Virus record (IMG/VR): IMGVR_UViG_3300046616_000024
Coordinates: 1 to 37,982 of that record
Origin: a virus
DNA length: 37,982 bases
Strand: one strand, 5' to 3'
Under the pieces are notes generated by a model. It did not search any database, had not been told where the DNA came from, and saw nothing but the letters and a program-made list of their open reading frames with translations. A program made the position numbers and the translations under genes. This document shows positions 1-37,982 of the stretch, piece by piece. Each line of letters opens with the position of its first letter. Within the stretch, counting starts at the first letter, position 1.

Positions 1-25
1 CCCCCGCTTGTTCCTTTTAATCCAA

Positions 26-778
26 TTAACGAATACGGCGAGCCCGAAGGAAGCCATCACAAGTCATAGTGGAGGCCGTGAAGTTGGCACTCGCTACCGC
101 ATATACCGTAGTCGTAGCGGAGATAGAAATACGAACAACAGGCGATGCCACGGTAATCCCGGTATTGCCTGTTACTACTCCAGCCGCAGCGTAGGTAGTC
201 TTCGAATAAGAGCCGAATGCCCCGAAGGTTGCTGATACTGCAGATGCCCCAGCGAATAGGGCGGTAATGCTGGTAGAGCCTGTCGGGACATACGTAATAA
301 CACTTTCAATCTCCCAGTCCCCTGCCGTCAGGGAGAGGCTGGTTGCATTCGCAGCCACTGCCGTAGTCAGCGAGGTGGCCGTATTGGAGGCCGTGAGGTA
401 CTCCCCAACCTGCCCAGCCGCTGCATTCCCGCCAGCAACCGTACCCACCAGAGGGAACCCACCGAGAGCCGTCAATGCTGCGGCTGCCGTGGTCTGTCCC
501 GTGCCGCCTTCAGCAATCGGAATGGTAGCCACTGAGGTGTAAGAACCTGCCCCGGTGCGCTTCATGTAGCCCGTGAAGGAGAACCCAGCGATAGCATCGA
601 GAGCCGCCCCGCTTGCGGAGGTTTGGCCCGTGCCGCCCTTGGCTACAGGGACTGTCGGGAGGTCACCGGAGACCAGTGCCGCCCATCCGGGGATACTGCT
701 GGGCCCCGTAGAGCGCAGTACCTGCCCAGCGGTAGAGCCACTTGGGTTGAGGAGCTGCGGAGGTACAAGAGTTGTCAT
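26..778 (-). CDS. Secondary tail fibre / tail-associated protein with GGTGQT repeats
   Basis: A 250-residue protein rich in Ala, Gly, Ser and Thr. It contains the motif GGTGQT twice (near residues 48-53 and 90-95), each preceded by a short Val/Ile-Pro-x-Ala-(K/E) segment; this repeat is common in phage tail-fibre and collar proteins that form trimeric beta structure. ATG at 778 has an AAGG eight bases upstream. It lies directly downstream of the main tail spike, with a 57-base gap, which supports a tail role. The C-terminal half (about residues 120-250) is a beta-rich domain I do not recognise. The exact role (receptor-binding fibre or structural accessory) is inferred from composition and place only. 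The stop codon is 25 bases from the left edge of the window. Confidence 0.7.
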   Translation of the reverse strand: MTTLVPPQLLNPSGSTAGQVLRSTGPSSIPGWAALVSGDLPTVPVAKGGTGQTSASGAALDAIAGFSFTGYMKRTGAGSYTSVATIPIAEGGTGQTTAAAALTALGGFPLVGTVAGGNAAAGQVGEYLTASNTATSLTTAVAANATSLSLTAGDWEIESVITYVPTGSTSITALFAGASAVSATFGAFGSYSKTTYAAAGVVTGNTGITVASPVVRISISATTTVYAVASANFTASTMTCDGFLRARRIR

Positions 779-803
779 AGAGTCAACCTTAGAGAAGAGG
801 GTG

Positions 804-827
804 GCCCCTACAGAGAACCTGAGGGGC
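804..827 (-). terminator. Weak hairpin between tail spike and secondary tail gene
   Basis: On the minus strand GCCCCT and AGGGGC pair across a 12-base loop just after the tail-spike stop codon, followed by a pyrimidine-rich stretch without a real T run. It could be an inefficient terminator or an RNA-processing hairpin; the stem is only six pairs. Confidence 0.25.
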
Positions 828-835
828 GCGAAGGA

Positions 836-2956
836 TTACTGCGGTGTAGCGATGAAGCGGATACCGTCAATGGTTGCACTACCACCAGTTGCGGTCAGCG
901 GGACCACGTTGCCGTTGGAGTCGATGATGAGAGCACCAAAGGTGTTCCCCGATTCGTGCAGCATCGGCACGCGGAGCTGCTGGGCAGGCCGGTAGCCGCT
1001 CGGAAGCTGGAAGGCTGTAGTGCCCGCACCGGAGCCGTTGAGGACCCCACGGAGCTCCACAGTGCCATCCTGCTGCTTCTTGAAGCCAATCGTGCGGGAG
1101 CCTTGAGTCCACGCATTGAGGAACGTAACGGGGGCGAAGGGGGACGGGCCCAGTTGGCCAGACCCAGCGAGCAGCACGTTGCCGCCATCATCGATGTCAC
1201 GACAGGTGTTGCCGTCGAACTGGTACGTTGCCGCGCCAGTCGTGTTGTTGACCCAGCGGCCGCCGTGGATGTTCTGCAGCAACTGCGAACCACCACCGGT
1301 CATCAAGGTGTTGCCCTGCGTGTTGTAGGCAATCCAGTTGTTGTCGATGTCTACCCCGTAGCAGATGCCCCGGTGGAAGAACTCTAGGTTCACTGCGTAC
1401 TCGATGTAGCAGCCCGTGACCTTGATACTGGAGCAGCCTGCAGGAACGCTGTAGATGTTCGCGCAAGATTCCAAGTCGCAGTTCTGGAACACGATGTTGT
1501 TCGTGGCGCCACCATCAGCGATATTCAGCACCGAGCCGCTGACCCCTCCCACACCATAGAACTTACAGTCATCGAAGATGATGTTGTGGCAGGAGGTGTA
1601 CGAGTACACAACGTAGGAAACCAAGTTGACCGCAGAGCACTTCCAGAATCGAGTGGCGTAGCACGAGTGCATGACCACGCCGTTCGTCAGTCCATAGCCG
1701 AACGCAATCCGCTCCCACTGGGTGGTGTTGGCGTTCCACGCTTCGAACGCTGAGCCAGCTCCCGATGCAGGCGCACATACTTGGAAGTCCGAGAAGATGT
1801 AATCAAACCCGCCCCCTGCAGTGGAGCCGTAGCCCACGTTGAAGGCCTGACCAGCGGAGCCCTTACGGATGCTTGTGGCTGCCCCACGGCCCTTGACACG
1901 CAGCGTCTTGGTGGTCTTCGGGATGTCCACCGGAGTAGCCACTTGGAAGTAGCCTTCGGGGATTTCCAACTCACCACCGTTCGGCAGCGAGAGGATGTAG
2001 GTGATCGCAGCCTGGATAGCGCCGCAGTCGGTAGCCCAGCCAGCCCGCACCGCCGCAATCTGAGCCTCAGTCATGAAGTCGTATACGCTCACCTTGTCCC
2101 GCATCTTGCTCTGGAAGGCGCGCGGTACAGAACCGGCGCCACCTTGGTAGAACACCCCGAGCTTGGACGGGAAGAAGTACGCCACGTTAATCTCAGAGAT
2201 GCCCGAAGGAATAGCCGAAGTGAACGTCAGGGTGACATCATCACCGCCCAAGGACCACTGCGAGGCAGCCTGATAGCCGCCATCGAAGAACACGCCCGAG
2301 ATGGTCTTCGGGGATGCCGTGGCTGGGAGGGTCACCGTAGTGGAGCTACCTGCGGTGTAGTCGATGCCCGAGCGGAGAACCGTGGGGGCATAGCTGAGGA
2401 ACGTGGGAATCGTGATGGCAGCCAGCATCTGCTCAGCAGCCTGTGTGGCCTGCAGCAGTGCAGCGCTCGGTTCCTTGTAGGCCTCAGCACTGACACCTAC
2501 GGCACCCGAGGCTCCGAACACGAGAGCACGAGATGCCCGAGCGATGGCCGAGGGGAGAACCGGATTGGTGCCCGTTGAGGGGAACTGAACCGACACATCG
2601 CTTACTGCAGCAATGCTGTCATTGATGTCCGAGGTGATGCTTGCGACATCATCCGACAACTCTTGGTTGATGTAGAGCTGCTGCAGAGCTTCGAGGTTCA
2701 AGTCAGAAGCGGTGAGCGTAGAGCCATCTCCGTAGACCACATCAGGGAGCTCGTTGGGGGTATTACGGCGAATCTCCATGCTGGCCGCTGCGGTGCCGAG
2801 GATGGTGATGGCCGATGCGTTGGACCAGTAGTATTGGTCTGTGGGAATCAGCACTCCCGCAATGCGCACCTCAACATGGGACTGGTCGATGTAGGGGAAC
2901 GGAACGGTGTACGGCTGTACCACACCACTCATGGTGTAGGTGACTCGTGAGAGCAT
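836..2956 (-). CDS. Tail fibre / tail spike protein (T7 gp17 N-domain plus beta-helix)
   Basis: A 706-residue virion protein that should bind the host surface. Residues 1 to about 150 resemble the T7 gp17 N-terminal domain that anchors the fibre to the tail (early VTYTMSGVVQPYTVPFPYI, then a LNLEALQQLYINQELSD segment). From about residue 285 the text changes to VYDFMTEAQ ... DCGAIQAAI, typical of the start of pectate-lyase-3-like right-handed beta-helix tailspikes, followed by Asn/Gly-rich rungs to about residue 570, then a different C-terminal domain. This architecture often carries polysaccharide depolymerase activity; I cannot assign catalytic residues. ATG at 2956 has AGAGG four to five bases upstream. 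It follows the internal virion genes as gene 17 does in T7. Confidence 0.88.
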   Translation of the reverse strand: MLSRVTYTMSGVVQPYTVPFPYIDQSHVEVRIAGVLIPTDQYYWSNASAITILGTAAASMEIRRNTPNELPDVVYGDGSTLTASDLNLEALQQLYINQELSDDVASITSDINDSIAAVSDVSVQFPSTGTNPVLPSAIARASRALVFGASGAVGVSAEAYKEPSAALLQATQAAEQMLAAITIPTFLSYAPTVLRSGIDYTAGSSTTVTLPATASPKTISGVFFDGGYQAASQWSLGGDDVTLTFTSAIPSGISEINVAYFFPSKLGVFYQGGAGSVPRAFQSKMRDKVSVYDFMTEAQIAAVRAGWATDCGAIQAAITYILSLPNGGELEIPEGYFQVATPVDIPKTTKTLRVKGRGAATSIRKGSAGQAFNVGYGSTAGGGFDYIFSDFQVCAPASGAGSAFEAWNANTTQWERIAFGYGLTNGVVMHSCYATRFWKCSAVNLVSYVVYSYTSCHNIIFDDCKFYGVGGVSGSVLNIADGGATNNIVFQNCDLESCANIYSVPAGCSSIKVTGCYIEYAVNLEFFHRGICYGVDIDNNWIAYNTQGNTLMTGGGSQLLQNIHGGRWVNNTTGAATYQFDGNTCRDIDDGGNVLLAGSGQLGPSPFAPVTFLNAWTQGSRTIGFKKQQDGTVELRGVLNGSGAGTTAFQLPSGYRPAQQLRVPMLHESGNTFGALIIDSNGNVVPLTATGGSATIDGIRFIATPQ

Positions 2957-2977
2957 ATAACCTCTGTGGGATTGGTA

Positions 2978-2996
2978 GGCCCCACGAACGGGGGCC
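2978..2996 (-). other. RNA hairpin upstream of the tail spike gene
   Basis: On the minus strand GGCCCC pairs with GGGGCC across a seven-base loop, 22 bases before the tail-spike ATG. No T run follows, so this is more likely an mRNA-processing or stabilising hairpin than a terminator. Confidence 0.35.
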
Positions 2997-3006
2997 AGGA
3001 GGGGTG

Positions 3007-3336
3007 TCAGGTTCTAGGCTGGATGAGCCACTTGGCGAACTGAGGGTTGTCTTGGAGGACTGCGTAGAGCCCCGATGCTGCGGGCCTGACGAACTGCTCC
3101 TCAACTTCAGGGGGCAGGAGGACTGCCATCTGGAAGAGAACTGCGTGGAGGATTTCGTGGAGGACCGTATCAGCCTCCTCGCCACCAGGAAGGCCCTCCA
3201 TGATGTCGATACGCTGCCTGCCGTTGAAGCACAGGCCGTAGCTGTTCTCCATCTCTTCGGATGGTCTGTAGTTGATGCTGTGGGTTTTCCCCAGAACGCG
3301 AACGCTCCGGGGCCTTGCTTCCTTCTTAGCCCCCAT
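3007..3336 (-). CDS. Small HExxH metallopeptidase-like protein
   Basis: A 109-residue protein with HEILH at residues 60-64, the zinc-binding HExxH signature of metallopeptidases, in a predicted helix (TVLHEILHAVLFQM). A Glu-rich stretch follows at about 75-80 (PPEVEEQF) that could hold a third ligand. It sits between internal virion protein gp16 and the tail spike, with ATG two bases after the gp16 stop codon, so it is expressed with the late virion genes. The general layout recalls short ImmA/IrrE- or SprT-like zinc peptidase domains, but the family is not certain. Possible roles are processing of a virion protein or attack on a host protein; neither is shown by the sequence. Confidence 0.72.
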   Translation of the reverse strand: MGAKKEARPRSVRVLGKTHSINYRPSEEMENSYGLCFNGRQRIDIMEGLPGGEEADTVLHEILHAVLFQMAVLLPPEVEEQFVRPAASGLYAVLQDNPQFAKWLIQPRT

Positions 3337-3338
3337 GC

Positions 3339-6300
3339 TTACTCAGTGGGGCGGGGTTTGAACTTCGGGAAGTGCGAGCCAATCATGTCGTTCACGTTAC
3401 GCATGATGTACAGGTTGCCACCGGGGATGGCCCCAAGCGCATCGTGCATCTCCTTCTGGGTAATGGTGTTAGTGCTGAAGGGGTTCACTACGCTGCCCGT
3501 GACTTGCGCCAGGGTAGCCAATCGGGCACCTTCAATCATCGAGGGAGTCAGGAAGATGTTCCGGTTGTCCGTGTTGGCGGTGCCGTTAGCGAACAGCGAT
3601 TGACCACCACTCAGGGGTTGATAGGCCGTATCCATCACCTGCGGCATGAGCCCGAGGACAGCCATACGGCTCACCGCACCGAGAGCAATGGCTGACGGAG
3701 AGAGTCTCTGGGCCAACTTATCGGGGTCGTGTGCGTAGTTGATGGAGTTCTGCAGGGAGTACTCCAGAGCAGCGCCAGCGAACGAGTACATCCACTGGAC
3801 AGCGGTGGTGGAGTCCCGATAGTGGAGGCTCTTGAGGAACTGCTTGGCGTGGCCCACGAGCACGAACGTCTTGAGCTCGGAGAAAATCTTGCCAACGGTG
3901 GTGTGCATGAACGGGATGGTCTCGCCCAAGTCGTGGTCCTGAATCATGTCGCGGACTTCGCGGGACAGCAGCAGTTGGAACTTGCTGTAAGTCTCGGGGG
4001 CCTCACGGCTCCACTTCTCGTAGTCCACGTTGTCCACCTTGCTGCCGTCCATCTCCGTGTACTTCTTCAGGGCTGCGTGGACATCCGGTTGGTCATCCGT
4101 GCCTACCCCGTTGTGGGTCATACGCTCCCGCTGCTTCGCGGTCATCTCCGTCTTGCCCATAGCGAAGTCGATGTGCTTCTGGATAGCCATCCGAGCGGAC
4201 ATCATCCGGGTGGCTGCAGTTGCCGAGGAGTTGCCTGAGATGTGGTCCACAGCGTGCGAGAGCTTGCCTGAGAAGTTCTCGAAGCGGGTCAGCCCCTTGT
4301 CATAGGAGAAGTCCGTGATTTCATGCTGGCGAGCGTAGGCGGACACATGCTCCAGACCGTGGCCCGTGAGGTGATGGATAGCTGCCTCCAGTCCCTCTGG
4401 CGGGGGATGACCAGCCTGCATACTGCGGATGATCTTGCCGAAGGTAGGCATGTGCTGGGTGAAGGCGCGCATCGAGGTGAGTCCGATAGCGTTCTTCATC
4501 TCCAGTGCTGCGGGGATGCCCAACTGGCCCAGCATCGCGGAGCGAGTCCAAGCACGCATAGCGCCCAGAACACGGTCCCCCCGGTTGAAGCTCTGGGTGG
4601 ACATAGGGCGGCCAGTGATGTTGTCGTAGACATCCTGCATCATCTGCTTCACCCGGTTGTACTTGCCAGAGCCCGAGGTCATCGCGTTCTCCCCGTGGTA
4701 CTGCTCAGCCTCCCTCATCTTCGCCATGAACTGCGCACGGGACTTGATGCCGACCTCAGCGAGGGCCAAGTGGCCGCCCATAGAGTTCATGTAGCGGCCA
4801 GCGAGGAGCCGTGAGTCATTCTCGAAGAGGTCCGAGATGCGGAATACCGAGCCGTCCGCCATGCGCTCTGCGTGGTTCTCATTGAGGGCCAAGCGGTACT
4901 TGAGGGGGCCTGCCTGTCCAGCATCGCCCTCACCGCTGCCCCTACGGTCAAACATCAGGTCCACCAGAGAGTTAATCTCGTGGTCCTTCAGGCCCGAGTT
5001 GGCGAGCTCCTCCCGGAGGGTCACCATATCCTTGGCGTAGAGGTGGATGTCCTGCATGGCGTGGCTGAACTCCAGCTTCATCACGGCATCCATGAACCCC
5101 TTGGCCTTGGCCGTAGCGGCCCCACCAGTTACCCCATCGAGCTTGATAGCGCGCCCAACGGCCTCATACATCTGCTCCTTGTGTTTGGCGAATGCTTCCC
5201 GGATGTTGTCCTGCTTCCACACTCGGTTGACGTACTGGGGGTTGTCGGGGATGTACTCCGCACCTTCGACCCCCGCAGCCTCCATCCTACGGCGCATCTC
5301 CACGTAGAAGTCCTTCTGAGCCTTGGCTGCCTTCTCCAATTGCGGGGCGATGTCAGGGTTCGCCTTGAGGACTTCGGTGTCACCACGGACCACACGGGAG
5401 ATGTCAGAGTAGAACTGGTCCTGTGCCGCAGCCTTCTTGAAGAAGTTCATCCCACGGACCTTGGCGGCCTCATCGAATGCTCTACGGGCTTCCAAGTGGA
5501 AGTTGCCTTCGAGGGTCCTGCGGTACTGCGACTTGAGCTCTGAGGCGGTCCAGCCCTGCGCTTCGTGGGCATCGTTGCCGATGGCATCCTTGACCAGCTT
5601 ATTCCCGAGGAAGCGGAACACAGGATTGTCCGACTTGTTGAAGTGGGTGTAGAAGTCCCAGCGGATGGGGACCTTGCCCAAGTGGGTCATGGCCGTGGGT
5701 TGGTCCGCAAGGGAGGCAATGCGCTCGTTGGGGTCCACCCGTGCTGCACCTACGGAGTCCGCCATGCCGAACACTTCGCGGTCCACGGGGTTCTCGTAAG
5801 CGGGGGCCTTAGTCTTCCCAGCGGTCCCCATGCCCTCCCACTTGTCCCCGCCCTCTACCTCAGCGAGCGCCTTGCGGAATGCCTCACCAATGATTGGGTG
5901 TTGCTCATCGTGCCCCTTAATGGATGCTTCCCGTAGGGCAGGGTCAAAGTCCCCAGACGCGAGCTTTTTAACTAAGCCCTCCGCGTCCCTTCGGATGTAC
6001 CGTTCGGTTTGCTCAGGGAACTTATTTATCCAGACGTTGAAAGCCTCGGGCGAGGTGTTCGCGGGTGTGATGTTTCCCCCGCTCATATCGTGGAAGGAAT
6101 CGTAAAGCTTCGCCCCCACGCCCTGACCACGCCACTCGGGCTCTACGTTGGAATAGGAGACTACTGCGGGTTCTCCCCCTGCTGCGGCTGCTGCTTGGTC
6201 GGACTCCACATCAAGGGCCCCAATGAGGTTCCCTTCAGAATCGCGAGCCTCATGCGCATAGGTTTCGGGGTTGTAGGCCACGGTGAAGCTGCGGCCATCC

Positions 6301-7250
6301 TTAGTCATGTGCGTATCGGGGGCAGAGGCTTCGTGTGCCTGCTCAGCACGGCCTGCCTCCACATCCATAGCCTTCTGAAGGTTCTCAGTATAGGCGTGGA
6401 GATTGGCTTCCTCATGGGGTGCCAGCGGTTCCCCCGCCTGCTGCTTGCGCATCGCTTCGATGGCGTGGGCTTCCTGCATAGCCGTCTGGGACACCTTGGC
6501 CTGCTCGTGTGCATGGAGACCAACGAAGGGGGCAGCGAAGGCCATGCTGGTGAGTCCTGCGGTGAGGACCCCCATGTTGTCATCTTCGAAGTTGTAGTTC
6601 TGACGGAGCTTCTCAGTGGCAGCCCCAAGGCCACCAGCAGTTGCCAAACCGGAAGCGATAGGCCGCATACGGCTGGCTGCTTCGGCTGCTACTGCCACAC
6701 CCTCGGCTGTACGGGCTGCCGTAGCGGTGGCCTTGAGGAGCATCGAGGTGCCTCCAGAGGCAACCATAGCGGCCACGTTGATGGGGTCCACCATACCGAA
6801 GGCCATGCCCGCAGCGAAGCGCCCAATGTTGCCCTTAGTGCCCAGCGTGGAGAGGTCCCCCAGGTCCTTCTGCTTCTGGAGGATGCTCTGCTTCATCCAT
6901 GCTGCTTGTCCTGCTGAGGTGGCCTGTGCGAACTGACCTTGGAACTCAGGCCAGATGCCATCTGTCAGGTCCTTGTTCGTGCTCTCCTCGTAGGGGTTGT
7001 AGTGTTCATCCGGGGCCAACTGAGCCCCAGCGTAGTGGTCAATCATCCCAGGAATCCAGGAGTCTTGGCGCCACATTGCGGAGAGGTAGTCCCCGCTGTC
7101 CAGACCCGCACCTGCGTCTTCACGCTGGCGGGCTTGGGTGACTGCATCCACCGGGGGCGCAGTCTGTTGAGTAACTGGAGCCGCAGTGGGCGAAGTGTCT
7201 ACAAGTTTACTGTTGTCCTGAATAGCGGACTGAAGCGGTGTGATAGGCAT
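3339..7250 (-). CDS. Large internal virion protein (gp16-like) with embedded GNAT-like domain
   Basis: A 1303-residue protein, close to T7 gp16 (1318), in the gp16 position. In T7 the equivalent is ejected into the cell and helps form the DNA channel across the envelope. The N-terminal 60 residues are Pro/Gln/Thr-rich, and no lytic transglycosylase domain is seen there, unlike T7. Residues about 150-270 contain small-residue hydrophobic segments including a GMVDPINVAAMVASGG stretch, fitting membrane interaction. Residues about 315-410 look like a GNAT acetyltransferase fold: a strand ending VVSYSNV, then PEWRGQGVGAKLYDSF, where RGQGVG matches the acetyl-CoA pyrophosphate loop (Q/RxxGxG/A). 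The remainder is largely helical. ATG at 7250 has GGAAGGG immediately upstream. The GNAT reading is from motif only. Confidence 0.88.
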   Translation of the reverse strand: MPITPLQSAIQDNSKLVDTSPTAAPVTQQTAPPVDAVTQARQREDAGAGLDSGDYLSAMWRQDSWIPGMIDHYAGAQLAPDEHYNPYEESTNKDLTDGIWPEFQGQFAQATSAGQAAWMKQSILQKQKDLGDLSTLGTKGNIGRFAAGMAFGMVDPINVAAMVASGGTSMLLKATATAARTAEGVAVAAEAASRMRPIASGLATAGGLGAATEKLRQNYNFEDDNMGVLTAGLTSMAFAAPFVGLHAHEQAKVSQTAMQEAHAIEAMRKQQAGEPLAPHEEANLHAYTENLQKAMDVEAGRAEQAHEASAPDTHMTKDGRSFTVAYNPETYAHEARDSEGNLIGALDVESDQAAAAAGGEPAVVSYSNVEPEWRGQGVGAKLYDSFHDMSGGNITPANTSPEAFNVWINKFPEQTERYIRRDAEGLVKKLASGDFDPALREASIKGHDEQHPIIGEAFRKALAEVEGGDKWEGMGTAGKTKAPAYENPVDREVFGMADSVGAARVDPNERIASLADQPTAMTHLGKVPIRWDFYTHFNKSDNPVFRFLGNKLVKDAIGNDAHEAQGWTASELKSQYRRTLEGNFHLEARRAFDEAAKVRGMNFFKKAAAQDQFYSDISRVVRGDTEVLKANPDIAPQLEKAAKAQKDFYVEMRRRMEAAGVEGAEYIPDNPQYVNRVWKQDNIREAFAKHKEQMYEAVGRAIKLDGVTGGAATAKAKGFMDAVMKLEFSHAMQDIHLYAKDMVTLREELANSGLKDHEINSLVDLMFDRRGSGEGDAGQAGPLKYRLALNENHAERMADGSVFRISDLFENDSRLLAGRYMNSMGGHLALAEVGIKSRAQFMAKMREAEQYHGENAMTSGSGKYNRVKQMMQDVYDNITGRPMSTQSFNRGDRVLGAMRAWTRSAMLGQLGIPAALEMKNAIGLTSMRAFTQHMPTFGKIIRSMQAGHPPPEGLEAAIHHLTGHGLEHVSAYARQHEITDFSYDKGLTRFENFSGKLSHAVDHISGNSSATAATRMMSARMAIQKHIDFAMGKTEMTAKQRERMTHNGVGTDDQPDVHAALKKYTEMDGSKVDNVDYEKWSREAPETYSKFQLLLSREVRDMIQDHDLGETIPFMHTTVGKIFSELKTFVLVGHAKQFLKSLHYRDSTTAVQWMYSFAGAALEYSLQNSINYAHDPDKLAQRLSPSAIALGAVSRMAVLGLMPQVMDTAYQPLSGGQSLFANGTANTDNRNIFLTPSMIEGARLATLAQVTGSVVNPFSTNTITQKEMHDALGAIPGGNLYIMRNVNDMIGSHFPKFKPRPTE

Positions 7251-7269
7251 TCGCCCTTCCTTTGGTTAG

Positions 7270-10239
7270 TTACTGTGATGTGCGGGACGCCTCCTGGAGC
7301 CCTTGGCCCCACGAACTGACCCCGTTCATCATGAGGTTGCGCAACTTGTTACGGCGTTGGTCTTCCTGCTGGTTCCCGTTCTTGTCGTGATAGGTGACCT
7401 TGAGGGCCTCTTGGAATGCCGGGAGGTCCTTGCGGGCCAGCGCTCCGATTGCCTTCTTGAACTGCGCTACGTCACCTACTTGGTACGCCACGTCCACGAG
7501 GGCAGCCTTCTGGCCTTCGGAGACCATCTTCCACAGCCCCGGGTGGGCAGCTTCAACGGCATCCTTAGCGCGCTGCTCGTAGCGGGGGACCACTGCCTGG
7601 AGGAGTCGTGCCCCTTGCTCGGGGGTAATCTCTACCTTGCCCGACTTGATGCCCTCAATGGATGTCGAGGGAATCCCAGCGCGCCTGAAGTCTTCCGCGA
7701 TGGTGTCCGCGTTGGCGTTCAGGTTGTAGCCGTATCCGATGTTCAGGCCAGCCTTCGGGTTCGGGTCGGGGTAAGCCTTTGACACGAAGCCCTCACCCAT
7801 CGCAATGGTGGAAGCGGAGAGCTGCCCCGACTGGAGGAACTGGTCAGCCTGCTGGACCTGAATCGTGCTGCCCTTGCCCGTGAGGCGGGAGCCACTGAGG
7901 CCAGCGAAGTTCGCCGTGTTGGTGCCAAACCAGCCACCGCCCAGCTTCGGGTCCACAGGGAGGTTGAAGGCATTGCTCAGGGCACCATCGAACGCCTTGC
8001 TCTGAATCGTCTTGATCTTCCCGAGGGTCGTATCGTTGACCATGTTGAGCGTGCGGGCCTTGGCGAGGACTTCAGCGTTATCCGTGAGGTCCTGTGCAGT
8101 GGCCGTGCCCTTGTTCAGCTTGTCCGTGAGTGCAGCCATGCCAGCCTGCTCATCGGGAGTGAACGCCTTGGTGGAGCCGTGGTCCTTGATGATCTGCTCG
8201 AAGGGAACCTGAGGGTTAGCCATGCCCACCATCTGACCATTCTTGAAGAGGGCCAGTTGGTAGTTACCGTCCTTGTAGTTCGTCAGGCCGACTTGCATAT
8301 CATCGACACCATACTTGGCCTGTGCCTTCTGCACATAGGCAGCGAGGGCCTCAGCGGTCTGGTCGCTGGCCCGCCCCGGGGGGACCTCCACGTCAATCTT
8401 GTTCGTTGAGTCGAAGACGTGGGTGGCCTTGTACTGCTCCTGCAGATAAGCCTTGGCTTGATCCGGGGTGGCATCAGGGTTGCGCTGGTAGTACGCGTTG
8501 GCCTGCACCAAGGCCCAGCCTTCGGAGGCTTGGGTGTTCTGCGGGGTTCCACCGAAGAGGCGGCCCACTAGCGGAATCTTGTTGGCGAAGTCCACCGTGA
8601 TGTTCTGTACGGACTTGGCGGTATCTGCCTTCCACTTCGGGTCCTGCATGCGGAGCTCAGCGGCCTTCTTGGCTTCCGGGGAGATGGAGCGGTAGGCGTT
8701 CTGGTAGGCCGTTGCGGGGTCTACTCCCGAATCTACTTGGCTCTTATAGGAACCAAATAGTGCCTGCGCCTTGTCATCAAAGTAAGCCGAGCGGAGCTGG
8801 TCAGGAAGACCACCGTGCATCGCTGCCACAGTGTTAAATTGAGACGAAGGGTTTCCGTCTTTCGTGGGGAGGGCGTGGAGGGTGCCATCTACTAGGGCCT
8901 TGAGTTGCGGGATAGGTTCTGACCGCCCAGCTCTCGCGCCAGACTGCACCATTTGTTGAAGGGACATCTGAACGTTGGGGTCCTTTGAGGGGTCCCCTGA
9001 GGTGACTCCGGTGGCGTAGTTCATCAGGGTGCCAATCGGACCAGCCAGCTTCAGATTCATTGCTTTGTTGTAGGCCTCAGTTGACAGCGCCCAGCCTTGC
9101 CCGTTGTCTAGGGCCTTGACTGCTGCCACCGACTCCTGCGCCTTGGCGGCCTTGGTCTGGAGATGGTCCAGGTAGGCCGAAGCCTCGGAGCCACTCTTGA
9201 ACATCCCGAGGGGCCCAATGCGGTGAGCGATGTCATCCATCGTGGGCAAGGTGCCGCTGTCCGCATCGTCCTCTTCCTTCTGCCGGGTCTTGAAGAAGTC
9301 AACCTGCTGGCCCTGCTCGATGCGCTTGTTCTGCTCGCCCACTGCGTGCTCCCGCATCCGGGCCACTTCGGACTGGAGCTTGGGGTTCATCTGCAGCGGG
9401 GTGAGTCCCGTATTGGGGTCCTTCTGGTCGAACACATCGAAGAGCTCAGGACGGCCACCTGCCTTGAGAGACAGGTTGGTGACCTTATCCAGCGCTGCAT
9501 CCCAGAACTCAGGCCGAGTCATCGTGCCAAGCTGACCCCGGAGCGGCTCTGCCACTGTGGTGAGTCCCTTGTAGATGTCTGCGGGACTCGCTGTGGGGCT
9601 CATCACGGAGTCCATAGCTGCCGAGATGTTCCCGTTGGCGGTCTCCTTGAGGCGCGTGAACTGCACCTGAGCGAAGTCCTTGCGCACCGCTTGGGCAGTC
9701 TCCGCTACATTCTTGGAGACCTGCTCGATGATTGCCGGGTCCGTAAGGCCAGCCGTGTGCTGCGCTACCTGCTCGTGGAGGAACTGTTCTGGGTCGAACC
9801 CGTCCTTGTTCTTGTTCTCCGCGTAGCCGCTCAGGATGTCGTTCTGGACCTGTGAGCCAATCTTGACACCCACAGAGTTCCGGTAGCCAGCCGAGAAGGA
9901 CTGAGCGAACGCGGGGTCCACCTTGTAGCTGTCATCCGGGGGAGGAACTTTGATGCCACCAGTCTGTGCATCGACCAGCCCAGCGTCAGCCAACTGTCCC
10001 TGCGCGGTGCCTGCCTTGAAAGCCGAGGTGGCCTCTTGCTGCTCCTTGAACTGCGTGTACCGCTGCAGCTCAGGGTTGAAGGACTTCAGGCCATCCACGA
10101 GACCCATGAGGGTGGCATCGTTCTGCCCTGCGCCTGCGTAGGTGTCTACAGTCCGCTCTTGGGGCTGGAAGGTGGCCGACTGCTGACCAGGGGAGCCCTG
10201 ACCGCGCTGCGTGATTTGCTGCTGGTTGTTCGGTGGCAT
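7270..10239 (-). CDS. Internal virion protein (gp15-like) with C-terminal lysozyme-like domain
   Basis: A 989-residue protein in the T7 gp15 position; T7 gp15 has 747 residues, and the excess is at the C-terminus. Residues 1 to about 790 are a long helical Gln/Ala/Lys-rich region typical of gp15-like core proteins. From about residue 810 the sequence reads MGEGFVSKAYPDP ... LNIGYGYNL, the pattern of a GH24/phage lysozyme catalytic core (Glu at the start, AYxD, then IGYG), followed by helices with AALVDVAYQVG. This would provide the wall-opening hydrolase used during DNA entry, moved here from gp16. ATG at 10239 follows GAGGATAGGA. The exact third catalytic residue is not clear, so activity is inferred. 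Confidence 0.88.
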   Translation of the reverse strand: MPPNNQQQITQRGQGSPGQQSATFQPQERTVDTYAGAGQNDATLMGLVDGLKSFNPELQRYTQFKEQQEATSAFKAGTAQGQLADAGLVDAQTGGIKVPPPDDSYKVDPAFAQSFSAGYRNSVGVKIGSQVQNDILSGYAENKNKDGFDPEQFLHEQVAQHTAGLTDPAIIEQVSKNVAETAQAVRKDFAQVQFTRLKETANGNISAAMDSVMSPTASPADIYKGLTTVAEPLRGQLGTMTRPEFWDAALDKVTNLSLKAGGRPELFDVFDQKDPNTGLTPLQMNPKLQSEVARMREHAVGEQNKRIEQGQQVDFFKTRQKEEDDADSGTLPTMDDIAHRIGPLGMFKSGSEASAYLDHLQTKAAKAQESVAAVKALDNGQGWALSTEAYNKAMNLKLAGPIGTLMNYATGVTSGDPSKDPNVQMSLQQMVQSGARAGRSEPIPQLKALVDGTLHALPTKDGNPSSQFNTVAAMHGGLPDQLRSAYFDDKAQALFGSYKSQVDSGVDPATAYQNAYRSISPEAKKAAELRMQDPKWKADTAKSVQNITVDFANKIPLVGRLFGGTPQNTQASEGWALVQANAYYQRNPDATPDQAKAYLQEQYKATHVFDSTNKIDVEVPPGRASDQTAEALAAYVQKAQAKYGVDDMQVGLTNYKDGNYQLALFKNGQMVGMANPQVPFEQIIKDHGSTKAFTPDEQAGMAALTDKLNKGTATAQDLTDNAEVLAKARTLNMVNDTTLGKIKTIQSKAFDGALSNAFNLPVDPKLGGGWFGTNTANFAGLSGSRLTGKGSTIQVQQADQFLQSGQLSASTIAMGEGFVSKAYPDPNPKAGLNIGYGYNLNANADTIAEDFRRAGIPSTSIEGIKSGKVEITPEQGARLLQAVVPRYEQRAKDAVEAAHPGLWKMVSEGQKAALVDVAYQVGDVAQFKKAIGALARKDLPAFQEALKVTYHDKNGNQQEDQRRNKLRNLMMNGVSSWGQGLQEASRTSQ

Positions 10240-10263
10240 TCCTATCCTCGGATAGTGGTGTTG

Positions 10264-10821
10264 TTAAGTTGCGCCTTGGTACGCGGGAATCTTCCCTGCT
10301 GCAATGGCGTTGGCCCGTTGGAGGCTCGTAGCGGAACTGAGGCCAGCCCCCGCAATCTGAAGGCCGGTGCCGATGAGGCTTGGCTGCTGGATGCTGGACA
10401 TCCGCTGGGATGCGGTGGAGTAGGCGCCCTGAGCTTGGCCCGCAAGGGAGCGCTGCTGCGAGGATGCTGTGTTCTCCATCGTTGCGATGTCAGTGCCTGC
10501 GTTGAAGTTTGCTTCGTTGGTTACTCGGTCGTTAGAGCCACCGCCGTTGGTGCCTGACTCATTCGAGAGGGCCTGCAGGTGCGAGGTCTCCACCATTGCC
10601 TGACGCGCACGTTCAGACATCTGGGCGGAAGCCGCTTGGCTATCCTCTACCTGCTGGTTCCTGATTTGATTGATGCTGGAGTCATAGGCCGACTGTGCCG
10701 CTGCGGACTGACGACTTGCGGATTGCGATTGGGCCACGTAGGACGCCACCGAGCCCGCTGCTGCGGTAGCTGCGGATGCGATGGCCAGCGTGGTTGCCGA
10801 GATGGTTACTGGTTCACACAT
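10264..10821 (-). CDS. Internal virion protein (gp14-like)
   Basis: A 185-residue protein (T7 gp14 has 196) starting MCEPVTISATTLAIASAATAAAG, a hydrophobic small-residue segment, followed by an Ala/Ser/Gln-rich helical region and a C-terminal LQIAGAGLSSATSL segment. T7 gp14 forms the outer-membrane part of the ejection channel. The assignment rests on position between gp13-like and gp15-like genes, size and composition. I take the ATG at 10821; the open frame extends further upstream only through the overlapping gp13-like gene. Its start overlaps the end of that gene by eight bases, suggesting translational coupling. Confidence 0.8.
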   Translation of the reverse strand: MCEPVTISATTLAIASAATAAAGSVASYVAQSQSASRQSAAAQSAYDSSINQIRNQQVEDSQAASAQMSERARQAMVETSHLQALSNESGTNGGGSNDRVTNEANFNAGTDIATMENTASSQQRSLAGQAQGAYSTASQRMSSIQQPSLIGTGLQIAGAGLSSATSLQRANAIAAGKIPAYQGAT

Positions 10822-11269
10822 GGGGACTCTGATGGAAGAAGTAGAAGGGGGCTTTGCCAGCCCCAAACTCCGGGACAAGTTCGCCAATCGTGAAGCCCAG
10901 CTTGCGGAGCCAAGCGATTGACTTGGTGTTCTCCGCGTGGACAAAGTTGAACAACATCGGGTATCGGAGGAGCAGGCCCTTGACCCACCCCCTGCCATCC
11001 TTAACGAGGGCCTTGGAGTACCTGTAGACCTCTGGGGTGGCGAGCATCCAAGGGCCGCCTATGCCGTTCACATTGGCTACCCCGTAGATGCCCAGCAGTG
11101 CCCCATCGTCCCCTTCGGCCACCCACGCTTCCTCTGATACCTTCAGGGAATCCAGCAGCACCTTCACTGTGGAATCCCCGGTGGCCAGAGCAATCTCCCT
11201 ACGGTCCCCCTCACGGAGGAGTGGGAAGAGGCGGGTACAGTCGGCCACGGTTGCGGGTCGGACAATCAC
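10814..11269 (-). CDS. gp13-like internal virion / assembly protein (acetyltransferase-like fold)
   Basis: A 151-residue protein that begins MIVRPATVADCTRLFPLLREGD and has LLLRYPMLFNFVHAENTKSIAWLRKLGFTI near residues 100-133. Both are typical of GNAT-like proteins and match T7 gp13 (MTIRPTKSTDFE ... LWNYVWVGNTSHIRFLKTIGA), which is needed for core assembly in T7. Start codon is GTG at 11269, overlapping the gp12 stop as GTGA, so it is probably translated by coupling. The motif A loop is degenerate, so enzymatic activity is doubtful. Confidence 0.82.
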   Translation of the reverse strand: MIVRPATVADCTRLFPLLREGDRREIALATGDSTVKVLLDSLKVSEEAWVAEGDDGALLGIYGVANVNGIGGPWMLATPEVYRYSKALVKDGRGWVKGLLLRYPMLFNFVHAENTKSIAWLRKLGFTIGELVPEFGAGKAPFYFFHQSPHV

Positions 11270-13584
11270 ATGCGCCTCCCGAAGGTGACGAACTCCGCAT
11301 CCCAGCCAGCGGATTGGAAGCTCGAAGGGAGGTACGAATCGTTGATGATGTCGATACGCACTCCCTCATTGGATGTCAGCACGGGGAACGTGTAGGTCCC
11401 TGAGCGAATCGATGGGAGGCCTAGGGTGGCTGAGGAGACCCCGAGGGATTTCCCGGTGAACTTGTAGGTGTACGTGTCCCGTGCCTGTGGCTGGACCTCT
11501 ACCGTGAAGTAGCCGCTGTCCCGGTAGTCGATGTAGAACCTACGGAGCTTGAGCTTCCCGTTCGTGAGGGCCACCTGATTCTGGTCCTTCACATACTGCT
11601 GGGAGAACCGGTAGGTCATCTTGTAGTTCTGACCGAAGAACACCGGGTGTGCATCGTACCGACCGGGCACCGTGATGACATAGGTGGAGCTCACGGTGTA
11701 GGGCAGAATCTTCCCCACCTGACCACTGAAGGCCGCCCCGAGGACCAGCGAGTGGCCGGATGCTTGGGCAGCGTAGGGCAGCGTGAAGTTGGTCACCTTG
11801 TTCCCGGAGTCATACACCCCAGTGACTTCCACGCGGTGGTCCAGCAGGACATCGAAGCCCATGCCACTTGCGTTCAGGTCCGGCTGCAGGTCCATCACTT
11901 CAAGGTAGGTGCCATCGCTGCGGTTCACCACGAAGTAGCACTTGTTGTTGATGAACTCAGCCCCGAGGACTTGCGTATCGGCAGCGAAGGTGAACTTCTG
12001 CCACGCCGACTGGGACTTGGTGGTTCCCGACCAGAAGAACTTGTAGACGTAGACCGAACTCGGCTCCCCCGTGAAGAGGGCGAAGATGACATCCTCAGAT
12101 GAACTCGCGGCCATCCGGTAGAGGCCATAGGGCAGATACGTAGGCACATGCGCTGTCGTGTCGGTTGCGTCATTGGTCAGCGTGGTGGCATCCACGTAGT
12201 ACTCACGGAGCCCCGTGTGCTGCGCTTGGGTGACCCCGAAGTACACCGCCTGCCCAATCCCTACGGGGCGCGCATTGGTGCCACTGTCAAACTCCGTGGC
12301 TACGTCTGCCTTCACCGTCTTGGGGCTAAGGAGTTCCTGACCACCTGAGAGTTGGAACTGGGTCTGGTCCGAGAACAGCAGCAGGCTCTTATCGAACGGC
12401 ACCGCATACTTCAGGATGGACACCCGGTTGGTGCCCACGTTGGTATCGATGGGGTCCGTATCGAGGACTGCTGTGGCCGTCTTGGCCCAGAAGTTGTAGT
12501 ACTCCCCCGAGCGGGACAGGCACACGTTCTCATCCGAGAGGAAGCCGAGGCGCCCACGGTAGTAGTAGATGTCCGCGATGGTTCGCCCGATGAAGGAGGC
12601 CGGGGGGTTGCTCGTATCGTCCCCCACCTGACGCGCTGCCCAGTCCACATAGGTGAACAGGAAGGTGCCATCGGATTGCCTGATGAGCTTCCACGGCATC
12701 GTACCGGGGTCGATGGTGTTCTTCAGCCCGGGCTTCACGGTCTCCACCCAGGAGTTCCCGTTCCAGGCCACATAGTAGGTGCTAGTGCCACCTGTGGGGT
12801 CACCAGTGATTTCGATGGTGTACCCGGGCTCGAAGGTCGGGGGCAACTTGCTGTAGGAACTCACGGCCTTGGTCATGTTCAGGGTGGCCGTGTTGGCGTA
12901 CCCATCCGAGCAACTGGCCTGTGTGAGTGCTGCACCATCCAACCGCTGTGCCTTGATGATGGAAGAGTTCGGGAGCACGAACACCGAGTACCCAGCACCC
13001 AGAGCCGTAGCCAGTTGGGATGCCAAATTAGAGGCAATCACGGTGGTGCTATCGGAGGTCGATGGGGTCCCGTAGGTGACCGAGTGCCCATCTACGCTCA
13101 CCGAGTAGAGGATGCTCGGCTCTGACAGAACGATGGCGAAGTAGGCCACGTTGGCCGCATTGGAGGCGCTCGCTGTCTGCTGGGCCACCTTCGTGTTCTT
13201 GTTCAGGATGAAGGTGTAGTCCGCTACGGTGACAAAGCTGAAGTCCGTAGAGGGGCTCGCTGAGGTGAGGTAGCCGAGGCCCGCGGGGTACGTGACAGTC
13301 CGTGGGGTGCCATCGATGAGACTGAAGACCTGAAGGACACCGCTACGGACGAACACTGCGTACCGCTCAGTGACCGAACGGTTGATGATGTGGACCGCTG
13401 CGTTGGTGATGGTGTCCCGGGAGAGGAGAGCCAAGTAGGTCAGCGGGGGCCGCTTACGGAGACCAGTGGCAATCGTGGGGTATGCGTTCTCGCTAAGTTC
13501 AGCCTGGGTGTCGTGGCGCAGAGTAGCGGGCTGCTGGCTGACTCCATTGAACAGGCTGGGGATGCTCTTGTTGATGAGGGTCAT
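11266..13584 (-). CDS. Tail tubular protein B (gp12-like)
   Basis: A 772-residue protein, close to T7 gp12 (794), the nozzle of the short tail. It begins MTLINKSIPSLFNGVSQQPATLR, the conserved opening of this family in T7-like phages (x-S-x-P-x-LxxGVSQQP). The protein is beta-rich throughout, as expected for the nozzle. It follows the gp11-like gene with no gap (TAA then ATG), so the two tail tube proteins are co-expressed. A Tyr/Val-rich C-terminal domain ends EFVTFGRRM. Confidence 0.95.
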   Translation of the reverse strand: MTLINKSIPSLFNGVSQQPATLRHDTQAELSENAYPTIATGLRKRPPLTYLALLSRDTITNAAVHIINRSVTERYAVFVRSGVLQVFSLIDGTPRTVTYPAGLGYLTSASPSTDFSFVTVADYTFILNKNTKVAQQTASASNAANVAYFAIVLSEPSILYSVSVDGHSVTYGTPSTSDSTTVIASNLASQLATALGAGYSVFVLPNSSIIKAQRLDGAALTQASCSDGYANTATLNMTKAVSSYSKLPPTFEPGYTIEITGDPTGGTSTYYVAWNGNSWVETVKPGLKNTIDPGTMPWKLIRQSDGTFLFTYVDWAARQVGDDTSNPPASFIGRTIADIYYYRGRLGFLSDENVCLSRSGEYYNFWAKTATAVLDTDPIDTNVGTNRVSILKYAVPFDKSLLLFSDQTQFQLSGGQELLSPKTVKADVATEFDSGTNARPVGIGQAVYFGVTQAQHTGLREYYVDATTLTNDATDTTAHVPTYLPYGLYRMAASSSEDVIFALFTGEPSSVYVYKFFWSGTTKSQSAWQKFTFAADTQVLGAEFINNKCYFVVNRSDGTYLEVMDLQPDLNASGMGFDVLLDHRVEVTGVYDSGNKVTNFTLPYAAQASGHSLVLGAAFSGQVGKILPYTVSSTYVITVPGRYDAHPVFFGQNYKMTYRFSQQYVKDQNQVALTNGKLKLRRFYIDYRDSGYFTVEVQPQARDTYTYKFTGKSLGVSSATLGLPSIRSGTYTFPVLTSNEGVRIDIINDSYLPSSFQSAGWDAEFVTFGRRM

Positions 13585-14184
13585 TTAGAACACTTCACCG
13601 GAACCGGGGCGCATCCACGCGTTGGCTACGCTAAAGCTATCGTTAAACATATTGAAGTCCCCGTTGTCCCCCTCAGCATCCTTGAGGGCAATCAGCGCTT
13701 TCATCTCATCATCCTCAGTGAGCTTGTCCAGCGTATCTGAACTCAGGTTGTTCCCCTGGAAGGAGCGAGCTGCGCAGATGGCGATGTACTGCCGCGCAGT
13801 CTGTGGGAGTTCATCCCAGTCCAAGAAGAAGATGATGTTCACAGTCAGGTCCTCAGTGAACAAGTAGCTGTGCTTCGCCTTGTCGTAAATCCGCTGGCCG
13901 CGCTGTGCGATACGCTTCGCTGTAACGGTCTGGTCCGTGGATACGGAGAGTGCATTTGCCGGGGCCGTGATGGTCCCATCGGTGGCACGAGAGAGGGGGA
14001 AGTTCTCTTCGGTGTTGAACGCCCATCCCGTGGATTGGACGGTGCGGCTGAATTCGGTGAGCTTGGCCCGTGCGCTTGCAACATCGGCCAGTCCGGTAGT
14101 TGAGAGTGTATTAACAGGGGACTCACCGATAGCGGCGAGACACATGTTCACAGCCTCAAGTTCAGTCATGAAGGCTGAAGCCAT
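13585..14184 (-). CDS. Tail tubular protein A (gp11-like)
   Basis: A 199-residue protein, almost the same length as T7 gp11 (196), which forms the ring joining the portal to the nozzle. Family-typical text is visible: ELEAVNMCLAAIGESPVNTL near the N-terminus, then ASARAKLTEFSRTVQSTGWAFNTEE and a C-terminal RQYIAICAARSFQ segment. ATG at 14184 has AGAGGA seven bases upstream. It is the first gene after the post-capsid terminator, so its expression must rely on read-through, as gene 11 does in T7 beyond T-phi. Confidence 0.95.
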   Translation of the reverse strand: MASAFMTELEAVNMCLAAIGESPVNTLSTTGLADVASARAKLTEFSRTVQSTGWAFNTEENFPLSRATDGTITAPANALSVSTDQTVTAKRIAQRGQRIYDKAKHSYLFTEDLTVNIIFFLDWDELPQTARQYIAICAARSFQGNNLSSDTLDKLTEDDEMKALIALKDAEGDNGDFNMFNDSFSVANAWMRPGSGEVF

Positions 14185-14206
14185 TGGAGAATCCTCTTGA
14201 GTAAAC

Positions 14207-14243
14207 GAAAAAAGGGGGACCCGCCGTTAAGCGAATCCCCCTA
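14207..14243 (-). terminator. Intrinsic terminator after the capsid/HNH genes (T-phi position)
   Basis: On the minus strand a perfect AGGGGGA/TCCCCCT stem (14242-14236 with 14219-14213) with a 16-base loop is followed at once by six T. Its place, downstream of the capsid gene and before tail tubular A, equals that of T7 T-phi, which raises capsid expression relative to later genes. Confidence 0.88.
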
Positions 14244-14249
14244 GGAGTG

Positions 14250-14606
14250 TTACTGGTGTTGATCTAGATACTTGAGTGCGCTGAATAGAGCCGCCTTCGA
14301 GTCCTTGAAGTGTCCAAGGCCTAGATTGCAGTTGTGGCAGAGCAGCCCCCGAATCTTCCCGGTGGCGTGATCGTGGTCCACAGAAAGCCTCTTGAATCTT
14401 CCACCCGTGTTGCCATCCGAACCACAGATGGAGCACCGCGAATCCTCACGGTACATAGCAATAATCTGCTCAAACGGAACGCCTAAGTTATTGGCTGTGG
14501 TGTTATATGAGTAGCATGTCTTGCACGTCGTGGCGTGTTTGCCGCGCACAACTGAGTACTCGGAGAGGCATTTAGCCTCCCCGCATTTGCTGCAGGTTTT
14601 GACCAA
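14250..14606 (-). CDS. HNH endonuclease of the recombination endonuclease VII type
   Basis: A 118-residue protein with two N-terminal CxxC pairs (CSKCG near residue 5, CKTC near 28) and the endonuclease VII signature CSICG ... LSVDHDHATGKIRGLLCHNCN around residues 58-93. The DHDH dyad is the catalytic/metal site. The frame opens immediately after the capsid stop codon; the only start at the N-terminus is TTG at 14606 (TAATTG). Base composition looks more A+T rich than the capsid. Placed without a gap between the capsid gene and its terminator, it is probably a mobile homing-type insert rather than a resolvase for packaging; the small phage HNH group has both. Confidence 0.85.
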   Translation of the reverse strand: MVKTCSKCGEAKCLSEYSVVRGKHATTCKTCYSYNTTANNLGVPFEQIIAMYREDSRCSICGSDGNTGGRFKRLSVDHDHATGKIRGLLCHNCNLGLGHFKDSKAALFSALKYLDQHQ

Positions 14607-15548
14607 TTACGTGGTCGTTACCAGTTCGACGGCACACTCGCTTCGCAAAATACCGTGGCCTACGGCGTACTTGCTGACAATCAGCGTACCAAGGCGGCGC
14701 TCATCGTAAGACATGCGCATGCTGAGGTCCAGCAGCTTAACCGTGCCCACCGCTTCCTTCGTGGTGATGACAGCGGCCGTCTTCGTGAAGTCGCCCTGAT
14801 AAGCGGTCGGACCCGTGTTGACGTTCGTGCTCGGGAGGTGATTCGTCTTGATGATGTTTGCACCACCAATCTTGAGAATCTTGCCCGTGCCGTAGTTACC
14901 ATTGCCTTCTGCCCAGTCACGGTTCACCAGTGCGGTCGATTGCGCCAGGAGGTAGTACTGAGCCGGACGCACGAGAGCGTTGCGCTCCGAGGTAATCGGA
15001 ATGTCCTTCTCATCGAACGCCTGCACTGCAGCGTAGATACCAGCAGCGAGGTCCGTTGCCGAGGTCTTGTACAGCGTGGTAGCCGAAGTGAGAACCGTGC
15101 CACCAACGCCACCCGTAACCACAGCAGCCGAACGTGCAGCGAGGGCCATGACTTGGATAACGTTCTTGTCCCAGTTCGCTGCAAGGAAGCGGCCCGTTTC
15201 AGCCGAGTACGTGCTGCGGTAATCGAAGTGCGACTTCGCTTCATCGATGTCAGCAATGAACACGCTCGATACGAGCAGGTCATCAATGACGATGTTGCGT
15301 TCTGCGAGGTTGGAAGTCTGACCAACGATTTCCGTACCCGGGGTGTGGTAACCACCCGTGACGCGCCACGTTGCCGGGAACTGAGCCGACTTGCCCGAGC
15401 TAATCGTACGGACCGTGTGGAGGGGCATGACCACGTTGTTTTGGTCGAATGCCGTGAGAACTTCACCGCCATAGACCTTGAGGAACAGGGCATCAGTTGC
15501 GCCTGCACCGTTAATCTGACCACCGGCCAGGACTGTTGCGTTTGCCAT
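14607..15548 (-). CDS. Major capsid protein (gp10-like)
   Basis: A 313-residue protein (T7 gp10A is 345) in the gene 10 position between scaffold and tail tubular A. It has the features of the T7-like HK97-fold capsid: LFLKVYGGEVLTAFDQNNVVMPLHTVRTISSGKSAQFP near the N-terminus, then a hinge and an IDEAKSHFDYRSTYSAETG E-loop-like segment. ATG at 15548 is preceded only by a weak GGA, which is surprising for the most abundant virion protein. No sign of a frameshift site producing a longer form was found. Confidence 0.95.
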   Translation of the reverse strand: MANATVLAGGQINGAGATDALFLKVYGGEVLTAFDQNNVVMPLHTVRTISSGKSAQFPATWRVTGGYHTPGTEIVGQTSNLAERNIVIDDLLVSSVFIADIDEAKSHFDYRSTYSAETGRFLAANWDKNVIQVMALAARSAAVVTGGVGGTVLTSATTLYKTSATDLAAGIYAAVQAFDEKDIPITSERNALVRPAQYYLLAQSTALVNRDWAEGNGNYGTGKILKIGGANIIKTNHLPSTNVNTGPTAYQGDFTKTAAVITTKEAVGTVKLLDLSMRMSYDERRLGTLIVSKYAVGHGILRSECAVELVTTT

Positions 15549-15705
15549 TTGAGATAAATCCAGAATGAAATGAAAGAGCGGCCAATGGGTGGCCTTGGAG
15601 GGTTCACTTCAGAGCAGACTTAGGCGTGGACGTGTGCATGGTTATCTTCCCTCGGGAAGGCCAAGTGTTCCTTGCGTGGAATGCTTAGAGATGGGTGATG
15701 CGGTA
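15549..15705 (-). promoter_or_regulatory. 157-base leader before the capsid gene with hairpins and a tiny ORF
   Basis: This is the longest gap in the virion gene block. On the minus strand it contains a CTTCC/GGAAG stem with a CGAG loop (15646-15659), then an 11-codon ORF starting at the ATG of 15640 with GGGAAG just before it, then a GGCCA/TGGCC hairpin (about 15581-15595) followed by a T-rich stretch. No copy of the phage promoter core is present here. The hairpins could be RNA-processing sites that set capsid mRNA ends and stability. Confidence 0.4.
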
Positions 15706-15957
15706 TTACGGATTCGTGCGGGTTGCAGGCTGGACCGGATTCAGTTCAACCAATGTGTCGCTTGCGTTGCGCGCCAGGAGGCCCATTGCAATGGCCGTCT
15801 TGACGTTAATCTTGAGGTTCCCATGAGGAACAAAGGTATGGGCATCGTTGACCGCCTTCGTGGTATCCAACTTGCCACTGCCGAGTGCAACAGCAGCAGC
15901 AATCTTGGTTCCAGAAGCGTTCACCGAGGAGCCCTTATTGGCATCCAGAGAGGGCAT
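15706..15957 (-). CDS. Small virion-region protein between scaffold and capsid
   Basis: An 83-residue protein starting MPSLDANKGSSVNASGTK and ending in a Pro/Thr-rich tail. ATG at 15957 lies one base after the scaffold stop codon; no clear Shine-Dalgarno is seen, so it is probably coupled to scaffold translation. I do not recognise the family. Its place between scaffold and capsid suggests a head-associated or decoration role, but this is inference. Composition (many Ala, Val, Asn, Thr, few charged residues) suits a small beta-rich structural protein. Confidence 0.7.
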   Translation of the reverse strand: MPSLDANKGSSVNASGTKIAAAVALGSGKLDTTKAVNDAHTFVPHGNLKINVKTAIAMGLLARNASDTLVELNPVQPATRTNP

Positions 15958-15958
15958 G

Positions 15959-16762
15959 TTAGAAGGCCGTAGTGCGTGAGAGTTTGGCTTCCACTTGTTT
16001 GCGGAAGGCTTCATCCTTCGAGTAACGCGGGTCCGACATATCACGCACCATCTCAGCAGTGGAGCCATAGCCAGCATTCCCAGCGTTGGCATTGCCACCA
16101 CCGAGGAGTTGCGGTTCGCGGCCATTGGCTGCCTCATAGCGAGCACGGAGACCTGAGATAGCCAGCTTGGCTTGATCCACAGAACCCGTGGTGACCGCTT
16201 GGTTGTAGGCATCGAGCTCACCAGCCGTGAGGCCGTTCTTGGCCCACGTTGCCATAGCGTTGAACTGTTCCTCACCGCCTGCAGCTTCGAGACCCTGTGC
16301 GCGGACTTGCGTGGCCAGAGCTTGCTGACCTGCGATGTAGGCGTCCACCACCGGCTTCGGAATGCCAGCGGCTTCGAGCTTCTGGTACGAGGCTTCCGAG
16401 AGGTTGCCTGCCTGAGCGAACTCCGTGCTGAAGTCAGCGAGGTTCAGGCCCTTCGATTCCAGAGCTTCGGCTGCCGCTTCCGGTGCTGCAGGGGCTTCCA
16501 CCGGGGCTGCCTCTGCAGGCTTCCCTTGGGATTGCTTCTGTTCCAGTTCGGTGTACGAGCGCGCCCACGCTTCGGTGTCTACTGCACCAGTCTCAGGGTT
16601 CCAGAACTTCTCGGGAACGTGAGCGGGGCGCTGCGGGGCTTCTGCTTGCGGAGCATTGCCCGTGGCTGCATCGTACTTCGCGGCCATCGCTGCATCGTAC
16701 TCGGGGGTCCCCGGTGCCGGTTGGCCTTCCGGGGCTGCGGTTGCTGCTGCGTTCTCAGCCAT
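15959..16762 (-). CDS. Capsid assembly scaffold protein (gp9-like)
   Basis: A 267-residue protein (T7 gp9 is 307) in the gene 9 position. The N-terminus is an Ala/Pro/Glu-rich disordered segment, followed by NPETGAVDTEAWARSYTELEQKQ, a segment very typical of T7-like scaffolds, then helices, and a basic C-terminus (KQVEAKLSRTTAF) as expected for capsid binding. ATG at 16762 overlaps the preceding small gene as TAATG. Confidence 0.92.
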   Translation of the reverse strand: MAENAAATAAPEGQPAPGTPEYDAAMAAKYDAATGNAPQAEAPQRPAHVPEKFWNPETGAVDTEAWARSYTELEQKQSQGKPAEAAPVEAPAAPEAAAEALESKGLNLADFSTEFAQAGNLSEASYQKLEAAGIPKPVVDAYIAGQQALATQVRAQGLEAAGGEEQFNAMATWAKNGLTAGELDAYNQAVTTGSVDQAKLAISGLRARYEAANGREPQLLGGGNANAGNAGYGSTAEMVRDMSDPRYSKDEAFRKQVEAKLSRTTAF

Positions 16763-16920
16763 TAATTGTCCACCCGGTAGGCTTCGTGCGAGTCCAACTG
16801 AACTGCGCCTTCAGGAATCGAGAAGCCATCTTCGAGGACCTTAGCCGGAGCCTTGGCCTTCTTCGGGGGCGGCTCTACGGGAGCCTGCGGTTCACTGCCG
16901 AGGGGAATTGCGTCTGCCAT
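16762..16920 (-). CDS. Small Pro/Lys-rich protein between portal and scaffold
   Basis: A 52-residue protein beginning MADAIPLGSEPQAPVEPPPKK and ending AVQLDSHEAYRVDN. The ATG at 16920 is one base after the portal stop codon, with AAGGA seven bases upstream, and its stop overlaps the scaffold start as TAATG. The spacing and ribosome-binding site argue that it is a real gene. The N-terminal half is low complexity (Pro, Ala, Lys). Small unknown genes in this slot are common in T7-like phages; function unknown. Confidence 0.72.
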   Translation of the reverse strand: MADAIPLGSEPQAPVEPPPKKAKAPAKVLEDGFSIPEGAVQLDSHEAYRVDN

Positions 16921-16921
16921 G

Positions 16922-18487
16922 TTACTGTCCTTGTGGTGCGGGGGCCGCTTGTTGACCCTGCATGTGTTGTTTAGCGAGACCGCCCATCTGGTTCACAGCG
17001 TTGGGTCCCAATGTCTGAAGCATGTTCTGCATCTGAGCCTGTTGCTCTGCTGCTGCAATCTGCTCGTCGGTCTTAATCAGGCCGTTCATGTCGATGCCCA
17101 GAGATGCCCCGGTGCGCTTGATAAGGTCACCCATGTTGACGTAGGTGGGTGCCACTTGCGGACCAAGTTGCTCAAGGGAGGTCATGAACTGCTGGAGCTT
17201 CGTGAGGTCATTGCCGCGTCCGATAGCCTCAATGCCAGTTGTGATGGCAGGCTTAACGGTTCCTTCAGGCAGCACAGGGAGCTTCCCCTGCTTCTCCATC
17301 TGGAACATCACTCGCTGTACGAGGGGCAACTGGAACTCTTGGCTCAGTGTCGAGTAGACACCGCCCAGTGAGCTTTCCAGTTCGTTAGCCATGTATCGGA
17401 TTTCCTCGGCTGTCACTCGCTCACCATTACGCTGGATGGCGGTGTTCAGGAGGAAGGCAAAGCTAAGCTCTTGGGTAATCGTGTCACACGTCTGCTTGGC
17501 AATAGCGAAGTCAGCCTGCTTCTGCATCTGCAGCACAGTCACATCTTCAGCGTTGCCTTCCTTCACGGCACCTGATTCGCTCTCAGTGAGCACTCGGAGC
17601 TTGGTGGTGGAGTTAGGCTTGACCAGGAAGAGGACCTTGGCTGCAGCAGCGGAGCCCTGAACGATGGCCTTACGGAGAGCATTGAGGGACTTGATGTCAC
17701 CCAGGTACTCTTCCACAAAGCTGCGGCCATAGTCTTCGCCATCGACTGCGATGAAGCGGAGGGGAATCCACGGGGACTTACCCAGCGGATACGAGCCACG
17801 CGTACCGGGAATCTCGATGCCATTGGCTTCTTGATAGACCTCCCAGTTCTTCGGGGTGCGCTTCACGCTGGTGTAGACATCCACCACGTCCTCGTTGTCA
17901 TCAGCCTTCTTGTTCGCCAGTACGGACTCACGGATACCCTCAGGGAGCTCCATCGGGGACACACACTCTTTCGTGATGTGTTCCAGGACGTTGCCCATAG
18001 GGTCCCGCTTGACCACGTAACGGTCCAGCCGGAAGGTCTTCATGCCGCCTGTGGGGGCCAAGAAGAACAGCACGTTGCCCGTGACCAGCAGCAGCTTGAT
18101 ACCCTCGAATGCAGAGGTGCGGATAGTGCTTGTTTCGATGTTGGTCATGACTGACCGCTCCATCCCGCTCAGTGCATTCTCAATCTGGGCGCGCATATCT
18201 TGGCGGCCAGTGAGCTTCTGCATGGTCACATCATCCACCACAAGGCGGAAGAAGGGAGAGTTCGGGGGGAGTAATGCTAGGAGGAGCTTAGCTGCCAAGT
18301 TGTTCACCGCACGGGCACCGAAAGACTGGTACGGAGTGGGGAACTTGGTGGAGCTAGTGGAGCCCTCAGGGGGGAGTAAGGTGGGGATGGTCAGCTTCGC
18401 ACAGTCCCGGCTACGCTCCAAGAACGTAAGGCGGTCAGTGCTGAGCTTGTCATACCGTGCCTTGAGACTGGCGGTAACGTCACCCAT
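16922..18487 (-). CDS. Portal protein (head-tail connector, gp8-like)
   Basis: A 521-residue protein, close to T7 gp8 (536), which forms the dodecameric portal through which DNA is packaged and ejected. Family-typical segments are LKARYDKLSTDRLTFLERSRDCAKLTIPTL at the N-terminus, ARAVNNLAAKLLLALLPPNSPFFRL near residues 55-80, and GERVTAEEIRYMANELESSLGGVYSTLSQE near 365-395. The C-terminus is Gln/Ala-rich. Its ATG overlaps the stop codon of the gp7.3-like gene (TAATG). Confidence 0.96.
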   Translation of the reverse strand: MGDVTASLKARYDKLSTDRLTFLERSRDCAKLTIPTLLPPEGSTSSTKFPTPYQSFGARAVNNLAAKLLLALLPPNSPFFRLVVDDVTMQKLTGRQDMRAQIENALSGMERSVMTNIETSTIRTSAFEGIKLLLVTGNVLFFLAPTGGMKTFRLDRYVVKRDPMGNVLEHITKECVSPMELPEGIRESVLANKKADDNEDVVDVYTSVKRTPKNWEVYQEANGIEIPGTRGSYPLGKSPWIPLRFIAVDGEDYGRSFVEEYLGDIKSLNALRKAIVQGSAAAAKVLFLVKPNSTTKLRVLTESESGAVKEGNAEDVTVLQMQKQADFAIAKQTCDTITQELSFAFLLNTAIQRNGERVTAEEIRYMANELESSLGGVYSTLSQEFQLPLVQRVMFQMEKQGKLPVLPEGTVKPAITTGIEAIGRGNDLTKLQQFMTSLEQLGPQVAPTYVNMGDLIKRTGASLGIDMNGLIKTDEQIAAAEQQAQMQNMLQTLGPNAVNQMGGLAKQHMQGQQAAPAPQGQ

Positions 18488-18687
18488 TACTTCGGAATCG
18501 TCAGGCCAGATGCAGCCGATGCTGCGGGTGTAGCGAGGTCGATACGGAGAGCGTTACGGCCCGTTGAGGCAGCCCGTTGACCACCTGCAGTGTTGGTGCT
18601 TGCGGTGTTCTCTGGGTTGGCCATCGGAGCCGGGGTCTGGGCGGGTGCCACAGTCTGCTGCTTCGGGGCGCTGGGGGCGCTGCACAT
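18487..18687 (-). CDS. gp7.3-like small tail/host-range protein
   Basis: A 66-residue protein: MCSAPSAPKQQ, a Pro/Ala/Thr/Gln-rich middle, and a C-terminal GRNALRIDLATPAASAASGLTIPK. The C-terminal pattern (Arg-rich turn, short hydrophobic segment, Gly-x-x-Ile-Pro) is what small gene 7.3-type virion proteins of T7 relatives show, and it is in the same place, just before the portal. In T7, gp7.3 is needed for tail assembly/adsorption. ATG at 18687 has a GAGGT further upstream. The match is by position and pattern only. Confidence 0.75.
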   Translation of the reverse strand: MCSAPSAPKQQTVAPAQTPAPMANPENTASTNTAGGQRAASTGRNALRIDLATPAASAASGLTIPK

Positions 18688-18700
18688 GGTGGGGATTACC

Positions 18701-18886
18701 TCAGGAGGGGTCGTTCACCTCTGCGTACTTAGCGTGCAGGGTTTCGATTAGACGGCGCTCACCGACTTTGATCCAGAGTTCCGCTAGGGAATCTTTAGGG
18801 TCGGGGAGGCACAGGGGATGCAACTCATCGAGACACTGAAGGAGCTCAGCGGTGATGAGGTTGCCAATGCGTTCGGAAAGGTTCAT
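18701..18886 (-). CDS. Small hypothetical protein, first gene after the late promoter
   Basis: A 61-residue protein (MNLSERIGNLITAELLQCLDELHPLCL ... LIETLHAKYAEVNDPS), predicted mainly helical with two Cys. It is the first gene downstream of the phage promoter at 18936-18954 and precedes the gp7.3-like gene by 13 bases. The family is not recognised. The predicted leader between promoter and ATG is about 50 bases. Confidence 0.65.
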   Translation of the reverse strand: MNLSERIGNLITAELLQCLDELHPLCLPDPKDSLAELWIKVGERRLIETLHAKYAEVNDPS

Positions 18887-18935
18887 GGATGCCGGGACTC
18901 TCTTAAGATAATCTTATATAAGTTTTTTCGGCATA

Positions 18936-18954
18936 CTGCGAGAGTGAGGGTTAA
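18936..18954 (-). promoter_or_regulatory. Phage RNA polymerase promoter P4 (virion genes)
   Basis: The plus strand reads CTGCGAGAGTGAGGGTTAA, i.e. TTAACCCTCACTCTCGCAG on the coding strand. Four copies with this core occur in the window, all oriented toward genes and all in gaps or gene ends. The AACCCTCACT core equals the T3-class promoter core. By alignment with T3, transcription should start at the G of GCAG (about 18939). P4 is the only copy upstream of the roughly 18 kb virion block. Confidence 0.88.
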
Positions 18955-18955
18955 G

Positions 18956-18972
18956 ACCCCTAAATCCCGCAG
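18956..18972 (+). repeat. Degenerate, inverted copy of the phage promoter beside P4
   Basis: The plus strand ACCCCTAAATCCCGCAG matches the promoter core AACCCTCACTCTCGCAG at 13 of 17 positions, in the opposite orientation to P4 and one base away from it. Together they form an imperfect palindrome (18936-18972) bounded by CTGCG and CGCAG. It could be a decayed divergent promoter or a structural element. Confidence 0.45.
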
Positions 18973-18991
18973 AAGCCGAGCCAGTAAGCAT

Positions 18992-19009
18992 CTGCGGGAA
19001 TCGAGTTAA
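18992..19009 (-). repeat. Degenerate promoter-like copy at the end of the DUF3310 gene
   Basis: The coding strand reads TTAACTCGATTCCCGCAG, sharing both ends (TTAAC and CGCAG) with the promoter but differing in the middle by changes and a one-base deletion. It overlaps the stop codon at 19006. Probably a relic; activity is doubtful. Confidence 0.3.
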
Positions 19010-19467
19010 TCCACCAAAGTGCCGTCTTCGATGAACTGCTTCAGCAACTCGATGGAGTGGATTGCCTTGTCCAAGTCCTCCAAGCGCTTCGCCTTATCAC
19101 CCTTCTTCCGGGTGATGTACTTGATGGCCGTGTGCTCACATGCGTTGAGCCCGTTGGCAATCGAGTACTCCATCGGTTGAATCTTCAGGCCCTTGTAGTG
19201 GGCCCCACCGATTTGCCGATGGAGGGCATCAGTCAGCGGCTGAGGGGCTTCGTACTGCATCTGCGCTTCTTGCGCTTCCGCCTGGAGTACCCACTGGTGA
19301 AGCTCTGCGGATGTCGGAGCGGGATTGAAGAACTCAATCGGCTTCCACTGGGGCAACACCGGGCCCCCGCGAGTCTCCGATGCGGTACAGGTCCAGCACC
19401 CTGCGGGGATGTCGTCCAGGACGCTCGCTTGGGCGTGGCTGCCGCACGTATTGCAATCTCGTTCCAT
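19006..19467 (-). CDS. DUF3310 protein with N-terminal zinc-ribbon-like cysteines
   Basis: A 153-residue protein. Residues about 85-150 carry the DUF3310 pattern: IGGAHYKGLKIQPMEYSIANGL, then CEHTAIKYITRKKGDKAKRLEDLDKAIHSIELL. T7 gp1.7, a nucleotide kinase, has this domain, so a role in nucleotide metabolism is likely. The N-terminus has CNTCGSH (residues 5-11) and CWTC (24-27), spaced like a zinc ribbon, an addition relative to simple DUF3310 proteins. ATG at 19467 overlaps the preceding stop as TAATG. It is the last gene of the replication block before promoter P4. Confidence 0.82.
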   Translation of the reverse strand: MERDCNTCGSHAQASVLDDIPAGCWTCTASETRGGPVLPQWKPIEFFNPAPTSAELHQWVLQAEAQEAQMQYEAPQPLTDALHRQIGGAHYKGLKIQPMEYSIANGLNACEHTAIKYITRKKGDKAKRLEDLDKAIHSIELLKQFIEDGTLVD

Positions 19468-19622
19468 TACACCGGGTCCTTATAGTTGAGGCAGCTTGCC
19501 GGGGTTGAGAACCACTGGACCACATGCTTGTCATGCTGGGTGCAGCGGACGCCACCATTGGCAACGTCCACCTTCCCATGTACACAATCGAGGCACGTCT
19601 TATCGTTCTTTACGGGTTCCAC
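19467..19622 (-). CDS. 51-residue zinc-finger-like protein with GTG start
   Basis: The frame reads MEPVKNDKTCLDCVHGK, then GGVRCTQHDKHVV and STPASCLNYKDPV: CxxC, then Cys/His pairs and a last Cys, the look of a small zinc-binding protein. Start GTG at 19622 has AGGA nine bases upstream and lies inside the end of the exonuclease gene (13-base overlap). The stop overlaps the next ATG (TAATG). Ribosome-binding site, overlaps and cysteine pattern together support a real gene. Function unknown; the CLDCxHG motif resembles small phage proteins with a conserved CxxC...C pattern. Confidence 0.72.
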   Translation of the reverse strand: MEPVKNDKTCLDCVHGKVDVANGGVRCTQHDKHVVQWFSTPASCLNYKDPV

Positions 19623-20410
19623 AGAATCACTTCCTGAGTTTTGAAGTTGTAGTCATCGGCCCTGCAGATGCGGGCCAGTTGAGCTTGGAGGATTGCGTCA
19701 TCCTCGGTGAGGCCCTTCTTCTCGAAGGCAGCCACGATGTCCACCCACGCCATGTCATCCTCAAACACGGAGTCATGCTTGGTCTCGTGGCAGTGCGCCT
19801 CTAGAATCCCTTCAGCCTTCTTAGGGCCAATCCCCGGGCAACCCTTATAGTTGTCCGTGGAGTCCCCTACGAGGGTCTGATAGAAGTGGTAGTAGTTGGC
19901 GCTGTGCTCATCCACGAGGCGCGGCTTGTTGTCCTTAGCGGGATTCCACAGCCACCCGGGGATGGTCTGCATATCCTTGTCCTCCGATACGATGATCTTC
20001 CGACCGGGGACCAGCGTGGGGTGCGTAGAGAGAATCCCCATGATGTCATCTGCTTCCATCGTGGGCTTCCGATAGCTGCGGTAGTTCTCAGCCATGTAGT
20101 CCTTGACCGCTGACAGGTACACAGGGCGCTTCGAGTAATCCCGGTTGGCCTTGTAGTCCGGGTAGATGGCCTTGCGCCAGCCTTCCTCGGTGGGGCAGGA
20201 TAGGCAGATGATTAGCTCATCGGCCTTCGTGTGCTCCAGGTACTCAGCTAGGAGGGCATCGATGCGGGGCGTTACTTCTTCCCAGTCATCAAAGTCCACG
20301 CACTCAATGATGTCCCCGGTTTCATCATCGAGGAACTTGTGGGTCTTCTGTGCTGTGGAGGCAATCTTGAAGGCCACAATGTCCGCGTCAATCAGGAGGG
20401 TGGTCTTCAT
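19610..20410 (-). CDS. 5'-3' exonuclease (gp6-like, flap-nuclease family)
   Basis: A 266-residue protein (T7 gp6 is 300) beginning MKTTLLIDADIVAFKIAS, whose Asp residues are the first metal ligands of the FEN/5'-3' exonuclease fold. Further acid clusters follow: PTMEADDIMGIL (near residue 125), IIVSEDKDMQTIPG (near 145) and VGDSTDNYKGCPGIGPKKAEGIL (near 185), the last being the H3TH region. In T7 the enzyme removes primers and degrades DNA during recombination. Start ATG at 20410 overlaps the nucleotidyltransferase stop (ATGA). Confidence 0.93.
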   Translation of the reverse strand: MKTTLLIDADIVAFKIASTAQKTHKFLDDETGDIIECVDFDDWEEVTPRIDALLAEYLEHTKADELIICLSCPTEEGWRKAIYPDYKANRDYSKRPVYLSAVKDYMAENYRSYRKPTMEADDIMGILSTHPTLVPGRKIIVSEDKDMQTIPGWLWNPAKDNKPRLVDEHSANYYHFYQTLVGDSTDNYKGCPGIGPKKAEGILEAHCHETKHDSVFEDDMAWVDIVAAFEKKGLTEDDAILQAQLARICRADDYNFKTQEVILWNP

Positions 20411-20994
20411 GCGTAGACGCTCTGCCAATAACGGAACGGCCCCGTGAGGCGCAGCGAGAAGCCTGGGAAGCGCTCCTTGAACCGTGCCCATCTGCGCATC
20501 GACCTCCCCAGTTGGGTGGAGTCCTCGCAGTGAACAAGCGTGAACGTCCTGTTTCGCATGTCCAAGTGGAACGCTTCGGTCACGTCAAACAAGCGGCTTC
20601 CCAGATACCACGCTTGGCAGATGCCAAAGTCATGGCACTTAGCGCGTTCAATCGGGTCCAGCCCGGGGGCCAGTACGATAACCTGAACGGGCACATGCTC
20701 CAGCGGATGAGGAGCGAAGGGGTCCGCGTCTTCCTCTTGAATCTCGTAGACGTGCTCTACCTCACCACCAGCACCTGCGTACTCTGCGGCGATGATAGGG
20801 CTCACGTTGAAGGCCCCAAAGGCTTTCGCCAGCTTCACATCGATGTTCGGCTGCGAGGGCACGAAGACATCAATATCCTTCACAGGGCGGCCCAGGATGT
20901 GGTCACGGCAGGCACCCCCCGCGATGAGGGCTCCCGTGATCCCAGCGTCCTTGAGCTTGCTGAGGATTTCTTCGAATTGGTCGAACAGGTTCAT
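20407..20994 (-). CDS. Pol-beta-type nucleotidyltransferase (CCA-adding/poly(A) polymerase head-like)
   Basis: A 195-residue protein. Residues 21-45 read GALIAGGACRDHILGRPVKDIDVFV: the GG-x-x-RD-x-(L/I)LGR-x-x-x-D-x-D signature of class II CCA-adding enzymes and bacterial poly(A) polymerases, with metal ligands Asp40 and Asp42. The usual C-terminal tRNA-binding domains are missing at this length; the rest is an unrecognised domain ending RYWQSVYA. Start ATG at 20994 has AAAGG upstream and overlaps the preceding stop (ATGA). A nucleotidyltransferase head alone could modify tRNA 3' ends, RNA, or a protein (as MNT/AMP-transferring antitoxins do); the sequence does not say which. Confidence 0.82.
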   Translation of the reverse strand: MNLFDQFEEILSKLKDAGITGALIAGGACRDHILGRPVKDIDVFVPSQPNIDVKLAKAFGAFNVSPIIAAEYAGAGGEVEHVYEIQEEDADPFAPHPLEHVPVQVIVLAPGLDPIERAKCHDFGICQAWYLGSRLFDVTEAFHLDMRNRTFTLVHCEDSTQLGRSMRRWARFKERFPGFSLRLTGPFRYWQSVYA

Positions 20995-21182
20995 TGCATA
21001 GCCTTTGTAAGGACTGACTTGGTGGAACCCCAGGCAACCAGCGCTTCCCGTGCGATTGCACAGCGTTGGCTGATGGTCAGGGGCTGGCTGTTGAGGTGGG
21101 TGATGACGCCAGCCAAGGACAACTGGCGGTGGGCTTCGAGGAGTTCTTGGGTGTGGAATGCGAGGACTTGAGCGGATGTCAC
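20991..21182 (-). CDS. Small hypothetical protein, GTG start
   Basis: A 63-residue helical protein (VTSAQVLAFHTQELLEAHRQLSLAG ... REALVAWGSTKSVLTKAMQ). GTG at 21182 overlaps the upstream stop as GTGA and its own stop overlaps the nucleotidyltransferase start as ATGA, so it sits in a coupled run of genes. Family not recognised. Confidence 0.65.
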   Translation of the reverse strand: MTSAQVLAFHTQELLEAHRQLSLAGVITHLNSQPLTISQRCAIAREALVAWGSTKSVLTKAMQ

Positions 21183-21448
21183 TTGACCACCACATATTTG
21201 ATGGCCTTGTACTCCACGGGCTGGACTTCGTAGACTACCGAATCCAGATACTCATAGTCAGAGTAGTAGCTGCCAGAGCGCGTCTGGATGACATCGAAGT
21301 AACGCCCGCTGGGGATGTGCCGATAGACCGTAGACTGGGATTCGTACTTGTGGTCCACCTCCCATTCGCCCACCTGCACAGCCTCTAGATACTGCTCATC
21401 GTGCTCACCGTCTTCATCGAAGTAGGTCAAGATGTCTCTTGCGTCCAT
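21179..21448 (-). CDS. Hypothetical acidic protein rich in Tyr
   Basis: An 89-residue protein: MDARDILTYFDEDGEHDEQYLEAVQVGEWEV, then HIPSGRYFDVIQTRSGSYYSDYEYLDSVVYEV. It is strongly acidic and Tyr-rich, with beta-strand-like repeats in the second half. I prefer the ATG at 21448, which overlaps the Rz1 stop; a GTG one codon earlier is possible. Family not recognised. It is placed directly after the spanin genes. Confidence 0.65.
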   Translation of the reverse strand: MDARDILTYFDEDGEHDEQYLEAVQVGEWEVDHKYESQSTVYRHIPSGRYFDVIQTRSGSYYSDYEYLDSVVYEVQPVEYKAIKYVVVK

Positions 21449-21783
21449 CACTTAGGCTCCTTCTGGAACTCTTCGATGCTCGCCTTATCGGCATTGCACG
21501 AGAGCAATTGGTTGTCATACGCCTTGATGCAGTCCACCAAGTCCCCGTTGGTTTCCAGCCTGCAGATAGCGGGCTCAGTGGGGGAGGTCAGTGCTTGCGG
21601 GATTTGGACTGTCTTGGTCTCGGTGACAATCGGAGCTACGGATTGCGGTGCGCTCACACAGGCTGCTAATGACAGCAGCAGGCACAGGAGCGGTAGCCCA
21701 AGCATCAACAGCCACGCTCTGTACACCAAGCTGCTTTCGCTCGGAGACGAACTGGGCAGCGTCTTGCTGGAGGTGTTGTTCAT
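21448..21783 (-). CDS. Outer-membrane spanin lipoprotein (Rz1-like)
   Basis: A 111-residue protein whose N-terminal part ends in a hydrophobic signal and lipobox, LLCLLLSLAAC, with Cys at residue 42 as the lipid-modified residue. It is Pro/Ser/Thr-rich afterwards, as Rz1 proteins are. It begins inside the Rz-like gene in a different frame (overlap 21575-21783) and runs beyond it, the classic overlapped spanin arrangement. ATG at 21783 has AAGG six bases upstream, so I keep this start although a shorter signal from Met27 is possible. It would pair with the Rz-like protein to fuse inner and outer membranes at lysis. Confidence 0.85.
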   Translation of the reverse strand: MNNTSSKTLPSSSPSESSLVYRAWLLMLGLPLLCLLLSLAACVSAPQSVAPIVTETKTVQIPQALTSPTEPAICRLETNGDLVDCIKAYDNQLLSCNADKASIEEFQKEPK

Positions 21784-22027
21784 TCGTTGCCTTCTTTTGG
21801 ATGATGGTGTCGAACTGCTGGAGCTTCTTCACGGCCACTTCCGTAGCACTTGAAGCCTTCGCAGAGTCAGCCTTCAGGGTCACGTTGGTGGCCTGTAGCT
21901 GCCCGTTCTGTTGGACTGTGGTGGTGTAGGTGTGGACTGAGAAGTAGCCGATGGAGCCCAAGAGGATGACCACGAGGGCAACGCCGATGTACTTGGCGAG
22001 GCTTGGGACTGCGGAGAGGGGGAACAT
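21575..22027 (-). CDS. Inner-membrane spanin (Rz-like)
   Basis: A 150-residue protein with one N-terminal membrane segment (YIGVALVVILLGSIGYFSV, residues 13-31), then a periplasmic helical region rich in Gln, Ala, Lys and Thr (about 40-105) that can form a coiled coil. This is the i-spanin layout. The Rz1-like gene is nested out of frame in its 3' half. It lies between DNA polymerase and exonuclease genes, whereas T7 keeps its spanins (18.5/18.7) beside the terminase genes. ATG at 22027 overlaps the upstream stop. Confidence 0.85.
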   Translation of the reverse strand: MFPLSAVPSLAKYIGVALVVILLGSIGYFSVHTYTTTVQQNGQLQATNVTLKADSAKASSATEVAVKKLQQFDTIIQKKATNEQHLQQDAAQFVSERKQLGVQSVAVDAWATAPVPAAVISSLCERTAIRSSDCHRDQDSPNPASTDLPH

Positions 22028-22212
22028 CAGTGCTCCCCCAAGTAGAGGTGGTCAGTCCCCAGTGCGGTGTTGAAGTCCACGTTCCCTGAGTACGGCTCTA
22101 GGTTGAGCGCGCTCATGTAAGAGAATCCGCCGTAGTCCCTGCAGTTCACAAACACCTCTGCATCCTCTGGGATGGTCTCCAGATACGCCTTCAGTTCTCT
22201 AACGGTTGCCAT
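22027..22212 (-). CDS. Small hypothetical protein
   Basis: A 61-residue protein: MATVRELKAYLETIPEDAEVFVNCRDYGGFSYMSALNLEPYSGNVDF. The opening (MxTVxELxxxLExxPxDAxV) is a pattern seen in many small phage and bacterial proteins of unknown role. ATG at 22212 overlaps the preceding stop (TGATGG). No known function. Confidence 0.7.
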   Translation of the reverse strand: MATVRELKAYLETIPEDAEVFVNCRDYGGFSYMSALNLEPYSGNVDFNTALGTDHLYLGEH

Positions 22213-22490
22213 CAGTTCACCTCCAGGTAAGCCTTACCTTTCCTTGTAGCCAGCCACTTGCGGCCAAACGAGCCACGCTTCTGCTCGGTCGTGATGTACC
22301 CACAGGAGGCAGCCATAGCCACCACCTGAGCGTTGGTCCGTGCGTAATCGTTCTGGAGACTGAAGCCCCCGGATTGAGCACGCTGGATGACTTCAGTGAG
22401 TCGGTTGTCTGCTGATACTTCTGGCTCAGTCTTCGTGAAGTGCTTCCGCACGAGGACAGTGAGCACCTCCAGTCCAGGGAATTGGAGCAT
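22212..22490 (-). CDS. Hypothetical protein, possible winged-helix
   Basis: A 92-residue protein (MLQFPGLEVLTVLVRKHFTKTEPEVS ... VVAMAASCGYITTEQKRGSFGRKWLATRKGKAYLEVN). The C-terminal half, helices followed by GYITTEQ...FGRKWLATRKGKAYLE, has the look of a winged-helix end (recognition helix, wing, LTxxG-like closing), but this is weak. ATG at 22490 has AAAGGAA seven bases upstream. It follows the DNA polymerase stop codon at 22506 by 15 bases. Confidence 0.7.
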   Translation of the reverse strand: MLQFPGLEVLTVLVRKHFTKTEPEVSADNRLTEVIQRAQSGGFSLQNDYARTNAQVVAMAASCGYITTEQKRGSFGRKWLATRKGKAYLEVN

Positions 22491-22505
22491 GTGTGTTTCC
22501 TTTGG

Positions 22506-24314
22506 TTAGTGAACGTCTTTCCATGTGGTGCCAATCTGAGCCTCAGCGGCAATCGGAAGGCGGAACTTGAAGAACTCTCCAGCTTTCGCAGCGGCCTCCG
22601 TGGTGATCTTGGCGACCACCTCAGTGAGTTCCTCAGGGCACTCAAGCTGCACCTCATCGTGAATCCAGGCCACCTGATGTACGCGGTCCCGGATGCCCGC
22701 AGCCTTCAGCCCTAGGTCAACCTCAACGAGCCAGCGCTTGGAGACCAAGGCACCAGCGGATTGGAGTAGGGTGTTCAGTGCGGAGTGGGCAGAGCGGACG
22801 TGGAGTTGCCGACCATCAAGGCCAATGAGAACCCCAGCAGACTTGGCCTTGGCCTGCACAGCATCGATGAGGCTCTTTAGAGCGGGGAGGGAGGCCAGGA
22901 ACTTGTTGCGGAGCTTGGTTCCTTCAGCGCGCCCTTTACCCACGATGGACCCAATCTTCTCCACACCGGCCCCGTAGAGGAACCCGTAGATGAAGGTCTT
23001 GGCGTTGGCCCGTGTGGGCAGCCCTGCAGCCTCTTGGTTGGCCGTGTGGATGTCCCCGTTAAGCAGGACCTCACCGTAGGCGCCACCGTCCCAGCGGGCC
23101 ATGTAGTGTGCCAAACAGCGGAGTTCGATACCTGAGAGGTCAGTGCCCACCAGCTTGAGGCCGGGGGTTGCACGGAACAGGGCACGGCTCTCGCCACCGA
23201 AGGGAGCACCTACGCTAGGCACTTGAGCCACGTTAGGCTTGCTGTGGGTGGCCCGACCAGTGACCGCGCCGTTTGTCATCACAGACCCGTGGATGCGCCC
23301 GTTCTTCTCGTGACGGAGCCATGCTTCCTTGCCCTCAGCCAACTGCCCCAGCCGCTTGCCAATCATCAGGTAGCGTTGGAGCACCTCAGCTTCCTTGTAG
23401 GGCAGCTTTGCTAGGACCTCTTCGTCAACCGTGGGCTTCCCGTCCTTACCGAACTCCAGCGGCTTCCATCCGTAGAGGCGCTTCAGCCAGAGAGCGATGT
23501 GGTCCCGGCTCGTGGGGTTGAACTCGGTGAGCTTGATCTTCTGGAAGGGAACATCCGGCTCATAGCCCCGCTTCTTGTCAGCACGCTTCGGGATGAACAC
23601 CTTGCCATCGCGCATCCACATTGGCTTGAAGACTTCGGTGAGCTCCTCTTCCATCTTGAGCTTCTCCTTGACCAACGTAGCCAGCAGCTTGGCGGCCCCG
23701 TCCTTGTCGAAAGAGAACCCACGGCGCTCCTGTGCGGTGATGATCCAGGCCACCTGATGCTCCAGTTCGATAGCCATCTGGGAATAGTTCTTCCCCTCCA
23801 GCTTCTTGAACAGGGCCTCGGTTACATCCGTATCGCCACAGCAGTAGTCCTCCATCGGCATGTTCCAGCACTCCCACGGGTCCAAGCCCTTAGCCTTCAT
23901 CTCAGCCGAGTAGTCCCCCTTATGGAGCCCCAGACGGTGACCCCAGGCCTCCAACGATTGGCGCTTACGGAGATTGCCGGGGAGCTTGCCCTTCTCGTAG
24001 AGGGCCGTATCGATGTCCCAGAGGTCCGGGTAGATGAGGCGGGCCATTACCAGCGTATCGAGGACCTTGGATTCATCCAGAGTGAACCCGGGGTAGAGCT
24101 TCTGGATAACCGGGTAGTCAAACGAAATCCAATTGTGACCCACCACGAGGTCCGCCTTCTGCAGCAGGGCGAGGCCCTCTTCGATGCTGCGGCCCCCATG
24201 CAGGTGGTTGAAGCGGTGATGTTGTCTTGTGTCGAGGTCCTTGAGGACCAAGCAATGAATGGTGGTTACCTTGTCCAGGAACCCATTCGATTCGATGTCA
24301 GCGATGAACCTCAT
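22506..24314 (-). CDS. DNA polymerase (gp5-like, family A with 3'-5' exonuclease)
   Basis: A 602-residue replicative polymerase (T7 gp5 is 704). Exonuclease: DIESNG at residues 6-11 (Asp6, Glu8). Polymerase motif A is GTDLSGIELRCLAHYMARWD, motif B is RANAKTFIYGFLYGAG, containing the Tyr that equals T7 Tyr526, and motif C is WIHDEVQ. All catalytic residues are present. The thumb insert that binds thioredoxin in T7 is reduced: only about 40 residues separate KPMWMRDGK from EFNPTSRDHI, so thioredoxin may not be the processivity factor here. ATG at 24314 overlaps the upstream gene (ATGA). Confidence 0.97.
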   Translation of the reverse strand: MRFIADIESNGFLDKVTTIHCLVLKDLDTRQHHRFNHLHGGRSIEEGLALLQKADLVVGHNWISFDYPVIQKLYPGFTLDESKVLDTLVMARLIYPDLWDIDTALYEKGKLPGNLRKRQSLEAWGHRLGLHKGDYSAEMKAKGLDPWECWNMPMEDYCCGDTDVTEALFKKLEGKNYSQMAIELEHQVAWIITAQERRGFSFDKDGAAKLLATLVKEKLKMEEELTEVFKPMWMRDGKVFIPKRADKKRGYEPDVPFQKIKLTEFNPTSRDHIALWLKRLYGWKPLEFGKDGKPTVDEEVLAKLPYKEAEVLQRYLMIGKRLGQLAEGKEAWLRHEKNGRIHGSVMTNGAVTGRATHSKPNVAQVPSVGAPFGGESRALFRATPGLKLVGTDLSGIELRCLAHYMARWDGGAYGEVLLNGDIHTANQEAAGLPTRANAKTFIYGFLYGAGVEKIGSIVGKGRAEGTKLRNKFLASLPALKSLIDAVQAKAKSAGVLIGLDGRQLHVRSAHSALNTLLQSAGALVSKRWLVEVDLGLKAAGIRDRVHQVAWIHDEVQLECPEELTEVVAKITTEAAAKAGEFFKFRLPIAAEAQIGTTWKDVH

Positions 24315-24697
24315 TTGACATCCCAGAGATGGCGGCCAATATCAAAGACCACCTTCTTGTGCATGTCAGTCATTACCGCTGCCCGGTCCCGCGCTGTGTA
24401 CAGGGCCATGTTAGAGACGAAGTACTTTAGGCTTGTCTCCCCGAATTCGGTTGTGTTGCTGCGGACCATCACGTGGAGGCCATCCCGCTGGACATCGTTA
24501 ACTGCTCGGCACTCGGCAGCCAGTTGCAGTACACGGATGTTGCGGTCCATATACAGAGTCTCAGGGGGCTCGGCCATGCTGTAACGCTGCCCACTCGCTT
24601 GCTTCAGGTACTCGTTCTCGCCCTTCAGCTTCAGGTACTGCATTTCCAGCCATGCTTCACGCGGAGTCATCTCCAGCGGGTTGTCATCGAATCGCAT
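24311..24697 (-). CDS. Hypothetical protein upstream of DNA polymerase
   Basis: A 128-residue soluble protein (MRFDDNPLEMTPREAWLEMQYLKLKGENEYLKQASGQ ... HKKVVFDIGRHLWDVK). The N-terminal 40 residues are helical with a possible short coiled coil; no family is recognised. ATG at 24697 has AGGGAGA five bases upstream, and its stop overlaps the DNA polymerase start, so it is co-translated with the polymerase. It is the first gene after a strong terminator. Confidence 0.72.
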   Translation of the reverse strand: MRFDDNPLEMTPREAWLEMQYLKLKGENEYLKQASGQRYSMAEPPETLYMDRNIRVLQLAAECRAVNDVQRDGLHVMVRSNTTEFGETSLKYFVSNMALYTARDRAAVMTDMHKKVVFDIGRHLWDVK

Positions 24698-24719
24698 ACG
24701 CTCTCCCTATCGAGTAGCT

Positions 24720-24757
24720 TTAGAAAATGAAAAGGGCCACCCGAAGGCAGCCCTTGT
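24720..24757 (-). terminator. Strong intrinsic terminator after the endolysin gene
   Basis: On the minus strand AAGGGCTGCC pairs with GGTGGCCCTT (24755-24746 with 24741-24732, two G-T pairs) across a TTCG tetraloop, followed by TTTTCATTTTC. It lies 19 bases after the endolysin stop codon and before the gene that precedes DNA polymerase. Confidence 0.88.
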
Positions 24758-24776
24758 GTACTTGCTTGTGTGTTAC

Positions 24777-25214
24777 TTAGCTCAGGAACAAGTCCCGCTC
24801 TGCTTTCCTGCGTCTGGTCAGCCCAGCGAGAACCTTCCCGCCAGCCTTATCCCATCTCAGGAACTCTTCCGCTGCCCCTTTGATGTCCCCAGCGTTGAGC
24901 TTCTTGAGCAGCGTGGAGCTACCCAGATTGCCCAGCCCGAGGTTGAACGAGAAGTCCACCAAGGCATCGAACTGGTTCTGGTTGAGGGGAACCTTAACCA
25001 ACTTGTTCACTCCGTCCTCAAAGCGAGCGATGTCTTGCATGAGCAAGGAGTCCGCCTGTGCTTGGGTGATAACTACTCCCATGCGGTTGACGATTGAGCC
25101 CGTGTGGCCGTAGCCAATGGTCCATACACCCACTGAGTCTTGATACGCGGTCAGCTTGCACCCCTCGAATTGCTTCGTGAGTGCCAAGCCGTTCTTGCTG
25201 TATGTGAAGTTCAA
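24777..25214 (-). CDS. Endolysin, GH24 lysozyme (T4/P22 type)
   Basis: A 145-residue muramidase. The GH24 triad Glu-(8)-Asp-(5)-Thr is intact: Glu17, Asp26, Thr32 in FEGCKLTAYQDSVGVWTIGYGHTG. The C-terminal part has FSFNLGLGNLGSSTLLKKLN and LTRRRKAERDLFL, both typical. No signal peptide or SAR segment is visible, so release would need a holin, which I do not find in the window. The only N-terminal start is TTG at 25214, overlapping the preceding stop, without a clear Shine-Dalgarno: expression should be low and coupled. A terminator follows. Confidence 0.93.
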   Translation of the reverse strand: MNFTYSKNGLALTKQFEGCKLTAYQDSVGVWTIGYGHTGSIVNRMGVVITQAQADSLLMQDIARFEDGVNKLVKVPLNQNQFDALVDFSFNLGLGNLGSSTLLKKLNAGDIKGAAEEFLRWDKAGGKVLAGLTRRRKAERDLFLS

Positions 25215-25411
25215 TCTAGTTTCGGTTGGTAGTAGTTGAAGCCTTCGAGTTGGTAGACCACTTCCACAATCTGGTACTGGTCTACGCTCACGGCTGGGTT
25301 GTCACGGACCGCCTTCGCAATGTGGGCAGTAGCCATAGCGCGGGTGGTCCACGGGCCCGCTACGGTTTGCTCACGGTGCCGCACGGTCCACTGGCTAATC
25401 TTCTGTTTCAT
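25211..25411 (-). CDS. Small basic hypothetical protein
   Basis: A 66-residue protein (MKQKISQWTVRHREQTVAGPWTTRAMATAHIAKAVRDNP ... VVYQLEGFNYYQPKLD). It looks like a small alpha/beta domain in which HREQTVAGPWTTRAMA resembles the helix entry of short phage proteins of unknown role. It lies nine bases after the helicase stop and overlaps the endolysin start. Function unknown. Confidence 0.65.
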   Translation of the reverse strand: MKQKISQWTVRHREQTVAGPWTTRAMATAHIAKAVRDNPAVSVDQYQIVEVVYQLEGFNYYQPKLD

Positions 25412-25420
25412 CTAGGGTGC

Positions 25421-27067
25421 TCAGAAAGGTGCGTCTTCGTCCCAATGGGACTTCTTGCCCTGGGTCTCGTCTTCGAATGGGTTGCCATCAATCGGGAATA
25501 ACATGCCAGTCTCGGCCGTGTACCCTAAGTAGAGGACCTTCCCGGTAGCCTGACCTGTGTAGCGGTCCTTGAGTCCTCGGAGGGTGGTCACCTGCTGGAG
25601 CCGCTCTTCCTCAGCCTGCTGGTCGCGCTCTAGGCCGAAGAGGTAGTGCGCCCAGAAGCCAATTGCACGGGAGCCCTTGAAGTGGCGGATGGTTACCCGG
25701 CCACCTTCCTCGTGGCTCTTGCCCTTCTCGGGGGTGGTCAAGTGGGACACGAAGATGATGATGATGTTGAGCTCCTTAGCGAGCCCTGCCATCTCTTTCA
25801 TGATCTGCTCAAGGCTGCCCTTCTCATCAGCGGTGTCCGCCATCGCCGTGAGGTGGTCGATGTAGATAATGCGGATGCCATCGGAGACAGCCATGAACCG
25901 CACCTTGGCCTTCACAACATCCCACTCGGTCTCCCCAAAGGAGTCGTATAGAAGCAGCAGGTCTTCGTGCTCCAGCTTGTCAGCGGCCTCATCTAGTTCC
26001 TCCTGCGTCCACCCAGCGTTGGGTACGTGAAACCGCTTGCCGCACATCTTCCCTGCCACCCGCCGCACTGTTTCATCAGGCTGCTGCTCCAAGAAGATGG
26101 TGCCCACCCGCTGCTTGAGTACGTTGATGTCGTAATCAATCTGTTGGGTGAGGAAGTCGGTCTTGCCTACTCCAGTACCTGCACCAACCCCATAAATTTC
26201 CCCATAGCGGCGGCCGTAGGTCCACTCAGTGAGCTCGGGGAGGAACCAGGGGAGGCCCATAACCACCGGGGTGCGGAGCTTCTCGCGGAGGTCCCCGATG
26301 CGCACAAGGCCATCAGGGCGGTACGTCTTGGCACCCCATACAGCATCGATGACTTCGGAACCCCTACCTGCCAGCAGCATCTCGTTCGGGTCCTTGAAGC
26401 CGTTCGGGAGGCTGGCCACCTTGCACTTGCCGGGAGTGAACAGTGGGGCACATTCGGCTACCGCTGCTTGCCCCGGTTCGTCCATATCGAACAGCAACAC
26501 AATTTCCTCGAACTGCTCAAGCCACTCAAGGTGCTTCTGCAGGGACTTCTTGGCCCCCTGTGCCCCATTAGGTACGGAGACAACAGGCCACTTGTTGCCT
26601 TGGAGCTGGGAGACGGTCATGCAGTCAATCTCGCCTTCCGTTACCACCACCTTCTTGCCGCCATCCCTCCAGAGTTGCTGACCGAAGAGGCCAGCGTTCT
26701 TGAAGTCTCCGAGCGTGACAAAGTTCTTGTCAGCGTCCCGCATCTTCTGGGCAACCATCTGCTGCCCATCAAAGTACGGCGCCAGTTGAACCGTGTTGCC
26801 CTTACTGCTGGTCCCCACGGTGTACCCGAACTTCCTACAGGTTTCCTCGCTGAGCTTGCGCTTGCTGAGGGCCTTTACTTCTCCATCCAGAATCAGGTCT
26901 TTTGCCATTGGCTTCCTTGGGGTGTGTTCTACAGCCCCATCTTCGGAGCCCCTCTCGCGGTGCTTACAGACGAAGCAGTACGCGTGGTTATCGGTGTATC
27001 GAGCGAGCCCGTCCGAGCTACCACAGGAAGGGCACGGCTCATGTTGGAGGAACTCGCTTTCAGTCAT
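25421..27067 (-). CDS. Primase/helicase (gp4-like)
   Basis: A 548-residue bifunctional replication protein (T7 gp4A is 566). The zinc-binding primase domain is at the N-terminus: CPSCGSSDGLARYTDNHAYCFVCKH (residues 12-36, CxxC pairs). TOPRIM is visible as VVTEGEIDCMTVSQL and LLFDMDEPGQAA. The helicase (DnaB/RecA-like) has Walker A GAGTGVGKTDFL and a later IIYIDHLTAM (Walker B region) followed by IIIIFVSHL. It should unwind DNA at the fork and prime the lagging strand. The C-terminus is acidic (HWDEDAPF), as in T7 gp4, where it contacts polymerase. ATG at 27067 overlaps the previous stop. Confidence 0.96.
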   Translation of the reverse strand: MTESEFLQHEPCPSCGSSDGLARYTDNHAYCFVCKHRERGSEDGAVEHTPRKPMAKDLILDGEVKALSKRKLSEETCRKFGYTVGTSSKGNTVQLAPYFDGQQMVAQKMRDADKNFVTLGDFKNAGLFGQQLWRDGGKKVVVTEGEIDCMTVSQLQGNKWPVVSVPNGAQGAKKSLQKHLEWLEQFEEIVLLFDMDEPGQAAVAECAPLFTPGKCKVASLPNGFKDPNEMLLAGRGSEVIDAVWGAKTYRPDGLVRIGDLREKLRTPVVMGLPWFLPELTEWTYGRRYGEIYGVGAGTGVGKTDFLTQQIDYDINVLKQRVGTIFLEQQPDETVRRVAGKMCGKRFHVPNAGWTQEELDEAADKLEHEDLLLLYDSFGETEWDVVKAKVRFMAVSDGIRIIYIDHLTAMADTADEKGSLEQIMKEMAGLAKELNIIIIFVSHLTTPEKGKSHEEGGRVTIRHFKGSRAIGFWAHYLFGLERDQQAEEERLQQVTTLRGLKDRYTGQATGKVLYLGYTAETGMLFPIDGNPFEDETQGKKSHWDEDAPF

Positions 27068-27279
27068 CAGCGGTCGTAGGCCTCTTCAGCCACATCGAGG
27101 TCCTCTTGAAGGGCGTGAAGGGTCTGCTCAGCGTGCTCAAGCATCTGCGAGAAAATCCAGGTATCCCCGCCTTCCTCCGCAGCTTCACGGATGGATGCCT
27201 TCAGGTCCTCTACTTCCCACTCCGCTTCAACGATGGAGTCTTCGAGTTCGGAGATGTATGTAGCTTGGGAGTTGGTCAT
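27067..27279 (-). CDS. Small strongly acidic coiled-coil protein
   Basis: A 70-residue protein composed of helix with many Glu and Asp and few Lys or Arg (ISELEDSIVEAEWEVEDLKASIREAAEEGG ... HALQEDLDVAEEAYDR). Heptad-like spacing suggests a two-helix coiled coil. Such acidic small proteins in early phage regions can be DNA mimics or inhibitors, but nothing specific is shown. Start overlaps the preceding stop (ATGA); its stop overlaps the helicase start. Confidence 0.7.
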   Translation of the reverse strand: MTNSQATYISELEDSIVEAEWEVEDLKASIREAAEEGGDTWIFSQMLEHAEQTLHALQEDLDVAEEAYDR

Positions 27280-27461
27280 TCCAGTACCCCTTGGTTCTTC
27301 AGTTGGCTGTACGTGCGGAACCCAATGGTTGTCGAGTAGCCGCGTTGGGTGTCACGGGATGTCTTAGGCTTCTTCAGGAGGGCCTCCCAGATGCGCACAC
27401 TGAGGTCCGTGGGGACCGTGAGTTCAATGGCGTCTTCGAATGCGGTACGGAGGGTGGTCAT
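27276..27461 (-). CDS. Small hypothetical protein
   Basis: A 61-residue protein (MTTLRTAFEDAIELTVPTDLSVRIWEALLKKPKTSRDTQRGYSTTIGFRTYSQLKNQGVLE). It is helix-rich at the N-terminus with a basic C-terminal half. Start overlaps the preceding stop (TAATG). No family recognised. Confidence 0.65.
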   Translation of the reverse strand: MTTLRTAFEDAIELTVPTDLSVRIWEALLKKPKTSRDTQRGYSTTIGFRTYSQLKNQGVLE

Positions 27462-28069
27462 TAGATGACCTCCAGTTCATGGGCATCGAAGCGCCCCACG
27501 TCGCCGTCCAGGTTGTCCAGCGCCACCCGCACAGGCCACCCGTAGCTGTCGATGCTGATGACCGTTCCCAGCGCCTCTTCCAGACTCAGGCGGGAGCGAA
27601 CCCGAGCGCCCACCTTCAGTTCCTTCTTGGGGGCCTCTGCGGGGGCCAGGGTGAGTTCTTCAGCGAGGTAGAGTGAGGCGCGCTCTTCCCCATCAACCAG
27701 CGCACGGCAGGGGTACGGACCGTCTGTGTAGACTTTGACCACAGCAGCCGTCTTGCCCTTTCGTTCTGGGTAGTAGTTGCCTACGACCAGTACGCGGTCA
27801 CCCACGTTGAATTGCGGAACCACCGCTTCGACCTTCTCTTCACCCAGCACATAGCGCGCATAGGTCTTCCCGTTCGGGTCCTTCTTCATCTCCGTTTCGA
27901 TGGGCATACCACGCTTGCGGAGCGTATCGATGGCCGTAGCCAACCGGAAGATGCCGAAGTTGCTCAGGGCTTCCAGCGGGGTGATGCTGCGGCCCGACTC
28001 CAGATAAGCCTGGATGTTCTGGATGCCCGATTTCTTCTTGAACACGTTGTTGCTGACTGACTTGCTCAT
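27461..28069 (-). CDS. Predicted DNA-binding protein: HTH domain plus two SH3/KOW-like barrels
   Basis: A 202-residue protein. Residues about 15-75 (NIQAYLESGRSITPLEALSNFGIFRLATAIDTLRKRGMPIETE ... TYARYVLG) match the pattern of the short phage winged-helix/HTH domain used in many phage genes (helix, TPxEAxxxFGIxRLAxxIxxLRxxG, wing). Two segments that follow, FNVGDRVLVVGNYYPERKGKTAAVVKV (about 85-112) and LKVGARVRSRLSLEEALGTVISID (about 148-171), look like tandem SH3/KOW-type beta barrels. I start at the ATG of 28069, which has AAGGA seven bases upstream; the frame is open further but without such a site. A regulatory or DNA-transaction role is likely but not shown. Confidence 0.78.
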   Translation of the reverse strand: MSKSVSNNVFKKKSGIQNIQAYLESGRSITPLEALSNFGIFRLATAIDTLRKRGMPIETEMKKDPNGKTYARYVLGEEKVEAVVPQFNVGDRVLVVGNYYPERKGKTAAVVKVYTDGPYPCRALVDGEERASLYLAEELTLAPAEAPKKELKVGARVRSRLSLEEALGTVISIDSYGWPVRVALDNLDGDVGRFDAHELEVI

Positions 28070-28079
28070 GGTCTGATCC

Positions 28080-28178
28080 TTAGATGAGGTGGAAGTACAG
28101 CGCGAAGTTCGCTGCTGTGGTGACACATACGAGGGCTACGATGAAGAGACCCTCGCGCTCAGTGATGGGGCGGCTCAT
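28080..28178 (-). CDS. 32-residue single-span membrane peptide
   Basis: The frame reads MSRPITEREGLFIVALVCVTTAANFALYFHLI: a charged N-terminus and one hydrophobic segment (residues 11-32). Its ATG overlaps the upstream stop as ATGA, which argues for coupled translation, and the next gene starts 11 bases after its stop. It is smaller than any holin I would expect, but it is the only clear short membrane protein in the window besides the spanins. Confidence 0.55.
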   Translation of the reverse strand: MSRPITEREGLFIVALVCVTTAANFALYFHLI

Positions 28179-28357
28179 TTGGATTGAACGCAGATGAAGC
28201 GAGCGTCTTTAAGGGTGTTCTTTACAAGGGCCTGCGACTTATCGCCAGCAGCCACACAGGCAGCCTCAGTGGCAAAGCCGGGGACGCTGGTGAGGGCCAC
28301 GCTGTCTCCCTTGGAAAACGAGCCTGCGTACAGGAACAAAACGAGAATGAATGACAA
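28175..28357 (-). CDS. Small secreted or membrane-anchored protein, TTG start
   Basis: A 60-residue protein: N-terminal hydrophobic segment FILVLFLYAGSF (signal peptide or anchor), then a short domain with two Cys (AACVAAG and FICVQSK) that could form a disulphide in the periplasm. The start codon is TTG at 28357 with an ideal AAGGAG six bases upstream. Small periplasmic phage proteins of this kind can act in superinfection exclusion or lysis timing; the sequence alone does not decide. Confidence 0.7.
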   Translation of the reverse strand: MSFILVLFLYAGSFSKGDSVALTSVPGFATEAACVAAGDKSQALVKNTLKDARFICVQSK

Positions 28358-28420
28358 GTGGAACTCCTTGAATATGTGTATCCCTGCCCAGCGAGGGCAT
28401 CGGGACCGCCTAGAGAGGAC

Positions 28421-28507
28421 TTAGTAGGTGAAGGAAGTGCGGATGTACGGCTGGTCGAACAGCTTGCGGAGCTCCTCGCTCAGCCATGCTTTAAAGCGGG
28501 TGAACAT
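28421..28507 (-). CDS. 28-residue peptide overlapping the amidase end
   Basis: MFTRFKAWLSEELRKLFDQPYIRTSFTY, an amphipathic basic helix. Its ATG lies inside the last codons of the amidase gene and has AGGAG about eight bases upstream. T7 also has very short genes (3.7, 3.8) after its amidase gene 3.5. Short length makes the call uncertain. Confidence 0.45.
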   Translation of the reverse strand: MFTRFKAWLSEELRKLFDQPYIRTSFTY

Positions 28508-28937
28508 ATCCAGACTCCTGGAGGAACTGCTTGACCGAGAACTGCGGGCAGCTTGTGGTGGCGTTAGGGAGGTCCCTATGCCCCACTACGATTGCCTGCG
28601 GGAACTGCGTGTGGAGATACGTTAGGAGAGTCAGAAGGTTCTCCCGCTGGTCCTTCGTGAAGTTGTCTGCGGGGCTGCCTTCCTGGTCCATACCGCCAGC
28701 CAAGCAGATGCCGATGGATTGACTATCGAATCCCGGAGCGTGGGCACCGATTTGGTCCAGTGAGCGGCCCGTTTCGATGTTCCCCTTGCGGTCTAGGATG
28801 AAGTGATAGCCGACCCACAGGCGCCCTTTAAGGCGATGCTGGCGTTCGATGAAAGCCTTGTTGACTTTCTGCCTTGGTTTTGTATTTGAACTGTGGATAA
28901 CAATGTAGACCACAGATTCAGTGGTCAGCGAGGCCAT
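28491..28937 (-). CDS. N-acetylmuramoyl-L-alanine amidase (T7 lysozyme, gp3.5-like)
   Basis: A 148-residue zinc amidase (T7 lysozyme is 151). Predicted zinc ligands are His15, His120 and Cys130, equal in spacing to T7 His17, His122 and Cys130; Tyr44 in VGYHFI equals T7 Tyr46. The residue equal to catalytic Lys128 of T7 is Thr here (TTSCPQF), as in many other amidase_2 enzymes. T7 lysozyme also binds and inhibits the phage RNA polymerase to balance transcription and replication; the same double role is plausible but not visible. Start ATG at 28937 overlaps the upstream stop (TGATGG). Confidence 0.93.
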   Translation of the reverse strand: MASLTTESVVYIVIHSSNTKPRQKVNKAFIERQHRLKGRLWVGYHFILDRKGNIETGRSLDQIGAHAPGFDSQSIGICLAGGMDQEGSPADNFTKDQRENLLTLLTYLHTQFPQAIVVGHRDLPNATTSCPQFSVKQFLQESGYVHPL

Positions 28938-29143
28938 CAGTGAAGCGTGTCCAAGTCAGCGGGTTCAACACCCACGAATTCGAGAGCCTCCCAGAGGTCG
29001 TGCGCCGTGCTGTGAATCTCTTCCGAGATGTTCCCGATGCTGGACAAGAAGCACGCTTCGTACAGGATGCTCAGGAGTTGGCCCGCTTGCTCTGCATCGA
29101 GGGTCAGCTTGATGTTGCCGTTCTTGGTGCTTTCTGCTTTCAT
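28937..29143 (-). CDS. Small hypothetical protein between endonuclease I and amidase
   Basis: A 68-residue protein (MKAESTKNGNIKLTLDAEQAGQLLSILYEACFLSSIGNISEEIHSTAHDLWEALEFVGV). The start at 29143 is chosen because AAAGGA lies six bases upstream and it overlaps the endonuclease I stop (ATGA). A strand then two helices are predicted. Similar short proteins (LTLxxxEAxxLxxxL) occur widely in phages with no known role. Confidence 0.7.
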   Translation of the reverse strand: MKAESTKNGNIKLTLDAEQAGQLLSILYEACFLSSIGNISEEIHSTAHDLWEALEFVGVEPADLDTLH

Positions 29144-29544
29144 TTGATTTCCTTTAGCCAAGCCTCTGGAATCCACTTATCGGAATAGAGGAATCCATTT
29201 TTCTCACACCACATGGCGTAAGTTGTCTTGGAGGTCTTGGAGATGGTTGATTTGGAGCGACTGAACACAAAGCGGATGTCTAAATCCGGGTTCTGTGCCT
29301 TTACTAGGAGGTGCTTCTTGCGGTCTGCGGTCTCAAATTTTCCCTTGGTCTCGATGTAGATACCATTGGGAAGCCGGAAATCGGGAGTGTACTTATGGGG
29401 AGTCGCTGGAGTGACGTAGTGAATCTTCTCCTCCTCATAGGCCGCTTCGATTCCCGCTTGCTTCAACTGGTCCGCTACCGCTTCCTCAAGTCCACTTCGA
29501 TAGGCTGCTTCGAGGTGGCGCACTGCGTAGGCGTTACGCGGCAT
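29140..29544 (-). CDS. Endonuclease I, Holliday junction resolvase (gp3-like)
   Basis: A 134-residue enzyme (T7 gp3 is 149). Residues Glu20, Asp55, Glu65 and Lys67, in YTPDFRLPNGIYIETKGKF, fall at exactly the T7 active-site positions. It should resolve branched DNA during recombination and packaging and help degrade host DNA. ATG at 29544 has a GGGGG about seven bases upstream and overlaps the end of the HNH gene by 11 bases. Confidence 0.96.
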   Translation of the reverse strand: MPRNAYAVRHLEAAYRSGLEEAVADQLKQAGIEAAYEEEKIHYVTPATPHKYTPDFRLPNGIYIETKGKFETADRKKHLLVKAQNPDLDIRFVFSRSKSTISKTSKTTYAMWCEKNGFLYSDKWIPEAWLKEIK

Positions 29545-29983
29545 GGCGAGCCCCCTTCGAGGAGTTGGCGGCCTGCGGAATCACTCTCCAGTTCTTATGC
29601 CAGTGGAGACCTCGGACACTCTTTCCCTTCCCAGGGATGATGTGGTCAACACTGAAGCGTGCTCCAGCGAGCTTCGTTAGGCGCTCGGAGAGGTCGTGTG
29701 CTTCTACCCACGCCAACTCATCGAGTTCCCCATACCAACTGGGGACCTGCGAGGCTTCCCAGCGCCTGCGCTTGGTGACGTAGCTCACAGGGTTCTTGGC
29801 TTCCCAGTCGATTCGCCAAGCGTGTTGGCGTTCTGGGTTTGAGAGGCGCACCTTGCGTGCGTCCGAGATGCAGCAGGTCTTACATTTGTTCAGCGTTCCG
29901 TCCTTCATCATTGGGTGAGCGTAGAACTCACCCTTTGCCTTCTCAACGGAACACCGGATGCACCGCTTAAAACTCGATGTCAT
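29534..29983 (-). CDS. HNH endonuclease with zinc-ribbon N-terminus
   Basis: A 149-residue protein. CIRCSVEK (residues 8-15) and CKTC (34-37) form a zinc-ribbon pair; [35 protein letters not shown] at residues 108-142 is the HNH core (DH, then N at NWRVIP, and the closing N-x-x-K). Its ATG at 29983 lies 17 bases inside the single-strand binding protein gene with no clear Shine-Dalgarno, and its end overlaps endonuclease I. The tight insertion between two conserved replication genes suggests a homing-type mobile gene. Confidence 0.85.
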
Positions 29984-30665
29984 CGTCCGCGCTGTCTACT
30001 GCACCCTTCGTGCTGCCTGCAGTTTCTTCCGGGAACTCTTCATCGCTGCTCGCTTCGTAGCCAGCTTCTGCGCCAAAGCCGAAGCTCGATGCGCTGCGCG
30101 AACCCTCAGATACGAGGTCGATAACCTGCACCGCCTGCAAGCGGAGGCTGAGGCCTGCTGCCCCCGTGCCCGGAATAAAGTACGGGCTCGCTTGGAACGA
30201 GACCTTTCCGATTGTGCCGCCCCAGATGTTCGGAACGTTCTTCAGAACCGTGCCCTTAGCATCGAACACCGAGGGCTTCCGCGTCCACGCATCACCCTTC
30301 TTGTTCTTGCCGCTCGCGGTCATCTTGAATTTGAAGATGAGGTTGCCGGTGGGCTCTTCCGTGTCCTTATCGTACTCGGTGGAGAAGAGGTCATTGCGCG
30401 TGACTTCTTTGAGCTTCTTACGGCTGCCAATCGGGAGCTTCTCGAATTCCTCTTCAGCAGCTTCGATGGCCTTCTCGTATTCCTTGGTCAGCTTGTCGAT
30501 GAGCGGCTGCGCTTCGTCTTCCGTCAGCACAAGGCTAACCTTGTATTCACCTGCGGGCTTCGGGAACTTCTCGTTGCCGTAATCGGGCTTCGAGAGGGCC
30601 GGGAACTGGAACGTGCCTGCGGGGGTCGTGCCTTGGAAAATCTTGGGTTTCTTATCGGTTGCCAT
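29967..30665 (-). CDS. Single-stranded DNA-binding protein (gp2.5-like)
   Basis: A 232-residue protein, the same length as T7 gp2.5. It begins with a Lys-rich segment and [31 protein letters not shown], the typical opening of the OB-fold of this family, and ends with an acidic tail and terminal Phe (DSADDDIEF), which in T7 contacts polymerase and helicase. It lies beside endonuclease I and the primase/helicase as in T7. The ATG at 30665 follows a TAA by one base. Confidence 0.93.
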
Positions 30666-30818
30666 TTAGATGCCTTGGTTGGTGAGGTTGAACATGCGTT
30701 GCTCTTGGTCCACGTTGATGCCCTCATTGAGCATCGTGTGGAGCAGCGGTTGGGGGAGTGCGCGGGCTGCTGCCCAGTGGGCTTCTGCTTGGCAGATGAG
30801 GTAGTCGTGGTAGGTCAT
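30666..30818 (-). CDS. 50-residue hypothetical protein before SSB
   Basis: MTYHDYLICQAEAHWAAARALPQPLL ... NVDQEQRMFNLTNQGI. The ATG at 30818 overlaps the upstream stop (ATGA), and its TAA ends immediately before the SSB start codon, so it fills its gap exactly. The sequence is helical and neutral. No family recognised. Confidence 0.65.
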   Translation of the reverse strand: MTYHDYLICQAEAHWAAARALPQPLLHTMLNEGINVDQEQRMFNLTNQGI

Positions 30819-31153
30819 TCCTGGTATGCCTCTTTGTAGGCCGCATCAAAGATGGGGTCCAGTAGGGTGTTCACAGCTCTCTGGGTTAGCTCGAAGGTCG
30901 TGAGGCTAGCGATGCGGCCATGCGAACCCATCGCAGCTTCTGCAACCTGAAACGGACGGTTAGCTACAGCACCCAGAGCCATCAACTCTTCGCGGGTGTT
31001 GACCTTGATGTGGAACACGCGGGGCTGGAACTGCGGCTTCTGTGCCTCTTTCAGTTCAGCCTTAAGCTGTTCGATGGACTGCTCGTGGTTGCAGATGTAC
31101 TGCTCATGCGCGGCAATCGACTGCTTGATTGCAGTGATTTTCAGTTCGTTCAT
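30815..31153 (-). CDS. Hypothetical protein with N-terminal coiled coil
   Basis: A 112-residue protein. Residues 1-40 (MNELKITAIKQSIAAHEQYICNHEQSIEQLKAELKEAQK) form a likely coiled coil; the rest (FHIKVNTREELMALGAVANRPFQVAEAA ... AAYKEAYQE) is a small alpha/beta domain I do not recognise. ATG at 31153 overlaps the previous stop, with AAGGAGA upstream. Confidence 0.7.
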   Translation of the reverse strand: MNELKITAIKQSIAAHEQYICNHEQSIEQLKAELKEAQKPQFQPRVFHIKVNTREELMALGAVANRPFQVAEAAMGSHGRIASLTTFELTQRAVNTLLDPIFDAAYKEAYQE

Positions 31154-31290
31154 GCTTGGTCTCCTTGGGGTTCTTGTTCAGCGGCTTCGAGTTCCAGTGC
31201 GAGGACCGAGCGGTACTCATAGAGAGCATCGATTTGGCCGTCCACGCGCTGCAGTTCTTGCAAGATGCCGGTAATGAGCGGTTCGTTCAC
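31150..31290 (-). CDS. 46-residue hypothetical protein, GTG start
   Basis: MNEPLITGILQELQRVDGQIDALYEYRSVLALELEAAEQEPQGDQA when read from GTG at 31290: one amphipathic helix. GTG overlaps the upstream stop as GTGA and its own stop overlaps the next ATG. The exact fit between neighbours supports it; function unknown. Confidence 0.6.
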   Translation of the reverse strand: MNEPLITGILQELQRVDGQIDALYEYRSVLALELEAAEQEPQGDQA

Positions 31291-31547
31291 TTCAGTTCAC
31301 CTTTAACGTAATCGCGGAGGGCCTTGGTCTCCCGCGTAAAGAACCCATCGGCATCCTTAGCCACCCTCGTGGCCTTGCTGATGAGTTCGCTTGGGTCCAA
31401 CTTGAGCTCCTCGCAGATGACCGTGAAGAGCACCGCTACGCCAGCCACCTGCTTGTGTCGCGGGTAGCTTTGGATGGCCGATACGGCTGCGTATGCGGAC
31501 TCCACGGCGTGGAAGGAGATGATTGAGTTGAGCTTGTCCTTGTCCAT
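31287..31547 (-). CDS. Hypothetical helical protein
   Basis: An 86-residue helical protein (MDKDKLNSIISFHAVESAYAAVSAIQSYPRHKQVAGVAVLFTVICEELKLDPSELISKA ... RDYVKGELK). The text PRHKQVAGVAVLFTVICEEL could be a buried helix. ATG at 31547 overlaps the preceding stop (ATGA). No family recognised; the position is in the small-gene cluster after promoter P3. Confidence 0.7.
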   Translation of the reverse strand: MDKDKLNSIISFHAVESAYAAVSAIQSYPRHKQVAGVAVLFTVICEELKLDPSELISKATRVAKDADGFFTRETKALRDYVKGELK

Positions 31548-31717
31548 CAGTTGATGAGTCCTTGTGTGCGCAGCTCGAAGTCAGCCTTCATAGCCGCGAA
31601 TGTCACGAAGCCATGCTTACGAGCAAAGCGGTTCAACTTGCGGGTGTGCTTCGCGCCTTCACGCTTGCCGCCTACGGTGGACAAGGTGCGGACTACTGCT
31701 ACAGCTTTGGATTTCAT
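31547..31717 (-). CDS. 56-residue basic protein, first gene after promoter P3
   Basis: MKSKAVAVVRTLSTVGGKREGAKHTRKLNRFARKHGFVTFAAMKADFELRTQGLIN, very rich in Lys and Arg. ATG at 31717 has AAGGA about nine bases upstream, and the stop overlaps the next ATG. It is the first product expected from promoter P3, about 40 bases downstream of the predicted start point. The basic nature suggests nucleic acid binding; this is inference. Confidence 0.7.
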   Translation of the reverse strand: MKSKAVAVVRTLSTVGGKREGAKHTRKLNRFARKHGFVTFAAMKADFELRTQGLIN

Positions 31718-31749
31718 GAGGTGGTCCTTGGGGGAAATTTGGGACAGCG

Positions 31750-31777
31750 GTTTGGTTCTGCGAGAGTGAGGGTTTAG
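31750..31777. repeat. 28-base direct repeat, copy 1 (contains promoter P3)
   Basis: Identical over all 28 bases to 32465-32492. The two copies flank the terminator and methyltransferase gene as a 715-base unit. This copy supplies the last two sense positions and the TAA stop codon of that gene as well as promoter P3. Confidence 0.93.
31758..31776 (-). promoter_or_regulatory. Phage RNA polymerase promoter P3 (DNA metabolism genes)
   Basis: Plus strand CTGCGAGAGTGAGGGTTTA, coding strand TAAACCCTCACTCTCGCAG. It overlaps the stop codon of the methyltransferase gene and faces the replication gene block. It shares its flanks with P2. Confidence 0.88.
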
Positions 31778-32418
31778 ACGCGGTTCGCTGCGAAGACAGC
31801 CCGAGCGAAGCCCATAGGGGTAGCGCTGCGGAAGTTCATGCGGTCCTCTCCGGGGGGCGCCATGTGGATGCGGTTGTCAGGAAGCCCCAGCGGTGTAGCC
31901 CACTGGCGCTCTGGCATGACGAAGCCATTACCCGACCAGAGGCAGGTGTTCTTCGTGTAGTTGTCCCCCGGGCACAGCGCGTTGAACTCCCAAGGGTGGA
32001 ATGAGTGCTGTGGTTTCCCGAAGATTCCCGAGAAGCCGCTTACGGGGTTCTCGAAGAACCATGGCGCCCCCGAGAGTTCGCCAATCATTCGGCACTGCTC
32101 GGCCACGATGGCTGCCTTGGCTTGGAAGTACGGGTCCTTCTTGCGCTTCTCTTCCCACCAGCGGGCACCAGATACGGCCACATCAGTGCAGGGAGGGAAG
32201 CCAGCCACGAAGGCCAGGCGGTCTTGCCTTACGAGCTCTCTGATATAGGAGAGGGTCAGTGCGTCAGCAATCACAGCCCCGATGCGGGTCACTTGGCCCA
32301 CCGTGGAGACTCCTCGGGGGTGCTGCGGGTCAACCAATACTGCGTGATAGCCCGCTGCCACCCACGGGTCCGTCATGTGCCCCGTGAGGTCACAGAGGGA
32401 CAGGATGGTGTCTCTCAT
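31774..32418 (-). CDS. Cytosine-C5 methyltransferase-like protein without target domain
   Basis: A 214-residue protein. Residues 5-31 (ILSLCDLTGHMTDPWVAAGYHAVLVDP) resemble the SAM-binding motif I and acidic strand of Dcm-type enzymes; VAGFPPCTDV at 71-80 is motif IV with catalytic Cys77; FFENPVSG at 121-128 takes the place of motif VI ENV. The large target-recognition domain is absent. I start at ATG 32418 (AGAGG eight bases upstream); the frame is open further only through the terminator and promoter. It may protect phage DNA against restriction or may be a non-methylating relative. It is flanked by 28-base repeats, so it may be a mobile module. Confidence 0.78.
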   Translation of the reverse strand: MRDTILSLCDLTGHMTDPWVAAGYHAVLVDPQHPRGVSTVGQVTRIGAVIADALTLSYIRELVRQDRLAFVAGFPPCTDVAVSGARWWEEKRKKDPYFQAKAAIVAEQCRMIGELSGAPWFFENPVSGFSGIFGKPQHSFHPWEFNALCPGDNYTKNTCLWSGNGFVMPERQWATPLGLPDNRIHMAPPGEDRMNFRSATPMGFARAVFAANRV

Positions 32419-32430
32419 AGGTGTTCCTCT

Positions 32431-32465
32431 GAAAATGAAAAACCCCCATCCGAAGATGAGGGCCG
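32431..32465 (-). terminator. Intrinsic terminator downstream of RNA polymerase (early terminator candidate)
   Basis: On the minus strand CCCTCATC pairs with GATGGGGG across TTCG (32462-32455 with 32450-32443), followed by TTTTTCATTTTC. It lies about 20 bases after the start point of promoter P2 and before the methyltransferase start. Its place after the RNA polymerase gene resembles T7 TE, which stops host RNA polymerase. Confidence 0.88.
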
Positions 32466-32492
32466 TTTGGTTCTGCGAGAGTGAGGGTTTAG
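32465..32492. repeat. 28-base direct repeat, copy 2 (contains promoter P2)
   Basis: Identical to 31750-31777. It lies between the RNA polymerase stop codon and the terminator. Confidence 0.93.
32473..32491 (-). promoter_or_regulatory. Phage RNA polymerase promoter P2
   Basis: Plus strand CTGCGAGAGTGAGGGTTTA. On the coding strand transcription should begin near 32476 and meet a terminator after about 15-35 bases, so P2 would give either a very short RNA or read-through into the methyltransferase gene. Confidence 0.88.
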
Positions 32493-32530
32493 CCATTGCG
32501 CATCAGAAACACATACGCAAGTGGAACGCC

Positions 32531-34963
32531 TCAGGCAAAGAAATACTCCGATTGGAGGACCAAATTCAAATCCAGGTTGCCCATCGGGGGCAGTTCGGGA
32601 ATCTCAGCGGCCAGCGCTTCAGGCAACTGGGCGACCAACTGAGCCTTGAAGTCTGCCAGCACATCTCCGCTGTACTGGTCCACGAACGCCTGACGGAGAC
32701 AATCGCGGAGAGCCTCAGCGGAACCCGCATGGCTGCCATAGCTATCGTGAATCATTGCGAAGTCCGAGATGCCTGCATCAATACAGTAGGCCACCGTGCG
32801 CATCATGTGGGCCGCATCGAGGGAGTGGATGAAGTTCGGGGAGATGCCTGCAGATTGCTTACGGCCATCCAGCTTATCACCGTCGCTCTTCAGCATGAGC
32901 TGCACACGGACACCAGCAACCACCATGTCCAGGCGCTTGCCCACCTGTTCGCGGTAGCTCTGGAGCACCAGCAGACCACTCGGGGTATTCCAGTGGACCG
33001 GGAGGCCGTTGGACGCTGCCACGCGAGCGGCTTCCTTCAGCCAGTCCATAGCCAAGTGAGCGGCCACCACCACCTTACCGATGGCCTGATAGTTCGTGTT
33101 GGCGAGGTACTGACAATCCTTCAGGTCAGCGGCAACTTCAGCACCGTCAGCCTTCATCTTCTGGAAGACACCCTCAATCTGCTGACACATCCCACGCTTG
33201 GTGGCACCGTAAGGCGTGGTCATGGTGTTGGGCTTGGAGAGCTTGCGGGTCATCTTACCGGCCCACTTCTGGCCCATCTCGATGCCTTCGTCAGCGTCAG
33301 CCTGCATCAGCATGTTGGCGGCCTTCGCCACTTCACTGTAGATGTCACTCGGCTTATCGCTGGGGACCAAGCCAACCGCAGCGCCCCCCACTTCATCCCG
33401 AAGGAGGGCCGAGAAGTTCTGCAGGCCATTGCAGGCGCCATCCCACGAGCACGGGAGGTGGCTTACGAAGTCCTCTTGATCCTTACCGAGGTCCGTGTGC
33501 ATCGTCAGGGCCAGCCACTCGTAGCAGAAGGCCAGGAACATGTACGGGCTGTCAGCATCGGCCCACCAGCGGGAACCATCCAGCGGGTTGATGGCGGCCT
33601 CCAGGATTTGGTCCTGATGGTCGATGACCCACTGCACCCGCTCATCGAAGGTGACCTTGTCGATGCCGAAGGTGTTGGCACCGTGGATGGCCAACCAGCG
33701 AGCACCATTGTCCCCCAGTGCTTTCCCTTCCGAGAACTGCAGGAGCGCCTTGTCGCTATCGGCACCCTGCGGGTTCAGGAAGGTAGCCACCGGGTACGCA
33801 CGGCCACGCCAGTCCAGATTGTGAACGTAGTAGAAGGCTTCGATGTTTTCGAACTTCTCGGCCATCCACAGCTTGCTGGACATCGAGGCCCGCTTGGATG
33901 CTGCGCGGATGTTGCCCTCATACACCTGTGCTGCCTGCTTCTTCCACGCCTTGAGCTCCTCCGGGTCAGGCGTATCGAGGTCAAAGGTCTTCGTAGGGAG
34001 GGGCATCGGGTCCCGGTGGGGCAGCTTACCGAGGCGGCCACCGTTGTCCCAGACTTCCTTCATCACATGCAGGATGGCCGTGTTGATGGCCCACGGGGTG
34101 TCTTGGAGGGCATTGACGGCCTTGTAGACCATCGGCATGGAGACCTGCTTCAGGTCCTCCAGGTAGTTTCGGTTGCCAGTCTTGATGAGCGGGAAGCGCA
34201 TCGGCTTGGTCAGGTAGCCACCACCGAACGGGCTGGTCCAGGGGCGCGGCTTGACCACCATAGGCATAGCCATAGGAGACATAAGGGCACACCGAGCGTG
34301 GCCGTTGGCGAGCCACTTGGCGGTTTCTTCAGTGGGAACCACGATGTGCGGGGTGTCATTGGCGCCACGGACGAAGGTCTGGACCTCCACAAGGCCCGTA
34401 GCTTCCTGAAACATCGAGATGAGGGCCATGCCCAAGCGCACCTTCTCTGACTTGCCCCACTTAATCGGCGTGATCTTCGCGTACTTCTGCTGAACGCGCA
34501 GGACGATGTGACGGTGGCGTTCGTCCCGTGAGTTCTCAATCTTCTTGAGGAGCTGGCGGTACAGAGCAGGCTCAGCCTTCTTGAGGTCATCGAAGTTGAG
34601 GCAGTCTTCGAGTCGATTGGCAATGTCACCAGCAACAGCACCGACCATAGACATGCTGGAGATGTGATTCATGACAACCTTGGCGGTAACAAATGCCACC
34701 AACTTGCGGTCGGGGAATTGATCCAAGAATCGCACCACGCCTACCGAACGGTTTGCCTTCCCAGACAGCCCTTCCTCGATGAATTTGTCAATGACAAGCG
34801 CAGTCGGCTCTACCGCAGCCTTAATCATCTGAAGCCCAGGCGGCATCGTATCTTCCCCCTGCTTCAGCGCTTCGTTATATCGCTTCATTCCGAGCCCGAT
34901 GCTCTCTTCTTCAAGTTCAATCTGGAGAGCGTTCAGGTCGAGGGTGGAAGTGTTTGCGGTCAT
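32531..34963 (-). CDS. Single-subunit DNA-directed RNA polymerase (T7 gp1-like)
   Basis: An 810-residue enzyme (T7 883). Catalytic residues: Asp508 in WDGACNGLQNFSALLRDEVGG (T7 Asp537), Lys577 and Tyr585 in KPNTMTTPYG (T7 Lys631, Tyr639), Asp740 in MIHDSYGS (T7 Asp812). The end NLDLNLVLQSEYFFA keeps the conserved Phe-Ala C-terminus. In the specificity loop (KRLDMVVAG), Asp679 aligns with T7 Asn748, the residue that reads promoter positions -10/-11; T3 has Asp there, which fits the CC found at those positions in the four promoters here. I choose ATG at 34963, with AGGGA eight bases upstream, over an open extension from 35029. A phage promoter and a host-type promoter lie upstream. Confidence 0.97.
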   Translation of the reverse strand: MTANTSTLDLNALQIELEEESIGLGMKRYNEALKQGEDTMPPGLQMIKAAVEPTALVIDKFIEEGLSGKANRSVGVVRFLDQFPDRKLVAFVTAKVVMNHISSMSMVGAVAGDIANRLEDCLNFDDLKKAEPALYRQLLKKIENSRDERHRHIVLRVQQKYAKITPIKWGKSEKVRLGMALISMFQEATGLVEVQTFVRGANDTPHIVVPTEETAKWLANGHARCALMSPMAMPMVVKPRPWTSPFGGGYLTKPMRFPLIKTGNRNYLEDLKQVSMPMVYKAVNALQDTPWAINTAILHVMKEVWDNGGRLGKLPHRDPMPLPTKTFDLDTPDPEELKAWKKQAAQVYEGNIRAASKRASMSSKLWMAEKFENIEAFYYVHNLDWRGRAYPVATFLNPQGADSDKALLQFSEGKALGDNGARWLAIHGANTFGIDKVTFDERVQWVIDHQDQILEAAINPLDGSRWWADADSPYMFLAFCYEWLALTMHTDLGKDQEDFVSHLPCSWDGACNGLQNFSALLRDEVGGAAVGLVPSDKPSDIYSEVAKAANMLMQADADEGIEMGQKWAGKMTRKLSKPNTMTTPYGATKRGMCQQIEGVFQKMKADGAEVAADLKDCQYLANTNYQAIGKVVVAAHLAMDWLKEAARVAASNGLPVHWNTPSGLLVLQSYREQVGKRLDMVVAGVRVQLMLKSDGDKLDGRKQSAGISPNFIHSLDAAHMMRTVAYCIDAGISDFAMIHDSYGSHAGSAEALRDCLRQAFVDQYSGDVLADFKAQLVAQLPEALAAEIPELPPMGNLDLNLVLQSEYFFA

Positions 34964-35049
34964 GATGGTATTCCCTAGTGGATGTCGGCAGCCAATAAAA
35001 ACGCCTCCTGCGTCGAACGCGGGAAGCATTGAAAGTTACTTTCCTACTA

Positions 35050-35065
35050 CGGTAAGACTATACCG
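35050..35065. promoter_or_regulatory. Inverted repeat upstream of RNA polymerase gene
   Basis: CGGTA and TACCG flank six bases in the gap between the HNH gene and the polymerase gene; on the minus strand the centre contains TATAGT, like a -10 element, but no good -35 partner is present. It may be an operator over a weak promoter. Confidence 0.35.
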
Positions 35066-35094
35066 CAAGTGATGCGCGAGTGGAACACTTTTAC

Positions 35095-35535
35095 TCAAAT
35101 ATGTGTCCAATTCTCGCGCCACTGAACTGCCTCAACGGTACGGACTGTGACCCCATATTCAGTAGCGATGACATCCCGGGCGCGTGCGTCCATCCGGATA
35201 GCCAGAACCTTCTCCTCGTTCAAGCGTGCGCGTGGATGTGCTGAGCCTTTCGGGTGCCGTTGACGGCCCTTCGCAATCTTGTCGGCTACGTTATCCGCAT
35301 TGGTCCCGATGAAGAGATGCTCCGGATTGACACAGCCGGGGTTGTCGCACTTATGCAGCACATGCCCTCCCTCAGGGATTGTCCCGTTGAAGACCCTATA
35401 GGAGAGCCGATGTGCCCCTTCGGATTTTCCTTGCACCTTTACGCGCCCATAGCCCTTCTGATTCTTACTCTTGGTCCAATTCCAGCACCCATTCTCTGGG
35501 TCAATCTCAACTCGTTCTTCGATGTAATTTTTCAT
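35095..35535 (-). CDS. HNH homing-type endonuclease upstream of RNA polymerase
   Basis: A 146-residue protein: N-terminal NGCWNWTKSKNQKGYGRVKVQGKSEGAHRLSYRVFNG, then HVLHKCDNPGCVNPEHLFIGTNADNVADKIAKGRQ, the HNH_3 pattern (His pair, CxxxxCVNPxHLxxGTxxxN), and a C-terminal helix-turn-helix-like segment (VLAIRMDARARDVIATEYGVTVRTVEAVQ). These freestanding homing nucleases insert beside conserved phage genes. I use ATG at 35535; a GTG at 35568 would add 11 residues, but neither has a clear Shine-Dalgarno. It lies between promoters and the polymerase gene, so it is in the early operon. Confidence 0.88.
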   Translation of the reverse strand: MKNYIEERVEIDPENGCWNWTKSKNQKGYGRVKVQGKSEGAHRLSYRVFNGTIPEGGHVLHKCDNPGCVNPEHLFIGTNADNVADKIAKGRQRHPKGSAHPRARLNEEKVLAIRMDARARDVIATEYGVTVRTVEAVQWRENWTHI

Positions 35536-35589
35536 GGTTGTGTATGTGTGTCTGCACCTTATGGTCACACCTGAGACATCAATCGATTA

Positions 35590-35618
35590 TCTATAGGGTG
35601 AATCTATCCATATTGCAA
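35590..35618 (-). promoter_or_regulatory. Host sigma-70-type promoter for the RNA polymerase operon
   Basis: On the minus strand TTGCAA and TATAGA are separated by 17 bases. The site faces the HNH and RNA polymerase genes and would allow host RNA polymerase to make the first phage polymerase. A second TATAGA (35632-35637) lies upstream without a good -35 partner. Confidence 0.7.
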
Positions 35619-35678
35619 ATAGATGAAGGAAATCTATAGGTCATTGATTCTGTGGTCTTCCCACAATACGGAACTTAG

Positions 35679-35699
35679 CCTAGCAGTACCAGTACTAGG
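35679..35699. promoter_or_regulatory. Palindromic operator-like sequence between the two promoters
   Basis: CCTAG and CTAGG frame a nested AGTAC-CA-GTACT palindrome. It lies between phage promoter P1 and the host-type promoter, a suitable place for a repressor site, but the binding protein is unknown. Confidence 0.4.
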
Positions 35700-35729
35700 A
35701 TAACTGCCAACAGGATGTCAGCGTTCGTC

Positions 35730-35748
35730 CTGCGAGAGTGAGGGTTAA
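35730..35748 (-). promoter_or_regulatory. Phage RNA polymerase promoter P1, upstream of its own polymerase gene
   Basis: Plus strand CTGCGAGAGTGAGGGTTAA, coding strand TTAACCCTCACTCTCGCAG. It faces the HNH and RNA polymerase genes, with no terminator recognised in between, so the phage polymerase would transcribe its own gene. Confidence 0.87.
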
Positions 35749-35800
35749 GGCCGTATGGGAATCAGAGGGAACAACAGGAGGGAGACTTTTGGAAAGAGCT

Positions 35801-35820
35801 TTGGTCACAAACTTGGTCAC
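35801..35820. repeat. Paired TTGGTCAC sites, left pair
   Basis: TTGGTCAC at 35801-35808 and 35813-35820, start-to-start distance 12. The pair occurs again with the same spacing at 36043-36062. Possible arm-type binding sites of the integrase or an accessory factor. Confidence 0.6.
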
Positions 35821-35985
35821 GCGTATGCGTAAGTGGATGTGCCAGATGGGGAAACTATCGTGTAACTGCCTGATTTACAACGGGTTCAAGTCGGTCATGA
35901 CATGCTCCTATGGCCGTTGCCCGAGGACGACCCATCCTGCTCGGACAGGTCACCAGACAGACACTTATTGTTTAAATTCAGAGAC

Positions 35986-37080
35986 TTAGGCTGCTTCGCT
36001 AGAGACACCAGGAGTGCCCTTTTGACCACTTTCGGGCACACTTTGGTCACAGTTTTGGTCACACGCTGGAGCCCCAGTAGCGGCCAGAATATCAGCAACT
36101 TGGCGCAGCCCCGAGGCACTCACATGGATGTACTTCTGGGTGGTCTTGAGTGACTTGTGGCCTAACATCTGCTGAATCAGTGGGGCCGATACGTTGGCAT
36201 CAGCGAGCCGTGAGCCTACCGTATGACGCAGCGTGTGCATCACGAACTCTGCATCCTCAGCGAACCCCATCTCCTCCCTGACCCACCTCCAGGCCCTCGT
36301 TGCCATAGTCTCTGAGAGCATCCCAAAGGGCTTCGAGAGGTGAGCTCGGGATGTCAATACATCAACCACTCGGGGCGTCATGGGGACACCACGGGGCTGC
36401 TTGTTCTTGGTCACCCACAGGACAATCTGCTTCTCGGGGAGACTGAAGTTGGCCCGTGTGAGACTCAGGCACTCGTTCAGTCTCATGCCGGTATCGGCCA
36501 GTACCTTGATGAGGTCCGCTACGTCAGCGTAGAGGCCCTTGGGGGCCTTCTGGAGCCTCTCGATAGCCTCAGCCACCTCCTCGTTGGTGAAGCGGCGCTG
36601 GCGGCCCTCTGCTACCTTGGCGCGGACAATCCTAGGCTTCACCAATTTGTCATACCCCCAGTTGTCCAAGGCTTCGTTGAACAAGACTGAGAGCTGGGAC
36701 ACACGCTGGTTGATGGTGGACCCCGCCTTGCCGTCCTTGGTCATGCACTCGATGAAGCCATTGATGGCCTCACGGTCGATGCTGGACAGCTTACGGCCAG
36801 CCGTGAAGTAATCCTCGATGGCCCTCCGGTTCTTATCGATGGTCCGCACGTCTGGACTGTCCCGCCAGGGTTTGTATTCCCGCATGGCCGTCTTGTAGGC
36901 TTCCCCGAGGGTGGGCCCATAGTCAGCGATGGACTTCTTGGAGGCAACCTCAGTGACCCCAGCGAGGAGCTCAGCTTCCTTGCGCTTGGCTTCCTTCTTA
37001 TCTGTGGTGCCCAGGGACTTGCGCACACGCTTCCCATCCACGTACCCATCGAACCACCACACATCCCCGCGTAGCTTCAT
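35986..37080 (-). CDS. int: Tyrosine recombinase, phage integrase
   Basis: A 364-residue integrase. The N-terminal part has an arm-binding-type segment (KLRGDVWWFDGYVDGKRVRKSLGT), then a SAM-like core-binding domain (about 60-160). Catalytic residues, numbered from the ATG at 37080: Arg200 (ADTGMRLNECL), Lys225 (VTKNKQPRGVP), His282 and Arg285 (MHTLRHTVG), His308 (LGHKSLKTTQKY) and Tyr317. All are present, so the enzyme should be active. An upstream in-frame TTG at 37092 is an alternative start. The C-terminal codons overlap a TTGGTCAC repeat pair (encoding CDQNCDQS). It is directed toward the RNA polymerase operon and lies behind the MarR-like gene. Its presence implies lysogeny. Confidence 0.95.
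   Translation of the reverse strand: MKLRGDVWWFDGYVDGKRVRKSLGTTDKKEAKRKEAELLAGVTEVASKKSIADYGPTLGEAYKTAMREYKPWRDSPDVRTIDKNRRAIEDYFTAGRKLSSIDREAINGFIECMTKDGKAGSTINQRVSQLSVLFNEALDNWGYDKLVKPRIVRAKVAEGRQRRFTNEEVAEAIERLQKAPKGLYADVADLIKVLADTGMRLNECLSLTRANFSLPEKQIVLWVTKNKQPRGVPMTPRVVDVLTSRAHLSKPFGMLSETMATRAWRWVREEMGFAEDAEFVMHTLRHTVGSRLADANVSAPLIQQMLGHKSLKTTQKYIHVSASGLRQVADILAATGAPACDQNCDQSVPESGQKGTPGVSSEAA
36043..36062. repeat. Paired TTGGTCAC sites, right pair within the integrase 3' end
   Basis: TTGGTCAC at 36043-36050 and 36055-36062. Including flanks, it matches the pair at 35801 at 21 of 25 positions. A single further copy is at 37821-37828 upstream of the operon. Confidence 0.6.
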
Positions 37081-37106
37081 AACCTTCCCCAATTTGCCGG
37101 TAAACG

Positions 37107-37131
37107 CAAAAGAGCCACCCTAAGGTGGCCC
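37107..37131 (-). terminator. Possible terminator between MarR-like gene and integrase
   Basis: On the minus strand GCCACC pairs with GGTGGC across a four-base loop, followed by TCTTTTG. The short T run suggests partial termination that would keep integrase expression below that of the regulator. Confidence 0.55.
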
Positions 37132-37146
37132 ACTGCTGCTGCTCTC

Positions 37147-37530
37147 TCAGGCTCTTACTGCTGGCCTTGTTCTGACGAATCGACCAAGCTGCTCATCGAT
37201 TCTTTCTAGTAGTGCCGTTCCCTCGGAGGTCAGGCTGACAATCTTTCTGCTGTAGTTCGTTGGGTCCTCTGCGGTGGTCACTAGGCCCAACCCGTGGCCC
37301 ATCGCTTGGTTCCCTCTGCCCAGTGCTGCAACACTCCGGGACATCACAGCTTGGCCCAGACCTGTGGCCTCTTGGTACTCCCTGAGGGACCGGTCCGGGT
37401 TCGCTGCAATCTCCGCAAACACCACTACCATATTCGGCGGTACATCCTGCTTCTCCATCTTCTCTGCACAGAGTTGACGGAAGATTTGTAGGACTTCTGC
37501 GGCTACGTGTAGAGCTGTGGTGCTGCTCAT
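37147..37530 (-). CDS. MarR-like winged-helix transcriptional regulator
   Basis: A 127-residue protein. Residues 30-70 (PPNMVVVFAEIAANPDRSLREYQEATGLGQAVMSRSVAALG) form the helix-turn-helix, with AVMSRSVAAL as recognition helix. Residues 80-118 (GLVTTAEDPTNYSRKIVSLTSEGTALLERIDEQL) show the MarR wing and the closing LTxxGxxLL helix. The length is typical of MarR dimers. ATG at 37530 has GAGGAAGG five bases upstream. As the main regulator gene beside integrase, it may take the repressor role that CI has in lambda; no CI-like gene is present in the window. Confidence 0.78.
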   Translation of the reverse strand: MSSTTALHVAAEVLQIFRQLCAEKMEKQDVPPNMVVVFAEIAANPDRSLREYQEATGLGQAVMSRSVAALGRGNQAMGHGLGLVTTAEDPTNYSRKIVSLTSEGTALLERIDEQLGRFVRTRPAVRA

Positions 37531-37554
37531 TGCTACCTTCCTCTGAATATTATT

Positions 37555-37713
37555 TTAGGTGCTGCGGCTGACTACCAAGAGCCACCTCCGCAGGATCAAC
37601 ACTTCAAGACTCCCGACATCGCGTATCGATTCCAGCATCTTGGGCTTGCGCCCGTTGCGGTCTATGTAATCACGGCAGACGTGGACATCGAAACCAGCAA
37701 GTGACAGCAGCAT
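37555..37713 (-). CDS. 52-residue hypothetical protein upstream of the MarR-like gene
   Basis: Reads MLLSLAGFDVHVCRDYIDRN, then GRKPKMLESIRDVGSLEVLILRRWLLVVSRST. ATG at 37713 has GAGGAA about nine bases upstream. It ends 24 bases before the MarR-like gene and is the first gene after the upstream control region. The segment HVCRDYIDRNGRKP is polar and basic; the family is not recognised. Confidence 0.55.
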   Translation of the reverse strand: MLLSLAGFDVHVCRDYIDRNGRKPKMLESIRDVGSLEVLILRRWLLVVSRST

Positions 37714-37982
37714 ACAACAGTTCCTCGTGAGGAGAAAACAACCAAGTGAATGTGTTTTTGGTATTTGTTAAAACTTGTAACAGGTCTTGCTGCACCCTTG
37801 GAACGCATCATAGGACCCAATTGGTCACACCTTACGATGAGTTATTCCTATGTAATCCCCTATATACATAGTATTGACAAAAGTACCGTTACCGTTTGCG
37901 GGGTCCACGGGATATAGACGCCCCATTGATGCTCGCAACATGCTTAATTACAGGATTGTTACCGTGCTATTGCACTGACTAC
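37714..37982. promoter_or_regulatory. Upstream control region of the regulator-integrase genes
   Basis: About 270 bases without a gene, A+T richer than the rest. It holds one TTGGTCAC (37821-37828), a seven-base inverted repeat, and two GTTACCGT copies exactly 70 bases apart (37888-37895 and 37958-37965). I could not define a convincing minus-strand sigma-70 promoter; a TTGTCA (37879-37874) with several A+T-rich hexamers downstream is the nearest. Confidence 0.5.
37848..37871. promoter_or_regulatory. Operator-like inverted repeat CTATGTA-N10-TACATAG
   Basis: Two perfect seven-base half-sites with centres 17 bases apart, the spacing expected for a dimeric winged-helix or HTH regulator on one face of DNA. 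It lies where the promoter of the regulator-integrase operon should be, so the MarR-like protein is a candidate ligand. Confidence 0.5.

Follow-up and report, generated by a model that had tools for sequence, protein, structure and literature searches.

The region between the RNA polymerase gene and a conserved 56-aa open reading frame (ORF) of this phage is probably, with a likelihood that we put at about three in four, an exchangeable accessory-gene slot bordered by phage promoters. Close relatives hold different genes, or none, at precisely this place, which gives it the look of a site into which accessory genes are plugged. In the phage studied here the slot carries a DNA methyltransferase gene, set between two identical copies of a 28-base repeat.

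Layout of the window

The window is the whole stretch of DNA that was analysed, 37,982 bases of IMG/VR virus record IMGVR_UViG_3300046616_000024, with its main genes on the (−) strand. Along that strand a phrog_9665 regulator is followed by a tyrosine integrase, promoter P4, an HNH endonuclease gene and the T7-type RNA polymerase gene, and then by the left slot promoter, a stem-loop, the methyltransferase gene, the right slot promoter, conserved small ORFs and a T7-type single-stranded DNA-binding protein (SSB). The features are listed below.

37530-37147, (−) strand: regulator phrog_9665, by profile match
35986-37092, (−) strand: tyrosine integrase, which marks a temperate phage
35730-35749, (−) strand: promoter P4, a match to the 20-base core upstream of the polymerase
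35568-35095, (−) strand: HNH endonuclease gene, between promoter P4 and the polymerase
32531-35029, (−) strand: T7-type single-subunit RNA polymerase, 832 aa (Pfam RNA_pol, E 6e-115), the slot's upstream neighbour
32465-32492, (−) strand: left slot promoter (P3 or PL), copy 2 of the 28-base repeat, ~40 bases past the end of the polymerase gene's coding part
32441-32464, (−) strand: stem-loop with a T-run, terminator-like, just downstream of the left promoter
31774-32418, (−) strand: cassette gene, DNA methyltransferase of 214 aa (phrog_757), stop codon within the right promoter
31750-31777, (−) strand: right slot promoter (P2 or PR), copy 1 of the 28-base repeat, preceding the conserved downstream genes
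31547-31717, (−) strand: conserved 56-aa ORF, the slot's downstream neighbour in relatives
31287-31547, (−) strand: conserved 86-aa ORF, a further downstream neighbour
29967-30665, (−) strand: T7-type SSB (Pfam SBB_T7, E 1e-25), an annealing and recombination protein in T7
29534-29983, (−) strand: endonuclease VII-like gene (phrog_1035, E 1e-17), a possible junction resolvase
18936-18955, (−) strand: promoter P1, a match to the 20-base core

The succession of regulator, integrase and polymerase is the one that characterises temperate T7-like phages (Autographiviridae, LUZ100 type). A megablast search of the window from 29.5 to 38 kb against isolated phages gave no match. A close relative (L079/L065; relatives are given here by L numbers) sits within a bacterial genome, that of Paraburkholderia susongensis (NZ_FXAT01000004.1), and the host of the window phage therefore probably belongs to the Paraburkholderia group. 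A search for close polymerases in genomes around this host, 146 at genus level and 398 at family level, found only the one already known. A stretch of ~525 bases that includes the HNH endonuclease gene (35588-35063) is present in the window and in L007 and missing from L008, L009, L013 and L068; it is probably a mobile endonuclease insertion.

The repeat and its promoter core

The sequence at 32465-32492 recurs exactly at 31750-31777, as the initial annotation had noted (GTTTGGTTCTGCGAGAGTGAGGGTTTAG, or CTAAACCCTCACTCTCGCAGAACCAAAC when read on the (−) strand). The two copies are spaced by 715 bases and the window has no third. The repeat is the longest exact one in the window and the only one of 28 bases, compared with a longest repeat of 13-17 bases in 20 Markov-1 simulations. 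Its 20-base core, CTNAACCCTCACTCTCGCAG, occurs at four sites in the window (both slot copies, 18936-18955 and 35730-35749) where 0.02 would be expected. The same annotation held that the identity runs past the core on both sides into flanks not shared by P1 and P4. This is correct downstream, where the 8 bases AACCAAAC follow, but upstream the repeat adds only an A at the N position.

These 8 downstream bases are not peculiar to the window pair and are conserved at the slot across relatives generally, with 6.2/8 alike within a genome and 5.8/8 between genomes (permutation p 0.05). The core itself, of which there are about eight versions among 16 polymerase haplotypes, is 19.6/20 identical within a genome and 16.3 between genomes. 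The polymerase dictates the core, and the 8 following bases match almost as well from one genome to another as within a genome; the perfect identity over 28 bases therefore largely reflects promoter constraint and is no proof of recent recombination. A recent duplication was considered as the cause and rejected as unnecessary, given the clade-wide conservation of the 8 bases. Strict promoter constraint over all 28 positions had been offered beforehand as an explanation that would speak against a cassette; it does largely account for the identity, while the cassette reading stays strongly supported.

The core resembles the T3 promoter (CCCTCACT). One residue of the polymerase specificity loop changes together with promoter base −8, Q occurring with T in 11/11 and R with C in 5/5, that is in all 16 haplotypes, which through their relatedness are not fully independent. 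The R/C pairing is found in separate parts of the tree, in L009, in L066/L014/L127 and in L125, whose nearest neighbour L068 is Q/T. The T7 counterpart of this residue, Q758, contacts base −8. Because loop residue and base covary in this way, the slot repeats are very likely the cognate promoters of the phage's own T7-type polymerase.

The natural covariation also provides a ready-made collection of polymerase-promoter pairs that may be orthogonal. A separate observation concerns L068 (IMGVR_UViG_3300046507_000263), in which, compared with window positions 37982-30572, the polymerase gene has 72% DNA identity and both flanks have 90-99%. All four promoters in this stretch (sites 221, 5647, 8505 and 8582) have a different core, ACCTACCTATAGC, and the polymerase and its promoters appear to have switched specificity together.

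Contents of the slot in relatives

Relatives were found through the polymerase, the promoter sequence and the 56-aa ORF; they are mostly metagenome contigs and represent the 16 polymerase haplotypes. Methyltransferase A, the gene of the window, is also carried by L003-5, L011 and L067, whereas L006 has a methyltransferase B and L008 a methyltransferase C. A family of 75-81-aa ORFs occupies the slot in L013, L014, L015 and L065/L079, and unrelated small ORFs are found in L017, L066 and L127. L009, L012 and L016 are tandem, in that a further promoter-stem-loop-gene unit comes after the first two genes (the sequence of L010 ends before its second unit). Two loci, L007 and L068, are empty in the form promoter-stem-loop-promoter, and L125/L126, one phage on two contigs, has a single promoter and no gene. 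The distance between the promoters reaches ~1.2 kb in other relatives.

Five different contents occur in five phages whose polymerases are 95-100% identical, namely methyltransferase A (window and L003-5), methyltransferase B (L006, 99%), no gene (L007, 99%), a small ORF (L013, 97%) and methyltransferase C (L008, 95%). Over the polymerase tree of 16 haplotypes the content changes at least 12 times. The initial annotation had asked for relatives with another gene between two promoter copies, or with one promoter and no methyltransferase. Both kinds exist, the former in L006, L008, L009, L013, L014, L015, L017, L065, L066 and L127, and the latter in L125/L126; among the relatives compared we did not find the opposite situation, with the methyltransferase gene present in all and its flanks diverged.

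The window and L006 are 95% identical through the polymerase, the left promoter and the stem-loop as far as 32433, just past the stem-loop. Homology is then lost over the gene and returns at 96.7% exactly at 31777, where the right promoter begins. The same borders were found against L007, L008 and L013, the last of which additionally matches 19 bases into the gene end.

The cargo gene and its stop codon

The whole of the 214-aa cassette protein matches the profile of the phrog_757 DNA methyltransferases (E 1.1e-67, residues 2-213); searches of Pfam and NCBIfam gave no match, and no solved relative was found. PPC and ENP motifs, recognised by eye, suggest a C5-type fold. The TAA stop codon falls inside the repeat copy at 31750-31777, as had been noticed from the sequence at the outset. 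In the clade, all 13 complete cassette genes have their stop codon within the right promoter, and 12 share the same TAA.

Methyltransferase A of the window and of L011 are 90.5% identical at the nucleotide level whereas the adjoining polymerase genes are 81.6% identical, which suggests that the cassette has moved separately from the polymerase. This gene was found with three promoter types, so that any barrier arising from polymerase specificity would be leaky over time. Methyltransferases B and C are both of the N6/N4 type with a mutual identity of 29%. Even so, the two proteins share the terminal residues RIESVA, and the final bases of their genes ahead of the right promoter are almost identical (L006 3365-3385, L008 9376-9396), suggesting an exchange inside the gene end.

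The stem-loop

The 715-base unit had been described as holding one terminator and one gene, and it does contain a single stem-loop with a T-run and the 214-aa gene. A stem-loop follows the left promoter in all occupied single-cassette loci seen and in both two-promoter empty loci; L125/L126 has none, and neither has L009 behind its first promoter. Among relatives the sequence of the stem-loop varies while the pairing is kept, with 97.9% of cells paired, three pairs changed on both sides and a covariation of 0.324, compared with 0.155 for shuffled and at most 0.119 for slid controls. We infer that the element is terminator-like. In LUZ100 the phi4 promoter, mapped by transcript sequencing, is likewise directly followed by a stem-loop terminator, T6 (PMC10134795).

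A model for cargo exchange and its alternatives

The slot can be described as a left promoter, a stem-loop with a T-run, a ribosome-binding site with one or more genes, and a right promoter that contains the stop codon, followed by the middle genes. We propose that the host polymerase would transcribe the early genes into the slot and there meet the stem-loop. Once the phage polymerase appears it would start at the left promoter, partly read through the stem-loop and make the cargo, here the methyltransferase, whose most likely role would be the protection of phage DNA against host restriction. At the right promoter the phage polymerase would start anew for the middle genes. Swapping the cargo, adding a second unit in tandem or losing the gene would then leave transcription of the neighbours undisturbed, because the stem-loop would shield the slot from transcription arriving from upstream, and transcription of the downstream genes would be restarted at the right promoter.

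As a promoter must match its polymerase, the borders would be kept alike within a genome and would also match those of phages with the same polymerase specificity. About 20-30 bases would therefore be shared at each end of the slot, a length sufficient for recombination by annealing as in T7. A T3/T7 recombinant has a crossover within 8 bp, for which cutting by Endo I and annealing were proposed (PMC3276506), and the T7-type SSB encoded in the window is in favour of such an exchange. Our partial literature search found nothing directly on promoter-driven recombination in T7-like phages.

The initial annotation took the gene to be a cassette gained or lost by recombination between promoter copies. 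The cassette is borne out by the variable contents and the empty sites. The route is plausible and would be consistent with the borders, but L007 and L068 do not fit it: in this empty form, the commoner of the two, the stem-loop and both promoters are retained, and loss is thus not simply a promoter-by-promoter deletion. The pair may be kept by some function, for example as a replication origin as in T7 or for strong downstream expression as proposed for LUZ100. A related alternative, to which we give a minority chance, is that the promoters are paired mainly as a primary replication origin or for strong expression up to the SSB, and that gene insertion is incidental. It is compatible with an exchangeable slot. 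T7 has phi1.1A and phi1.1B directly after its polymerase gene at a distance of 75 bases, T3 an annotated primary origin in the same place and LUZ100 a tandem phi2/phi3 that its authors link to SSB expression (PMC10134795), and the two gene-free loci with both promoters agree with it as well. In contrast, L125/L126 manages with one promoter, and elsewhere the two stand up to ~1.2 kb apart.

It could also be that the promoters are ordinary ones under strict constraint and the repeat has no part in exchange. Illegitimate recombination would then strike anywhere and selection would retain only junctions that spare the promoters, mimicking directed exchange. Dictation of the core by the polymerase in every genome, the clade-wide conservation of the 8 extra bases, hardly more alike within than between genomes, and an empty state that usually retains both promoters speak for this explanation. 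We nevertheless regard it as rather improbable, since in the close pairs compared the junctions lie no more than a few bases from the start of the right promoter, the promoter supplies the stop codon in 13/13 genes, and both a single-promoter empty site (L125/L126) and a tandem array with an extra promoter copy (L009) exist. Active mobilisation of the cassette by the integrase or the adjacent HNH endonuclease, in an integron-like or homing-driven manner, is very unlikely. Both genes lie within 5 kb and the HNH stretch is present or absent among relatives, but the slot borders are promoters at which no recombinase site was recognised, and slots vary in L008, L013, L009 and L068, all of which lack that stretch. 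Short repeats can also misjoin metagenome contigs; an assembly artefact is nonetheless scarcely credible here, with the identical arrangement in L003, L004 and L005 (three contigs from three datasets) and equivalents in the sequenced P. susongensis genome (L079) and in isolated phages. An exchangeable slot bordered by promoters therefore remains our preferred reading.

Comparison with known systems

The promoter-early-stem-loop (PeSL) units of T4-type phages are mobile regulatory cassettes (Arbiol 2010 and Comeau 2014, as cited in PMC4503421). They are reportedly small repeats of a promoter and a stem-loop at the edges of variable accessory genes, whose shuffling by recombination they would mediate; small DNA circles are reportedly formed as by-products. 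The window slot likewise pairs a promoter with a stem-loop, directly after the left repeat, and borders variable genes in otherwise collinear relatives. PeSL differ in having a host sigma70 promoter where the slot has a promoter of the phage's own single-subunit polymerase; no sigma70-like site was found at the window slot. The slot also differs in that its stem-loop lies downstream of the promoter and its right border is a bare promoter, and in being one fixed position, as against many for PeSL, in an unrelated phage group. Hence the slot works like PeSL cassettes but, because the promoter type differs, it is not one.

A closely similar arrangement is gene 1.05 of T3 and phiYeO3-12 (NC_003298, NC_001271), which lies between phi1.05 and phi1.1, also directly behind the polymerase. 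Here too one gene stands between two phage promoters with its stop codon inside the second (T3, AGTTAACCC). The gene is apparently a different one, the cargo of the window being a phrog_757 methyltransferase; an RNase III stem-loop follows the second promoter, in contrast to the terminator-like hairpin after the first in the window, and the two records describe no variety of contents. T7 (NC_001604) has phi1.1A and phi1.1B as tandem promoters behind its polymerase with a stem-loop, seen on folding, between them. This resembles the empty promoter-stem-loop-promoter state of L007 and L068, in that T7 has no gene between. In T7 the hairpin serves as an RNase III site and is not terminator-like.

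If the HNH gene and the cassette are set aside, the gene order of the window matches that of LUZ100 (PMC10134795), and LUZ100, RHEph01 and RHEph21 share its regulator-integrase-polymerase order. A repeated promoter-like sequence stands right behind the polymerase in LUZ100 and in the Rhizobium phages RHEph01, RHEph21 and TRX32-1. In LUZ100 this is phi2/phi3, mapped by transcript sequencing and sharing 27 nt (PMC10134795). In RHEph01 the 21-nt repeats enclose a BRO-family gene, whereas RHEph21 has a pair without a gene and TRX32-1 another gene and a further copy. What sets these phages apart from the window is a polymerase identity of only ~38-40%, together with different promoter sequences and a different cargo. 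In LUZ100 (L131, 6472-6566) we also observed that phi2, alike with phi3 over 27 identical bases, is flanked by an inverted repeat, GAGCCAG/CTGGCTC.

Lambdoid morons are similar in that an accessory gene with its own promoter stands where relatives have nothing. A moron has its own promoter, a downstream terminator and foreign composition. The terminator-like hairpin of the window lies upstream of the gene, and the cassette, at 62% GC, is close to the phage at 58% and not foreign; its contents are moreover swapped in one slot. The window cassette is thus no moron in the usual sense.

Significance

We put forward only tentatively, as a possibility somewhat unlikely to hold, that temperate T7-like phages in general use promoter pairs behind the polymerase as a plug-in slot, with the promoter doubling as the exchange sequence. 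Distant polymerase relatives (28-45%) mostly lack a 14-base repeat pair behind the polymerase, so that an exact promoter pair is not universal, and a near repeat pair was absent there in S2B, BB8, CRP-125 and Limnohabitans YIMV22061. No paper that presents this position as a general site of exchange came up in a partial search of the literature. If the proposal is true, the polymerase would set which phages readily trade cassettes, and trading alternative methyltransferases would be a quick change of protection against host restriction.

The slot gives a concrete and testable case of how compact T7-like phages may gain and swap accessory genes, at a fixed position with borders kept alike by the polymerase. 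It makes testable now the ideas that phage promoters act as recombination sites, that methyltransferases expressed early are swapped to counter host restriction, and that a polymerase can change jointly with all its promoters, as L068 may illustrate. It also points to new early accessory genes, several kinds of which have unknown function.
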